Source of the DNA: an uncultured Bacteroidota bacterium
GTDB lineage: Bacteria; Bacteroidota; Bacteroidia; Flavobacteriales_D; Sanyastnellaceae
NCBI GenBank assembly: GCA_903932685.1
Contig: CAIZGX010000001.1
Location: 1-64,000 of the forward strand
Length of the DNA stretch: 64,000 bases
Direction: 5' to 3'
Shown here: positions 1 through 64,000 of the stretch, piece by piece
Layout of the letters: each line of letters starts with the position of its first letter
How positions within the stretch are numbered: position 1 is the first letter of the stretch
Position numbers and translations under genes: made by a program
Notes under the pieces: generated by a model
Database searches by the model: none
The model's input: the letters and a program-made list of their open reading frames with translations, nothing else
What the model was told of the DNA's origin: nothing

Positions 1-560
1 CTTCCAAATTTGATGAAACCAAACTGTTCGTTTGTCTTGAGTTTATCGCCAGCATTTACATACCATACAATGCGTCTTGCCACAGCTCCTGCTACCTGGC
101 GCAGCAATACATCCTTTCCAGGAGCATGCTCTACAACAACCGTTGTGCGCTCATTCTCAGTGCTGCTCTTTGGATGCCAAGCAACCAAAAACAATCCCGG
201 ATGGTATTTGAAATATTTCACTTCTCCGGAACAAGGTGTCCAATTCGCATGGACATTCAATGGCGACATGAAAATTGAAACTTGAATACGCTTGCCTTGA
301 AAATACTCAGGCTCTTCTACCTCTTCAATAACTACTACCTTTCCATCACATGGAGCAACCAATTCATTTTCATTCGCGCGATTCACACGATAAGGCAATC
401 GAAAGAACTGTAAAAACAGCAAGAATACTATACCACATGCAACAGCTGTTAATATCCATACTAACGCAGCGTCGAACATCAAAAATGCGCAACCAACAAG
501 TATTGTAGATACTAATAGTGTTCCGCCTAAAATCTTAAAACCTTCTTTGTGAATAGTCAT
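1..560 (-). CDS. psd: Phosphatidylserine decarboxylase family protein (3' end truncated by window edge)
   Basis: Minus-strand translation from ATG at 560: MTIHKEGFKILGG...RLPYRVNRANENELVAPCDGKVVVIEEVEEPEYFQGKRIQVSIFMSPLNVHANWTP..., typical Psd/PssD motifs; next to cdsA. Confidence 0.88.
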   Translation of the reverse strand, partial: MTIHKEGFKILGGTLLVSTILVGCAFLMFDAALVWILTAVACGIVFLLFLQFFRLPYRVNRANENELVAPCDGKVVVIEEVEEPEYFQGKRIQVSIFMSPLNVHANWTPCSGEVKYFKYHPGLFLVAWHPKSSTENERTTVVVEHAPGKDVLLRQVAGAVARRIVWYVNAGDKLKTNEQFGFIKFG

Positions 561-561
561 A

Positions 562-1371
562 TTAAAACAAAATCAAATAAATTATTACCAGCGGAAGTGC
601 AATAAGCAATCCGTCAAACCGATCCAATACCCCGCCGTGACCAGGAAGTAGTTTTCCTGAATCTTTAACCCCTTTTATACGCTTAATTTGAGATTCAATT
701 AAATCTCCAATATTGGCGAAAACCGCGACAATTGAAGCAATAGCTATCCACTCAGCGCGACTGAATGAATTGGGCATTAACGAAAAAAGAAAATATCCTG
801 AAAGAACAGCACTTGTCATTCCTCCAAACAATCCCTCCCACGTTTTTTTAGGAGATACTGCTTCAAGCAGTTTGTGCTTTCCTAAGAACTTTCCAATCAA
901 ATAAGCTCCTGTGTCGTTTGCCCATAAAATCAAAAAGAATCCAAATGGAAGACGCGCGTCAAATTCACCGTTGACTTTACTTAAAAAGACGAGCAGAGAA
1001 AAAGGCAGCACCGTATATATAAAGCCCATTAAGATGGTGGAGGTATCCAAAATAAAGCTTGCACTCACCTTCATCATTTCAATAGACATGAATAACAGCC
1101 AAAGCACAGGCACAATTAACATCCATCTCCAATCAGTTCCATAAACCATAGTGGAAGCAGCTGTTACATAAAGGAGAACCGCTAATCCAAGTCCCACTCG
1201 CCTTTGGAAGCGTCTCATTTGCGGATTAACCAATCGAACAAATTCCTGAAACCCTTTTGCAGCGAAAAATCCAAACAACAGCGCAAATGGCAAAAGCCCT
1301 GCAAAAGCAGAGCCCACCACAACTAAACTAAAAATAAGTCCAACCAAGGACCTTAATAATAAATTACTCAA
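562..1371 (-). CDS. cdsA: Phosphatidate cytidylyltransferase
   Basis: 269 aa multi-TM protein with C-terminal CTP_transf_1 signature (KRIKGVKDSGKLLPGHGGVLDRFDGLL). Confidence 0.95.
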   Translation of the reverse strand: MSNLLLRSLVGLIFSLVVVGSAFAGLLPFALLFGFFAAKGFQEFVRLVNPQMRRFQRRVGLGLAVLLYVTAASTMVYGTDWRWMLIVPVLWLLFMSIEMMKVSASFILDTSTILMGFIYTVLPFSLLVFLSKVNGEFDARLPFGFFLILWANDTGAYLIGKFLGKHKLLEAVSPKKTWEGLFGGMTSAVLSGYFLFSLMPNSFSRAEWIAIASIVAVFANIGDLIESQIKRIKGVKDSGKLLPGHGGVLDRFDGLLIALPLVIIYLILF

Positions 1372-1373
1372 AC

Positions 1374-3458
1374 CTAACTCTCCTCTGTTTCTGGGGTTTG
1401 TGTTTCACTATCTGAATTTTCTTCTTTCGTCTGTGAATCTTCAACAACAGGATTCTCCTCTGAAACAGGAACCGTATCCACTGCTGCGTCAGCAATTAAT
1501 GCATCTTTAGCAAGTTGAGCCGATGTCTCAGCATCGTCTATTTGAGTTTGACGATCGATATATGGCCTAACACCAAGAATTCTCTCTAGATCTTCTTTGA
1601 AAATCACTTCTTTTTCCAGGAGTAATTGAGCCAACTCTTCTAATTTTTCGCGATTCTCTGTAAGCAAATGAAGAGCACGCTGATAAGACGCTTCCACCAA
1701 TTTACTCACCTCTTCATCCATTGTTCTGGCGGTCTCATCACTGTAGGGTTTTTGAAACTGATTCTCGCCGGAAGAGTCATAGTAACTCAAGTTTCCAATG
1801 CGATCATTCAAACCGTATATTCCAACCATAGCATAGGCCTGCTTCGTTACCTTCTCTAAGTCTGAAAGAGCTCCTGTTGAAATCTTACCGAAGATTACTT
1901 GCTCTGCTGCTCTTCCGCCAAGGGTTGCACACATTTCATCAAGAATCTGGTCAGTCGTTGTAATTTGTCGTTCCTCCGGTAAATACCATGCAGCGCCTAA
2001 AGATCTTCCTCTTGGAACAATGGTCACCTTAACCAAAGGTGAAGCATATTCCAACAACCAAGATGTTACCGCGTGTCCTGCTTCGTGGAAAGCAATGGAG
2101 CGTTTTTCATTCGGAGTAATAATTTTATTCTTCTTCTCAAGACCACCAATAATACGATCTACAGCTGCTAAGAAATCCTTTTGTTCTACAGATGCAGCAC
2201 CATGTCGTGCAGCAATAAGGGCTGCTTCGTTGCATATATTAGCTATATCAGCTCCAGAAAACCCCGGTGTTTGTCGCGCTAAAAAGTCTACATCAACAGA
2301 TGGATCCGTCTTAACGTTCTTCAAGTGCACATTAAATATTTGAACGCGCTCCTTTACATCAGGCATGTCTACATAAATCTGACGATCGAATCGACCGGCG
2401 CGCATCAAGGCCTTGTCTAAAATATCTGCACGGTTCGTAGCAGCTAGAATAATAATTCCTGAATTTGTTCCGAACCCATCCATTTCAGTTAGCAACTGAT
2501 TCAGCGTATTCTCACGCTCATCGTTGCCCCCAAAGTTTACGTTCTTGCTTCTAGCGCGGCCGATAGCATCAATCTCATCTATGAAAATTATAGCAGGTGC
2601 TTTCTCTTTCGCCTGGCGGAATAAATCACGTACCCGGCTCGCTCCAACTCCAACAAACATTTCCACAAAATCGGAACCTGACAATGAAAAGAAAGGAACC
2701 TGGGCTTCACCTGCAACAGCCTTAGCCAACAACGTCTTTCCTGTTCCAGGAGGTCCTACTAATAATGCTCCCTTCGGAATTTTTGCTCCTAACTCAGTAT
2801 ATTTCTTCGGATGTTTCAAGAAATCTACGATCTCTTCCACTTCTTCTTTTGCTCCTTCCAATCCTGCAACATCAGCAAAAGTCACATTAGTTCCTTTGCC
2901 CTTCTCGAATAGTTGAGCTTTACTCTTACCAATGTTAAATATCTGGCCACCTCCGCCACCGCCGCCGCCACCGCCCATGCGGCGCATGATAAATGTCCAA
3001 GCGGCAATCATTACCCCCAAGGCAATTAACCACCACAATAAACTCTGAGCCGTTTCATTCGGAGGCTGAAATTTCACTTCGAAATTATGGACCGGACCTA
3101 ACGCATGCAACTCGTCAATAAAATGCTCACTCGGAGGAATGTTGAACCAAAAGTCACTGCCTTGGCGAGTTCCCATGACCCCTTTTTGCTCTGGATATTG
3201 CCCCTTCAAATTCGCTTTTCCTAGCGAATCTAAATAAACCTTTCCCGTTGAACCGTTGTATTCAACTCGAGCAATGTAATTGCTTTCAGCCCATGACTTC
3301 ACCTGAGCGTAATTCGTCTCAGATCCATCCGAACTGCCATTGAATACCATTAATCCAATTAACACGATTGCTATAACCGCGTAAATCCAATAAAAACTAA
3401 ATCCACCCTTCATCGGATTATTAGGTCCAGCTGGCTTTTTACTATTCTGATCACTCAT
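1374..3458 (-). CDS. ftsH: ATP-dependent zinc metalloprotease FtsH
   Basis: Walker [22 protein letters not shown] region, HEAGH zinc motif; N-terminal TM segments and poly-Gly linker. Confidence 0.98.
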
Positions 3459-4086
3459 CTTTTTTCTTAGCTATTTTCTTTGTTACCACCTTTGGTTTTG
3501 CCGCTGTTTTAGATTTAACCGCTGCTTTTGGCTTCGGTTCTGCTTTTGGTTTAGCCGCTGCCTTCGCTTTTGGTTCTGCCTTGGGCTTAGCCGCAGCCTT
3601 AACCTTAGGTTCTGCCTTTGGTTTTGCAGGAGCTTTCGCTTTTGGCTCTGCCTTGGCCTTAGCCGCAACCTTGAGCTTAGGTTCTGCCTTTGTTTTTGGC
3701 TCTGGCTTTGCTTTTTTCGGTAAAGCCATTACCTTACCATCTGACCAAAGACCTTCTATGTCATAATGCTCACGCATGGGTTCGTAAAACACATGGACAA
3801 TTATGGTGAAATAATCCATAAGCACCCATTGCGCGTTGCGCACTCCCTCTACTCTGCGAGGTCTTTCGTCCAATTCTTTTCGAGTGAAATTTTCGGCACT
3901 CCTCGCTATCGCCTCAACCTGAGTTGTGCTAGTTCCCGTGCAAACAATGAAGTAATCGGCAATCGCCGCTTCAATATTTCGCAAATCAAGAATCTTGATA
4001 TCGTGACCTTTTACTTCTTCTATTCCGTCAATAATGGAAAGTAACAATGCATCTTCGCTACTTTTATCTGCTGCTTTTTTATTCAT
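3451..4086 (-). CDS. rsfS: Ribosome silencing factor (RsfS/Iojap) with Lys/Ala/Pro-rich repeat C-terminal tail
   Basis: IADYFIVCTGTSTTQVEAIA...WVLMDYFTIIVHVFYEPMREHYDIEGLW is the RsfS core; followed by (AKPKAEPKxKAA)n tail. Confidence 0.93.
   Translation of the reverse strand: MNKKAADKSSEDALLLSIIDGIEEVKGHDIKILDLRNIEAAIADYFIVCTGTSTTQVEAIARSAENFTRKELDERPRRVEGVRNAQWVLMDYFTIIVHVFYEPMREHYDIEGLWSDGKVMALPKKAKPEPKTKAEPKLKVAAKAKAEPKAKAPAKPKAEPKVKAAAKPKAEPKAKAAAKPKAEPKPKAAVKSKTAAKPKVVTKKIAKKKDE
3465..3705 (-). repeat. Degenerate ~36-bp (12-aa) tandem repeat encoding the RsfS tail
   Basis: Translated units AKAKAEPKAKAP / AKPKAEPKVKAA / AKPKAEPKAKAA / AKPKAEPKPKAA in succession. Confidence 0.8.
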
Positions 4087-4103
4087 TTTTTATTCTTCTG
4101 TAG

Positions 4104-4111
4104 CAAAGGTA
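4104..4111 (-). promoter_or_regulatory. Candidate Bacteroidota -7 box (TACCTTTG) for rsfS operon
   Basis: Minus-strand TACCTTTG matches TAnnTTTG, 18 bp upstream of rsfS ATG. Confidence 0.4.
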
Positions 4112-4167
4112 TTCCGCTACGGCGTAATTTCGTTGTAATCTTTAAGTTTTCTGCATTGAAAGAGTCC

Positions 4168-4899
4168 ATGTTTGAACAATCACCACATTCCCATTTCGAG
4201 CAGCTCGACAGCACAAACAACTATGCTTCCACAATTGCTAAACTGCCAGAAACACAAAGCGGCACTGCCATTACTACCGATTTTCAGTTAAAAGGAAGGG
4301 GGCAGCGTGACAATCAATGGTTAGCAGAACCAAGAAGTTCATTCCTCGGAACGATAATTTTAAAAATTCCTCTCAAACCGGAGGAAATCTTTTATCTCAG
4401 CAAATGGGCCGCTCTTCAAGTTTCGAAAACGCTAGATCAACATAACATTCCCCGCATTTCCATCAAATGGCCAAATGACCTTTATGTTGAAGGAAAAAAA
4501 ATAGGTGGTATTCTTATTGAAAATTCATGGCGCGATCAGCAGCTTAATTATTCTTTAATTGGAATCGGAATAAACTTTTCGAATCAAAACCTCGAAAATG
4601 CGACTTGCATTTCAAACCACACAATTGAAATTCCGACTGTATCATTCTTTTTGAATACGCTTCGAAATCAGATGGCCCGAAATTTATTTCTGTTGGAAGA
4701 AAAACAATGGATAGAAATAGATTCACAATATCATCAAATTCTTTTTCAGAAAGGTGAAATCAAAAATTACCAAATTGCAAAAGATCAATCCTACTTTTTA
4801 GGAAAAATCATCCGTGTGGAAGCCGATGGAAAACTCATGTTAGAAACTGAAGACCAATCTTGCTTAGGTTTCTACATGAAAGAAATCATCTTTAAATAA
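4168..4899 (+). CDS. birA: Biotin--[acetyl-CoA-carboxylase] ligase
   Basis: FEQLDSTNNYA, KGRGQRDNQW, SIKWPNDLYVEGKKIGGILIE, LIGIGINF motifs; ATG 4168 preferred over TTG 4156. Confidence 0.93.
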   Translation: MFEQSPHSHFEQLDSTNNYASTIAKLPETQSGTAITTDFQLKGRGQRDNQWLAEPRSSFLGTIILKIPLKPEEIFYLSKWAALQVSKTLDQHNIPRISIKWPNDLYVEGKKIGGILIENSWRDQQLNYSLIGIGINFSNQNLENATCISNHTIEIPTVSFFLNTLRNQMARNLFLLEEKQWIEIDSQYHQILFQKGEIKNYQIAKDQSYFLGKIIRVEADGKLMLETEDQSCLGFYMKEIIFK

Positions 4900-4948
4900 T
4901 TTAGATTGAAGAAAAGAAGACTTACCTTCCTTCTGTTAATACACCTCC

Positions 4949-7303
4949 ATGAAAACGATTAAAAGAATTGCCGTTTTAGGTTCTGGAATCATGGGCTCGC
5001 GAATTGCCTGCCACTTCGCTCAATGTGGAATTCCAGTTTTATTGTTAGACCGAATTTCAGACGACGAAAAGGACAAGAATAAAATCGTGAACGATTCGCT
5101 GAAAAATGCCCTGCAAGCCTCTCCTTCCCCCATCTATTCGAAGAAATTCGCTTCACGAATTACAACGGGAAATTTCGACGATAATTTGAAAGACATTTCC
5201 AATTGTGATTGGATCATGGAGGTCATTATTGAAAAACTTGAACCTAAGCAAATACTTTTCGAAAAAGTAGAACATTTCAGAAAACCCGGAAGCATTGTTT
5301 CAACCAACACAAGCGGCATTCCCATTCATCTTATTGCGGAGGGAAGAAGCGAAGATTTCAAAAAGAATTTCATTGGTACACACTTCTTCAACCCACCACG
5401 CTATTTGCGGTTGTTGGAAATCATTCCTATCGGTGAAACCGACCCAGCAATCATTTCTTTCCTGAAAGAATTTGGAAGTTTGAAATTGGGAAAGGAAGTC
5501 GTCTTGTGCAAAGACACTCCCGCATTCATTGCGAACCGCATTGGTGTATTCAGCATTCAAGCCTTGCTTCACAGCATGAAGGAATTGGATCTTACCGTTG
5601 AAGAAGTTGACAAACTCAGCGGAACCATCATGGGTAGACCAAAGTCTGCAACGTTTCGCACGTGTGACGTTGTTGGATTAGATACGCTGGTTCACGTTGC
5701 AAACGGACTATTCGCCGTTGCAAAAAAAGATGAACAACATGCGTTGTTCGCTTTACCCGAATTCATTCAAGCCATGATTACCAATCAATGGTTAGGCGAT
5801 AAAACGAAACAAGGATTCTATAAAAAAACAAAAGGAGAAAACGGTGAGAAAGAAATTCTTGTGCTCGATTTAAACACACTCGAATACCGCAAGCAAAACA
5901 AAGTGAAATTCGCTTCGTATGAAGCGGCTAAACTCATCGACGATCTTCCTTCCAGATTAAAACATTTATACAACGCAACCGATAAAGCGGGACTCTTCTA
6001 CAAGAAAATGTTTCATTCACTATTCTCATACGTGAGTTTCAGAATGAATGAAATTGCAGATGAATTGAAAGACATAGACGCCGGATTACGTGCAGGTTTC
6101 GGTTGGGAACTAGGTCCATTCGAATTGTGGGACACACTTGGATTTGAAACCTGTTTAACCAACATGATCAACGAAGGTTATGAAGTTGCGCCTTGGATTC
6201 ATGAAATGAAAAAATCTGGATTCACTTCCTTCTACAAAATTTCAGAAAGTACAGAGCAATTCCTTCCAACAGAAAATAAATACGCTCCAATTATTATCAG
6301 CAATCAAGCGCGCGCCTTGGATTCCTTCAAAGAAATTATTTGGACCAACAGTGCTTGTATTGTTCGTCACATTGGAGATGGAATTTTAGCGCTTTCATGG
6401 AAAACAAAAATGAATACCATTGGCGGCGAAGTGCTTGCAGGTATTAACAAAGCCATTGATCTTGCAGAAGAAGAAAAATACAACGGACTTGTTATTTACA
6501 ATCAAGGAGATAATTTCTCTGCTGGCGCAAACGTCGGAATGATATTCATGTTCGCCGTTGAACAAGAATATGAAGAGCTCGACATGGCCGTTCGCTATTT
6601 CCAAAAGACTGTCATGCGTTTGCGCTATTCGAACATACCCGTTGTGGTTGCTCCGCATGGATTGGCACTTGGTGGTGCATGCGAAATGTCAATGCATTCA
6701 GACGCAACCGTTGCACATTCAGAAACCTACATGGGATTAGTTGAAATGGGTGTGGGAGTAATTCCTGGCGGAGCTGGAACGAAAGAATTCGCCTTGCGCG
6801 CATCAGATGAAATGAAGGAAGGCGACATTCGTTTGAATGTCCTTCGAAATAGATTTTTAACAGTAGGGCAAGCGAAGGTGGCAACCTCTGCAGAAGAAGC
6901 TTTTGAATTGGGGTACTTAAGCAGAGAGAAAGATGAGGTATGCGTAAGTCGCGCCCATCAGCTCATGCGTGCGAAGGAAGTTTGTTTGAACTTTCATCAT
7001 GCCGGATACGCTGCGCCACAAGAACGCAAAGACATTACAGTTTTAGGAAATGAAGGTTTAGGTATTGTATACGCCGGAGCCTCTTCCATGAAATCTGGAA
7101 ATTACATTTCGGAACATGATCAACTCATTAGCGAAAAATTGGGATACGTGATGTGCGGTGGAGATCTTTCTTCACCTACAAAAGTGAGTGAGCAATACTT
7201 GCTCGATCTCGAACGCAAAGCATTTCTCGAATTGTGCATGCAGCGCAAATCGTTGGAGCGTATGCAGAGTCTCATCAAATCAGGAAAAATTTTAAGAAAC
7301 TAA
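4949..7303 (+). CDS. fadN: 3-hydroxyacyl-CoA dehydrogenase / enoyl-CoA hydratase (FadN-like order: HAD then ECH)
   Basis: N-terminal Rossmann AVLGSGIMGSRIACHFAQCG; C-terminal crotonase GDNFSAGANVG, HGLALGGACEMSMHSD. Confidence 0.92.
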   Translation: MKTIKRIAVLGSGIMGSRIACHFAQCGIPVLLLDRISDDEKDKNKIVNDSLKNALQASPSPIYSKKFASRITTGNFDDNLKDISNCDWIMEVIIEKLEPKQILFEKVEHFRKPGSIVSTNTSGIPIHLIAEGRSEDFKKNFIGTHFFNPPRYLRLLEIIPIGETDPAIISFLKEFGSLKLGKEVVLCKDTPAFIANRIGVFSIQALLHSMKELDLTVEEVDKLSGTIMGRPKSATFRTCDVVGLDTLVHVANGLFAVAKKDEQHALFALPEFIQAMITNQWLGDKTKQGFYKKTKGENGEKEILVLDLNTLEYRKQNKVKFASYEAAKLIDDLPSRLKHLYNATDKAGLFYKKMFHSLFSYVSFRMNEIADELKDIDAGLRAGFGWELGPFELWDTLGFETCLTNMINEGYEVAPWIHEMKKSGFTSFYKISESTEQFLPTENKYAPIIISNQARALDSFKEIIWTNSACIVRHIGDGILALSWKTKMNTIGGEVLAGINKAIDLAEEEKYNGLVIYNQGDNFSAGANVGMIFMFAVEQEYEELDMAVRYFQKTVMRLRYSNIPVVVAPHGLALGGACEMSMHSDATVAHSETYMGLVEMGVGVIPGGAGTKEFALRASDEMKEGDIRLNVLRNRFLTVGQAKVATSAEEAFELGYLSREKDEVCVSRAHQLMRAKEVCLNFHHAGYAAPQERKDITVLGNEGLGIVYAGASSMKSGNYISEHDQLISEKLGYVMCGGDLSSPTKVSEQYLLDLERKAFLELCMQRKSLERMQSLIKSGKILRN

Positions 7304-7307
7304 TTCA

Positions 7308-8483
7308 ATGAACGCATACATAGTTGGGGGTTATAGATCTGCTGTTGGCAAAGCGCAAAAGGGAATGTTCAAGTCCATGCGCGCCGACGAACTTGCTGCG
7401 CAAGTCATTCAACATTTAATGAAAGACTTTCCGCAAATAGACAAAGATGAGATTAGCGATGTCATTGTTGGAAACGCCACACCCGAGGCAGAGCAAGGAT
7501 TGAACATTGGACGTATGATTTCCTTAATGGGATTGAATACGGAAAAAGTTCCGGGCATGACCGTGAATAGATATTGTTCAAGCGGATTGGAAACCATTGC
7601 CATTGCAAGTGCGAAGATTCATGCAGGAATGGCCGATTGCATTATTGCTGGAGGTGTTGAAACCATGTCGCCCATTCCCTTCGGAGGATGGCGAATTGTT
7701 CCTCATCCGAAAGTCGCAAAGTCTCATCCAGACTGGTATTGGGGAATGGGACTAACCGCAGAAGCCGTTGCGAATGAATACAAAACTTCACGCGAAATGC
7801 AAGATGAGTTCGCATTTCATTCACACCGAAAAGCATTGGAAGCCATTGCTTCCGGAAATTTCGCTTCAGGAATTGCTCCCGTTGAAGTGGAAGAAATTTT
7901 TCTCGATGAAAAAGAGAAAAGACAAGTTCGAAATACAACAGTGACCATTGACGAAGGACCTCGCGCAGGAACAACTATTGAGGCACTTTCAAAATTGAAA
8001 CCTGTATTTGCGTTAGACGGAACAGTTACCGCCGGTAACGCTTCGCAAACGTCAGACGGTGCGGCTTTCGTAATGGTATGCTCGGAAGACTTCATGAAGA
8101 AACACAACCTCACGCCCATTGCCCAACTGAAGAGTTATTCGGTTGCTGCCCTTGCTCCTCGCGTCATGGGAGTTGGTCCTATTTTCGCCGTTCCTAAAGC
8201 GCTTGAAGCTGCGGGGTTGAAGCAAAGCGATATTCATTTATTCGAATTGAATGAAGCCTTTGCTTCGCAAAGTGTTGCGGTAATCAATCATTTGGAGCTA
8301 GATCCTTCACGCACGAACATCAATGGTGGTGCCATTGCATTGGGACATCCGCTTGGTTGCACTGGAGGAAAATTGACTGTTCAATTATTGAACGACTTGA
8401 AAAGAAGAAACGAGAAATACGGCGTGGTAACCATGTGCGTAGGAACAGGTCAAGGCGCAGCTGGAGTATTCGAACGATTTTAA
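7308..8483 (+). CDS. fadA: Acetyl-CoA acyltransferase (thiolase)
   Basis: NRYCSSGLETIAIA active-site Cys, NINGGAIALGHPLGCTGG, C-terminal CVGTGQGAAGVFE. Confidence 0.95.
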   Translation: MNAYIVGGYRSAVGKAQKGMFKSMRADELAAQVIQHLMKDFPQIDKDEISDVIVGNATPEAEQGLNIGRMISLMGLNTEKVPGMTVNRYCSSGLETIAIASAKIHAGMADCIIAGGVETMSPIPFGGWRIVPHPKVAKSHPDWYWGMGLTAEAVANEYKTSREMQDEFAFHSHRKALEAIASGNFASGIAPVEVEEIFLDEKEKRQVRNTTVTIDEGPRAGTTIEALSKLKPVFALDGTVTAGNASQTSDGAAFVMVCSEDFMKKHNLTPIAQLKSYSVAALAPRVMGVGPIFAVPKALEAAGLKQSDIHLFELNEAFASQSVAVINHLELDPSRTNINGGAIALGHPLGCTGGKLTVQLLNDLKRRNEKYGVVTMCVGTGQGAAGVFERF

Positions 8484-8495
8484 ATAAACAACATT

Positions 8496-10271
8496 ATGAA
8501 ACCAATAACAGGTGGGGAATTTCTAATCCGTAAAACAACAGCATCCGAAATTTTCATTCCGGAAGAGTGGAACGAAGAGCAACGCATGATGAAGCAGATG
8601 TGCGACGATTTCGTGAACAATGAAATCACTCCAATTATCGATCGTATAGACGACATGGAAGAGGGGCTTATGCAGTCGATTATGCACAAAGCCGGAAAAC
8701 TCGGCCTTTTAGGACTTTCGGTTCCAGAGGAATTCAATGGAATGGGTATGGATTTTAAGACCACTATGCTTTGCACTGAAACACTCGGAGCGGGTCATTC
8801 ATTCTCTGTAGCCTACGGCGCGCACACGGGCATTGGCACCTTACCTGCGTTGTATTACGGAAATGAAGATCAAAAGAAATCTTTCGTTTCGAAACTATCA
8901 ACCGGTGAATGGTATGCATGCTATTGCTTAACTGAACCCAATTCAGGAAGCGACGCCAACTCAGGCAAGACAAAAGCCACATTAACAGAAGACGGAAAGC
9001 ATTATAAAATATCCGGACAAAAAATGTGGATCACCAATGCAGGTTTCGCAGATGTCTTTACCGTGTTTGCAAAAATTGAAGACGATGAAAATTTAACAGC
9101 TTTCCTACTTCACAAAGACATGCCCGGCATCACTTTAAACTCAGAGGAAAAGAAGATGGGAATCAAAGGATCTTCCACACGTCAGGTTTTCTTCAATGAT
9201 GTTCTCGTTCCAATCGAAAACATGTTAAGCGAGCGTCAGAATGGATTCAAAATCGCCGTTAACATTTTGAACATCGGACGCATCAAATTAGCCGGAGCAG
9301 TCATGGGTGGGGCGAAAGCAACAGTTACAGACTCGTTGGAATACGCCATAACGCGCGAACAATTCGGTAGATCTATTTCAAAATATGGAGCCATTCGTCA
9401 CAAGTTAGCAGAGATGGCTATTCGCTGCTATGCAACGGAATCAGCTTTGTATCGGGCTACACAAAATATTGACGATGCCATTAAGGGATTAATAGAATCT
9501 GGAATGGAAAAAGGACCTGCCGTTCTGAAAGGAATTGCCGCATTCGCTCCTGAATGCGCAATACTCAAAGTATATGGCAGTGAAACACTAGATTACGTTG
9601 TAGACGAAGCCGTTCAGGTGCATGGCGGAATGGGCTACAGCGCTGAATCGCGCGTTGAACGGGCCTATCGGGACTCACGTATCAATCGAATCTTCGAAGG
9701 AACGAATGAAATCAACCGCATGCTCATCGTTGACATGCTATTGAAAAAAGCCATGAAAGGTGAATTGGATTTAATGACTCCAGCTATGAATGTAGCGAAC
9801 GAATTAATGTCCATTCCAGATTTTTCAGAACCAAGTGAAGACATCTTTGAGCGTTACTTGGGATACATTGAGAATTTCAAAAAAGCGGTTCTCATGATTG
9901 CAGGAAGTGCAGCTCAAAAGCTCATGATGCAATTGGCGAAAGAACAAGAGATTCTCATGAACATTGCTGATATGGCTATTTGGACTTACGTGGCGGAAAG
10001 CACTGTTCTTCGCACACAAAAAAGAGTTCAATTGAATGGACTGGAAAGTTCTGCTAGCCAGATAGCTATGATGCAGACCTTGGTTACAGACCTTGCAGAC
10101 AACATTAACAAAGCGGGAAAAGATGCTTTGAATTCTTTCGTTGAAGGAGACGAGCAACGAATGATGATGATGGGCTTGCGAAGATTTACCAAGACAGAAC
10201 CATTCAACATCAAAGAAGGTCGACGAGTGATTGCCGCAGAATTAATTAGCTCAGGAAAATATTGTTTCTAA
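8496..10271 (+). CDS. Acyl-CoA dehydrogenase
   Basis: CYCLTEPNSGSDANS, KMWITNAGFADVFTVFAK, VQVHGGMGYSAESRVERAYRDSRINRIFEGTNEINR. Confidence 0.94.
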   Translation: MKPITGGEFLIRKTTASEIFIPEEWNEEQRMMKQMCDDFVNNEITPIIDRIDDMEEGLMQSIMHKAGKLGLLGLSVPEEFNGMGMDFKTTMLCTETLGAGHSFSVAYGAHTGIGTLPALYYGNEDQKKSFVSKLSTGEWYACYCLTEPNSGSDANSGKTKATLTEDGKHYKISGQKMWITNAGFADVFTVFAKIEDDENLTAFLLHKDMPGITLNSEEKKMGIKGSSTRQVFFNDVLVPIENMLSERQNGFKIAVNILNIGRIKLAGAVMGGAKATVTDSLEYAITREQFGRSISKYGAIRHKLAEMAIRCYATESALYRATQNIDDAIKGLIESGMEKGPAVLKGIAAFAPECAILKVYGSETLDYVVDEAVQVHGGMGYSAESRVERAYRDSRINRIFEGTNEINRMLIVDMLLKKAMKGELDLMTPAMNVANELMSIPDFSEPSEDIFERYLGYIENFKKAVLMIAGSAAQKLMMQLAKEQEILMNIADMAIWTYVAESTVLRTQKRVQLNGLESSASQIAMMQTLVTDLADNINKAGKDALNSFVEGDEQRMMMMGLRRFTKTEPFNIKEGRRVIAAELISSGKYCF

Positions 10272-10290
10272 AGACGAAAAAAGCAGAGAA

Positions 10291-12495
10291 TTAATTCCCT
10301 ATTTCTGAATGAAACTTAATACGCATCAGACGAAGAATTCCATCTTCATAGTCACCATCGAAATATTCTTCGGCTTCTAATATATCATCTGTTTCAGATT
10401 GCATGAAGTACTCCATGATTTCATCTTGAGCGTCTTCATCTATTTCATCGTCTATGAAATATTGAATATCTAGGCGTGTTCCTGCATGAACAATTGTTTC
10501 AATCTCGTCAATCAAATCTAGATAAGTCTTACCAATGCCTTTCGCAATATCGAAAAGAGGAATACGCTTATCTACATTCTGAATAATCTTAATTTTGTGA
10601 CTACTCTTTGCATGGGCACTCTTCAACACAAAATCCTCTGGACGTTCAATATCATTGTCTTCAACATACTTCTTTATAAGGGCTAAAAAAGACGAGCCAA
10701 ACTTCATGGCTTTACCTTTCCCTACTCCTCCAATATGCGAGAGCTCATCAATGGTGATTGGATATTGTGTAGCCATTTCCTCCATCGAAGGCTCCGAAAA
10801 AATCACATAAGGAGGAAGGCCTTTTTCTTTCGAAACTTTCTGACGCAATTCCTTCAACATTAGGAACAGCGTCTCATCAGATGCACCCGAACCCGATGCC
10901 TTCACTGAATGAATCAATTCACCATCGTCATCTGTTTCACCTATCTCCTCTTCCTTCACCAAATCCATTTTGAAAGGAGCCTTCAAAAATTCCAGTCCGT
11001 CAGGCGTCAACTTCAACGTTCCATAAGTCTCAATTTCCTTGCGAATGAAATTCTTCACTAGGAGTTGACGCATGATAGCGTTCCAATGTTTATCGCTATC
11101 TTCTTTTCCAGCTCCAAACAACTTGTGCTTATCGGCTTTGTATGTGGAAACCTCGGCATTGTTAATCCCGCCTAAAACATTGGCAATAAATTTCGCTTTG
11201 TGTGTTTCTTTAAATGCTTTGATACACTCTAAAACCAATTTCACATCTTCTGTTGCATCGAAAATTTCTTTCGGCTTGCGCGAGTTATCGTCCATGCCTG
11301 CGCCTTCACCGGTAACGTCATCCCATTCTTCCCCAAAATAGTGAAGCAAATATTTTCTTCGGCTCATTGCCGTTTCCGCGTATGCCATAACTTCCTGAAG
11401 AAGCAACATTCCTATCTCCTGCTCTGCAACAGGCTTACCGTGAAGAAACTTTTCTAATTTTTCAACGTCCTTCGGCGAGTAGAACGCTAAACAATGTCCT
11501 TCACCCCCATCTCTTCCTGCGCGGCCAGTTTCTTGATAGTAACTTTCCAAACTTTTTGGAATGTCGTGATGAATTACAAATCTCACATCGGGCTTATCGA
11601 TACCCATTCCGAACGCTATCGTTGCAACAATAACATCCACATCCTGCATGAGAAATTTATCCTGAACGTCGTTCCGCTGATGGCTGTCCATTCCAGCATG
11701 ATATGAAAGCGCTTTTATTCCGTTAGCGACTAGAAGCTCTGCAATCTCCTCGGTCTTCTTACGCGACAGGCAATATACAATGCCACTTTTACCAGCATTT
11801 CCTTTTACGAATTGAATGATCTGTTTTCCGACATTGACTTTCGGACGAACTTCATAATAAAGATTATCACGGTTGAACGAGGACTTAAAGACTTTCGCGT
11901 CAACCATTCCAAGATTCTTCTGAATATCTATTTGAACCTTAGGTGTAGCTGTTGCCGTTAAGGCCATTACAGGTAAGTCGGCGATTTGCTGAATAATGGT
12001 TTTGATTCTTCTGTATTCAGGTCGGAAGTCGTGTCCCCATTCTGAAATACAATGCGCTTCATCAATGGCCACAAAAGAAATTTTGCAGGTTCGAAGAAAT
12101 TCAATGTTTTCCTCTTTTGTTAAAGACTCTGGGGCCACATAAAGAAGCTTAGTTTTGCCACTGAGCATGTCCTTCTTTACTTGAGCAATTTCGCTTTTAT
12201 TCAATGAAGAATTAATGACGTGGGCTATACCCTCTTCATTTGAAAAACCTCGCATGGCATCTACCTGATTTTTCATCAGGGCTATCAAAGGCGAAACCAC
12301 GATAGCTGTTCCTTCCGACATAAGCGCAGGAAGCTGATAGCACAAAGACTTCCCTCCTCCAGTAGGCATAATCACAAAGGTGTCATTTCCTGCAAGCACA
12401 TTATCGATAACGCCTGCCTGAAGGCCTTTAAAGTTTGAAAATCCAAAGAAATATTTTAAGGCTTCTTTCGGAGCCATATCTGTCGCTGTAATCAT
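10291..12495 (-). CDS. recQ: ATP-dependent DNA helicase RecQ
   Basis: MPTGGGKSLCYQLPAL, DEAHCISEWGHDFRPEY, QETGRAGRDGG; HRDC-like C-terminus. Confidence 0.96.
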   Translation of the reverse strand: MITATDMAPKEALKYFFGFSNFKGLQAGVIDNVLAGNDTFVIMPTGGGKSLCYQLPALMSEGTAIVVSPLIALMKNQVDAMRGFSNEEGIAHVINSSLNKSEIAQVKKDMLSGKTKLLYVAPESLTKEENIEFLRTCKISFVAIDEAHCISEWGHDFRPEYRRIKTIIQQIADLPVMALTATATPKVQIDIQKNLGMVDAKVFKSSFNRDNLYYEVRPKVNVGKQIIQFVKGNAGKSGIVYCLSRKKTEEIAELLVANGIKALSYHAGMDSHQRNDVQDKFLMQDVDVIVATIAFGMGIDKPDVRFVIHHDIPKSLESYYQETGRAGRDGGEGHCLAFYSPKDVEKLEKFLHGKPVAEQEIGMLLLQEVMAYAETAMSRRKYLLHYFGEEWDDVTGEGAGMDDNSRKPKEIFDATEDVKLVLECIKAFKETHKAKFIANVLGGINNAEVSTYKADKHKLFGAGKEDSDKHWNAIMRQLLVKNFIRKEIETYGTLKLTPDGLEFLKAPFKMDLVKEEEIGETDDDGELIHSVKASGSGASDETLFLMLKELRQKVSKEKGLPPYVIFSEPSMEEMATQYPITIDELSHIGGVGKGKAMKFGSSFLALIKKYVEDNDIERPEDFVLKSAHAKSSHKIKIIQNVDKRIPLFDIAKGIGKTYLDLIDEIETIVHAGTRLDIQYFIDDEIDEDAQDEIMEYFMQSETDDILEAEEYFDGDYEDGILRLMRIKFHSEIGN

Positions 12496-12646
12496 TCTCT
12501 TTAAGTAATTGAACGTTATGAAAAAGTAACGTCACCGTAAAATTCGCTAAACGAATGTAAGCACAAAGCAGATGCACACCAACAAATTCGACCGAAAAAA
12601 AAGACCTCGAAAAACTACCGATTCTTCGCATCTTTGCAAAGTGAAT

Positions 12647-13615
12647 ATGAGTTCCCATACTACCCTTTTAGACTCGGCGAAAGAAGCCATTCGATTAGAA
12701 GCAGATGCGCTTAACACATTGGGGTTGTCATTAGACAGCATCTTTGTTTCAGTTGTAAAGGCGGTCCTTGATACCAAGCAACCAGTCGTTGTAACAGGAA
12801 TCGGCAAGAGCGGTATAATTGCTCAAAAATGGGTAGCCACTTTTAATAGCACCGGGCAACCTGCGCAGTTCTTACATGCCTCAGAAGCCATTCATGGCGA
12901 TTTAGGCATGGTTCAAAACGGAAGTATCGTTTTCTGTCTCTCAAAAAGCGGTGATTCACCCGAAATTCAATATTTGGTTTCCTTGTTGAAATCTATGAAT
13001 ATTCAGTTGGTGGGTGTTGGAGCGAACATAGACAGTTTTCTAGCCAAAGAATCAACTTTCTTCCTTCATACTCCCATGACAAGTGAAGCTTGTCCGAATA
13101 ATTTAGCCCCAACCGTTAGCACTACCCTTCAATTGGCCGTAGGCGATGCAATTGCTGTTTCGCTTATGACGGAACGAGGATTCAGCAAACTTGATTTTGC
13201 AAAATTCCATCCCGGTGGTGCACTTGGCAAAAAACTTTTCACAACCATCGAGCAAGTCATGCGTGCAGATGCTCTTCCTCGGGTTTCTTCAGATTGCAAC
13301 TTCCGCGACTTGCTCATGGAGATATCTTCGAAACGTGCTGGTGCCACTGCTGTTGTAGAAAACGAGGAACTCTTGGGTATTGTAACAGATGGTGATATTC
13401 GCAGAGCAGTTGAGCGTAACGCCAACCTAGATGTATTGCGCGCGTCTGACCTAATGAACACCTCAGCCAAAAGAATTCAAAGCTCGGCTTTGGCCGTAGA
13501 AGGTTTTCAATTGATGGAAAACAATAAGATTAGCCAATTGCTTGTGGTGGACGAAAATGGAAAATATTGTGGCATTATTCATTTGCACGATCTTCTAAGT
13601 GCTGGAATTAATTAA
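12647..13615 (+). CDS. kdsD: KpsF/GutQ family arabinose-5-phosphate isomerase (SIS + CBS pair)
   Basis: VVVTGIGKSGIIAQKWVATFNSTG, FHPGGALGKKL, CBS repeats (GIVTDGDIRRAVE). Start chosen at ATG 12647. Confidence 0.92.
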   Translation: MSSHTTLLDSAKEAIRLEADALNTLGLSLDSIFVSVVKAVLDTKQPVVVTGIGKSGIIAQKWVATFNSTGQPAQFLHASEAIHGDLGMVQNGSIVFCLSKSGDSPEIQYLVSLLKSMNIQLVGVGANIDSFLAKESTFFLHTPMTSEACPNNLAPTVSTTLQLAVGDAIAVSLMTERGFSKLDFAKFHPGGALGKKLFTTIEQVMRADALPRVSSDCNFRDLLMEISSKRAGATAVVENEELLGIVTDGDIRRAVERNANLDVLRASDLMNTSAKRIQSSALAVEGFQLMENNKISQLLVVDENGKYCGIIHLHDLLSAGIN

Positions 13616-13620
13616 TAGCG

Positions 13621-14421
13621 ATGGCTGAAGAGAAAAACATGAGCTTCTTGGAGCATCTTGAAGAACTTAGAAAAAGATTGTTTCGAGCGGTTTTGTATGC
13701 TGTTGCAGGAGTTGTGGTTGTCTTTATTTTCGACACCTACGTTATTGAAAACATCATCATGGCGCCGCGTCGCGCCGATTTCCCAACGTATCGTTTCTTT
13801 TGTTGGTTAGGCCAAAACTTGGGGCTGGAAGATCAGCTCTGCTTTTCAGATGCTAACTTCACACTTCAGAGCACGACTATGGGCGGTAATTTCTCTGCAT
13901 ACATGACCGTAGTGCTGATTGGCGGAGTAATTCTTGCTTTTCCTGCAATATTCTATCAACTGTGGGCATTTGTGCGCCCAGGATTGAAAAAGACTGAACT
14001 TAAATCGGTGCGTGGTATTGGCGTCTATGTTTCCTTGCTATTCTTTCTGGGAGTGTTGTTCGGCTACTACGTCCTTACACCCCTTTCCATTCAATTTTTA
14101 GGAAACTTTGCCTTCGCAGATGTCGAAGTAAATGCGACCATATTGTCTTATTTGAAATTATGTTCCTCCCTTATTTTAGGAACTGGATTGGTTTTTCAGA
14201 TGCCTGTAGTAATATACTTCTTGGCGAAAATAGGTTTAGTCAGTTCCGCCTTCCTCAAAAAATACAGAAGGCACGCCTTTGTAATTAACCTTATCGTGAG
14301 CGCAATTATTACTCCTCCCGACGTTACAAGTCAAATGCTTGTTTCGCTGCCTTTACTCCTACTTTACGAAATCAGTATTCGCGTGGCGCAGCGCGTAGAA
14401 AAAAATAAGGCTCAATTGTAA
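13621..14421 (+). CDS. tatC: Sec-independent protein translocase TatC
   Basis: MSFLEHLEELRKRLFRA N-terminus, 6-TM pattern, YQLWAFVRPGLKKTE motif. Confidence 0.95.
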   Translation: MAEEKNMSFLEHLEELRKRLFRAVLYAVAGVVVVFIFDTYVIENIIMAPRRADFPTYRFFCWLGQNLGLEDQLCFSDANFTLQSTTMGGNFSAYMTVVLIGGVILAFPAIFYQLWAFVRPGLKKTELKSVRGIGVYVSLLFFLGVLFGYYVLTPLSIQFLGNFAFADVEVNATILSYLKLCSSLILGTGLVFQMPVVIYFLAKIGLVSSAFLKKYRRHAFVINLIVSAIITPPDVTSQMLVSLPLLLLYEISIRVAQRVEKNKAQL

Positions 14422-14503
14422 ATTACCATTGAATTTCGTTGGAAAGTTCACTGATAATTTCATTATATTCGTAACCTTAAAAGTTAACTTAAATTTAAAT
14501 CAA

Positions 14504-16399
14504 ATGAAGAAAATCTACTTATTAGGTTTGTTCACAGCTGTTGCGAGTGTATCATTCGCACAATGGTCAGTGCAACAATCACCAGCCCGCAGAACTTTCA
14601 CAAGAAGTGAAATTTCTCCAAAAGCTAGCATCCGTCAAGAAATGGCTCCATCTATAAATTGGAGCAACCGTGTTGTTCTTCTAACTGAAGACTTCCAAAG
14701 TGTAACTGGAACATTGCCAGGTGCATTGCCAACAGGATGGTCAACTAACCAAGTTGTTCAAGCTGACGGTTCTAACGGAAATGCATTCAAAACTCATAAC
14801 AGCACAACCGCTAACGGTGGTGGTTACTGGCCAGTTCCACAAATTGGAACAGGAAACAAATTCGCTGGAGCGAATGACGACAACACACCATGCGATTGCG
14901 ATATGGTTGATGCGTATGTTCAATCTCCTTCTATGGATTTCTCTGCTGCTTCTAACATCGCGATTTCATTTGATATTTTCCACGATGGTAATTTCGGTGG
15001 TGGTGATGCTACTTTGCAAATCTCTACAGACGGTGGTGCTACCTTTAACATTCGTTCTATCGGAACAGATGAAACAGGTGCAAGCATCGATGTATTTCCT
15101 TTAGATCAAGATTACTGGCAGTCTATCATTGTTCCATTGTATGATGTAACAGCAGCAAACGTAATCATCCGTTTCCAGTGGACTGACGCTGGTTCATGGG
15201 CTTCTGGATTTGCAGTAGATAACGTAATCGTGGGTGAATTACCTGCAAACGATATCCGTGTAGTTAAAACTAAAACTGGTGACTGGAATCAAGCCAACTT
15301 CGGTTTAGGTTTTTGGGATTACAACAGAGTACCTGTTACTCAAGTTAGCCCTGTTCACGCAACCTCAGTTATCTTCAACGGTGGTACTAATGACCAAGTT
15401 GATGCTACTATGAGCTACGAAGTTACTTTCAACGGAACACCTGTTGCTGGTTCTCCTTTCGCTGCTGATCAAACTTCTGCTGCTTTCTTATCTCTTGATA
15501 AAGACACTATCTCTGTATCTACTACTTGGACTCCAAGCGCTTTAGGTACTATTCAAGTTACAGCGACTTCCTCTTCAACTACTGGAGATGATGTTGCTTC
15601 GAACAATACAGGAACTGCTTCAATGGAAATCACTGACTTCACTTATGGTCGTGATGGAAATGCTGCACAAGCATTCGTAGGACCAACCTCAGATTTTGAA
15701 ATTGGAAACTTGTTTGATATCTATGCTGACGATCAATTCGGTGGTATCGATGTTGCAATCGGAGCTGGTTCAGCTGCTGGTGACCCAATCCTTGGACGTA
15801 TCTACCTTTGGGAAGGTTTTGATGCTGCTGGAGATCCTATCTTCACAGATATCGGAATCGAGACATTGGAGTACATCTTCACTGGTAACGAATTCAACAG
15901 TGTTGGAGGAAGCGATTTCGTAACACTTCCTTTCGCTTCTCCTGTATCTCTTAACGCAGACAACACATACTTGGTCGTTGTTTCATGTGTTTCTGGAACT
16001 CGTATTCCAGTTTCAGGAAGCAACGAATGGGTTGTTTCTTGGTTGTATGACGGTACTGCTTGGGGTGCTACAGGTTCAGTTCCAATGGTTCGTTTGAACT
16101 CTGACGAAACTGCTTCAGTTTCTTCAGTGAACGCAGCTACTGCATTCGAATTAGGTCAAAACATGCCTAACCCATCAAACGGTAACACAACAATCGTTTA
16201 CAACCTTCCAAGCAATGAGCGTGTAACTCTAACAGTTCGCGATTTGACTGGACGTGTTGTTGCTGTATCTAACGAAGGTGTTAAGCCAGCTGGTAAAAAC
16301 ATGATCTCTTTGAATACTTCAGCGTTTGGTGCAGGTGTTTACACTTACACAATCACTGCAGGTTCTTCAAGTTTGACTAAACAAATGATGGTGAAGTAA
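14504..16399 (+). CDS. Secreted protein with T9SS type A sorting domain
   Basis: Signal peptide MKKIYLLGLFTAVASVSFAQ; C-terminal FELGQNMPNPSNGNTTIVYNLP...GVYTYTITAGSSSLTKQMMVK. Start set at ATG 14504. Confidence 0.88.
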   Translation: MKKIYLLGLFTAVASVSFAQWSVQQSPARRTFTRSEISPKASIRQEMAPSINWSNRVVLLTEDFQSVTGTLPGALPTGWSTNQVVQADGSNGNAFKTHNSTTANGGGYWPVPQIGTGNKFAGANDDNTPCDCDMVDAYVQSPSMDFSAASNIAISFDIFHDGNFGGGDATLQISTDGGATFNIRSIGTDETGASIDVFPLDQDYWQSIIVPLYDVTAANVIIRFQWTDAGSWASGFAVDNVIVGELPANDIRVVKTKTGDWNQANFGLGFWDYNRVPVTQVSPVHATSVIFNGGTNDQVDATMSYEVTFNGTPVAGSPFAADQTSAAFLSLDKDTISVSTTWTPSALGTIQVTATSSSTTGDDVASNNTGTASMEITDFTYGRDGNAAQAFVGPTSDFEIGNLFDIYADDQFGGIDVAIGAGSAAGDPILGRIYLWEGFDAAGDPIFTDIGIETLEYIFTGNEFNSVGGSDFVTLPFASPVSLNADNTYLVVVSCVSGTRIPVSGSNEWVVSWLYDGTAWGATGSVPMVRLNSDETASVSSVNAATAFELGQNMPNPSNGNTTIVYNLPSNERVTLTVRDLTGRVVAVSNEGVKPAGKNMISLNTSAFGAGVYTYTITAGSSSLTKQMMVK

Positions 16400-16421
16400 T
16401 TCACTCACTTTCCTTGAAAGG

Positions 16422-16454
16422 AAAAAGTCCCGCACAATGCGGGACTTTTTTTTT
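16422..16454 (+). terminator. Intrinsic terminator
   Basis: AAAAAGTCCCGCA CAA TGCGGGACTTTTTTTT hairpin + U tract. Confidence 0.9.
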
Positions 16455-16516
16455 GCTCAATGGATTTGCATATTGAAAGATTTCTTACCTTCCCACTCTA
16501 AATTAAACCTGATAAG

Positions 16517-18457
16517 ATGAAAAAACTTTTTACTCTTTGCGGTGCTATTGGTTTAGCTTTTACTGCAACGGCGCAAACTGCGTCATTGACAGACATTAAA
16601 GCTGCTCCAAAGGCTCCTTCAAACACTGAATTGGAACGTTCTGCGCACGCTACTGCAACGACTCCAACTACAAGCAACGATCGTGTTGTTGTATACAGCC
16701 AGAACTTCTCTACCGGATTTGGCGATATGACCCACGAAGACAGCAGCCCTGCTGGAACCATTTGGATGATAGCAAATGCTAGCTCTCCTGCTGGAGAATT
16801 CTCTACCACATTGCCTGCTTTAGCTTCGCCAACGGCTGCGAACGGCTGGGCAATTTTCGATTGCGACCTATATAACACACCTGTATCGAACGGAGTTGAA
16901 GACGTAACAGGAAGCATGTCAACTCCATCTATCGATTGCAGTGCATTGACTTCTGTAATTGTAGAGTGGTCGCAGTATTTTCGTTATTGCTGCTTCTCTG
17001 CGTCACCATTGACGTTAGAAGTTTCAACAGACGGAGGAACCAACTGGACAGTTTTTCCTGCAAACGGAAGTTTCACGCCAAGCGCAAACTCACTTTCTGC
17101 TAACCCATTGAACACACGTGTTGACATTTCTTGCGCTGCCGCAGGACAATCGAACGTATTGGTTCGTTGGGGTTATAACACAGCTGCTGCTGCAGGTTAT
17201 AGCCACTACTTCTGGGGAATCGATGACATCGAGATTTTCGACAACTCGAGTGTAAACGATCTTGAAATTCTTCAAGTAACAAACGGAGACGTATTCAACA
17301 TTTGGGAATACCGTGTGACTCCTTTCGAGCAACGTACATACGCTGCAGACGGAGGTCTTCTAGTTGGTGTAATTTACCGCAACAACGGAAGCGCAGATCA
17401 AACAAATACTTCTATCAACGTTGACATTCTTGACGGTGCTGGAGCAGTTGTTGGAAACGCTGTTTCTTCTCCTTTCACTATGGAAGCTTTCGGCAACACG
17501 CCTGAGTGTCCTTCATTCCTTAACGACACTTTGTACATCCAAACAGGCTGGGAGCCAAGTGCTGTTGGAACATACACAATTCGCGCAAGTATTAACAGCT
17601 CAAACGCAACGGATGAGACTTCGGCTAACAATGCCATGGACAAAATCATTGTATACTCTACAGATGAATATGGTCATGAAGACGAAGCCAACTTAGACAT
17701 TGAATTAACTCCACGCGATAGCGATACTAGCCCAGGTGAATTCGATCCAACTGGATACGGTGCATTCTTCACTTGTCCAAATGCAGGTTCATTGGCTTAT
17801 GGATTAACAGTAGTTTTCGGACCTACATCTGATGCAGACGTTGACTTCTCAGCTGTTCTTTTTGAGGGAAGTCCTAACGACGCTGCTGTTCTTGCTGCGC
17901 AAGACTATCAGTTAAATGCAGGATGGATCGATAATGGATATCAATATTTCGCATTTGACGCTCCGGTTGATCTTCTACCTGGAACTGTATACTTCAATGG
18001 TGTTTTGAATGAAAATACAAGTGCATTGGAATTAACAGTTGCTGCTGAAGACAACAGTGACACTGACAACTCTACTGCGGTATACGAAATGGCTGGCGAC
18101 GGTTCATTCGTATGGTTTGGAAGCCAAAGCTTCTCTCCTGCTGTTCGCTTGATTCTTTCTGAGCGCGTAACTGTAGACGAAATCAACTCTGACAACCTTA
18201 CTTTCTTCCAATTCGCTCCAAACCCGGCAGTAACTTCAACTCGCGTTAATTTCGAGTTAACTTCTGCTGCGAACGTTGCTTACGAAGTACGCGATATCAC
18301 TGGAAAATTAATCGAGTTTAAGAACTTAGGTAAATACACTCCAGGAATGAATAATTTCGAATTAAACGTTGCTGGCTTGAACGCTGGAAACTACGAAGTT
18401 TCACTTGTAATCGGTGGAGCAAGAATGTTCACTAAAACACTTTCAGTTAAGAAATAA
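16517..18457 (+). CDS. Secreted protein with T9SS type A sorting domain
   Basis: Signal peptide MKKLFTLCGAIGLAFTATAQ; C-terminal FFQFAPNPAVTSTRVNFELT...GNYEVSLVIGGARMFTKTLSVKK. Confidence 0.86.
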   Translation: MKKLFTLCGAIGLAFTATAQTASLTDIKAAPKAPSNTELERSAHATATTPTTSNDRVVVYSQNFSTGFGDMTHEDSSPAGTIWMIANASSPAGEFSTTLPALASPTAANGWAIFDCDLYNTPVSNGVEDVTGSMSTPSIDCSALTSVIVEWSQYFRYCCFSASPLTLEVSTDGGTNWTVFPANGSFTPSANSLSANPLNTRVDISCAAAGQSNVLVRWGYNTAAAAGYSHYFWGIDDIEIFDNSSVNDLEILQVTNGDVFNIWEYRVTPFEQRTYAADGGLLVGVIYRNNGSADQTNTSINVDILDGAGAVVGNAVSSPFTMEAFGNTPECPSFLNDTLYIQTGWEPSAVGTYTIRASINSSNATDETSANNAMDKIIVYSTDEYGHEDEANLDIELTPRDSDTSPGEFDPTGYGAFFTCPNAGSLAYGLTVVFGPTSDADVDFSAVLFEGSPNDAAVLAAQDYQLNAGWIDNGYQYFAFDAPVDLLPGTVYFNGVLNENTSALELTVAAEDNSDTDNSTAVYEMAGDGSFVWFGSQSFSPAVRLILSERVTVDEINSDNLTFFQFAPNPAVTSTRVNFELTSAANVAYEVRDITGKLIEFKNLGKYTPGMNNFELNVAGLNAGNYEVSLVIGGARMFTKTLSVKK

Positions 18458-18475
18458 TATTTTCTTGATGAAATG

Positions 18476-18502
18476 AAAGGCCACCTTCGGGTGGCCTTTT
18501 TT
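18476..18502 (+). terminator. Intrinsic terminator
   Basis: AAAGGCCACC TTCG GGTGGCCTTTTTTT hairpin. Confidence 0.88.
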
Positions 18503-19755
18503 TATTCGTATCGAAGAGCATCTATCGGATCTAGCTTCGAAGCTTTCTTGGCCGGATAATATCCCGAAGCTACCGAAACAATAAAAGAGATCGTCGCTCC
18601 CAAGAGCAACCAAAGCCAAGGAATGGTAAAGCCGACTCCAATGACCAATGAAACGATGTTGCCCACAAGCACACCCAAAATAATTCCTATTACCCCGCCT
18701 ATCTGTCCAATGACCACAGCCTCAATTAAAAACTGTTGCTGTATAATCTTCGCGCTAGCACCAATAGACTTGCGGACTCCTATTTCACGCGTTCTCTCCG
18801 TAACAGAAACGAGCATAATATTCATAAGACCAATTCCAGCGCTAATGAGCGTAATTATTCCAATACAAATTCCTCCCAACGTAATTCCTGAAATCAAACC
18901 CATGAGTTTTTCTACAAGTCCATTACTCATACTCACTTCGAACGAATTGTCTTCACCAGGCCCGTCGGCACGAGCAACACGCATAGCTTCTACAGCAAGT
19001 TCTGTTGCAGATTCCAATTGCTTGGCTGATTTTACTGCTACGCTAATTTGATACTCGGAATTCTCATCACCGAAAGTTTTGCGAACATTGGTCAACGGAA
19101 TCAAACACTGATTATCTCCTGCGAATCCGAACGTGTTTCCTTTTTCTTTTAAAGCCCCGACTATCGTATAGGACCTACCACTTACATCTACTGTTTGCCC
19201 AATTGGAGAAACACCACCTTTGAATAACTCCTTCGCAATGTCAGCCCCACAGACCATAACGTTAGCGCCATCTTTCAACTCGAAAGAAGAAAAATTCCGC
19301 CCATCGCTTAATACATAGGAAGACAATTCGAAATAATTCGCATCGCAACCCAATACAGAAACATTCGGATTGGTCTTTATTCCATTCCTTGAAACAGTAG
19401 AAGTTGCTGTGGCAAATACACTCAAGGAAACGATCGCATCTTCTTTAAACAACTCTTGAAACTTCTTGGCCTGATCGTAGGAAATAACTTCGACATTCTT
19501 ACTGCTCTGACCTCTTCGCATACCCTGTCGAGCGTTGTTTCCCGATCGAATTGAAAACGTATTCGACCCAAGGCGAGAAAATTCTTCACTCAGCTTACGC
19601 TCTATGCACTTCACAGCAGTAATCATTCCTACCAAGGCCGTAATTCCAATAGCAATAATTGACACGGTCAATGTGGCTCGAAGCTTCTGGCTTCTGACCG
19701 AACCAACAGCGGTTCTTAGATTTTCTTTGAAAGATGTCGATAAAAGACGAAGCAT
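18502..19755 (-). CDS. ABC transporter permease, MacB/FtsX family
   Basis: MacB_PCD periplasmic domain and C-terminal FtsX ([41 protein letters not shown]); start at ATG 19755. Confidence 0.92.
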
Positions 19756-19770
19756 AAAACAAAAGTAGGG

Positions 19771-19801
19771 TTGTAATTCCCTTGATTCATAACTATTTTT
19801 G
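19771..19801 (+). promoter_or_regulatory. Candidate promoter for acn (TTG-N20-TATTTTTG)
   Basis: TTG 19771-19773 and TATTTTTG 19794-19801, matching the Bacteroidota -33/-7 layout, 21 bp before ATG 19823. Confidence 0.6.
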
Positions 19802-19822
19802 CCGAGTAAAAATCTACAAAAA

Positions 19823-22090
19823 ATGAGTGAAGTATTCGACCTAGACATGATCAAAAGCCACTACAACAGATTGGCTGAACGTGTGGAGAAAGCAAGAAAT
19901 GTAGTTGGCAAACCACTAACATTAACTGAGAAAATATTATATTCTCACCTTTGGAATGGCTCAACTGACGTGGCTTTCGAACGAGGGGGCTCATATGTAG
20001 ATTTCACTCCAGACCGTGTTGCTATGCAAGACGCTACTGCTCAAATGGCCTTGTTGCAATTCATGCAAGCTGGAAGAAAAAAAGTAGCGGTTCCCTCTAC
20101 CGTTCACTGTGACCATTTGATTCAAGCCCGCGTAGGTTCTACAACTGACTTGAGTGATTCTTTGATCAAAAACAACGAAGTATTCAACTTTCTTTCAACT
20201 ATTTCAAATAAATATGGAATAGGTTTCTGGAAACCAGGCGCAGGTATCATTCACCAAGTGGTGCTTGAGAACTATGCATTTCCAGGAGGATTAATGATTG
20301 GGACCGATTCACATACTGTAAATGCTGGTGGATTGGGTATGATTGCCATTGGCGTAGGTGGTGCAGATGCCATGGACGTTATGGCTGGCATGGCTTGGGA
20401 ATTAAAGTTTCCTAAGTTGATTGGTATTAAATTGACTGGCAAACTTAGCGGTTGGTGTTCTGCTAAAGACGTAATTTTAAAAGTAGCTGGAATTCTTACC
20501 GTGAAGGGTGGTACAGGCTGCGTGGTGGAATATTTTGGTGAAGGCGCGCAAGCACTTTCATGCACCGGAAAAGGCACAATCTGTAACATGGGTGCTGAAA
20601 TTGGCGCAACCACTTCAACCTTTGGCTACGACGATAGTATGGAAAGATACCTTCGTTCTACTGGACGCCCTGAAGTTGCTGATCTGGCCAACGACATTCG
20701 CGAACACCTGACCGGAGATGCTGAAGTTTATGCAAATCCAGAATTGTATTTCGATCAAGTATTAGAAATTAACCTTGACGAATTAGAGCCGTACATCAAC
20801 GGTCCTTTCACTCCAGATTTGGCAACGCCTATCTCTAAAATGAAAGAAGCTGCTGCCGCAAACGACTGGCCTATTAAAGTTGAAGCTGGGCTTATTGGTT
20901 CTTGCACCAACAGTTCATATGAAGATATTTCTCGCGCAGCATCGCTGGCGAAACAAGCAGCAGAAAAAGGCATTGAGCCGAAAGCAGAATTCAGCATTAC
21001 ACCGGGTTCTGAAAAAGTTCGCTACACCATCGAGCGCGACGGGCTTATTGAAATCTTCGCGAAAATTGGAGCGAAGGTTTTCGCGAATGCTTGCGGACCG
21101 TGCATTGGAATGTGGGCAAGAACCGGCGCTGAAAAGAAAGAACGCAACACAATCGTTCACTCGTTCAACCGTAACTTCTCTGCTCGTCAAGACGGAAATC
21201 CAAACACAATGGCGTTCGTTGCCTCTCCGGAAATAACTACTGCACTTGCTATTGCTGGAGATTTAACTTTCAATCCTTTGACAGATTCATTAACAAATTC
21301 GAAAGGAGAACAAGTGATGTTCGATGCTCCAACTGGATTCGAATTACCTCCTCTTGGATTCGAAGTGAAAGACGCAGGTTATCAAGCACCCGCTGAAGAT
21401 GGAAGCGCTGTAGAAATTACAGTGGCTGAAGACAGCGAACGTTTGCAGTTGCTTGCTCCCTTCGCCGATTGGAACGGTGCAAATATTGAAAACGCTCGAG
21501 TTTTAATTAAGGCGAAAGGAAAATGTACGACAGATCATATCTCAATGGCTGGACAGTGGTTACGTTTCCGTGGTCACTTAGACAATATCGCGAACAACAC
21601 GTTAATTGGAGCAACCAACTTCTTCAACGGTGAGCAAAACAAAGTAAAGAATCAAATCACTGGCGAATACGCTGAAGTGCCAACGGTTCAACGTGCATAC
21701 AAGGCAGCTGGTGTTCCTTCAATTGTTGTGGGAGACCACAATTACGGTGAAGGCTCTTCACGTGAGCATGCTGCTATGCAACCACGTCACTTGGGTGTTA
21801 GTGCCATACTTGTGAAAAGCTTCGCTCGTATTCACGAAACAAACCTAAAGAAACAAGGCATGTTGGCACTCACCTTTGCGAATGAGGCCGACTACGATAA
21901 AATTCAAGAAAACGACACAATCAATTTCGTTGACTTGGTTAATTTCACTGCTGGAAAGCCTTTGACTTTGGAATTGGCTCACGAAGATGGCTCGAAAGAA
22001 AACATCTTTGTAAACCACACCTACAACGACCAACAAATTGAATGGTTCAAAGCAGGTGGCGCCTTGAACTTAATTAGAAAATCACTTTAA
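19823..22090 (+). CDS. acn: Aconitate hydratase
   Basis: [51 protein letters not shown]; start at ATG 19823. Confidence 0.96.
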
Positions 22091-22100
22091 TAATGAAAAG

Positions 22101-22128
22101 AAAAGGACTTGTTAAAGTCCTTTTTTTT
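22101..22128 (+). terminator. Intrinsic terminator
   Basis: AAAAGGACTT GTTA AAGTCCTTTTTTTT; lies inside the over-extended N-terminus of ORF 22093. Confidence 0.8.
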
Positions 22129-22140
22129 AATCTTCGTACT

Positions 22141-22518
22141 ATGAAAAATCTATTGTATTTCTTTCTTGCTTTAACATTCTTCGCGTGTGGAAATGCTACC
22201 CCTAATGCAGAAGCTACGCCAGCAGCTACAACAAATACGGTTGTAGACGGAACGAACAAGACAGAAGCCATTCTTTCTATTACTGGAATGACTTGCGCTG
22301 CCGGATGTGGTGGGAAAATTCAAAAGGAACTTCAAAACATCCAAGGCGTAGTTACTACATCATTAGACTTCGTTGAAGACAGAGATGTAAATATTGTTAA
22401 GGTTGAATTCGATCCGAACGCAGTGAAGGAAACAGACATGACAAATATCGTGAACACCATTGCCGATGGTCAATACCACGTGGTGAAGGCTGAAATAATT
22501 TCGCACAAAGCTTCGTAA
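22141..22518 (+). CDS. Lipoprotein-like heavy-metal-associated (HMA) domain protein
   Basis: MKNLLYFFLALTFFACGNA lipobox; ITGMTCAAGCGGKIQKEL HMA-type metal site. Confidence 0.8.
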   Translation: MKNLLYFFLALTFFACGNATPNAEATPAATTNTVVDGTNKTEAILSITGMTCAAGCGGKIQKELQNIQGVVTTSLDFVEDRDVNIVKVEFDPNAVKETDMTNIVNTIADGQYHVVKAEIISHKAS

Positions 22519-23564
22519 TGTCATCCGTTCAACAAACTAAAAAAAGACTCAACACCGCAGGCAAAATTGGCGTAGTCTGTATGTTTTTAATCATTATTGC
22601 TGGAAGTTTCGTCCGCATTACCGGAAGCGGAATGGGCTGTCCTGATTGGCCAAAGTGTTTTGGTTATTACATTCCACCAACGGATGTTTCAACTGTTTCG
22701 TTGGAAGAAGGAAGATCCTATTCCAAAGGACAAATGGTTATTTATAACGATACACTTTGGATTACAAATAATGATTTTCAATACACTAAAGATTTCTGGA
22801 AAAGCAATTCCGGAAATGAGGCCGCTTTAAAAGTTTATCCCAAGCATCAATATGCTGAATTCAATTCGTTCCACACATGGACGGAATACATCAATCGCTT
22901 GCTTACAGGACTGCTTGGATTGCCCATTTTAGTCATGACATTCCTGGCTATGTTGTATTACAAAAAATCGAATGACTATTGGCCCGTTATATACTCCGTA
23001 TTCGCTATTGTGATGATTCTTTTTGAAGCGTGGCTGGGGAAAATGGTCGTCGATAAAAATTTAAACACTTCGACCATTACGTTGCACATGATCGGATCAT
23101 TAGGAATTTTATTGAGTTTGTTGTTTCTGATTCGCAGAACCAACGAAAAAGAAAACTACTCGCTTCCTGCTGTTCTTCGCAAATCACTCTCCTTTTTCTT
23201 TATCATTCACCTCGTGCAACTTCTGCTCGGCACTCAGGTTAGAGAATCTGTTGATCAACTTTTAGAAAATGGAATTGGAAGAAATATTCTAATAGAAAAT
23301 TTGCCTGTTGGATTTAAAATTCACCGGAGCTTTTCCATACTCATTGTTATCTTGGCAACCATGATGTATCTGCAATACCGAAGATTGGAAATCCAACCAA
23401 GAAAATTCAAATACTTGTTTGTCGTTCTTGGATTTGAAATTTTATTTGGAGTTGGAATGGCATACTTGGGAATACCTAGAGTTCTGCAGCCTCTGCATTT
23501 ACTCTTTTCAATCATTCTGTTCGCTCTGAGCGGAATGATTCTATTGGAAACAAAAAAGAAATAA
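22518..23564 (+). CDS. ctaA: Heme A synthase (COX15/CtaA)
   Basis: GSFVRITGSGMGCPDWPKCFGYYIPP, EYINRLLTGLLG, GKMVVDKNL..TLHMI. Confidence 0.93.
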   Translation: MSSVQQTKKRLNTAGKIGVVCMFLIIIAGSFVRITGSGMGCPDWPKCFGYYIPPTDVSTVSLEEGRSYSKGQMVIYNDTLWITNNDFQYTKDFWKSNSGNEAALKVYPKHQYAEFNSFHTWTEYINRLLTGLLGLPILVMTFLAMLYYKKSNDYWPVIYSVFAIVMILFEAWLGKMVVDKNLNTSTITLHMIGSLGILLSLLFLIRRTNEKENYSLPAVLRKSLSFFFIIHLVQLLLGTQVRESVDQLLENGIGRNILIENLPVGFKIHRSFSILIVILATMMYLQYRRLEIQPRKFKYLFVVLGFEILFGVGMAYLGIPRVLQPLHLLFSIILFALSGMILLETKKK

Positions 23565-23651
23565 ACATCACAATTAGTTTTACCAAACTATATTTTACTG
23601 CAGCACGCAGTTATCATTGGCGCTTGCAATTGAATGACTTTTTTTTCTGAT

Positions 23652-24581
23652 CTAGTCTGTTTTTTTCGAGATGTCGAGAAGAGTATCCATTCCCATCATC
23701 TGCTTCATGACCTTTTGCATTCCATCCGGAGAACCGTCTAAGAAAATAACATTTCCTTTTCCGTACTCCGCGAAATTCTTAATGGCTTCTGTCCACATAG
23801 AAAACATAATCATTGAAGTATCCAAGTTCGCTTGCTGCATTTCTCTTGCCGCGTTTTGCATACCCTTAGCCACTTCTTCTCTAAACAACGCAACCCCTTG
23901 TCCTCTCAACTGAGCCGCTTCTCTCTCAGCCTGAGCGGCAATTTTAATCGCATTTCCGTCTGCCTCTGCTGCCTTCGTCTTTGTGATTAACAAAGCTTGA
24001 CCTTCATTCTCAGCCGCAGCCTTCAAATTACTAGACGCCACAACCTGACTCATGGAGCGCATAACTGCCTCATCGAACGTAATGTCGTTGATCTGCAAGT
24101 CGTGCAAATGATATCCCCATTCTTCAATAACATTATCAATCTGCTCTTTCACGTGATCTATGATTTCATTGCGAAGTGACAACACTTCCGCTTGTTTCTT
24201 TGTGGCAACAAAGGCACGAATATTTCCTTCAATGGTGCGAATGAGTGCTTGCATCAAGCTCTTCTCGTCTATGAATTTGAAGGCTACTTTCTTAATGCTG
24301 TCTTCCGCATCGTCCTGAACTGAGAACAGAAGCATACTTTTAAAATAAACATTGGCCTGGTCAATTGTCACCGCCTGAAACTCCAATTCAACCGAACGAT
24401 TCTGCGTTGAAATACGCTTGAATATGGTCTCAACAAACGGAATAAGTAAGTTCAACCCCGGACGAATTACTCTTCTGTATTTTCCGAAAACAGTAACTAC
24501 CGCGACGTTTCCTTGCTGCACTGTTTTCAGTCCTGAAAAAACAAGTAATGCAGCAAATGCTAATAATATGTAACCTGACAT
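23652..24581 (-). CDS. SPFH/Band 7 (stomatin-like) protein
   Basis: VFGKYRRVIRPGLNLLIPFVETIFKRISTQNRSVELEFQAVT and long coiled Ala/Glu region. Confidence 0.9.
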   Translation of the reverse strand: MSGYILLAFAALLVFSGLKTVQQGNVAVVTVFGKYRRVIRPGLNLLIPFVETIFKRISTQNRSVELEFQAVTIDQANVYFKSMLLFSVQDDAEDSIKKVAFKFIDEKSLMQALIRTIEGNIRAFVATKKQAEVLSLRNEIIDHVKEQIDNVIEEWGYHLHDLQINDITFDEAVMRSMSQVVASSNLKAAAENEGQALLITKTKAAEADGNAIKIAAQAEREAAQLRGQGVALFREEVAKGMQNAAREMQQANLDTSMIMFSMWTEAIKNFAEYGKGNVIFLDGSPDGMQKVMKQMMGMDTLLDISKKTD

Positions 24582-24655
24582 AATCGTAATTTTTACGAAT
24601 GTATCTCATCTCTTCCATAAAAATCAGATTAGATTCATTTCACTCTAAAAAAGTG

Positions 24656-24663
24656 TAATTTTG
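24656..24663 (+). promoter_or_regulatory. Candidate -7 box TAATTTTG directly abutting the PRTase start codon
   Basis: TAATTTTG 24656-24663, TTC at 24634-24636 (spacer 19), ATG at 24667. Confidence 0.4.
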
Positions 24664-24666
24664 AGC

Positions 24667-25161
24667 ATGCAGAAATCCGAATTACTCAACACCGAAGAAA
24701 TTGAGCAAAAGCTCATCCGCATGGCTTATGAAATAGCTGAGCGTCATTACAACGAAAAGAACATTGTTTTCATTGGCATTGAAGACAACGGAGCTGCAGT
24801 TTCCAAAAGACTATTCGAATTGGTGAAAGAAATTGTTGCCATTCCTTGCGAAATCAGTAGCATTCAACTTTCAAAAGAGAACCCAATCGGAAGCGTTCAA
24901 CTTTCTACTTCTGTTGTTCTTAAAAATAAATGTGTTGTGCTCATCGACGATGTGTTTAATTCTGGACAAACACTCATGCACGCCGCATCATTTCTTGTTT
25001 CCAAGGAAATTCACAGATTAACTACAGCCGTTTTAGTGGAGAGAAAACACAGACGTTTTCCAATCAAAGCAGATTTCGTTGGATTGAAATTATCAACGAC
25101 ATTGAAAGAACATGTGACCGTGAGTATGGACGGGAAAAACTCTTCGGTGACGATTCGTTAA
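24667..25161 (+). CDS. Phosphoribosyltransferase (PyrR-like)
   Basis: PRPP motif VVLIDDVFNSGQTLMHA; AVLVERKHRRFPIKADFVG as in PyrR family. Confidence 0.82.
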   Translation: MQKSELLNTEEIEQKLIRMAYEIAERHYNEKNIVFIGIEDNGAAVSKRLFELVKEIVAIPCEISSIQLSKENPIGSVQLSTSVVLKNKCVVLIDDVFNSGQTLMHAASFLVSKEIHRLTTAVLVERKHRRFPIKADFVGLKLSTTLKEHVTVSMDGKNSSVTIR

Positions 25162-27458
25162 TTTATTTCGAAGGCGAAATTCAACATGAAATTTCTTCCC
25201 GCTTGTGGATAATAAAAGCGCTCTGTGATTGTGCTTCCGTATATGTATGAAAAGGCATAACCGTTGCTCGCATACATTCTATTGAAAGCGTTATTCACCC
25301 AAAAAGTGATCTTAACTGAAGGCTTCGGACCGTATTTCGAATCCCATTGAATACCGAAATCTGAAACAGCAAATGCAGTAATCACAGCAGTGCTGCTTCC
25401 AGTGTTATCGAGGTGCTGCTTCCCAACAAACTTTTCATTGAACAACAGATACAATTGCTTTCTTACTGGCTTCATGGTCATGCGCCATCCATGCGGAAAA
25501 ACCTGATATTCGGCAGTTAATCCCGCAACAACATTCGGACTGAAAGCGATGTCCGTAGTTCCCCGCGCAATCACTTCTTCCGCATAAGTATCATAATTCA
25601 AAATGCGCTCTTGGAAGTCAATAATCTTATTCTCACTCAACGTTAAGTTAGCACCTACTCTCAACCTTTGTTTGAAATAAGCCGAAGAACTTAATTCAAT
25701 TCCTCTTCTGTATGACTGAGCCACATTCGTTCTCAACGGCGCTCCAACATCGTTCAAAGCGCCTGTAAGCACCAACTGATTGTTGTAGTTCATATAATAT
25801 ACATTTACATCGATTGTAGAATTGTAGTCATCTTTGAAATGAAGTCCCGCTTCAAAGTCGGTCATGTATTCGTTCTGTGGGATTTGACCAAAAGGAGCAT
25901 CAACAAAATCATTTCTATTAGGCTCCTTCCCCGAATGCGCAACTGAAGCATAAACCGAAACAAACTTTCCAGCAAAATAACGAAGGCCAATTTTTGGATT
26001 TAAAAAATTGGTTGTCATATCAACATCATATTCCCTTTGATCGTTGTCGGTTCCCATGGTCTTATAAGAAACATACCTCGCTTGTAAATCAGCGTTGACA
26101 ATTAACTTCCTTGGCACAACAGCCCACTCTATTTTCGAAAAAGCATTCGCGTCGTATTTGTCTGATTGTCCATAATAATATTGATAATCGAGGACAAAAA
26201 TTAGTGGCGTTCCAGTAGCAATGACTCTTCCGTAATGTTGACCACTGTAATGATTCAAACCTACTCCTGAAGTGCTCGTGAATTTTCTCTTTCTAATCAC
26301 ATACGAACTTGTCGCCCCATAAAAGTTATTGTTCAACCATCTTCTTCTTACCAAATTCGTGAGCGAAAGCGTATCTCCATTTACAATTTGTGGAAGCATG
26401 TTGTAGTTCGTAACATCCTGATCTGTTTTGAATTGTTCGAAATACCCTTCTCCATGTGTGAAGTGTAAAGCAGCTCTAAATTCATGCATTGCGCCATCTC
26501 TTTTCTTGGAAGAAAAATAATGTGCCTGCGCATGTTCTTGTCTATAATTATCAATTTCGTTCTCGTAGAGATAAGCATTGTACGTTCTACCCGAATTCAA
26601 TAAATTATCGATATCGGCTTGCGATGCACCATTGCGACTTGCAAACGCAAGTATATCGGATGTGGTTCCGTATAGTTTTTCATAAGGAGTTCCATTCCAA
26701 GCCTGATAAGTGTTTTCCTTTCCACCAAAAACAAAAAATGTCAATTCCTTTGAACGAAGATGTTCCTTGTGTAGCGTAAATTTTCCTTTGGTGAAATAAG
26801 AGAACAAATTTGTTCTAGCTCGATCGATGTAGCCTTCGGATTCAATTCGACTAACGCGAATATTGTACTCAAAATTAGGTCTCGCCTTGTTTCCTATTTC
26901 AAACATTAATTTGTTGCTACCAAAAGAACCTCCACCCGTATTAATTCGAACAAAATTCCGCTCTAAATCTGTGTCGGTATCTAAGTGTATGCTTCCACCA
27001 AAAGAACCTGTTCCATTTGCAGACGTTCCTATTCCGCGTTGAACTTGGATGTTCGAACTGGAAGAGGCTAAGTCGGGTGTGTTCACCCAAAACACTTGCT
27101 GACTTTCGGGATCGTTCAAGGGAACTCCGTTTATAGTAACATTCACGCGCGTGGGGTCACTTCCCCGGATCCACAAGCCCGTATAGCCGATTCCGTTACC
27201 AGCATCCGATGTTACGGTAAGAGAAGGTGTGAAACGCAAAAGGAATGGCAGATCCACCCCGTTGTTGATTTTATCAATATCCATTGGTTTCAGATTCGTC
27301 AACGCGAATGGAGCATCATTTTCAGCCGACCATACGTCGCGAATACTAATAGGATTTAAAACAAAAGTTGGAACAATTGTCGTGTCTTTTTTTTCTTGTG
27401 CACATACACTTGATGCAACAAAAAGAGCAACGCTTACAAAAACAATTTTCTTAAACAT
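25158..27458 (-). CDS. TonB-dependent outer membrane receptor, predicted thiamin/TPP-regulated
   Basis: Signal peptide MFKKIVFVSVALFVASSVCAQ; plug IRGSDPTRVNVTINGVPLNDPESQQVFW, RGIGTSANGTGSFGGSI; terminal beta signal NFMLNFAFEIN; TPP riboswitch in leader. Start at ATG 27458. Confidence 0.92.
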   Translation of the reverse strand: MFKKIVFVSVALFVASSVCAQEKKDTTIVPTFVLNPISIRDVWSAENDAPFALTNLKPMDIDKINNGVDLPFLLRFTPSLTVTSDAGNGIGYTGLWIRGSDPTRVNVTINGVPLNDPESQQVFWVNTPDLASSSSNIQVQRGIGTSANGTGSFGGSIHLDTDTDLERNFVRINTGGGSFGSNKLMFEIGNKARPNFEYNIRVSRIESEGYIDRARTNLFSYFTKGKFTLHKEHLRSKELTFFVFGGKENTYQAWNGTPYEKLYGTTSDILAFASRNGASQADIDNLLNSGRTYNAYLYENEIDNYRQEHAQAHYFSSKKRDGAMHEFRAALHFTHGEGYFEQFKTDQDVTNYNMLPQIVNGDTLSLTNLVRRRWLNNNFYGATSSYVIRKRKFTSTSGVGLNHYSGQHYGRVIATGTPLIFVLDYQYYYGQSDKYDANAFSKIEWAVVPRKLIVNADLQARYVSYKTMGTDNDQREYDVDMTTNFLNPKIGLRYFAGKFVSVYASVAHSGKEPNRNDFVDAPFGQIPQNEYMTDFEAGLHFKDDYNSTIDVNVYYMNYNNQLVLTGALNDVGAPLRTNVAQSYRRGIELSSSAYFKQRLRVGANLTLSENKIIDFQERILNYDTYAEEVIARGTTDIAFSPNVVAGLTAEYQVFPHGWRMTMKPVRKQLYLLFNEKFVGKQHLDNTGSSTAVITAFAVSDFGIQWDSKYGPKPSVKITFWVNNAFNRMYASNGYAFSYIYGSTITERFYYPQAGRNFMLNFAFEIN

Positions 27459-27500
27459 GTATTTTACTTTGTGCGCACGACAGGGGTTGTGGTGCACGTT

Positions 27501-27606
27501 GTTCTTCTTTTCCTTGGCGGCATTACCCGCCCAGGTTCCTCTTGTTCTGAAACAAGAAGGGTTTAATCTCAGCCATTTTTTTTACGAATGGCACCCCTAT
27601 GAGAAC
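27501..27606 (-). ncRNA. TPP riboswitch (THI element)
   Basis: Minus strand GTTCTCATAGGGGTGCCATTCGTAAAAAAAATGGCTGAGATTAAACCCTTCTTGTTTCAGAACAAGAGGAACCTGGGCGGGTAATGCCGCCAAGGAAAAGAAGAAC: GGGGTGCC, GGCTGAGA, ACCC, GAACCTG, TAATGCC, AAGGA in canonical order; P1 GTTCT/AGAAC, P3 GCCATT/AATGGC, P5 GGCGG/CCGCC. Confidence 0.93.
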
Positions 27607-27610
27607 GCAG

Positions 27611-27639
27611 CAAATATAGAAAGGTATTACCTTAGACAA
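27611..27639 (-). promoter_or_regulatory. Promoter of the riboswitch-TBDR transcript (TTG-N18-TATATTTG)
   Basis: Minus-strand TTG 27639-27637 and TATATTTG 27618-27611; predicted TSS falls at the start of riboswitch P1. Confidence 0.75.
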
Positions 27640-28566
27640 GTGAAAAAAGGATTGGTATTCAAAACAACGGGAAAATCTTACGACGTTTTAATCGACGGTA
27701 AAATTGTTGTGTGCTCGCTGCGCGGAAAGATTAGACTGCAAGGCCTTCGCACTACAAACCCCATTGCTGCTGGAGATTACGTAGATGTTGAAATGGACAG
27801 CGACGGCAATGGAAGTATCAACCGCATTCACGACCGAACAAATTACATCATTCGAAAATCAGTTAACCTCTCGAAAGAAGCGCAGATTATTGCTGCGAAT
27901 ATTACACGTGCTTTTTTGCTTGTTACCATTGATCGTCCGCAAACCACGCCCGGATTTATCGATCGTTTTTTAGTCACTGCAGAAGCATATCGTATTCCTG
28001 TTACCTTGATTTTTCACAAGTGGGACATCTACACGGAAGAAGAAAAAGAGAAAGCTATTGACTTGGCTTCCATATACAAAAGCATTGGATATGAGTTGTT
28101 ATTTACGAGTATTGAGACTGGACAAGGGCTGAAAGAATTGAAGCAACTCATAGAGACGGGAACGTTTTTATTCTCGGGACACAGTGGCGTAGGGAAATCA
28201 TCTTTGGTTGGAAAAATTTCCAACAACGAAGACATTCGGATCGGTGACATCAGCGACTGGAGCGGGAAAGGACAGCACACGACAACGTTTGCTGAAATAT
28301 TTCCATTGAGTGACACCTCGTTTTTAATTGACACTCCGGGTATCAAAGGATTTGGCTTGGTGAATTTCGAAGAAGAGTTGTTGGGTAATTATTTCCCTGA
28401 ATTTCTAGAATTATTACCTGCATGCAAGTTCAACAATTGCAAGCACATTAACGAACCGAAGTGCGCTGTTTTAGAGGCATTGAGTGAAGGTGAGATTGCA
28501 GAATCGCGTTACATGAGTTATAGATCTATGTTAGAAAGCGAAACTGAAAAATACCGTTCTTCATGA
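27640..28566 (+). CDS. rsgA: Ribosome small subunit-dependent GTPase A (GTG start)
   Basis: GHSGVGKSSLVGKI, circularly permuted G motifs, Zn-binding CKFNNCKHINEPKC; homologue-like N-terminus (M/V)KKGLVFKTTGKSYDV. Confidence 0.9.
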   Translation: MKKGLVFKTTGKSYDVLIDGKIVVCSLRGKIRLQGLRTTNPIAAGDYVDVEMDSDGNGSINRIHDRTNYIIRKSVNLSKEAQIIAANITRAFLLVTIDRPQTTPGFIDRFLVTAEAYRIPVTLIFHKWDIYTEEEKEKAIDLASIYKSIGYELLFTSIETGQGLKELKQLIETGTFLFSGHSGVGKSSLVGKISNNEDIRIGDISDWSGKGQHTTTFAEIFPLSDTSFLIDTPGIKGFGLVNFEEELLGNYFPEFLELLPACKFNNCKHINEPKCAVLEALSEGEIAESRYMSYRSMLESETEKYRSS

Positions 28567-29240
28567 AATTCCAACTGTTCACCAACGAGCACTTTTTTAT
28601 TATTGGATTAACGCTTTTTCTCTCCCTTTTTTTTGTTTGGGTTGGAAGGAAATACGACAAGTCGCGTGACATACTGCGCTGGTTTTTCGGGATATTGCTA
28701 TTGACTAACATGGTCGTTTATCAAACCTATCGCTATCAAATTGGCTTGTGGGAAGTGCGCCACGATTTACCCCTTGAGCTGTGCAACCTCGCGAACATTT
28801 TAACCGCATTGGCATTGCTCCTGAAGCGTCGCGGCATGGCTGAAATTGCGTGGTGCTGGGTGATGACCGGCACGCTGAATGGATTAATCACTCCAGACTT
28901 CATGGGCGTGTTTCCAGAAGTGCCTTATGTCTCTTTCTTCATCGGACATGCGGGATTAATTATTGCCACATCCTTTTTAGTTTTCGGAATGAAGTTGTAT
29001 CCGCAAAAAGGTTCTTGGTTGCGTGTTGTGGCGGCATCGCAGATTTATTTCGCGCTGGCTTTTTCAGTCAATAAAATTATCGGAAGTAACTACGGATACC
29101 TCATGCACAAGCCCGAAGGCGGCAGCGCCATGGATTTCTTCGGCCCTTATCCGTATTATTTAATCACGCTCGAATGCTTAGGAGCGTTGCTGTTTTTCTT
29201 GGTATTGTTGCCGTTTAGGAAGAAGCAGAATTCAAATTAA
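28563..29240 (+). CDS. TIGR02206/YwaF-like integral membrane protein
   Basis: Multi-TM, LPLELCNLANILTALALL, HAGLIIATSFLVFG, NYGYLMHKPEGGSAMDFFGPYPYY. Confidence 0.82.
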   Translation: MKFQLFTNEHFFIIGLTLFLSLFFVWVGRKYDKSRDILRWFFGILLLTNMVVYQTYRYQIGLWEVRHDLPLELCNLANILTALALLLKRRGMAEIAWCWVMTGTLNGLITPDFMGVFPEVPYVSFFIGHAGLIIATSFLVFGMKLYPQKGSWLRVVAASQIYFALAFSVNKIIGSNYGYLMHKPEGGSAMDFFGPYPYYLITLECLGALLFFLVLLPFRKKQNSN

Positions 29241-30118
29241 TTCCAACTCGGAATCATTCCGCGTAAGCCCATATCTACAACCGATTCACCTGCGCCCGGT
29301 TCCCATTTTCCATCCGAGTTGGTATCAATCCATTCGAAACTGTTATTGGTGGAAAGTGAAAGGGTTACATAGATATCTTCAGTTTCATTTCCGGTAATAA
29401 CCAAGGGTGAAGAAAATCCGCCGGTTACTACGCAACTTCCTTGAGGAATGGGAGAGGTTGCAAATATCGGATTCGGAACTGTGGTGGCACCTGGAGGTGC
29501 TTGTCCCGAAGTTACATAAGGAGTTCCTAATACGCTCGTCTCGAATCCCCAGTAGCCTTGAAGCACATCGTCATTCACAGCCACCGTTTGTGTGTTTATT
29601 ACATAATTTGTGATGTACGTATTGAACCCTACAAAACTCGAAACACGTCCCGTTAAATCGAATCCATTCGCCAATAAATTCACATCGAAATTCTGATACA
29701 ACAACGAAGCACGAACATATTCGTAAGTACCCGGGGTAAATGAACTTATGGGAACAGCTACAAAAATTTCTCCCGGCGCTGCAATTCTGGCTTTCGCGAA
29801 ATCAATCGCATTCGCTCCGCCTGCCATGGTTTCATCGGCGTGATAAACAACCTCACCCCCACCTAAAGCGGTATACATGTTCGGCGTAAATTCAATGTAG
29901 TGCGCAGAAATTTTATGAAACAACGGACTTAATGCAGCATGTCCAGCGGGCACGGTTGAAGGCACTCCCAAGTTGTTCAATCGCTCTTGCGTTGAGTCTG
30001 TCACAATCTTTATGTAAACCGTTGGTCCATCCAATGCATGTGGATCATCCTTGCAACGATCGCAAGAAACCAAAACCATCATCATTAAAACAGCAAAAAG
30101 GAAATTCGATTTTTTCAT
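29237..30118 (-). CDS. Hypothetical lipoprotein
   Basis: MKKSNFLFAVLMMMVLVSCDRC lipoprotein signal; no confident family. Confidence 0.7.
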   Translation of the reverse strand: MKKSNFLFAVLMMMVLVSCDRCKDDPHALDGPTVYIKIVTDSTQERLNNLGVPSTVPAGHAALSPLFHKISAHYIEFTPNMYTALGGGEVVYHADETMAGGANAIDFAKARIAAPGEIFVAVPISSFTPGTYEYVRASLLYQNFDVNLLANGFDLTGRVSSFVGFNTYITNYVINTQTVAVNDDVLQGYWGFETSVLGTPYVTSGQAPPGATTVPNPIFATSPIPQGSCVVTGGFSSPLVITGNETEDIYVTLSLSTNNSFEWIDTNSDGKWEPGAGESVVDMGLRGMIPSWN

Positions 30119-30146
30119 GATGGGAAAATAAGATTTTTATCGAAAC

Positions 30147-32021
30147 CTAACTCATGTAAATCCATGCACTTTCATACGACTCTTGGACTTCAAAAAACTG
30201 GAGCATCTCTTGATAAAACGAATCGCCTCCTATTGTTGCGCTATCACCAATAACAATCAACTTCTTCCTAGCGCGAGTAAGCGCAACATTCATCCTGCGG
30301 TAGTCTTTCAAGAATCCAATTTCATTCTCGTCGTTGCTTCGCACCAAAGAAATAATAACCACATCGGCCTCTTGCCCTTGAAACGAATCCACCGTATTAA
30401 TCGTCACCTCCTCATCTTTAAACACACGCTCCAACAATTCAATCTGAGCGCGATACGGTGAAATTAAGGCGCATGAAAAAAACTGTTGCGTCTGTTCCTT
30501 CAACATGGTATACATTTTCATGGCCAATTCAGCTTCGCCTTTGTTCATCCGCGAATGGCCCTCTGCTCCTGCCTCTTCATTATAACCTGTCCCAGCAGTA
30601 TCAATGAATTGAATAGGATTCAAATCGCCTTCCAACATACGACGTGCAACAGAGATATCTGCAGTGAGTTTCCCTTCATAAAAATGCATGTTGCTGAACG
30701 CTGCTATTTTTTCGTTCATACGATATTGTACATCAAGAAAGTGTACACCCTTCGAAACGCGCGCAGCTCTCTCCATTAAAGAAATTGCCAAGCCCTTCTG
30801 GGCTGCTTCATTCGAAAAAATAGTTGGAGGAAGTTGCAAATGGTCTCCAGCTAAAACCAATTTATTTCCTTTAGCAATCGGAATCCAACAGGCCGGTTCC
30901 AGCGCCTGCCCTGCTTCGTCGATCACAATAACATCGAACACTCGATCACGAAGCATATCATTCGCAGATCCTACGAGGGTTGTGCAAATCACATCGGCCT
31001 GATCAATGAGTCTATCCAATAAAAACAATTCCGTCTCGCGCGCTTCGCGCATCATTTCTTTTGCTTCCTTGAAAATTAATTTGCGTTGCTCTGCTTCTTC
31101 TCTGCCAAACGAACGTTTGTATTTACTTCCCAAGGAACGCAATTCTTTCGCTTTTCTTTTCCATTCACGAACTCGAGAGTAATCTTTGTCTTCCAACAAC
31201 TTCACATCAACGGTAAACGCATTTGCTTTGGAATGCACCTTTGCCGGATTCCCCAAACGCAAAACTTTCAATCCCTTTTCACCCAGCCCATTCACCAAAT
31301 GGTCTACTGCCGCATTGCTCGGCGCACAGCACAATACCTTTTTCTTCAATTTTGCTAACTCCTGCATGGCATGAATAAGTGTTGTGGTCTTGCCAGTGCC
31401 GGGAGGGCCGTGAACAACACTTACAACCAAATCATTCACAACACCTCGTGCAGCTTCGTTCTGTGAATCATTTAAATTTCCATGAGAACCAGTATACTCA
31501 ATTTCTAAAAGTCTTTTTTCTTCCGAAGTAATTGCATCGCGAATTTCTGCCAATCGATTGTTCTTCGCGTTTATTACATTATTCAAAGCCGCGAACATTT
31601 CCTTGTATGACTTTTCATCGAAGGATACATTCAATCCAATTTTTCCATCGTCCGTCCAATCGGGTAATTCATCTACTCTAAATTGAATTTTCATTCGCAG
31701 ATGATCCACGAATGCGATAGTTCCTTTGAGCGATTCTCCTTGGTGATTTTCATGATTGGAAAATAATTCAACGGGTTGGCCAGATTGAAACGAATGCTTC
31801 GCGGGACCGTTGGTTTTTTCCACCACCAAAAACGGATACGAACCGAAGCCGAATCCATCTTCCACAATCTTCAGTGGGAACCAGGTTAGGCCTTCTCTAA
31901 TTCGCGCATTAACCGGTTGCTCTTTCAATTGTTTTTGAAAGCGCGCCCAATCTTCGTCCCGCTCTATTTTCAAGAGCTCAGCAAGATTTCCGAGATAGGT
32001 TGTGTTTTCTTGAAGGGTCAT
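30147..32021 (-). CDS. SF1 (UPF1/IGHMBP2-like) AAA DNA/RNA helicase
   Basis: [73 protein letters not shown] 32021 (alternative GTG 32027). Confidence 0.92.
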   Translation of the reverse strand: MTLQENTTYLGNLAELLKIERDEDWARFQKQLKEQPVNARIREGLTWFPLKIVEDGFGFGSYPFLVVEKTNGPAKHSFQSGQPVELFSNHENHQGESLKGTIAFVDHLRMKIQFRVDELPDWTDDGKIGLNVSFDEKSYKEMFAALNNVINAKNNRLAEIRDAITSEEKRLLEIEYTGSHGNLNDSQNEAARGVVNDLVVSVVHGPPGTGKTTTLIHAMQELAKLKKKVLCCAPSNAAVDHLVNGLGEKGLKVLRLGNPAKVHSKANAFTVDVKLLEDKDYSRVREWKRKAKELRSLGSKYKRSFGREEAEQRKLIFKEAKEMMREARETELFLLDRLIDQADVICTTLVGSANDMLRDRVFDVIVIDEAGQALEPACWIPIAKGNKLVLAGDHLQLPPTIFSNEAAQKGLAISLMERAARVSKGVHFLDVQYRMNEKIAAFSNMHFYEGKLTADISVARRMLEGDLNPIQFIDTAGTGYNEEAGAEGHSRMNKGEAELAMKMYTMLKEQTQQFFSCALISPYRAQIELLERVFKDEEVTINTVDSFQGQEADVVIISLVRSNDENEIGFLKDYRRMNVALTRARKKLIVIGDSATIGGDSFYQEMLQFFEVQESYESAWIYMS

Positions 32022-32032
32022 GGGCACAAATA

Positions 32033-32059
32033 AATAAGGGGCGAAGATCGCCCCTTATT
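32033..32059 (-). terminator. Strong intercistronic hairpin (terminator-like, weak U tract)
   Basis: AATAAGGGGCG..CGCCCCTTATT perfect 11-bp stem between the CHU_C gene stop and the helicase start. Confidence 0.6.
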
Positions 32060-32078
32060 CTAATATTTGAAAGAAATA

Positions 32079-34385
32079 TTAGTTTCTCATCAAGTGAAAG
32101 TATCCTGGATAATCATCTACTTTTCCTATTGGCGATGTCACCTTCAGAACGAAATAAAACACCCCATCGGATAATTCATTCGGAGACCAATCGTTTTTGT
32201 AATCAGTACTCTCATAAACCATTTCGCCCCATCTATTAAACACTTCTAAACTAGCGTTCGCATAGTAGAACAATGACTCTCCGAAGTTCAATGTTTGATT
32301 TTCAGTTGTTCCGTTGAGTAATACAATGTTTGGCAAGAACACATCACAAGGAAGTGATGTAACTCCAAATTCCGTTGAAGCGCTGAATCCGCAAACGGGT
32401 TCTGTTATTTCAACCGAATAAAGGAATTGCTCGTTTGGTATTCCTGCCCAAGGGCTATAGACAGTTCCAATTGCGTTTGGAACAATCGTGTCAGATAAGA
32501 ACCACTGATAGGTATAGCTAGGATTCAAGAAAGGAGCATTCAAGAATATCTGCTCATTCAAACAAACTGAATCAGTGGTGAAAGGAGCAGTGCCCGGCGT
32601 TTCGGGAGTAATCAAGAGCAAGTTATCTGTTACAGTACATTGAAGATCATCGATGGGATGAACAGACAAGGTAACTTCTGAAGTTCCTGACGCGCCGCTG
32701 AAGCTAGGGAAAGGAATGTTCGAAGCATTGAACGTTCCACCATTCCCACTGACCACGGACCAGTCGTACACGTAATTTATTCCTGGCACTTGTCCTGAAA
32801 CATTGCTTGTTAAATTCACTGAATTCAAACAATAAGGAAGATCGTTACCTAAATCTAAAACTGGGGGTGCAAAGTAATTCACTTCTATTGTATCGCTGTA
32901 GGTACAACCAAAGTTGTCCAAAGCCGAAGCAATAATGTAGTAATTCCCTGGTGTTGTAGGATTTAATATCGCTCCTCCGCAATTAGCAATTGTGCTGGTA
33001 ATTCCAGGACCAGTCCACGTTATAGAGTCACACGTATATCCGAAAGAAGGAAGGAACGAAACCAAAGGTGGGTATAAAGTTGAATCAAAGTTTACCCCCC
33101 AATCGAAAATCCATCCATCATCAGAAGCCCACAAGTCACAAACTTCGATAATCCATGCACCATTCAACGGACAACCAATTAAATTCGTAAAAGGCTGAAC
33201 AGAATTGTATGTGCCACTTGGCAAGGTGCCACCTGTGTTTGCAGCCCATGTGCCTGCAGTTGCGGTCGGTGACCAATAGTAATCATAACCAACCCCGGCA
33301 GGATCAGCAGCCCCCATTATATCAACTGGCTCACCGAGGAAAGTTCCGCTTCCACCTTGCTGGTGAACGATAATGCTTTGACCGTTTGGACAAGTAAATG
33401 AAATAACAATATCGCCCATGAAACTATGCTCGAAATTGATAAAGAAGCTTTCGAAATCACCCACGCTTTGGATGGTTTGTCCTGCGTTAAAACCACCGAA
33501 CAACAGTGTATCAGAGTAACATTGCGTCTGATCATCTGGAATAAACAAGGCCCCACCTAAATTCGCTGTTGGAAGAGCCGACCAATAAGTTGGGTCTATT
33601 GAAACCGCTAAGTTTATTTCTTGTCCTAGACAAGCCTGGAAATCATCTGCTGCAATGCTCATCGAAGGGTAAGTATCAACAAGAATCAAGGCGTCAATCA
33701 AATTAATATTTCCACATCCATTGGTATCAAGAACCATCAGTTCTACCATGTATGCGCCTGATTCCGAATACGTGTGCGTTACGATTGGCCAAGAGCTCAA
33801 ATCAGTTGTTCCATCATCGAAATCCCAAGTAAGACTCCCCAACACTGTACCCGGTGCAAATACCGTTGACGAGGCATCGAAAGTAATTGACTCCCCCACA
33901 CAAAGACGTGTAGGCTGAAAGTCTGGCTGATCTGTAGTTACAGCAACAACTGGCGGTTCACAAGGAATACCGCATGAAATTTCTGCTCCGAAGCTTCCAA
34001 CACTCGCGTCACCATCTGATGTAAATAAGATCGTTAAACAATTCGAAGGATTACTTGAAGAAACGATTAGACCATTGAGGTCACCTCCTACATAAGTTCC
34101 AATTAAAGGAGCAGAAGCGTCACCGCCATTGAAAATAGCCATTTGGTCACCAGCACCAAGGTTAAAGAAGCTAAAATCTAAATTAACCTGACCCGGAATT
34201 GTTGCGTCGGAACATATGACTGAAATCGCAACAATGTTTGGACCGTAATCGGCTGCGCTTAGTCCTGGGTCAACCAAGAAACCACCGCAGCTAGAAATGA
34301 AAGCAGTTCCTACAGGATATTCTTGAGCAGCTGCTTGAAAAACGGACAACGCCGCTACGAAAAGGGAGAATAAAACTTTTTTCAT
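32079..34385 (-). CDS. Large secreted protein: CUB-like + PKD-like + P-domain-like region, gliding motility-associated C-terminal (CHU_C/T9SS type B) domain
   Basis: Signal peptide ...FVAALSVFQAAAQ; CUB-like segment ...FSFFNLGAGDQMAIFNGGDASAPLIGTYVGGDLNGLIVSSSNPSNCLTILFTSDG; PKD LTWDFDDGTTDLSSWPIVTHTYSESGAYMVELMV; C-term VFLPNIVLLNG...LEVFNRWGEMVYESTDYKNDWSPNELSDGVFYFVLKV. Confidence 0.85.
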   Translation of the reverse strand: MKKVLFSLFVAALSVFQAAAQEYPVGTAFISSCGGFLVDPGLSAADYGPNIVAISVICSDATIPGQVNLDFSFFNLGAGDQMAIFNGGDASAPLIGTYVGGDLNGLIVSSSNPSNCLTILFTSDGDASVGSFGAEISCGIPCEPPVVAVTTDQPDFQPTRLCVGESITFDASSTVFAPGTVLGSLTWDFDDGTTDLSSWPIVTHTYSESGAYMVELMVLDTNGCGNINLIDALILVDTYPSMSIAADDFQACLGQEINLAVSIDPTYWSALPTANLGGALFIPDDQTQCYSDTLLFGGFNAGQTIQSVGDFESFFINFEHSFMGDIVISFTCPNGQSIIVHQQGGSGTFLGEPVDIMGAADPAGVGYDYYWSPTATAGTWAANTGGTLPSGTYNSVQPFTNLIGCPLNGAWIIEVCDLWASDDGWIFDWGVNFDSTLYPPLVSFLPSFGYTCDSITWTGPGITSTIANCGGAILNPTTPGNYYIIASALDNFGCTYSDTIEVNYFAPPVLDLGNDLPYCLNSVNLTSNVSGQVPGINYVYDWSVVSGNGGTFNASNIPFPSFSGASGTSEVTLSVHPIDDLQCTVTDNLLLITPETPGTAPFTTDSVCLNEQIFLNAPFLNPSYTYQWFLSDTIVPNAIGTVYSPWAGIPNEQFLYSVEITEPVCGFSASTEFGVTSLPCDVFLPNIVLLNGTTENQTLNFGESLFYYANASLEVFNRWGEMVYESTDYKNDWSPNELSDGVFYFVLKVTSPIGKVDDYPGYFHLMRN

Positions 34386-34386
34386 T

Positions 34387-34773
34387 TTACTTGGCTTTGT
34401 TGTTTATCAATTCTCTTTTGTACAAAGTCTCTAAGCGCTTTGCAGAAAAAACAGTGATTACATAATCTGAGTTCATCCAACGATAAGCCTTCGTTTCTAT
34501 CGCATCTGGCTGCAGCTCGGGAGTACTCGTTAAAACTGCGAAGAGCATTTGTGGCGTTGGTGCGGCAGAAGACAAACGGTTATATGCTGAAGTATTCAAC
34601 ACAGGTGCATTAGCCGCCTTTTCAGGAGCAAGCGTCACCGACACCATATTATTCTGTAAAAAATTCAACCAAGAAGCATCACTGTTGTGAAGACTGGTTA
34701 TGTTCGACTGAGCGAACGAAATTCCAATTGTTCCGAGGAACAAAAAGAGAGAGAGCAGAATTTTCTTTTCCAT
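34387..34773 (-). CDS. Small secreted hypothetical protein
   Basis: MEKKILLSLFLFLGTIGISFAQ signal peptide; gap of 1 nt to downstream CHU_C gene; no family recognised. Confidence 0.65.
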   Translation of the reverse strand: MEKKILLSLFLFLGTIGISFAQSNITSLHNSDASWLNFLQNNMVSVTLAPEKAANAPVLNTSAYNRLSSAAPTPQMLFAVLTSTPELQPDAIETKAYRWMNSDYVITVFSAKRLETLYKRELINNKAK

Positions 34774-34871
34774 AAAAACAAAAATAGGTAATGTGATGAC
34801 TATTTCATCAAGAAAATAGTTGTCTGTTCCATAAAATGATTTCAAAAAAACAGAAAATTAAAAAATATGTG

Positions 34872-34879
34872 TATATTTG
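34872..34879 (+). promoter_or_regulatory. Candidate -7 box (TATATTTG) of the tRNA-Lys/Leu unit
   Basis: Exact TAnnTTTG match in A/T-rich context, 23 bp upstream of tRNA-Lys. Confidence 0.5.
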
Positions 34880-34901
34880 CAGCCGCTTTTAAGAGCAAGA
34901 T

Positions 34902-34974
34902 GATCTCGTAGCTCAGCTGGTAGAGCACTACACTTTTAATGTATGGGCCCTGGGTTCGAATCCCAGCGGGATCA
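34902..34974 (+). tRNA. tRNA-Lys (TTT)
   Basis: 73 nt cloverleaf: GATCTCG..CGGGATC acceptor, loop CTTTTAA, GGTTCGAATCC T-arm; CCA not encoded. Confidence 0.96.
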
Positions 34975-34982
34975 CGAAAAAG

Positions 34983-35008
34983 AAAAAGGGCAGGAGACTG
35001 CCCTTTTT
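34983..35008 (+). terminator. Terminator-like hairpin between two tRNAs
   Basis: AAAAAGGGCAG GAGA CTGCCCTTTTT. Confidence 0.6.
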
Positions 35009-35019
35009 CCATCTCAATT

Positions 35020-35101
35020 GCCCTGGTGGTGAAATTGGTAGACACGCCATCTTGAGGGGGTGGTTCCGTAAGGTGTGCTGGTTCGAGTCCAGTCCAGGGC
35101 A
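35020..35101 (+). tRNA. tRNA-Leu (GAG)
   Basis: 82 nt class II tRNA: GCCCTGG..CCAGGGC acceptor, anticodon stem CCATC/GGTGG with loop TTGAGGG, long variable arm, GGTTCGAGTCC. Confidence 0.95.
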
Positions 35102-35103
35102 CA

Positions 35104-35127
35104 AAGGGGAATATTCCCCTTTTTTTA
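35104..35127 (+). terminator. Intrinsic terminator after tRNA-Leu
   Basis: AAAGGGGAATATTCCCCTTTTTTT. Confidence 0.85.
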
Positions 35128-35190
35128 TGCATTGAAAATTCTTGTGCACGCGGTAATAAGGTATTTTCGCAGAACGATTGATTCGATGAA

Positions 35191-36243
35191 ATGGAAACGA
35201 TAAAAGACAATTTTACCTGGATTGCAGGTCCGTGCAGCGCTGAGTCCGAAGAGCAAGTAGTAAACACTGCTCAAGAACTCAAAGCTCGCTTGCCTTTATC
35301 GTACTATCGTGCCGGACTTTGGAAACCACGAACGAGTCCGAATTCCTTTGAAGGAATGGGAGCAGCGGCGCTTCCTTGGATGAAAAAAGCGAAGGAAGAA
35401 ACAGGTGTAAAAATCATTACTGAAGTAGCAACAGCGCAACATGTAGAATTGTGTCTTGAATACAATTTCGATGCACTTTGGATTGGAGCCCGAACAACCA
35501 CAAACCCTTTTTCCGTTCAAGAAATTGCGGAAGCCCTTCGCGGGGTAAACATCCCCATCTTCATTAAAAACCCCATCAATCCAGACCTTTCACTTTGGAT
35601 TGGAGCCTTCGAACGTTTTCAAAAAGTTGGACTAACTGATTTGAGCGCCATTCACCGAGGGTTTTCTGTAGCCAATAAACTTCCCTACCGAAACAAACCT
35701 CTTTGGGAAATTCCCATTGAATTTAAAACACAATTCCCCGACATCCCTCTTCTTTGCGACCCGAGCCACATCTGTGGGAACCGGACATTGCTGAAAGATG
35801 TAAGCCAACGCGCCATTGATTTGGGCATGAATGGGATCATGATCGAAAGTCATCCGAATCCCGACAGTGCCCTGAGCGATGCCGCGCAACAAATTACACC
35901 AGCGCAAGTTGCAGAAATGGCCGCTGCTCTTCATTACAGAACCACTTCGCTTACTTCCAATTCTGCTGAAAAACTTCAAATACTCAGAGATCAAGTAGAT
36001 GCCTTGGACGCAGATATTATTGATTTGTTGGGAAAGAGGATGAACGTTGCGCGAGAGATGGGCGCTTTGAAAAAAGAAGAGGGCATTACTATTTTTCAAT
36101 TGGAAAGATGGAAGGAAATTCTTGAAAGCCGCGAAGCGTGGGGCAAATCGGCAATGCTGACCGAAACATTTCTCTCTGCCTATCTTGAAGCCATTCACAA
36201 AGAGAGTATCCGCGCGCAAAACGGCGTCATGAACAAAGACTGA
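35191..36243 (+). CDS. Bifunctional 3-deoxy-7-phosphoheptulonate synthase / chorismate mutase (type II)
   Basis: WIAGPCSAESEEQV, CDPSHICGNR, MIESHPNPDSALSDA; C-terminal CM LRDQVDALDADIIDLLGKRMNVAREMGALKKE. Confidence 0.93.
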   Translation: METIKDNFTWIAGPCSAESEEQVVNTAQELKARLPLSYYRAGLWKPRTSPNSFEGMGAAALPWMKKAKEETGVKIITEVATAQHVELCLEYNFDALWIGARTTTNPFSVQEIAEALRGVNIPIFIKNPINPDLSLWIGAFERFQKVGLTDLSAIHRGFSVANKLPYRNKPLWEIPIEFKTQFPDIPLLCDPSHICGNRTLLKDVSQRAIDLGMNGIMIESHPNPDSALSDAAQQITPAQVAEMAAALHYRTTSLTSNSAEKLQILRDQVDALDADIIDLLGKRMNVAREMGALKKEEGITIFQLERWKEILESREAWGKSAMLTETFLSAYLEAIHKESIRAQNGVMNKD

Positions 36244-36318
36244 TTTTCGTTCATTGTGAATGAATGGTGAATAAAATCAATCGGTTCAGTTGACCTGGGT
36301 AAGCTAATTTTACAAGAT

Positions 36319-36819
36319 ATGCGCTCTTGGTTCTTTTTTCTTTTTCTGACTTCAAGCATTTCCATGCTTGGGCAAGAACCCGCGTCTCAAGATTCGCTAT
36401 TACCTATAGTTCCTTATTCGTCAGATGGCGCAGCTCGTCAATGGCTAAATGGCAGCGACAAATCGAGCTTACCCAAATTCACCGCAGCACCCGTGCCTAT
36501 TCAACCCGTGGTTATTTATTTTGAAAAATCAGGCGTTGACCTGAGCACAACAGCACAACAGCAACTGAACGATATTGTTGAAAAACTTGCTCGAAACGGT
36601 AAAACAGGTGTGCTTATCACAGGCTACTCTGATCGAAATGGAAGCAGCGAAAAAAACTGGAAGGAGTCAGAAAAAAGAGCAAAATCAGTTCGTAATTTCA
36701 TCGTAAGTTCAGGAATCGATTCCAACCGATGCGTCGCTAAATTCGTTGGAGATGTTGGTTCCATTGGGAAAAACCCTGGAGACAGAAAAGTCATTGTTGA
36801 ATTTATAGCCCGTCCTTAA
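36319..36819 (+). CDS. OmpA-like C-terminal domain periplasmic/outer-membrane protein
   Basis: VIYFEKSGVDLSTTAQQQLNDIVEKL...VLITGYSDRNGSSEKNWKESEKRAKSVRNFIVSSGI resembles OmpA/MotB domain. Confidence 0.75.
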   Translation: MRSWFFFLFLTSSISMLGQEPASQDSLLPIVPYSSDGAARQWLNGSDKSSLPKFTAAPVPIQPVVIYFEKSGVDLSTTAQQQLNDIVEKLARNGKTGVLITGYSDRNGSSEKNWKESEKRAKSVRNFIVSSGIDSNRCVAKFVGDVGSIGKNPGDRKVIVEFIARP

Positions 36820-37427
36820 TGAAGATTATTTGCATTGGAAGAAACTACGCGGCGCACGCAGCTGAACTGGGAAATGCCGTTCCTGACAACCCTGTTGTTT
36901 TTTGCAAACCTGACTCTGCTATCATTCAACGCGGCAATCCGTTTGTGATTCCAGCCTTCACAAAAGATGTTCACTATGAGTTGGAATTGGTTTTTCGAAT
37001 CAATCGATTGGGGAAACATATTCAAGAGTCTTTTGCTCCGCGCTATTACAACGAAGTGACTTTGGGAATAGATTTTACAGCTAGAGATGTGCAAGATGAA
37101 TTGAAAAAGAAAGGCCTTCCATGGGAACGCGCCAAAGCTTTTGACGGGTCTGCATTTGTGAGTGAAAAGTTCTTTGAATTAGAAACCCTTCCCTCCCCCA
37201 TTCTCTTCACCTTGAAGAAAAATGGAACAACGGTTCAAGAAGGAAATAGTTCACACATGATTCATTCCATTGATAAACTCATTGAGAATGTTTCGGAAGT
37301 TTTTACTTTGAAAATTGGCGACTTAATTTTCACGGGAACCCCTGCGGGTGTTGGTCCTGTGGTATCTGGCGATTTACTTGAAGGGTTTCTTTTCGACGAA
37401 AAAGTTTTCGCACTTCGAATTAAATAA
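36819..37427 (+). CDS. Fumarylacetoacetate hydrolase family protein
   Basis: CIGRNYAAHAAELGN, VHYELELVFRI, GIDFTARDVQ, GDLIFTGTPAGVGPV. Confidence 0.92.
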   Translation: MKIICIGRNYAAHAAELGNAVPDNPVVFCKPDSAIIQRGNPFVIPAFTKDVHYELELVFRINRLGKHIQESFAPRYYNEVTLGIDFTARDVQDELKKKGLPWERAKAFDGSAFVSEKFFELETLPSPILFTLKKNGTTVQEGNSSHMIHSIDKLIENVSEVFTLKIGDLIFTGTPAGVGPVVSGDLLEGFLFDEKVFALRIK

Positions 37428-37430
37428 GCC

Positions 37431-38087
37431 TTACGATTTTGTGTTGCTTCTTTTTTCGAGCATGGGAACAAATGAAAATTCTCCGTAGTAGGTGTTTTGA
37501 AAATTCCCTTGTTCGTCTTCTTGAATAAGGGTCATCTCTTGCTTCTCTCCCTCGCCGAAAGGCATAACCAACTTCCCGCCCGGCTTCATTTGCATAAGTA
37601 GTTCTTCCGGAACAATTGGAATGGCGCAAGTAATAATAATTCTATCATAAGGTGCAAATGCCGGAATTCCTTTATAACCGTCGCCATAGGCCAAATGACA
37701 TTTGTATCCCATTTCAGCCAAAATTTTCTTCGAAGTATCGAAAAGCAATTTCTGTCTTTCGATCGTATAAACCTTCGCGCCCATTTCGCAGAGTACAGAA
37801 GTTTGATAGCCCGAACCTGTTCCTATTTCTAGCACCTTCATTCCCTTTTCCACATCTAACAGCTGACTTTGAAACGCCACGGTATAAGGTGCCGAAATAG
37901 TCTGCTCTGCTCCAATAGGTAAAGCCTTGTTTTCATAGGCCAATTCAACAAAAGCGCTCGTTAAGAAGGCGTGTCTCGGAACCTTGTTTATTGCATCTAG
38001 CACGCGACCATCGGTAATTCCTTTCTCACGCAATTCGTCTACTAATATTCTTCTCAGCCCCTTGTGCCTGTAATTATCCTCAATCAT
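37431..38087 (-). CDS. pcm: Protein-L-isoaspartate O-methyltransferase
   Basis: MLEIGTGSGYQTSVL-type SAM motif (VLEIGTGSGYQTSVLCEMG), DGYKGIPAFAPYDRIIITCA. Confidence 0.94.
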   Translation of the reverse strand: MIEDNYRHKGLRRILVDELREKGITDGRVLDAINKVPRHAFLTSAFVELAYENKALPIGAEQTISAPYTVAFQSQLLDVEKGMKVLEIGTGSGYQTSVLCEMGAKVYTIERQKLLFDTSKKILAEMGYKCHLAYGDGYKGIPAFAPYDRIIITCAIPIVPEELLMQMKPGGKLVMPFGEGEKQEMTLIQEDEQGNFQNTYYGEFSFVPMLEKRSNTKS

Positions 38088-38198
38088 ACCGCCAAGGTAC
38101 GGGACTATTTCATCCGCTTTTCAGTGTTGAAAAGTAAAAATCAACTAAGTGATGTAGACATCGATTTCTATCACATTTGCATAAGAAGAGAATTATTT

Positions 38199-39143
38199 AT
38201 GTTGAAAATAGGAGTTTTAGGAACGGGATACCTAGGGAAGATTCACATGCAAGTGCTGTCGGAATTGCCTGATTTGTTTACATCCATTCATTTTTTTGAC
38301 CCGGATATTAAAGCAGCTACAGAAGCCGCCGCACGTTTTGGAATTGAGCCTTGCCATAGCCTCGAAGCGCTTATAAATGAAGTCGATGTGGTGGATGTGG
38401 TTTCAAGCACACCTTCCCATTTTCAATGCGCATCGAATGCCATTCGCAATCTGAAACACGTATTCATTGAAAAGCCAATAACTTCGACATTAGAAGAAAG
38501 TAACAGTCTAATTAAACTCGCTAAAGAAGCCCAAGTCATTGCGCAAGTTGGACACATTGAACGATTCAATCCTGCCTTCTTAGCCATCGCCCCGTTGTTA
38601 GAACAACCGAAATACATTGAGGCGCATCGACTGAGCCAATATAAAGGGCGTAACAACGATGTATCTGTTATTCTCGACGTTATGATTCACGATATCGATT
38701 TAATCCTTGCCGTGACAAAAGCCAATGTCAGAAGGGTTTCCGCAAATGGTGCTTCAGTTCTTACTTCACACATTGACATTGCCAATGCACGCATAGAATT
38801 AGACAATGGTTGTGTAGCGAATTTAACAGCCAGCCGCGTGGGGACCGACTCCATGCGCAAAATGAGATTCTATCAAAAGGATGCCTGTTACGTTTCTGAC
38901 TTCTTGAATAAAACTGCGCATAGTTATGAGCTAATTCGAGAGAATAAAGAAAATGAAATAACCAAGAAAAGTCTTACTGTGCCTGATAGCAATGCGCTCA
39001 AACAAGAGCTAACAAGTTTCGGCGAAGCTGTATTGCATCAGACAAAGCCCACTGTCTCCTTAGAAGATGGACACAAAGCACTCGCAGTGGCCGAAATGAT
39101 TGCTGAAAAAATTAAGCTCAACGTTTTCACGTCTGAAGAGTAA
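38199..39143 (+). CDS. Gfo/Idh/MocA family oxidoreductase
   Basis: MLKIGVLGTGYLGKIHMQVL, HVFIEKPITSTLEE, VGHIERFNPAF; start at ATG 38199. Confidence 0.92.
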   Translation: MLKIGVLGTGYLGKIHMQVLSELPDLFTSIHFFDPDIKAATEAAARFGIEPCHSLEALINEVDVVDVVSSTPSHFQCASNAIRNLKHVFIEKPITSTLEESNSLIKLAKEAQVIAQVGHIERFNPAFLAIAPLLEQPKYIEAHRLSQYKGRNNDVSVILDVMIHDIDLILAVTKANVRRVSANGASVLTSHIDIANARIELDNGCVANLTASRVGTDSMRKMRFYQKDACYVSDFLNKTAHSYELIRENKENEITKKSLTVPDSNALKQELTSFGEAVLHQTKPTVSLEDGHKALAVAEMIAEKIKLNVFTSEE

Positions 39144-39185
39144 TTAGAAAACTGATTTTTTACATTCGCAATAATCTACTTTTTA

Positions 39186-40112
39186 TTGCGTTTCCCTAGT
39201 GAACCTTTTGATGCGAATGTATATTCGCTGCCCAAAACAGAACTATTGAAACCATTTGTTTTTTTTATAGCCGCGTCCATTCTTATTCTTCAAGGATGTG
39301 ACATTATTAATCCGAAAGAAAAGGAACCTGCGTATTTGTATATTCCTTCATTTACCTTTCAAGCAAATCTAAATCAAGGTACTTCTAGCGAAGCCATAAC
39401 TGAAGTTTGGGTATATGCAGATGACCAAAGTTTAGGTGTTTTCGATTTGCCCGCAAAAATCCCCATACTGGATTTAGGAACATCGAACATTCGCATTTTC
39501 GCTGGCATTAAGAACAACGGCATCTCAAACACTCGAATCCGTTATCCGTTTTATGCTCCGTTTGATACAACACTAACCATCTCAGCTTTTCAAATCGACA
39601 CGCTAATCCCTCATTTCACGTACTACAATCAAGCAATTATTTCAGAAAAGGGCTTTGAAAGCGGAAATTTCTTGGTTCAAACAGGATCTAACAACGGAAC
39701 CTTTGCCGTCACAAATCAAGCCGACCAAGTTTTTGAAGGAAACCGAAGCGGTTGGGGACATATTGATGCAGGTTTGAGTCGTTTGTACTACAAGGACGAC
39801 GAGAACCTCACCTATTCGAGCGGTGATAATGTTTTTCTTGAATTGAATTACAGCAGCAACAACATTTTCTCGGTGGGCTACATAACAACCACAGGAGGAA
39901 TTCAAGCTAAAAATGTAGCGCTAATCTTGAACCCTACTTCAAGCGGAGATGGACTTTCGCCTGTATGGAAAAAAATATACATTGACTTTGGGTATGTTCT
40001 TCAACAAAATCCGACTGCTCAATTCCACGAATTTTACATTGAATCAATTCCCACAAACCCTACCACGCCGGTGAATATTTTTCTTGACAATCTGAAATGG
40101 GTCACTTGGTAA
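39186..40112 (+). CDS. Hypothetical lipoprotein
   Basis: FFIAASILILQGCDI lipobox; C-terminal beta-rich segment; start uncertain (TTG). Confidence 0.65.
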   Translation: MRFPSEPFDANVYSLPKTELLKPFVFFIAASILILQGCDIINPKEKEPAYLYIPSFTFQANLNQGTSSEAITEVWVYADDQSLGVFDLPAKIPILDLGTSNIRIFAGIKNNGISNTRIRYPFYAPFDTTLTISAFQIDTLIPHFTYYNQAIISEKGFESGNFLVQTGSNNGTFAVTNQADQVFEGNRSGWGHIDAGLSRLYYKDDENLTYSSGDNVFLELNYSSNNIFSVGYITTTGGIQAKNVALILNPTSSGDGLSPVWKKIYIDFGYVLQQNPTAQFHEFYIESIPTNPTTPVNIFLDNLKWVTW

Positions 40113-40130
40113 GCATTAGTTGAAACGAAT

Positions 40131-41540
40131 TTGAAGAATAAAGGAATCATATTTTCATATGTGGCAGCGGATTGGATTTCCGCAGGTGCTGCTTGGGCAA
40201 GCCTTTACTTTTTACGTAAAAAATTCGAGGCCATAAAATACGGATATGACCTTGGTTTCCACACGGACACGAATTTTTTCGCGGCATTGATATTTATTCC
40301 ACTGGCCTGGATTTGTTTCTACGCCATGTGGGGAATGTATTCCGATGTTTTGCGCCGACATCGTCTACGTGAAATTGGACAAATTCTAGCGACTTCAATC
40401 ATCGGAAATACTCTTCTTTTCTTTTTGTTTCTCCTCGATGATGAACTTCCAAATTACAATTATTACTACACCACCTTTGGTTTTCTTTTGCTTGCACACT
40501 TAGGATTAACTCTTATTCTTAGGGTTATTATTACATCACGTACAGTCAAAAAAATTCAAACGAGACAATGGGGTTTTCCAACCGTTATCGTTGGTGGAAA
40601 TGCGCGCGCGGTGCAGTTGTATGATGAAATTAATGCCTTGAAAAAATCACCCGGATTTCAATTTAAAGGATACCTCAAAATAAACGGGGCCGACGAACAA
40701 CTTTCGGCTAGCTTGCCTCTTTTCGGAAAATATCCAAGTTTACCTTCCATTATAGAAGAGCATCACATTGAAGAAGTTATTTTATCTATTGAAAGTGGTG
40801 ATCACAAAGAATTAGAAAATATTTTAGCACTGCTTGAAAACTACAATGTTCGCATAAATATTATTCCAGACACCTTCGACATATTATCTGGAAATGTGAA
40901 GATGACAAGCATCTTCGGTGTGCCGCTGATTCGTCTGAACACCTTGCTTATGCCAAGTTGGCAATTCAGCATTAAACGAATTCTAGACATTGCATTAAGT
41001 GCTATTGCACTCATCGTTTTATCGCCGCTACTGCTTATTATTTCCGGACTAGTGAAATCTTCATCACGAGGAACGATCTTCTTTTTTCAAGAAAGAATAG
41101 GACGAAACGGCGTTCCTTTTCAGATTATTAAATTCAGAAGCATGTGCACCGATGCGGAAAAATTAGGTCCACAATTGAGTTCTACGAACGATTCTCGAAT
41201 TACCAAATTCGGTAAATTTCTGAGAAAAACACGCCTCGATGAATTGCCGCAATTTTGGAATGTGCTAGCTGGAGATATGGCACTTGTTGGTCCGAGACCA
41301 GAGCGCCAATTCTATATTAATCAGATTTCGAAAATAAATCCACACTACGAAAAACTTCATCGTATACGTCCAGGTATTACTTCCTGGGGACAGGTTAAAT
41401 ATGGCTACGCAGAAAATGTAGACCAGATGGTTCAGCGTCTTCGTTACGATTTATTGTACCTCGAAAACATGTCGTTAGCCATGGATATAAAGATTCTTTT
41501 TTACACTGTTGTGATTGTGTTAAAAGGAAGTGGGAAATAA
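40131..41540 (+). CDS. Undecaprenyl-phosphate sugar phosphotransferase (WcaJ/PglC-type bacterial sugar transferase)
   Basis: C-terminal KRILDIALSAIALIVLSPLLLIIS...FFFQERIGRNGVPFQIIKFRSMCTDAE...KTRLDELPQFWNVLAGDMALVGPRPERQFY; TTG start. Confidence 0.92.
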   Translation: MKNKGIIFSYVAADWISAGAAWASLYFLRKKFEAIKYGYDLGFHTDTNFFAALIFIPLAWICFYAMWGMYSDVLRRHRLREIGQILATSIIGNTLLFFLFLLDDELPNYNYYYTTFGFLLLAHLGLTLILRVIITSRTVKKIQTRQWGFPTVIVGGNARAVQLYDEINALKKSPGFQFKGYLKINGADEQLSASLPLFGKYPSLPSIIEEHHIEEVILSIESGDHKELENILALLENYNVRINIIPDTFDILSGNVKMTSIFGVPLIRLNTLLMPSWQFSIKRILDIALSAIALIVLSPLLLIISGLVKSSSRGTIFFFQERIGRNGVPFQIIKFRSMCTDAEKLGPQLSSTNDSRITKFGKFLRKTRLDELPQFWNVLAGDMALVGPRPERQFYINQISKINPHYEKLHRIRPGITSWGQVKYGYAENVDQMVQRLRYDLLYLENMSLAMDIKILFYTVVIVLKGSGK

Positions 41541-41583
41541 TTGTTCTAATTATCTTTCCATATATTCACAAAAAAAGTAAAAC

Positions 41584-43302
41584 ATGAACCGTTTACGTTG
41601 GATTCAAATTCTATTCGTTTGTGCAATAGGCTATTTTATTTTCGCTGCGAACAGCAACGGAAGGGCAACCGCAGCTAACGCTGGAAATACAGGTGCTCCG
41701 GGTGAGAACACATGTGGTCAATGCCACAACGGAGGAAATTACAATGCATCAGTTACCGTTCAAATGTTCGCGCAAGGGGCCACTGTTCCTACGACTCAGT
41801 TCTTTCCTGGAAATACCTACACCGTGAAAGTTACCGTGAATAACGCTATGGGGAATCCTTTCGGCTACGGATTTCAATTCACAGCATTAACCGACGCAGA
41901 AAGTTCGCCCATTAGCGGATACAGCAGCTTGGCTTCAAACGTCAAACAAAAGACAATTACGATTCAAAATGCTTTTACAGGAAGGACATACCTCGAGCAC
42001 AATGGTGTGACTTCAAACAATACTTTTCAATTCAACTGGACCGCGCCACAAACTCTTAATGAGGCTGTTACTTTTTACGCAAGTGGAAATGTTGTAAACG
42101 GAACGGGATCTACTTCGGGTGATGCAACAAACTCAACATCGTTAACCATTTATCCGGCGCTTCAAGTAAGCAGCAATGTTGAACAACCTTCCTGCTCAAA
42201 CAATGGTATTGGTTCAATAAACCTGAACATTTCCGGAGGAGAAGCACCGTATGATGTCGTATGGCAGAACAGTGCAACAGGAAACCTCATTATTGGAGGA
42301 CCCGGAAATTACGTTGCCACTGTGACAGATAACGTTGGGAACACAACTTCGCTTCTTGTTGAACTTTTCAATTTTACCCCACTTCAAATTGAATCGACAA
42401 CTACCGATGTTTCCTGCAATGGCTTGTGCGATGGAAGTATTAGTTTCAATGTGATTTCAGGTACTCTGCCAATTACTGTGCTTTGGAGCAATGGAGCGGT
42501 TGGCGGAAATACATTGAACAATCTGTGCGCAGGAATTTACACCGCAGAAGTTACAGATGCTAACGGATGTTCTTTCGTAGTGCAAGACACTATTTTCGAA
42601 CCTGCAGCAATTACCAATTCACCAACCGTTGAAGATGTGGCTTGTAATGGCAATTTAGGCGGATCAATTTTTCACAATGTACAAGGCGGAACAGAACCGT
42701 ATACCTACAGTTGGGATTACGATCCTTTGAATACCGAGAGCATTGCTATCTATTTGTATGCTGGAGATTATTCTACAGTTATAACAGATGCAAATGGATG
42801 TCAATATCAAGAAACCATTACCATTAGCCAACCCGATACCTTAAGCTATTCCATTGAACTTTTTATTGAAGGTGGACTGGGTGTAGGAGAAGTACAAATG
42901 ACAACCTATGGGGGAACCCCACCCTATTCATGGAACTGGGTGCACGGAGACACCAGTGAAGACACATTCATTCCTGAAGTTTCTACAAGTTATTGCATCA
43001 TTGGAGATGCGAATGGATGCGCGATTCAAACAGAAAATTTCACCACACTGACTTCCGTGAATGAATTGGAAACCTTGATCAAAATATTCCCCCAACCTGC
43101 AAGCGATCATTTCACGATTTCTCAATCAGCTAATTTCGATGACGCGAGAATTTTCACTGCAACAGGACAAGAAGTTAAGCGTTGGAATAAAAGTCAACTG
43201 AAGCGAGAACTCTCCGTTGAAGAATTGCCTTCAGGAATGTACATTCTTCAATTGAAAAAAGGTCAGACTATTCTGAATCGAAATTTATTGATTGAACATT
43301 AA
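41584..43302 (+). CDS. Secreted protein: choice-of-anchor V/Reeler-like domain with CxxCH, SprB-like repeats, T9SS type A sorting domain
   Basis: NGRATAANAGNTGAPGENTCGQCHNGGNYNASVTV; repeats SCNGLCDGSISFNVISGTLPITVLWSNG...GIYTAEVTDANGCSF; C-term IFPQPASDHFTISQ...SGMYILQLKKGQTILNRNLLIEH. Confidence 0.85.
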   Translation: MNRLRWIQILFVCAIGYFIFAANSNGRATAANAGNTGAPGENTCGQCHNGGNYNASVTVQMFAQGATVPTTQFFPGNTYTVKVTVNNAMGNPFGYGFQFTALTDAESSPISGYSSLASNVKQKTITIQNAFTGRTYLEHNGVTSNNTFQFNWTAPQTLNEAVTFYASGNVVNGTGSTSGDATNSTSLTIYPALQVSSNVEQPSCSNNGIGSINLNISGGEAPYDVVWQNSATGNLIIGGPGNYVATVTDNVGNTTSLLVELFNFTPLQIESTTTDVSCNGLCDGSISFNVISGTLPITVLWSNGAVGGNTLNNLCAGIYTAEVTDANGCSFVVQDTIFEPAAITNSPTVEDVACNGNLGGSIFHNVQGGTEPYTYSWDYDPLNTESIAIYLYAGDYSTVITDANGCQYQETITISQPDTLSYSIELFIEGGLGVGEVQMTTYGGTPPYSWNWVHGDTSEDTFIPEVSTSYCIIGDANGCAIQTENFTTLTSVNELETLIKIFPQPASDHFTISQSANFDDARIFTATGQEVKRWNKSQLKRELSVEELPSGMYILQLKKGQTILNRNLLIEH

Positions 43303-43304
43303 GT

Positions 43305-44789
43305 TCAAAGACCAATCAACTGAAAAGACAATTCCATGTCGGCGTGCTGGTATCTGTCTTGCACGTAATGCGGAATAACTTTTCTAATTTCAGCATGAAG
43401 AGTTTCTACCGAAATGGAAGACTTTAATGGTCTTCTAAAGTCTAGTCCCTGTGCTGCGTTCAACAATTCTATTGCTAACACGGACTGCAGGTTTTTCACG
43501 ACTTGAAAGCACTTCGTTGCGCCATTCGCACCCATGCTCACGTGATCTTCCTGACCGTTGCTGCTGTCTATTGTATCAACGCTTGAAGGCGTGCAGAGTT
43601 GTTTGTTCTGACTTACAATAGACGCGGCGGCGTATTGTGGAATCATGAAGCCGCTGTTCAGTCCAGCGTCTTTCACCAAGAAAGCGGGTAAACCGCGTTG
43701 ACCCGAAATAAGTTTGTACGTTCTTCTTTCCGAAATGCTCGCTACTTCAGCCAAAGCAATGGCCAAGAAATCCATGCTCAACGCCAACGGCTGTCCGTGA
43801 AAATTTCCACCGGAAATAATTTGATTTTCTTCCGGAAAAATAATTGGATTGTCTGTTACCGCATTGATTTCTCTTTCTATAATGTTAAGCACATAGGAGA
43901 TCGCATCATGCGAAGCACCCAACACTTGTGGAATGCAACGGAAAGAATATGGATCTTGCACGTGTGCTTTCTTCTGAACTTGAATTTCACTTCCTTTCAA
44001 AGCATCTTGCATGGCAATGGCTACAATCTGTTGGCCTTCTTGATTTCTAACACGGTGTGTTAAATCAATGAACGGTTCAGGACGTGCATCGAATGCATCT
44101 ACAGACATGGCTGCAATGGTTATGGCTTTATCGAACAAATGTTCAGCACGAATTAAATTCTCTACTGAATAAGCCAACATGAATTGTGTTCCGTTGATGA
44201 GCGCTAAACCTTCTTTCGATTGAAGCGCAATGGGCTTCAATGCTTCTTCTTTCAATACATCGGCTGCGTTGCGTTCGTATCCTTTGTAAATCACCTTCCC
44301 TTCACCAATTAACGGAAGACAAAGATGTGAAAGAGGTGAAAGATCTCCGCTTGCGCCGAGTGAACCCTGCGTGAAAACGATTGGTAAAATGTTTCTGTGA
44401 TAGAATTCCAACAACAATTCAACGGTTGCTAATTGAACACCGCTGTGTCCGTGAGACAAGCTCTTTGCTTTCAACACCAACATTAAACGCACAATTTCTT
44501 CAGGCACTTGATCGCCCATTCCACAGGCGTGCGAGCGAAGCAAATTGTTCTGAAGGAGATTTAAATCATCTTTCGAAATTTCGGTGTTACATAGCGAACC
44601 GAAACCAGTATTGATTCCGTAAACCGGATTTTCACTCGTCTCTAAATACGAATCTAAAAAAGTTCTACATGCTTCAATTTTTTCCTTCGCCACATCGGAA
44701 AGTGAAACTTTCGTTTCACCCGTTCTTACAGCAACTAGGTCGTTCAACACCCATTCTTCGTTAGGGCAAAGGATTAGATTTTGGCTCAT
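43305..44789 (-). CDS. hutH: Histidine ammonia-lyase
   Basis: YGINTGFGSLCNTEIS, GSLGASGDLSPLSHL (ASG MIO triad), NFHGQPLALSMDF. Confidence 0.95.
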   Translation of the reverse strand: MSQNLILCPNEEWVLNDLVAVRTGETKVSLSDVAKEKIEACRTFLDSYLETSENPVYGINTGFGSLCNTEISKDDLNLLQNNLLRSHACGMGDQVPEEIVRLMLVLKAKSLSHGHSGVQLATVELLLEFYHRNILPIVFTQGSLGASGDLSPLSHLCLPLIGEGKVIYKGYERNAADVLKEEALKPIALQSKEGLALINGTQFMLAYSVENLIRAEHLFDKAITIAAMSVDAFDARPEPFIDLTHRVRNQEGQQIVAIAMQDALKGSEIQVQKKAHVQDPYSFRCIPQVLGASHDAISYVLNIIEREINAVTDNPIIFPEENQIISGGNFHGQPLALSMDFLAIALAEVASISERRTYKLISGQRGLPAFLVKDAGLNSGFMIPQYAAASIVSQNKQLCTPSSVDTIDSSNGQEDHVSMGANGATKCFQVVKNLQSVLAIELLNAAQGLDFRRPLKSSISVETLHAEIRKVIPHYVQDRYQHADMELSFQLIGL

Positions 44790-44793
44790 AAAA

Positions 44794-45252
44794 TTATCTC
44801 AACTTAAAAACAATAGGCAAGGTCATGGTCACTCTCTTGGGTTCACCATTCAAAGACCCCGGTGTGAACTCTTTCAAATTCTTAACCACACGAATGGCCT
44901 CATTTCCCAACATTTTTCCTAAGTCCCCTTCCGGCTGACGTAAAATTTTCACATTGGATATTTTACCATTCTTTTCTACAACAAACTGAACAAATACTCT
45001 CCCCTGAAATTCATTCTCCAAACAGAGCGGAGGATAAATCATACCCGCGGCCACGTCTTTAAACATTTGCGTTTCTCCTCCGGGATATGCGGGCATCACT
45101 TCAGGAAAAACCAAGGGTTCTTCAACCTGAGATTCACCACCTACTGGAGGAGGTGGAGGTGGCACTGGAATGGGATCAGGGTCGGGCTGTGCTGCGCAAT
45201 AAAAAGCACTCACAACAAATAACACCGAAAAGATGTATTTCACTATACCCAT
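44794..45252 (-). CDS. Energy transducer TonB
   Basis: Pro-rich PDPDPIPVPPPPPPVGG; GRVFVQFVVEKNGKISNVKILRQPEG TonB C-terminal domain. Confidence 0.9.
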   Translation of the reverse strand: MGIVKYIFSVLFVVSAFYCAAQPDPDPIPVPPPPPPVGGESQVEEPLVFPEVMPAYPGGETQMFKDVAAGMIYPPLCLENEFQGRVFVQFVVEKNGKISNVKILRQPEGDLGKMLGNEAIRVVKNLKEFTPGSLNGEPKRVTMTLPIVFKLR

Positions 45253-46337
45253 GATTCGCCTTTGTTTAGTTTAATGTCGTTAACGAATTGCTTAATCTTT
45301 TGCTCGTCTTCTTTTTTGCAGACCAACAATGAAACACCTGTGTCTACCACAATGTATCCGTTTAGTCCGTGAAGTACAACCAACTTCTCGCTACCCACGT
45401 GCACAACGCTGTCTGAGCAGTTGTACAACATTACGTTCTCTCCCACTACACCGTTGTTGTGTTCATCGGAAGACAATTGTGTGTGAAGAGATCCCCATGT
45501 CCCAAGATCGCTCCATCCGAAATCGCTCAATACCACATTTACATTTTTTGCTTTTTCCATTATACCGTAATCGATACTTATGTTTTCGCAACTGCTATAC
45601 ATGTTGTTTATGAACGCCGCTTCTTCTGCAGTTCCGTACTTACCTTTTCCCTCTTCGAACTGAGAATACATTTCAGGAAGATGATTTTGAAACGCCTTCA
45701 TAATCGAAGGTAAATTCCACACAAAAATCCCAGAGTTCCAGTAGAAGTCGCCGCTTTCAATGAAGTCCTTCGCCAATTCCAAATTCGGTTTTTCAGTGAA
45801 GGTTTTTACTTTCTTCACGCGATCGTTATCTACGTCCTTCGCATCGGCCCATTGAATATATCCGTAGCCTGTGTCAGGCCGTGTAGGCTTAATTCCAAGC
45901 GTTACCAGGTTACCAGATTTATTCGCTTGATTCATGCTGATCTGAATGTCTTCAATGAAAGATGCTTCACGTGTAATCAAGTGATCGCTTGGTGCCACAA
46001 CGATGTTTGCATCGGGCGTGCGCTCTGCTATCCAGAAGGCTGAATAAGCCACACACGGAGCTGTGTTACGCATGAAAGGTTCACACAAGACTTGCTCTGG
46101 TTTTAGATCGGGCAATTGCTCTAACACAAGCGCCTTGTATCTCTCGTTCGTTACTACCAAAATATTTTCTTTCGGAACGAGCGGAAGAAAACGATCATAC
46201 GTCATTTGAATAAGTGTGCGTCCCGTTCCAAGAATATCGTGAAACTGCTTTGGAAAAGCGGTGCGACTCATAGGCCAGAATCTTGAACCAATTCCGCCTG
46301 CCATGATTACGCAGTAGTTTTTTGAAATATCAGTCAT
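45243..46337 (-). CDS. manC: Mannose-1-phosphate guanylyltransferase
   Basis: VIMAGGIGSRFWPMSRTAFPKQF, VAPSDHLI, FTEKPNLELA, YWNSGIFVW. Confidence 0.93.
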   Translation of the reverse strand: MTDISKNYCVIMAGGIGSRFWPMSRTAFPKQFHDILGTGRTLIQMTYDRFLPLVPKENILVVTNERYKALVLEQLPDLKPEQVLCEPFMRNTAPCVAYSAFWIAERTPDANIVVAPSDHLITREASFIEDIQISMNQANKSGNLVTLGIKPTRPDTGYGYIQWADAKDVDNDRVKKVKTFTEKPNLELAKDFIESGDFYWNSGIFVWNLPSIMKAFQNHLPEMYSQFEEGKGKYGTAEEAAFINNMYSSCENISIDYGIMEKAKNVNVVLSDFGWSDLGTWGSLHTQLSSDEHNNGVVGENVMLYNCSDSVVHVGSEKLVVLHGLNGYIVVDTGVSLLVCKKEDEQKIKQFVNDIKLNKGESWV

Positions 46338-46354
46338 GTACTAAAAGTATCAAA

Positions 46355-47758
46355 TTATTGTGGAAGTTTTCCTACCATTTTCGAGGGAACTACAATCTCG
46401 TCATATTCCTCCGCAGTCACATGTCCTAAACGAATGGCTTCTTCACGAAGCGTAGTTCCATTCTTGTGCGCTGTCTTAGCAATCTCAGCAGCTTTGTAGT
46501 ATCCAATTTTTGTATTCAATGAAGTCACCAACATTAATGAATTGTTCACTAACTCTTCAATGCGTGAGTAATTCGGCTCAATTCCAACTGCACAATTTAC
46601 ATCGAAAGAAACGCAAGCGTCTCCCAATAGAATTGCACTTTGCAAGAAGTTATATGCCATCATTGGCTTAAACACATTCAACTCATAATGTCCTTGTGTA
46701 CCACCAACAGTGATTGCAACGTCGTTACCCATGACTTGAGCGCAAACCATGGTTAGCGCTTCGCATTGGGTTGGGTTCACTTTACCTGGCATGATGGAAG
46801 ATCCCGGCTCGTTTTCAGGGATATGAATTTCTCCAATTCCACTGCGTGGTCCGCTAGCCATCATGCGAATGTCGTTCGCGATTTTATTCAATGAAACAGC
46901 GAGTTGTTTCAACGCACCGTGCGTTTCAACAATACCATCGTGTGCAGCAAGTGCCTCAAATTTATTAGGGGCGGTAATAAAAGGAAGCCCGCTGAACTCA
47001 GCAATTTTTTGAGCTACTAATTCTGAATATCCTTCAGGCGTATTGATTCCTGTGCCAACTGCAGTTCCGCCAAGCGCTAGTTCGCCTAAATGAGAAAGTG
47101 TATTGTTCAATGCACGAAGACCGTGATTGAGTTGTGCAACATATCCGCTTAATTCTTGTCCCAATGTAACCGGTGTTGCATCCATTAAATGTGTGCGACC
47201 GATTTTCACTACGTTCATGAACTCTTTCGATTTCGCAGCAAGCGTGTCGCGCAGTTGCGTTACACCCGGAATGGTAACTCGCACAACCGCTTCGTATGCC
47301 GCCATATGCATAGCGGTTGGATATGTGTCATTTGAAGATTGTGATTTATTGACGTCGTCGTTTGGATTCAATAACATTTGTCCTTCGCCCAATTGTCCAC
47401 CAGCCAAAACGTGTGCGCGATTTGCAACCACTTCGTTCACGTTCATGTTGCTTTGTGTACCTGAACCGGTTTGCCAGATTACCAACGGGAATTGATCGTA
47501 CAATTCACCACGAACAATCTCGTCGCACACGGCAGAAATTGCATCGCGCTTTTCAACTGGCAATACTCCTAACTCGCAATTGGCATGTGCTGCAGCCTTC
47601 TTCAATGTGCCAAAAGCTTTCACAATTTCCTTCGGCATACTTGCCTCTGGACCAATTTTAAAGTTATTTCTAGAGCGTTCCGTTTGTGCTCCCCAATACA
47701 CATGAGCGGGTACTTTTACTTCACCCATTGTGTCTTTTTCAATACGAAAATTTTCCAT
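46355..47758 (-). CDS. fumC: Fumarate hydratase class II
   Basis: [52 protein letters not shown]. Confidence 0.96.
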
Positions 47759-47775
47759 GTTCGTTATGTGTTAAA

Positions 47776-48895
47776 TTATAAATCGTCGTTATCGGAATGC
47801 TGAACACCTTTTCCTTGACCCATTAAAAATGCTTTCAAGAAATTATCTATTTCACCATTCATTACTTTTTCTACATCGCTCGTTTCTTCACCCGTGCGAA
47901 CGTCTTTCACCAATTTGTATGGTTGCATAACGTAGTTACGAATTTGTGAACCCCATTCGATTTTCTTTTTCCCTGCTTCAATTTCATCGCGTGCAGCGTG
48001 ACGTCTAGCCAACTCGGCTTCAAACAATTGTGACTTCAGCAATTGCAAAGCCTTTTCTTTGTTTTGAAGTTGTGAGCGCGTCTCGGTGTTATCGATGATA
48101 ATTCCTGAAGGCTTGTGTTTCAAACGCACACCGGTTTCAACCTTGTTTACGTTTTGTCCACCTGCACCACCGGAGCGGAACGTGTCCCAAGAAATATCTG
48201 CAGGATTGATGTGAATGTCAATGGTATCGTCTACAAGCGGATACACATAAACACTCACGAAAGAAGTGTGACGTTTTGCGTTTGAATCGAATGGTGAAAT
48301 ACGCACTAAACGATGCACGCCGTTTTCACCCTTCAACATACCAAATGCAAACGGACCTTCGAATTCGAGCGTGCACTGTTTTACACCTGCTACATCTCCT
48401 TCTTGAAGATCGAGTTCTTTTACTTTGTAGCCACTCTTTTCACCCCACATGATGTACATGCGCATGAGCATACTTGCCCAATCGCAACTCTCTGTACCAC
48501 CAGCACCAGCAGTGATTTGAAGGACCGCGCTTAAGTTATCTTCTTCAGCAGAAAGCATGTTTTTAAACTCAAGCTCTTCGAGCTCGGTAGAAGCAACTTT
48601 ATACTGCACATCGAGTTCAGCTTCGTCTACTTCGCCTTCCTTGAAAAATTCATAAAGCACTTGGGTGTCGTCAACCGCAGATTGACATTTTTGATAAGCA
48701 TCTGTCCACAATTTTTTATTGCGGATTTGCTTCATGGTTGCCTCGGCTTTTTTCGGATCGTTCCAAAAGTCGGGGTCTTGTGTTAGTTTTTCGTCTTCAC
48801 GAATTTGGAGGAGTTTTACCTCCACGTCAAAGATACCTCCCGAGCGCTCTCGTGCGCTCTTTCAGTTCGTTGATCGCGTCAATTGATATCGCCAT
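47776..48895 (-). CDS. prfB: Peptide chain release factor 2 with programmed +1 frameshift (join 48895..48830 and 48828..47776)
   Basis: Upstream frame [25 protein letters not shown] at 48829-48827 preceded by GGGAGG TAT CTT TGA C; downstream frame [15 protein letters not shown]...[19 protein letters not shown]. Confidence 0.95.
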
Positions 48896-48930
48896 CTGGA
48901 ATGAAATTTTATAGCGCAAAAGTACGCCAT

Positions 48931-49422
48931 TTAATCTAAAAACGAATCAAAACTTTCGCTCACCTCACGAAGGACTTTAAACACTTCTTCCGTCTGGAAA
49001 CCTTTTCGAATCAAGGCTTTCGCCGCATACTGATTTTTTAACCTTCCTTTCTTTTCATATTTTTTTTGAAGAACAGGAAGCAGTAATCTTATTTGAAGAG
49101 CATCCCCTTCATTCGGCAGATTTCGAATAGCGTCTTGAATGTTCCGGGGAGAAACGCGTTTAGCTTTGAGATGCAATTCAATTTTTCGCTTGCTCCATTT
49201 TCGAAATTCAAAATGATCATGAGCAAATGCTGAAGCGAAACGCGATTCACTTAATAGATTCTGTGTAATCAACTCCGCCATGAGATCTTGTCGATCCTTT
49301 GGCCACACTCCGTATTGAATTAATTTCTTTTCTACATCGAATGGTGCGCGTTCGGCCTTATCGCAGTAACGTCGAATCTTCAATCGGCATTTCGCTAGAT
49401 CTAATGGCGCTTCGTTTTGCAT
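48931..49422 (-). CDS. recX: Regulatory protein RecX
   Basis: LAKCRLKIRRYCDKAERAPFDVEKKL, ESRFASAFAHDHFEFRKWSKRKIELHLKAKRVS. Confidence 0.88.
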   Translation of the reverse strand: MQNEAPLDLAKCRLKIRRYCDKAERAPFDVEKKLIQYGVWPKDRQDLMAELITQNLLSESRFASAFAHDHFEFRKWSKRKIELHLKAKRVSPRNIQDAIRNLPNEGDALQIRLLLPVLQKKYEKKGRLKNQYAAKALIRKGFQTEEVFKVLREVSESFDSFLD

Positions 49423-49489
49423 TTTTCTAAATTAGAAATAATACTTTGTCTGGAGTGAAATGTTCAAAGGAATTATGAAAATTCTTTGT

Positions 49490-49497
49490 TAAATTTG
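49490..49497 (+). promoter_or_regulatory. Candidate -7 box (TAAATTTG) upstream of DUF349 gene
   Basis: Exact TAnnTTTG, 22 bp before ATG 49520. Confidence 0.4.
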
Positions 49498-49519
49498 TGA
49501 TAGAATCGAAGATAGAAAA

Positions 49520-51208
49520 ATGAAAGAGGAATTAATAGGCCAGTTGCGCGACTTACTTCAAGCTGAAGATATTATGTTGGTGCGTGATCAAGTAAAGAAC
49601 ATTCGCAGTAACTGGAAAGCTGAAAGCGTGAAAGAGCGGCAGTTGCAGTGGGAGCAATTCAAATCTGAAAATGCAGAAGGTGCGGAAGCAGATTTTGTTT
49701 ATGCGCCTCATGAATTGGAAGGCACGCTTCAAGAATTACTCAAAGATTACGAAGACAAAATTCAAGTTTCAGGCAAAGCCCTAGCACAAGAGCGCGCGCG
49801 AAACTTCGAAATAAAATCTGACTTGTGTGAACGCATGGAGCGACTTACCAAGAACGAAGAAAATATTGGGAAAGCTTTCTCTCTTCAAAAAGAAATAAAA
49901 GAATACTGGGACAATACTGGAGATGTTCCTGGAGATAAATATCCTGCTTTAATTGATCGTTGGCACAAGGCGAATCAAGACTTTTTCTATCACATCAATA
50001 TCTACAAAGAACTTCAAGCGAACGATTTAAAAGTAAATCAAAAGTTGAAGGAAGAATTGATGGAGTTAGCGAAAGGACTTTCCGCTATCGAGTCTATTAA
50101 TGAATTGGAAATTGAAGTGCGAAGACTTCAGCGTGAGTGGATGCTCATTGGTCCTTCTCCAAGAGAAACCTTCCAGCAAATGGGCGATGATTTCTTTGGG
50201 GTTCTTCGTATTGAACAAGAACGCGTTCAGACTCATTACGATGCGTTAAGCGCAAGCAGCAACGAAAATTTATCGAAGAAGACACTTCTTATTCAGCGCA
50301 TGAAAGAGATTCTCGAATTGGATCTTACTCAAAGCAACAGTTGGAACAAGTGGACCGAAGAAGTTTTGAAACTTCAAGAAGAATGGAAAACCATTGGTTG
50401 GGTGAAGAAGAAAGAGAACGAAGAGATTTGGCAAGAATTCCGTGGCCTATGCGATTTGTTTTTTACTAAGCGAGGAAATTATTTCGAATCTCGCAAAGAA
50501 GTTTACGAAAAAAACAAGAAAGCGAAAGAGGCGATTATTAATGAAGCGAAAACGCTTCAAGACAGCAGTGATTGGAAATTAGCAACTGAAGGAATTAAAA
50601 AACTTCAAGAAAATTGGAAACAGGTTGGTGGCGCCGATCCGAAAGAGGAGCAAAAACTATGGCAGCGCTTCCGCTCTGCTTGCGACATGTTCTTCCAAAG
50701 AAAGAAAGAACACTTTGGAGAATTGACCGGGATTCAAGAAGAGAACTTACGACTGAAAGAAGCTTTGCTGACAGAAATTGAAAACACTCCGCTTTCAGGA
50801 AACAAAAACGAAGATCTTTCAATGTTGCGTCTGTTCAATGAGCGCTGGCAAGCTTTGGGACATGTTCCAAGAGAGCAATACGCAAGCATGCAAGCGCGTC
50901 ATAAGGCCGCTTTCGACGACAAGTATGGTAAGTTGACTGCAGATCGCAAAGAAGCAGACATCACCCGCTACAAATCACGCATTGAAACCATTAAGTCTAC
51001 TGGCGACAAGGGATTGAGTAGAGAAAAAATGATCTTGCGCGACAAAGTAGATAAATTAAATGGCGATATCAAATCCTATGAAAATAACATGGGCATTTTC
51101 ACCGGTAAAGGAGCTGAAGGTATGCGCAAAGAAATTGAGAAAAAGATTGCCTCTGCCAAGCGTGAGATTTCAGAAATACTCGAAAAGATTTCTTTAATTC
51201 CGAATTAA
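49520..51208 (+). CDS. DUF349 domain-containing coiled-coil protein
   Basis: Repeated ~70-aa helical units (LQEEWKTIGWVKKKENEEIWQEFRGLCDLFFTKR; LQENWKQVGGADPKEEQKLWQRFRSACDMFFQRKK) typical of DUF349. Confidence 0.92.
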   Translation: MKEELIGQLRDLLQAEDIMLVRDQVKNIRSNWKAESVKERQLQWEQFKSENAEGAEADFVYAPHELEGTLQELLKDYEDKIQVSGKALAQERARNFEIKSDLCERMERLTKNEENIGKAFSLQKEIKEYWDNTGDVPGDKYPALIDRWHKANQDFFYHINIYKELQANDLKVNQKLKEELMELAKGLSAIESINELEIEVRRLQREWMLIGPSPRETFQQMGDDFFGVLRIEQERVQTHYDALSASSNENLSKKTLLIQRMKEILELDLTQSNSWNKWTEEVLKLQEEWKTIGWVKKKENEEIWQEFRGLCDLFFTKRGNYFESRKEVYEKNKKAKEAIINEAKTLQDSSDWKLATEGIKKLQENWKQVGGADPKEEQKLWQRFRSACDMFFQRKKEHFGELTGIQEENLRLKEALLTEIENTPLSGNKNEDLSMLRLFNERWQALGHVPREQYASMQARHKAAFDDKYGKLTADRKEADITRYKSRIETIKSTGDKGLSREKMILRDKVDKLNGDIKSYENNMGIFTGKGAEGMRKEIEKKIASAKREISEILEKISLIPN

Positions 51209-51229
51209 TTTTTTAAGAATCTAGACATA

Positions 51230-51262
51230 AAAAAACCTCGGATTCACCGAGGTTTTTCTTTT
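51230..51262. terminator. Bidirectional intrinsic terminator between DUF349 gene and tig
   Basis: AAAAAACCTCG GATTCAC CGAGGTTTTTCTTTTTT with A-tract and U-tract on both sides. Confidence 0.88.
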
Positions 51263-51276
51263 TTCGAAATTTCTAT

Positions 51277-52623
51277 TTAGTGCTGAGCACGGTGTTTGAA
51301 ATCTTCGTATGACAAACGCTCAATTTTCAAGGAGCAATTTGCTTGAACAACTTTCATTACTCCGTCTTCATAAAGCATGTCGTAAACATTCTTCGCTTCG
51401 TCTTGCTTTGCAAGTGTTTGCTTTGCTAATTGATCAAGACGCTCTTCATCTACTGGCATTCCGTAAGACTTGAAACGATCTACCAAAGACGCTTTAACGT
51501 AATCCATAGCATCATCTACGGAAACTTTGATTTCGTTTTCCTTAATAATTTTATTCTCAATCAATTGCCATTTCAATCCGTTTGCGTAGCCAGGGTATTC
51601 CATTTCCAACTGAGCCATTTCAATGGGCTTCTCGTTGGTCATAAGAATGAAGCGCTTCAAGAATTCATCAGGCAATTCAATAGATACCATATCAACAATA
51701 TCTTTCGCAAAGTCACGCTTGAACATCCACTCAGAATCTTTTTCGAACATAGCAGCTAAGTCAGCCGTTACGCGAGCTTTCATCTCTTCTTCAGAAGTTA
51801 CAGTGCCCGGAGTGAATAACTTATCGAACAATTCTTCATTAAGCTCAGCAGGTTGCATGCGCATAATCTCAGAGATTGTTATTTGGAATTTTGAATCGAT
51901 GTGGTGAAGGTCGTGGTGTGTTACACCCAACATACGAGAAAGATCTTCGTGATCGGCATTCAATAAGAACGGATCAACCACAGCTATTTCACCAATGTTC
52001 TTTCCAACGAACAACGCTTTCGTTGCTTCATCTTTGATGTATTCCAAGAAGATGGAAGTCTTGTTTGAAACACCGCCTTCTTTCACAGAACCGTCTTCAT
52101 TTAGTTCAGCAACTTCAGCCATGATCATGTCTTCCGACTCTGTAAGTTCTGGCTTAGACAATTGACCGTGACGACGAGCGTATTCCTTCATTTGACGAGA
52201 TATTAACTCCTCATTGATGTCTACTTCAAGTTTCGTAAAAGTCTTCGACTTATTTAAATTCAAATCGAATGTTGGCGCATAAGCAATTTCATACATGAAG
52301 ATGAAAGTGGAAGGATTGTCCCAATCTCCTACGTCAGTGCCATCAATTGGAATTGGACTACCCAACAGTTCAAGTTTGTTCTCAGCAACATAGTTACCGA
52401 TTGCCTCTTGCAGCATTCTGTTTATTTCGTCGACCAATATAGACTTTCCGTAACGCTGTTTCACCAAAGAAGCAGGAACTGCACCTTTGCGAAAACCAGG
52501 CAATTCAACGCGCTTACGATAGGTCTTTAGGGCCGTTTCGTAAGTCTCGTTGTAATCAATAGGGTCAAGAGTCACCTTCAACTCTCCTACAAGAGAGCCG
52601 GCGTTTAGTTGTTCAATATTCAT
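51277..52623 (-). CDS. tig: Trigger factor
   Basis: KTYRKRVELPGFRKGAVPASLVKQRYGKSILVDEINRMLQEAI. Confidence 0.93.
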   Translation of the reverse strand: MNIEQLNAGSLVGELKVTLDPIDYNETYETALKTYRKRVELPGFRKGAVPASLVKQRYGKSILVDEINRMLQEAIGNYVAENKLELLGSPIPIDGTDVGDWDNPSTFIFMYEIAYAPTFDLNLNKSKTFTKLEVDINEELISRQMKEYARRHGQLSKPELTESEDMIMAEVAELNEDGSVKEGGVSNKTSIFLEYIKDEATKALFVGKNIGEIAVVDPFLLNADHEDLSRMLGVTHHDLHHIDSKFQITISEIMRMQPAELNEELFDKLFTPGTVTSEEEMKARVTADLAAMFEKDSEWMFKRDFAKDIVDMVSIELPDEFLKRFILMTNEKPIEMAQLEMEYPGYANGLKWQLIENKIIKENEIKVSVDDAMDYVKASLVDRFKSYGMPVDEERLDQLAKQTLAKQDEAKNVYDMLYEDGVMKVVQANCSLKIERLSYEDFKHRAQH

Positions 52624-52654
52624 ATCGATAGATTGTTCTTCCGTTTAGGAAGTG

Positions 52655-52891
52655 TTATTCAGCTAAAACCATTACTTGGTTGTTCAATACCTCAACGGTA
52701 CCGCCAAGCACTTCAAAAGTCAATTCTTTGCCTTGAGCATCTTTCACTCGCACGTTTCCTTTTTTCAATGACGAAATAAGAGGGGCGTGATTGTTCAAGA
52801 TTCCCAATCCACCTGAGCTTCCAGGAAGGAAAACATATTCTGCTTCTCCTTGAAAGAGGACGGTTTCTGGGGTAATTATTTCAACGCGCAT
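52655..52891 (-). CDS. atpC: F-type ATP synthase epsilon subunit
   Basis: MRVEIITPETVLFQGEAEYVFLPGSSGGLGILNNHAPLIS. Confidence 0.93.
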   Translation of the reverse strand: MRVEIITPETVLFQGEAEYVFLPGSSGGLGILNNHAPLISSLKKGNVRVKDAQGKELTFEVLGGTVEVLNNQVMVLAE

Positions 52892-52899
52892 AATTGCTA

Positions 52900-55620
<2,721 letters not shown>

Positions 55621-55623
55621 GCA

Positions 55624-57075
55624 GTGAAGGCCTTCACAGCACTTATTCAAAACAAACCAATTCTATTTTGGGGAAGCCTATTCGCTCTTACGCAAGGAAT
55701 TGCTGTTGCGTTTGAAATGAACTTTCTATTTATTCTTCCTGCTGCCCTATTTGCCTTATGGTTGGCCATTCATAAAATCGAATGGGTGTGGTTCTTCAGC
55801 GTAATGGCCACTCCTTTGAGTGTTAATTTGGAGGAAATGGAAGTGGCACACATTGGCATGTACCTTCCAACGGAACCGATAATAGCTGCTCTCTTACTCT
55901 TGATGATTTTTAAAATCATTTCCGGAAAAAGCGTCGACCGAAGAATATTTAAACATCCTTTCACCTACATTATCGGCTTGTATTTATTGTGGATGATTTT
56001 CACGGCGGTTACAAGTGAGTATCCTCTTGTTTCATTTAAGTTCATAGCCACACGCCTGTGGTTTATCTCTGGATTTTATTTGCTTGGTGCTCATCTTTTC
56101 CAGGACCTTTCGAACATAAAAAAATTCTTCGCGAGTTATTTAGCTCCGCTCTGTATTGTGATAATTTACACGGTATCGCGACACGCTCAATTCAATTTCG
56201 ACAAAGAAAGTGCGCACTGGGTTATGGAGCCTCTTTTCAAAGATCACACGAGTTACGGTGCTGTTTTGGCCATGTTTTTTCCGGTTTGCATTGGCCTGCT
56301 TTTTTTGAAAAAGAAAAGCCCCTTGGTGACCTTCTTAATATACGCCGCCTTAATCATCGTGTCCATTGGGCTTGTACTGTCGTTCACACGTGCGGCTTGG
56401 GTCTCGGTAGTTGTTGCATTTGGAGTGCTACTAATCATGATGTTACGCATTCCACTGAAATACGTGTTGTATGGAACAGTCATATTCGGAAGTGTTCTCC
56501 TTTTTTCGTGGGATAACATTCAACAAGAACTTGGACAGAATAAGCAAGAGAGTAGCGATAAATTAGATGAACACGTTTCCTCTATTTCGAATGTTTCTTC
56601 CGACGCTTCGAATCTAGAACGATTGAACCGATGGCATTGCGCTATGGAAATGTTTAGCAGAAGGCCTATTGTCGGATGGGGACCTGGAACTTATCAATTC
56701 GTTTACGCGCCGTTTCAGCAAGCGAAAGATCGAACTATTATAAGCACAAACAATGGTGATGGTGGTAACGCGCACAGCGAATACTTAGGTCCGCTGGCGG
56801 AAGAAGGTGTTTTGGGTATGCTGCTATTTATTTCAATTTTTGTGTATACCGTCATACTCGGATTTAAATTGTTTTACGCGGCTGTAGAGAAAGAGCATCG
56901 GGCAATTATAGCCAGTGCGTTCTTAGGATTAATAACGTATTTCGTGCACGGCACCTTAAACAATTATTTAGATACAGACAAAGCTTCGGTGCCGTTTTGG
57001 GGATTCATCGGAATCTTAGTAGCGATGGATTTGTTTCATTTGAAAAAAGAAAAAACAACTATTTCCAGCAAATAG
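55624..57075 (+). CDS. O-antigen ligase/polymerase family membrane protein
   Basis: Multi-TM; SFTRAAWVSVVVAF, GWGPGTYQFVYAPF...AHSEYLGPLAEEGVLGMLLF Wzy_C/O-antigen ligase signature; GTG start. Confidence 0.88.
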   Translation: MKAFTALIQNKPILFWGSLFALTQGIAVAFEMNFLFILPAALFALWLAIHKIEWVWFFSVMATPLSVNLEEMEVAHIGMYLPTEPIIAALLLLMIFKIISGKSVDRRIFKHPFTYIIGLYLLWMIFTAVTSEYPLVSFKFIATRLWFISGFYLLGAHLFQDLSNIKKFFASYLAPLCIVIIYTVSRHAQFNFDKESAHWVMEPLFKDHTSYGAVLAMFFPVCIGLLFLKKKSPLVTFLIYAALIIVSIGLVLSFTRAAWVSVVVAFGVLLIMMLRIPLKYVLYGTVIFGSVLLFSWDNIQQELGQNKQESSDKLDEHVSSISNVSSDASNLERLNRWHCAMEMFSRRPIVGWGPGTYQFVYAPFQQAKDRTIISTNNGDGGNAHSEYLGPLAEEGVLGMLLFISIFVYTVILGFKLFYAAVEKEHRAIIASAFLGLITYFVHGTLNNYLDTDKASVPFWGFIGILVAMDLFHLKKEKTTISSK

Positions 57076-58270
57076 CCAGAATGGCTACATCGTCGTTGAA
57101 CAAACATTCTCCGCGGAAAATATTTGCTGCATGCTCAACTGAAAGACAAACATCCTTTGCATGAGTACCTTTCATATTTCGTTCAATGCCTTCTATTTCG
57201 AAATAATCTCCCTCGGCATTGTTCACTTCAACCAATCCGTCTGTATAGCCCAGTATAACATCACCGGAAAATAACACGTGTTTTACTGCGCTCACTTTCG
57301 GCAATTCGGGAAGCATTCCCAATCCAATGGCTGTCGCCCCGAAATGTTTGAATTCACCTCCTCTTTTGAACACAGGCGCATTGTGACCACAGTTCACATA
57401 TTCCAACTCTTGACTTTCCGAATTATAGACAGCCAAGAAAAATGTGATAAACTTCTCTCCTTGAGCCGCATCCCAAACGCGCTTGTTTAATTTGTTCGCA
57501 AGGTTTGCCAAGTCTGGACGTTTCTCTTCAAAAGCGTTTCGAACATAGGCTTGGAAATTCGACATTAAAAAAGCTGCAGGCATTCCCTTCCCAGAAACGT
57601 CTCCTAAGCAGAAGACCCATTCGTTTTCGTTAAATTGAAACACATCGTAATAATCTCCGCCCACTTGCTGATGGGCTCTGTAGATCCCCTGAACATTCCA
57701 TTTTTCTGTGTCTGGAAAATGACTGGGCAAAAGCAAGTGCTGCATTTCAGCGGCAAGCTCCAACTCTTTTTTCAATCGTTCTTGTTGAACTAAATTGGTC
57801 AATAGCCGTTTATTCTCGAGCGCTACACTTAATACTGAAGTAAGGGTCTGCAAGAAACGCATATGCTTCACTGTTGGACTCATTCCGCGGGCATCCTCTG
57901 CGTTATCTCCTGCAAGTGCAATGGCCAACGGCCGATTGTCGTGCAATACAGGAACTACAACATCGTATGATTCACGCGAAGCATCTTCTGAAAGTGCAAC
58001 ACCCTTGTTTGTGTGAAAAAAATCTTCCGCCGGAATAACAAATTCTGAAACGCTCATGTCGCCATATTGCAGCAAGCATTGCCAATCTTCTCGCTTAACA
58101 AAGAGTGCTAATTTCTCAATTCCCAAATGTGTTTGCACAATATTTTGAAATTGGAAAATCAAATCCTCTTCCGAGCTATTCGCATTAATAGCTTCGGTTA
58201 ATTCAAGAAGAGCGTTCAACTTGAAGTCGCGCTGCTTTATTTTCGATGAGAGTCGCTCAGTATTTGACAT
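57059..58270 (-). CDS. GAF + PP2C/SpoIIE-type serine phosphatase
   Basis: AAEMQHLLLPSHFP, VGGDYYDVFQFNENEWVFCLGDVSGKGMPAAFLMS, VILGYTDGLVEVNN. Confidence 0.9.
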   Translation of the reverse strand: MSNTERLSSKIKQRDFKLNALLELTEAINANSSEEDLIFQFQNIVQTHLGIEKLALFVKREDWQCLLQYGDMSVSEFVIPAEDFFHTNKGVALSEDASRESYDVVVPVLHDNRPLAIALAGDNAEDARGMSPTVKHMRFLQTLTSVLSVALENKRLLTNLVQQERLKKELELAAEMQHLLLPSHFPDTEKWNVQGIYRAHQQVGGDYYDVFQFNENEWVFCLGDVSGKGMPAAFLMSNFQAYVRNAFEEKRPDLANLANKLNKRVWDAAQGEKFITFFLAVYNSESQELEYVNCGHNAPVFKRGGEFKHFGATAIGLGMLPELPKVSAVKHVLFSGDVILGYTDGLVEVNNAEGDYFEIEGIERNMKGTHAKDVCLSVEHAANIFRGECLFNDDVAILAICWK

Positions 58271-58297
58271 CTTTGCAAAGTAACAACAAAGTACTCA

Positions 58298-58810
58298 ATG
58301 CGCATTGCTTTCACGGGTCCAGAATCAACTGGTAAAACAACCCTTTCGAAATGGCTTTCAACAGAGCTGTCGGATACTATCTTTATCCCGGAATTTGCTC
58401 GCGAATATCTAGAAGAGCGAAAAATTGTTCGAGCAAGTGAGAATGACTTTCGAGCTATTGTAAAACGTCAATGCTCACTTTTTAATCAAACGGAATCAAA
58501 TGCTCATCATATTTTCGATACCGATATTTTTGTTCTACGAGTTTGGAATGATGAGGTTTTTAAATTAAAATTACCTGAACTTGAAATTCTTCCTTCATAC
58601 GGAATGAACATTCACTTCTTGTGTGCTCCTGATGTGGAATGGGAAGAAGATTCACTTAGAAGTGCACCGGCTCAATCAGAGAGAGGGAGATTATTTGAAA
58701 AATATAAAATCGAACTTCGGAATTCACAAGTAAACTTTATAATTCTATCAGGAAGTCTAGATGAAAAAAAATCTCTTATACTATCGTCGATTCAAGACAA
58801 TTCCTTTTGA
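58298..58810 (+). CDS. NadR/AAA_28-like P-loop ATPase
   Basis: MRIAFTGPESTGKTTLSKWLS, FIPEFAREYLEER, IFDTDIFVLRVW. Confidence 0.85.
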   Translation: MRIAFTGPESTGKTTLSKWLSTELSDTIFIPEFAREYLEERKIVRASENDFRAIVKRQCSLFNQTESNAHHIFDTDIFVLRVWNDEVFKLKLPELEILPSYGMNIHFLCAPDVEWEEDSLRSAPAQSERGRLFEKYKIELRNSQVNFIILSGSLDEKKSLILSSIQDNSF

Positions 58811-59152
58811 AATCACCAACGCCATAAACACTCCCGTAGCATTAGCCATCACATCAAACCAATCAAAAGAGCGATCGGTCGTAAAATAGAATTGATAATA
58901 CTCGAGAAGAACTCCGGCACATATCCAAATGACTGCCGACTTCATTCTGCCCCACCCAGAAAACACTGCAAGGGAAGAACCAATGAAAAACATAAAGGCA
59001 TGTACAAACTTATCCAGACCTAAATTTTCCCAAATAGATATTCTCGGGAAAGACTTGCTAGACATGGCGTGTAGGCCAAAAACAACAACTGCCCACAAAA
59101 TGTGAGCAGTTGCAAAATATTTTTTGGGAAAATTAACCAACCAAGGCTTCAT
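58781..59152 (-). CDS. VanZ family protein
   Basis: [41 protein letters not shown]. Confidence 0.87.
59086..59112 (-). terminator. Terminator-like hairpin embedded in the vanZ coding sequence, just downstream of gcvH stop
   Basis: Minus strand CAACTGCTCACA TTT TGTGGGCAGTTG TTGTTTTT: 12-bp stem (one G-U) + U-rich tail. Confidence 0.65.
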
Positions 59153-59519
59153 AAGCCGCAGCGTCCAACAAAGAACTTAGGTCAGCTCCCTCTGATAATT
59201 TCACTTTGATCATCCAACCGCTTCCGTATGGATCGTTATTTACATGCGCAGGATCAGCTTCTAACCCAGCATTCACTTCAACAACAGTTCCTGAAACTGG
59301 CATAAACAAATCACTCACGGTTTTAACAGCTTCCACTGTTCCGAAGATTGCATGTTCCTCAAGGGTTTCACCTTGGGTTTCAATTTCAACAAATACAATA
59401 TCACCTAATTCGCTTTGTGCGAAATCTGTGACGCCAACAGTAGCTATATCGCCTTCAATGCGAACCCACTCGTGGTCTTTTGTGTACTTTAATTCAGTTG
59501 GAAAATTCATTGTTTTCAA
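59133..59519 (-). CDS. gcvH: Glycine cleavage system H protein
   Basis: [34 protein letters not shown]; lipoyl site [19 protein letters not shown]. Confidence 0.97.
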
Positions 59520-59592
59520 TTTATGTGGAACAAAAATAAGGGAAGTTCGAAGTGGAACAATTAAAAATAAGACTAACTTTCACCCATAGTTT

Positions 59593-59997
59593 ATGAAAAT
59601 GGAAATTACTGCATACGTTGTTTTCTTGCTTCTCGCCATTGGCATGGCCTCGGGCATGCTTAGCGGATTTGTTGGTGTTGGCGGAGGACTTATTATTGTC
59701 CCAGCACTTGTGTACTTCCTCGGTTACACGCAACTTCAAGCGCAAGGAACAAGTCTTGCTGTCCTCTTACTTCCAGTAGGATTCCTTGCCGTTATGCATT
59801 ACTACAAACAAGGAAACGTGAACACCGCTGCAGCCCTCCTTATAGGGGCAGGATTCATTTCAGGAGCGCTCTTCGGAAGTAAATTCGCACATAACATTCC
59901 TATTGCGAAAGTGAAATTCGGATTTGCACTTGTTATGCTTATCGGAGCTTTGAAGCTGCTCTATGAATCAAGTAAAGTTTTGTTCGGGTCGAATTAA
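59593..59997 (+). CDS. Half-size TauE/SafE-type membrane protein
   Basis: SGMLSGFVGVGGGLIIVPALVYFLGYTQLQAQGTSLAVLLLPVGFLAVMHYYKQGNV; 134 aa only. Confidence 0.85.
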   Translation: MKMEITAYVVFLLLAIGMASGMLSGFVGVGGGLIIVPALVYFLGYTQLQAQGTSLAVLLLPVGFLAVMHYYKQGNVNTAAALLIGAGFISGALFGSKFAHNIPIAKVKFGFALVMLIGALKLLYESSKVLFGSN

Positions 59998-61268
59998 TTC
60001 ACATTGTAAATCCGCTTCATTACGTTTCCGAAAGCGTAAATGTCTTCGAATGAATTGTACATAGGCACAGGCGCCATGCGAATGATGTCGGGTTCTCGCC
60101 AATCGACTACCACTCCTTCCTTCGCTAAAACACCCACAAAATCTTTGGTTCTTCCTTCCAATCGAATAGAAAGCTGACATCCTCTTTCATCGGAATTGTG
60201 AGATGTTAATTGATCAACCGGAACTCCTTTCGACTTCAATTCTTGAAAAATAAATTCCAGGTACGCTGTTAACTCTTTCGACTTGGCGCGCAATGCCGAC
60301 ATAGATGTTTTGTCGAAAAGATCCAACGCAGCTCTGTGAGCAGCCATGGATAAAACAGGAGCATTGCTCATCTGCCAGGCTTCTGCGGAATGAGTTGGAT
60401 CGAAATTTTTCTGCATCAAGAATCTCGTTTCCGCTTTGTTGCCCCACCAGCCGGCTAAGCGCAAAATCTCTGCGCCATGAAAGCGCTCGTGAACATAGGC
60501 GCCAGAAACTCCTCCTGGACCGCTATTCAAATACTTATAACTGCACCAACAGGCAAAATCAATGTCCCAATCGTGTAACTTCAAATCAATATTTCCTGCG
60601 GCATGAGCTAAGTCTAAACCCACTTTGGCGCCAACTGCATGACCCGCTTTTGCAAGCGCTTCACAATTAAAATACTGCCCACTGAAATAATTCACTGCAC
60701 CAAAACAAATTACGGCAAGCTCTTCACCGAGTTCGTTAATCTTCGCTAAAATATCTTCTTCACGAATTAGCACTTCTCCTTGACGCGGTTGCATTTCAAC
60801 CAACACCTCATCTGGATTTAAACCGTGCAACTTCGCTTGTGATTCGAACGCATATCTATCGGAAGGAAAGGGTTTGTGTTCGAATAAAATCTTTGTGCGT
60901 TTTCCTTCCGGGCGATAAAAACTAATGAGCAATAAATGTAAATTCACCGTTAGCTGATTCATAGCCACCACCTCTGAGGTCTTTGCTCCAACAATATTCG
61001 CGAGAGATTCAGTAAGCACTTCATGATAATTGAACCACGGACGCTTTGCATCGAAATGTCCTTCAACACCAAACTTCTCCCAGTCGCTTAATTCTTGAAG
61101 CAAATACTCTTTCACACCTTTTGGCTGAAGCCCGAGCGAGTTACCCGTAAAGTATAACATGGGGGCTCCACCATGTTTCGGAATGAAATATTCTTCACGC
61201 AGAGATTTTAACGAATCGTTTTCATCTTTCATCTTCGCAAACTGCTCTGTATTCTCCCAAGCGCTCAT
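59994..61268 (-). CDS. kynU: Kynureninase
   Basis: YFTGNSLGLQPKGV, FDAKRPWFNYHE, CWCSYKYLNSGPGGVSGAYVHERF (PLP Lys). Confidence 0.95.
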   Translation of the reverse strand: MSAWENTEQFAKMKDENDSLKSLREEYFIPKHGGAPMLYFTGNSLGLQPKGVKEYLLQELSDWEKFGVEGHFDAKRPWFNYHEVLTESLANIVGAKTSEVVAMNQLTVNLHLLLISFYRPEGKRTKILFEHKPFPSDRYAFESQAKLHGLNPDEVLVEMQPRQGEVLIREEDILAKINELGEELAVICFGAVNYFSGQYFNCEALAKAGHAVGAKVGLDLAHAAGNIDLKLHDWDIDFACWCSYKYLNSGPGGVSGAYVHERFHGAEILRLAGWWGNKAETRFLMQKNFDPTHSAEAWQMSNAPVLSMAAHRAALDLFDKTSMSALRAKSKELTAYLEFIFQELKSKGVPVDQLTSHNSDERGCQLSIRLEGRTKDFVGVLAKEGVVVDWREPDIIRMAPVPMYNSFEDIYAFGNVMKRIYNVN

Positions 61269-61329
61269 AATTGTGAATTATTTGAATGCAAATTTAGTGG
61301 AACCTACGTGACTATCTTTGTCCGACTTC

Positions 61330-62904
61330 ATGATTAAAGCAAGTTCTCATATTTTCCTTTCGTGCTTGTGCGTTGCTTTTCTCGCTTCCTGCCAAGGCAA
61401 TTCGAACCATTCAAAAAAAAATGAGGAACGAGAAGTCGTTCCAACAAAAAAAGAAATTAGCTATTTCAATACACTCCTAGATTCAACCTTCAAGATTGAA
61501 TCAAAAGACTCTTCACTCAGCATTATTCAAAATCTATATTTTGAAATCGATGAAGAAAACAAAGATGGGATTTTCACCTTTCGAGGTGGAAATCAGCGGA
61601 ACTCACCTGTTCGTGGAGAAATTTCCTTTCAACCCAAAAAAATAAAAATCGATTGGGAATTTAGGACGGCCATAGACTCTATGAACGGTCCGTTCGGTTA
61701 TTGGGGTGGAGGTGCCGGTTGGACAGGACAACCCCTTGTTGTGAATTGGAAGAAAAATGAAATTCCTTTTTTGAGCAATTTGAATCCAGCGTTTCTTTCG
61801 AGCAACGAACTGAAAGAAATCATTCAGATTTCATTGTCCGGAAAAATATACTTCCTCGATTTTGAAACCGGTATTGAAACGCGTCCTCCGCTTTTCATTC
61901 GAAACCCTATAAAAGGAACACCAAGTATTGATCCGAAAAACAAAGATTTATTGTTTGTTGGGCAGGGTATTCCACACCGCGGAAAAATGGCTTGGCGGGT
62001 GTTTCATTTAAAGAAGCAATCGCTCATTCACGAGCAGATTCTACCTTCCGCATTTTCCTATCGGAAATGGGGAGCTTGCGACGCCTCTCCCCTGCTAGAC
62101 ACAGCGAGTATGACCCTGATTTGGCCGACTGAATCTGGTGTTATTTATCGCACGAACTACAGTGACACTTCGTTTAATTCTGTTGAACAATTCCGTTACA
62201 AACTTCCAGCCTCTCATCACCAGGGAATAGAATCGAGTCCATGTGCATACAAGCAACTGGGCTATTTCACAGATAACGGCGGCAATGTTTTTTGCGCCGA
62301 TTTGCGTAACATGCAGCCGCGTTGGCATTTCTTCAACACTGATGATTCTGATGCTTCGCCAGTGCTCTCCCTTGAAAATGAAATCCCTTTTATTTTTATC
62401 GGAAATGAAGTAGACAAGCAGGGCTCGAAAGGATTCGGATATCTCAGAAAACTTAATGCGCTAACAGGAAAAGAGATCTGGCACTTTGAAAGAGAATGCT
62501 ATTCTTCGGTGGGCGAGAAAGTGAACAACGGAGGAATGCTTTGCACACCTTTGCTCGGAAAGAAGCAAGCGGCTAACATTGTGTACACCATTTTTTCCAG
62601 AACAACAGTTAACGGCGCTGGTGAATTGGTTGCGTTGAATAAAGAAACAGGAGCCGTCCTATTCAAAGTGTCTTTCAAACAATACAGCTGGGTCTCGCCC
62701 ATTGCCCTATACGATAAAAATGGTTATCCCACTTTATTCGTCCCAACGGTTGGCGGGGTAATTTATCTCATAGACGGAATGAATGGCAGCGTGCTCTATT
62801 CTGAAAATTTCGGTTGTACTTTCGAGTCTTCTCCAATAGCTTGGGGCAATAGGATTATTCAACCCGCTAGGGGAAACAAAATATTTAGCTTTATCCTCGA
62901 ATGA
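61330..62904 (+). CDS. PQQ/beta-propeller-like lipoprotein
   Basis: FLSCLCVAFLASCQG lipobox; repeats such as GGVIYLIDGMNGSVLYSENFG, GNVFCADLRNMQPRWHF; ATG 61330 (TTG 61318 overlaps a -7 box TATCTTTG 61313-61320). Confidence 0.75.
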   Translation: MIKASSHIFLSCLCVAFLASCQGNSNHSKKNEEREVVPTKKEISYFNTLLDSTFKIESKDSSLSIIQNLYFEIDEENKDGIFTFRGGNQRNSPVRGEISFQPKKIKIDWEFRTAIDSMNGPFGYWGGGAGWTGQPLVVNWKKNEIPFLSNLNPAFLSSNELKEIIQISLSGKIYFLDFETGIETRPPLFIRNPIKGTPSIDPKNKDLLFVGQGIPHRGKMAWRVFHLKKQSLIHEQILPSAFSYRKWGACDASPLLDTASMTLIWPTESGVIYRTNYSDTSFNSVEQFRYKLPASHHQGIESSPCAYKQLGYFTDNGGNVFCADLRNMQPRWHFFNTDDSDASPVLSLENEIPFIFIGNEVDKQGSKGFGYLRKLNALTGKEIWHFERECYSSVGEKVNNGGMLCTPLLGKKQAANIVYTIFSRTTVNGAGELVALNKETGAVLFKVSFKQYSWVSPIALYDKNGYPTLFVPTVGGVIYLIDGMNGSVLYSENFGCTFESSPIAWGNRIIQPARGNKIFSFILE

Positions 62905-63644
62905 AAAAATTAACCGCCCTTCTTTTTTGTTGTGCATTCTTCGCAATTTCTTTCGGACAAAAATCGAAGTTGTTCAAGGTGGAAAATTCGAAAGCTCCTT
63001 ATCATTACTGGTGCTATGAACCCGAAAATTACAATGCTCAAAAAGACAGTGCTTGGCCAGTTATTGTGTTTCTTCACGGAAGAAGTTTAAGCGGAACGAA
63101 TTTAGAAGTTGTTCGGTCTTACGGACTGGTTCATGAATTGGATAAAGGCAGAAATTTTCCAGCAATCATCATTGCGCCGCAAGTGAACAAAGGTGAATCT
63201 TGGAATCCCGATAAGGTAGTTGCTTGCCTTAGTGAAATTCAAAAAAATCATCGCGTAGATTCAACACGCATTTCAATTACGGGAATGAGTTTAGGTGGTT
63301 ATGGAACCTTGCATACAGCTGGCCATTACCCTGAAATTTTCTGCGCAGCTGCCGCTTTTTGTGGCGGTGGAAATGCGAAGGATGCGTGCAATCTTTCAAC
63401 AATTCCAGTTTGGGTGGCGCATGGGAAAAAAGACCGGGCGGTTCCTTTTGGTGAATCCTATGGAATTGTAGAGCGTATTAAATCGTGTGACGGGCAAAAC
63501 GTGAAATTCACTGTATTTGAAACGCACGATCACGGTGCATTGGAGCGCATGTTTCGAACAGAGGAGCTTTACGATTTTCTTTTGACCAATAAAAAAGGGA
63601 AGCCAACATACTTCCCTCCTTTCAATAAAAAGTCGTTGAATTAA
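62901..63644 (+). CDS. Secreted alpha/beta hydrolase (esterase/dienelactone hydrolase-like)
   Basis: Signal peptide ...[47 protein letters not shown] nucleophile elbow, [25 protein letters not shown]. Confidence 0.87.
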
Positions 63645-63991
63645 ACCAACGTATTCGTTTCTGTATTCGGGAAGATAACCCAAGGCTTGAAGGTTTTTGC
63701 TACTTCAAAGTCCATTTGCGCATATGAACAAACAATAACAATATCGCCTATTGTGCACTTCAATGCAGCTGGTCCGTTCAGGCATATTACGCCACTTCCT
63801 CTTTCACCCAAAATAATGTAGGTTTCAAGACGCTCGCCGTTTGCACAGTTTAGCACTTGAACACGCTCCCCCTCTATCATATTTGCAGCGTCCAACAGAA
63901 TTGGATCTATTGTTATGCTGCCTATATAATTCACATCTGCCTCAGTTACAGTTACTCGGTGAATTTTTGACTTTAAAACCTGAATAATCAT
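63641..63991 (-). CDS. panD: Aspartate 1-decarboxylase
   Basis: [23 protein letters not shown] (Gly-Ser self-cleavage site), [36 protein letters not shown]. Confidence 0.96.
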
Positions 63992-64000
63992 AGGCGGCAA

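Follow-up and report, generated by a model that had tools for sequence, protein, structure and literature searches.

A structurally variant THI-type riboswitch upstream of a predicted thiamin receptor in an uncultured Bacteroidota bacterium

The locus: receptor, leader and promoter

The window, by which we mean the whole 64,000-nucleotide stretch analysed, carries on its minus strand a gene for a TonB-dependent receptor preceded by a short leader, a riboswitch aptamer and a promoter, and on its plus strand a kinase gene that bears on the proposed function. The features discussed below are as follows.

25158-27458 (-): TonB-dependent receptor of 766 aa, predicted thiamin receptor (PF00593, PF07715; THI element upstream of homologues)
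27480-27487 (-): anti-aptamer segment ACCCCTGT, complementary to P2 ATAGGGGT (27600-27593), from the MFE structure
27493-27608 (-): THI/TPP-class riboswitch aptamer, from the RF00059 match and our own model R1
27501-27606 (-): P1, GTTCT 27606-27602 with AGAAC 27505-27501, from the sequence
27597-27594 and 27561-27558 (-): P2, GGGG with CCC(T), invariant in alignment A4
27592-27587 and 27577-27572 (-): P3, GCCATT with AATGGC, covarying in alignment A4
27571-27567 (-): TGAGA, the UGAGA pyrimidine-sensor loop (J3/2), invariant
27561-27559 (-): CCC box, from the sequence
27540-27557 (-): stem-loop inserted in J2/4, (T)CTTGTT 27557-27551, loop TCAG, AACAAG(A) 27546-27540, from covariation
27538-27532 (-): GAACCTG box, from the sequence
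27512-27535 (-): P4-P5 arm without a J4/5 loop, made of CCT 27535-27533, G 27532, GGCGG 27531-27527, GTAATG 27526-27521, CCGCC 27520-27516, A 27515 and AGG 27514-27512
27515-27512 (-): AAGG box, from the sequence
27611-27639 (-): Bacteroidota-type promoter, TTG 27639-27637, 18-nt spacer, TATATTTG 27618-27611, from sequence and conservation
58298-58810 (+): NadR-like P-loop kinase, predicted thiamin kinase (PF13521, TIGR01526 domain match, gene neighbourhood)

The reading frame that the earlier note had placed downstream of the riboswitch is a real receptor gene, with its start ATG at 27458 and matches to the barrel (PF00593, 76 bits) and plug (PF07715, 42 bits) domains; a sequence search of the PDB returned no relative of it. 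Named congeners of the source organism are environmental MAGs carrying the label Flavobacteriales. Receptors 97% and 81% identical to the window's are encoded on two sequences titled Chryseobacterium gleum (L072, CAMCVP010000015.1, and L074, respectively), which correspond to genomes of the host genus (G008 and G009) and whose organism label looks wrong.

The promoter TTG-N18-TATATTTG, likewise proposed earlier, is present upstream of the aptamer, and its -7 box is conserved: of 137 receptor-linked elements, 123 have a TAnnTT[TC]G box in the 60 nt preceding P2, where shuffles would give about 8, and in most cases the box ends 9-16 nt short of P2. The sigma-70 consensus had no match in 27611-27639 (-). 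Directly adjoining the promoter is the likely GTG start predicted for the divergent rsgA (27640, + strand).

A THI element with an added stem and a changed arm

In a local search, the RF00059 covariance model matched 27608-27493 (-) with 33.7 bits (E = 4.7e-5), and across the 2.37-Mb genome the window element was its sole match (E = 7.6e-5). The score falls short of the Rfam gathering cutoff of 54.3 bits, which is why a default Rfam scan of the window lists nothing at 27608-27493 (-) and the site was recovered by the local search. Our own covariance model R1 gives the element 108 bits, the window sequence itself being part of that model. RF00059 matches occur in 87 of the 114 genomes of the host family, nearly always one per genome, and exceed the cutoff in only two of the 114. 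The pyrimidine sensor is intact in the window element, with UGAGA and P2 invariant and P3 covarying, and covariation of P3-P5 is seen across the realigned relatives.

The earlier note had read a TPP riboswitch from THI-box hallmarks on the minus strand and had suggested an RF00059 search. All the boxes it named are where it placed them, including GCCATT/AATGGC and GGCGG/CCGCC, and the RF00059 match is significant, though below the cutoff. Two features had escaped it, a hairpin at 27557-27540 between ACCC and GAACCTG and a J5/4 without CG, and the second of these touches the claim itself: its THI-type homology holds by the RF00059 E-values, but the J5/4 CG of the pyrophosphate sensor is absent. 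Judged by its sequence, the window element is a genuine homologue of the TPP (THI-box) riboswitch, structurally variant. We would file it as a homologous variant rather than as a TPP-binding member of RF00059, because of the three pyrophosphate-sensor bases (G60, C77, G78) the last two are missing and the loop has become a pair.

The first departure lies in J2/4, where the window sequence between P2 (ACCC) and GAACCTG reads TTCTTGTTTCAGAACAAGAG. When 399 genomes of the host order were searched with a pattern for a long J2/4, 28 had a match, and none did with the reversed pattern used as control. Six matches in five genomes (L182-L186, L210) were discarded as normal aptamers or coding sequence; the remaining ones form a stem from unrelated sequences and come from genera g1, g5, g7, g10, g12 and g19 of the host family and from two other families. 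RF00059 had no match in the genomes of g5, g7, g10 and g12, and the g19 genome (G082) is not among the matched ones; RF00059 thus missed J2/4-stem elements in five further genera. Changes on both sides were counted in 7/7 pairs of this stem, with 89.9% of cells paired, in a covariance-model realignment that is fitted to the structure and so biases covariation counts in its favour; it was used because MAFFT placed the stem off by one base in some rows. For the whole structure, 0 of 500 shuffles matched the observed covariation values, and the signal was lost when the partner strand was slid. Infernal's own alignment read the extra hairpin as P3a at the cost of a broken P2. We rejected this placement because the relatives retain GAUUANACCCUU immediately ahead of the hairpin and have a canonical J2/4 elsewhere. 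In the accessible part of Barrick and Breaker (PMC2258182), the optional stem of the TPP riboswitch is P3a, and that part makes no mention of a J2/4 stem; a survey of open-access literature turned up no account of a J2/4 stem or of a paired J4/5. Comparable J2/4 inserts occur elsewhere in the phylum, upstream of thiC too. The J2/4 stem and the changed arm together explain why the standard Rfam model misses whole genera.

The second departure is in that arm. In canonical aptamers the J5/4 bases C77 and G78 are strongly conserved and lie near the pyrophosphate (PMC3764141), C77/G78 make direct β-phosphate contacts (PMC6414600), and in solved structures the CG bases contact the β-phosphate and its metal (PMC6414600, PMC3764141). 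The window arm, CCU-G-GGCGG-GUAAUG-CCGCC-A-AGG, is one base shorter than the canonical arm on each side and has no CG (E. coli C77/G78), keeping G27532 as the equivalent of G60; the pair G27531-C27516 occupies the place of the canonical pyrophosphate-binding loop. A 7/7 arm of this kind occurs as 49 distinct P4-P5 strings; the former loop position is Watson-Crick in 38 of them (A-U, C-G, G-C and U-A all occur), compared with a mean of 14.3 and a maximum of 29 in 20,000 shuffles. Thus, in paired-type elements a covarying base pair takes the place of the J4/5 loop. Other arm forms were also seen. J4/5 is shortened on the 5' side only, with the 3' CG kept, in L270-L275 and L279, a possible intermediate form, and a still shorter arm without CG (such as GCCAAG TAAT TTTGGAG) occurs in L128, L136, L139, L140 and L144-L151, labelled Flavobacteriaceae or Cryomorphaceae.

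Gene association and thiamin salvage

Across Bacteroidota, a THI element precedes 49 of the 56 receptor loci whose upstream sequence is long enough, and it is through this receptor family that the element stands upstream of a thiamin-related gene. We parsed 243 distinct elements by J4/5 type and downstream gene. A receptor lies downstream of 197, and 149 of these are of the paired type; paired-type elements otherwise precede one other gene and, once, no gene on the contig, so that 149 of the 150 with a downstream gene are at receptors. CG-type elements, by comparison, precede 47 receptors and 34 other genes, most of them for thiamin biosynthesis, or up to 44 if ten CG-bearing elements left unclassified by the parser, all upstream of non-receptor genes, are included. 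The Fisher p of 3e-17 for this 2x2 table overstates the evidence, because the elements share ancestry and some were collected through homology of their receptors. The non-receptor genes are ThiC, ThiD and Thi4 where checked with Pfam, and by sequence others resemble ThiC, ThiE, ThiG, ThiM or a methyltransferase. In L247 and L255 a methyltransferase-like gene directly follows a canonical THI element.

The contrast within genomes is less sensitive to kinship and sampling bias than the Fisher p. Six genomes (G730, G627, G741, G691, G575, G587) have the paired type at the receptor and the CG type at thiC; G695 and G489 have the CG type at thiC and a slightly different CG-less arm at the receptor. 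Most of these eight belong to one genus. In G026, of the host family, a canonical element was seen by eye before a ThiE-containing stretch, with the paired type at the receptor. Eight or nine genomes thus hold both kinds. We had taken the paired type to be strictly confined to receptors, a view softened by its sole exception, G752 (L341 / L324), in which a paired-type element precedes a Thi4 thiazole synthase gene. Tandem THI elements 120-170 nt apart occur upstream of the receptor in L087 (5752, 5871) and L092 (5429, 5601), those of L092 being of different J4/5 types.

Within the host family, ThiC was found in 0/114 genomes, thiamin pyrophosphokinase (TPK) in 0/114 over cutoff with PF04263 and in 0/61 with TIGR01378, and ThiE above cutoff in 2/61. 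ThiL is present in 61/61 genomes (59 over cutoff), a PnuC-family carrier in 105/114 and a NadR-like P-loop kinase (PF13521) in 60/61; by eye, carrier and kinase are neighbours in about 48/61. In 44 of 56 loci from other Bacteroidota, genes for PnuC and a NadR-like kinase precede the THI-receptor unit and share its strand. The pnuT/tnr3 pair that the earlier note had suggested looking for was not found as such in the source genome, where a PnuC-family gene lies 44 kb from the receptor, PnuC and kinase are unlinked to it and TPK was not found. A PnuC-family gene at L162:7211-7717 (+), about 12 kb beyond the window kinase, is a candidate thiamin carrier.

This gene content predicts a salvage route for vitamin B1 that includes a candidate thiamin kinase. 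The nearest named relatives of the kinase at 58298-58810 are ribosylnicotinamide kinases, and we predict thiamin as its substrate because TMP for ThiL must come from thiamin or from import. As a prediction, thiamin uptake by the receptor is well supported. Of the thiamin or thiamin-precursor uptake foreseen in the earlier note, the first part is supported, in an organism predicted to need exogenous vitamin B1; precursor uptake is unlikely, because ThiE, the enzyme that couples HMP to thiazole, is absent from almost all of the 61 genomes and ThiC from all 114, and the host would import thiamin rather than its precursors.

Regulation, ligand and known systems

The explanation we favour, with a probability of roughly 0.8, is that a THI-type riboswitch in a short 5' leader controls a receptor importing thiamin or thiamin phosphate, with salvage through PnuC, the kinase and ThiL. 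Transcription would start at the base of P1. With thiamin compounds plentiful, the aptamer would fold and retain the 5' P1-P2 strand; with thiamin compounds scarce, this strand would pair with the downstream ACCCCUGU and receptor expression would rise, a direction we infer from known THI elements. The receptor would then move thiamin or thiamin phosphate over the outer membrane and, inside the cell, a PnuC-family carrier, the NadR-like kinase (thiamin to TMP) and ThiL (TMP to TPP) would act in turn, a route predicted because ThiC, ThiE and TPK are missing. In the models, the free leader folds at -53.7 kcal/mol with AUAGGGGU paired with ACCCCUGU, compared with -48.8 when the aptamer is enforced, and the alternative pairing reaches p <= 0.05 in 43 of 137 related leaders, about 7 being expected from mononucleotide shuffles. 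The two modelled folds are mutually exclusive, as expected of a switch. The model of the ligand-bound state showed no sequestration of the start codon, accessibility being about equal in both modelled folds, and the leader has no intrinsic terminator; control may act at translation or by another route. Counting against the scheme, transport operons under TPP riboswitches in B. thetaiotaomicron keep their RNA level unchanged with thiamin (PMC5613172).

Two readings that depart from this explanation fare poorly. The low RF00059 score could point to a decayed, non-functional THI element, but the match is kept in most host-family genomes, the J2/4 stem and P3-P5 covary, promoter spacing is conserved and the element persists in further genera invisible to RF00059, which makes decay barely credible. 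It is only slightly less improbable that the receptor imports another compound and that its THI element is coincidental: PnuC and NadR-like genes bear nicotinamide riboside names and such pairs could serve that compound, yet the element recurs before the receptor in the great majority of loci and across the host family, in an arrangement like OMthi of B. thetaiotaomicron (PMC5613172).

The ligand is a finer question within the favoured explanation. TPP itself is not established as the ligand of this sequence, and thiamin or TMP is a live alternative; recognition of TPP may differ because the CG that grips it is missing. We see an even chance that the element still senses TPP through a remodelled arm, with the pyrophosphate held via metal ions at a G.A mismatch and the change reflecting lineage drift. 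Every other feature of the class is kept, J5/4 variation partly tracks lineage and TPP feedback is sensible for uptake genes; few positions, however, are as conserved as C77/G78 (PMC3764141), and biosynthetic elements in the same genomes retain them. The other possibility, clearly the less probable of the two, is that the paired-J4/5 variant senses thiamin or TMP and tunes the receptor by the imported vitamin. Canonical aptamers need pyrophosphate (KD 50 μM for thiamin and 50 nM for TPP; PMC4112796), and here the bases for β-phosphate contact have given way to a covarying pair beside an intact pyrimidine sensor. The distribution also points this way: the paired type is almost wholly at receptors, CG-bearing elements also control thiamin-biosynthesis genes, and genomes holding both split them between receptor and biosynthesis. 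Against it stand the retained metal-coordinating G60 equivalent (G27532), the possible alternative phosphate site at the G.A mismatch, the paired-type element upstream of Thi4 and the 47 CG-type elements that likewise control receptors. We can thus propose only tentatively that a subclass of the TPP-riboswitch scaffold, widespread in Bacteroidota and characterised by the paired J4/5, no longer recognises pyrophosphate and responds to thiamin or TMP, tuning the receptor by the imported form, while biosynthesis in these cells is controlled by canonical TPP aptamers.

Few metabolite riboswitches are as widespread as the TPP class, and its members are thought to require the pyrophosphate. A variant common in nature that does without the phosphate contacts, and sits almost only before a single uptake gene, would represent either a thiamin-sensing class or a second mode of TPP binding. 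The window element shares with the TPP riboswitch (RF00059, THI element) the P2-P5 topology, the UGAGA pyrimidine sensor, the UNAU L5 loop, the G60 equivalent and a place upstream of thiamin genes, and differs from it in the extra J2/4 stem, the covarying pair in place of the C77/G78 loop and the sub-cutoff score. By gene arrangement, a close parallel is OMthi (BT2390) of Bacteroides thetaiotaomicron, a TonB-dependent receptor behind a THI element in a genome with a PnuC-family carrier; loss of OMthi in a biosynthesis mutant impairs growth below 100 nM thiamin (PMC5613172). That host, however, has a thiamin biosynthesis operon and tnr3, whereas ThiC, ThiE and TPK were not found in the source genome. 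Guanine-class and ykkC variant riboswitches with altered ligands (PMC7266159) offer a precedent for gene-linked changes of ligand contacts on a kept scaffold, but there single bases changed, whereas here an internal loop is lost and an altered ligand is only a candidate. The HMP-PP (thiS motif) riboswitch (PMC6478431) senses a thiamin-pathway compound other than TPP, as may be the case here; it is an unrelated, terminator-embedded aptamer, whereas the window element is a homologue built on the TPP scaffold.
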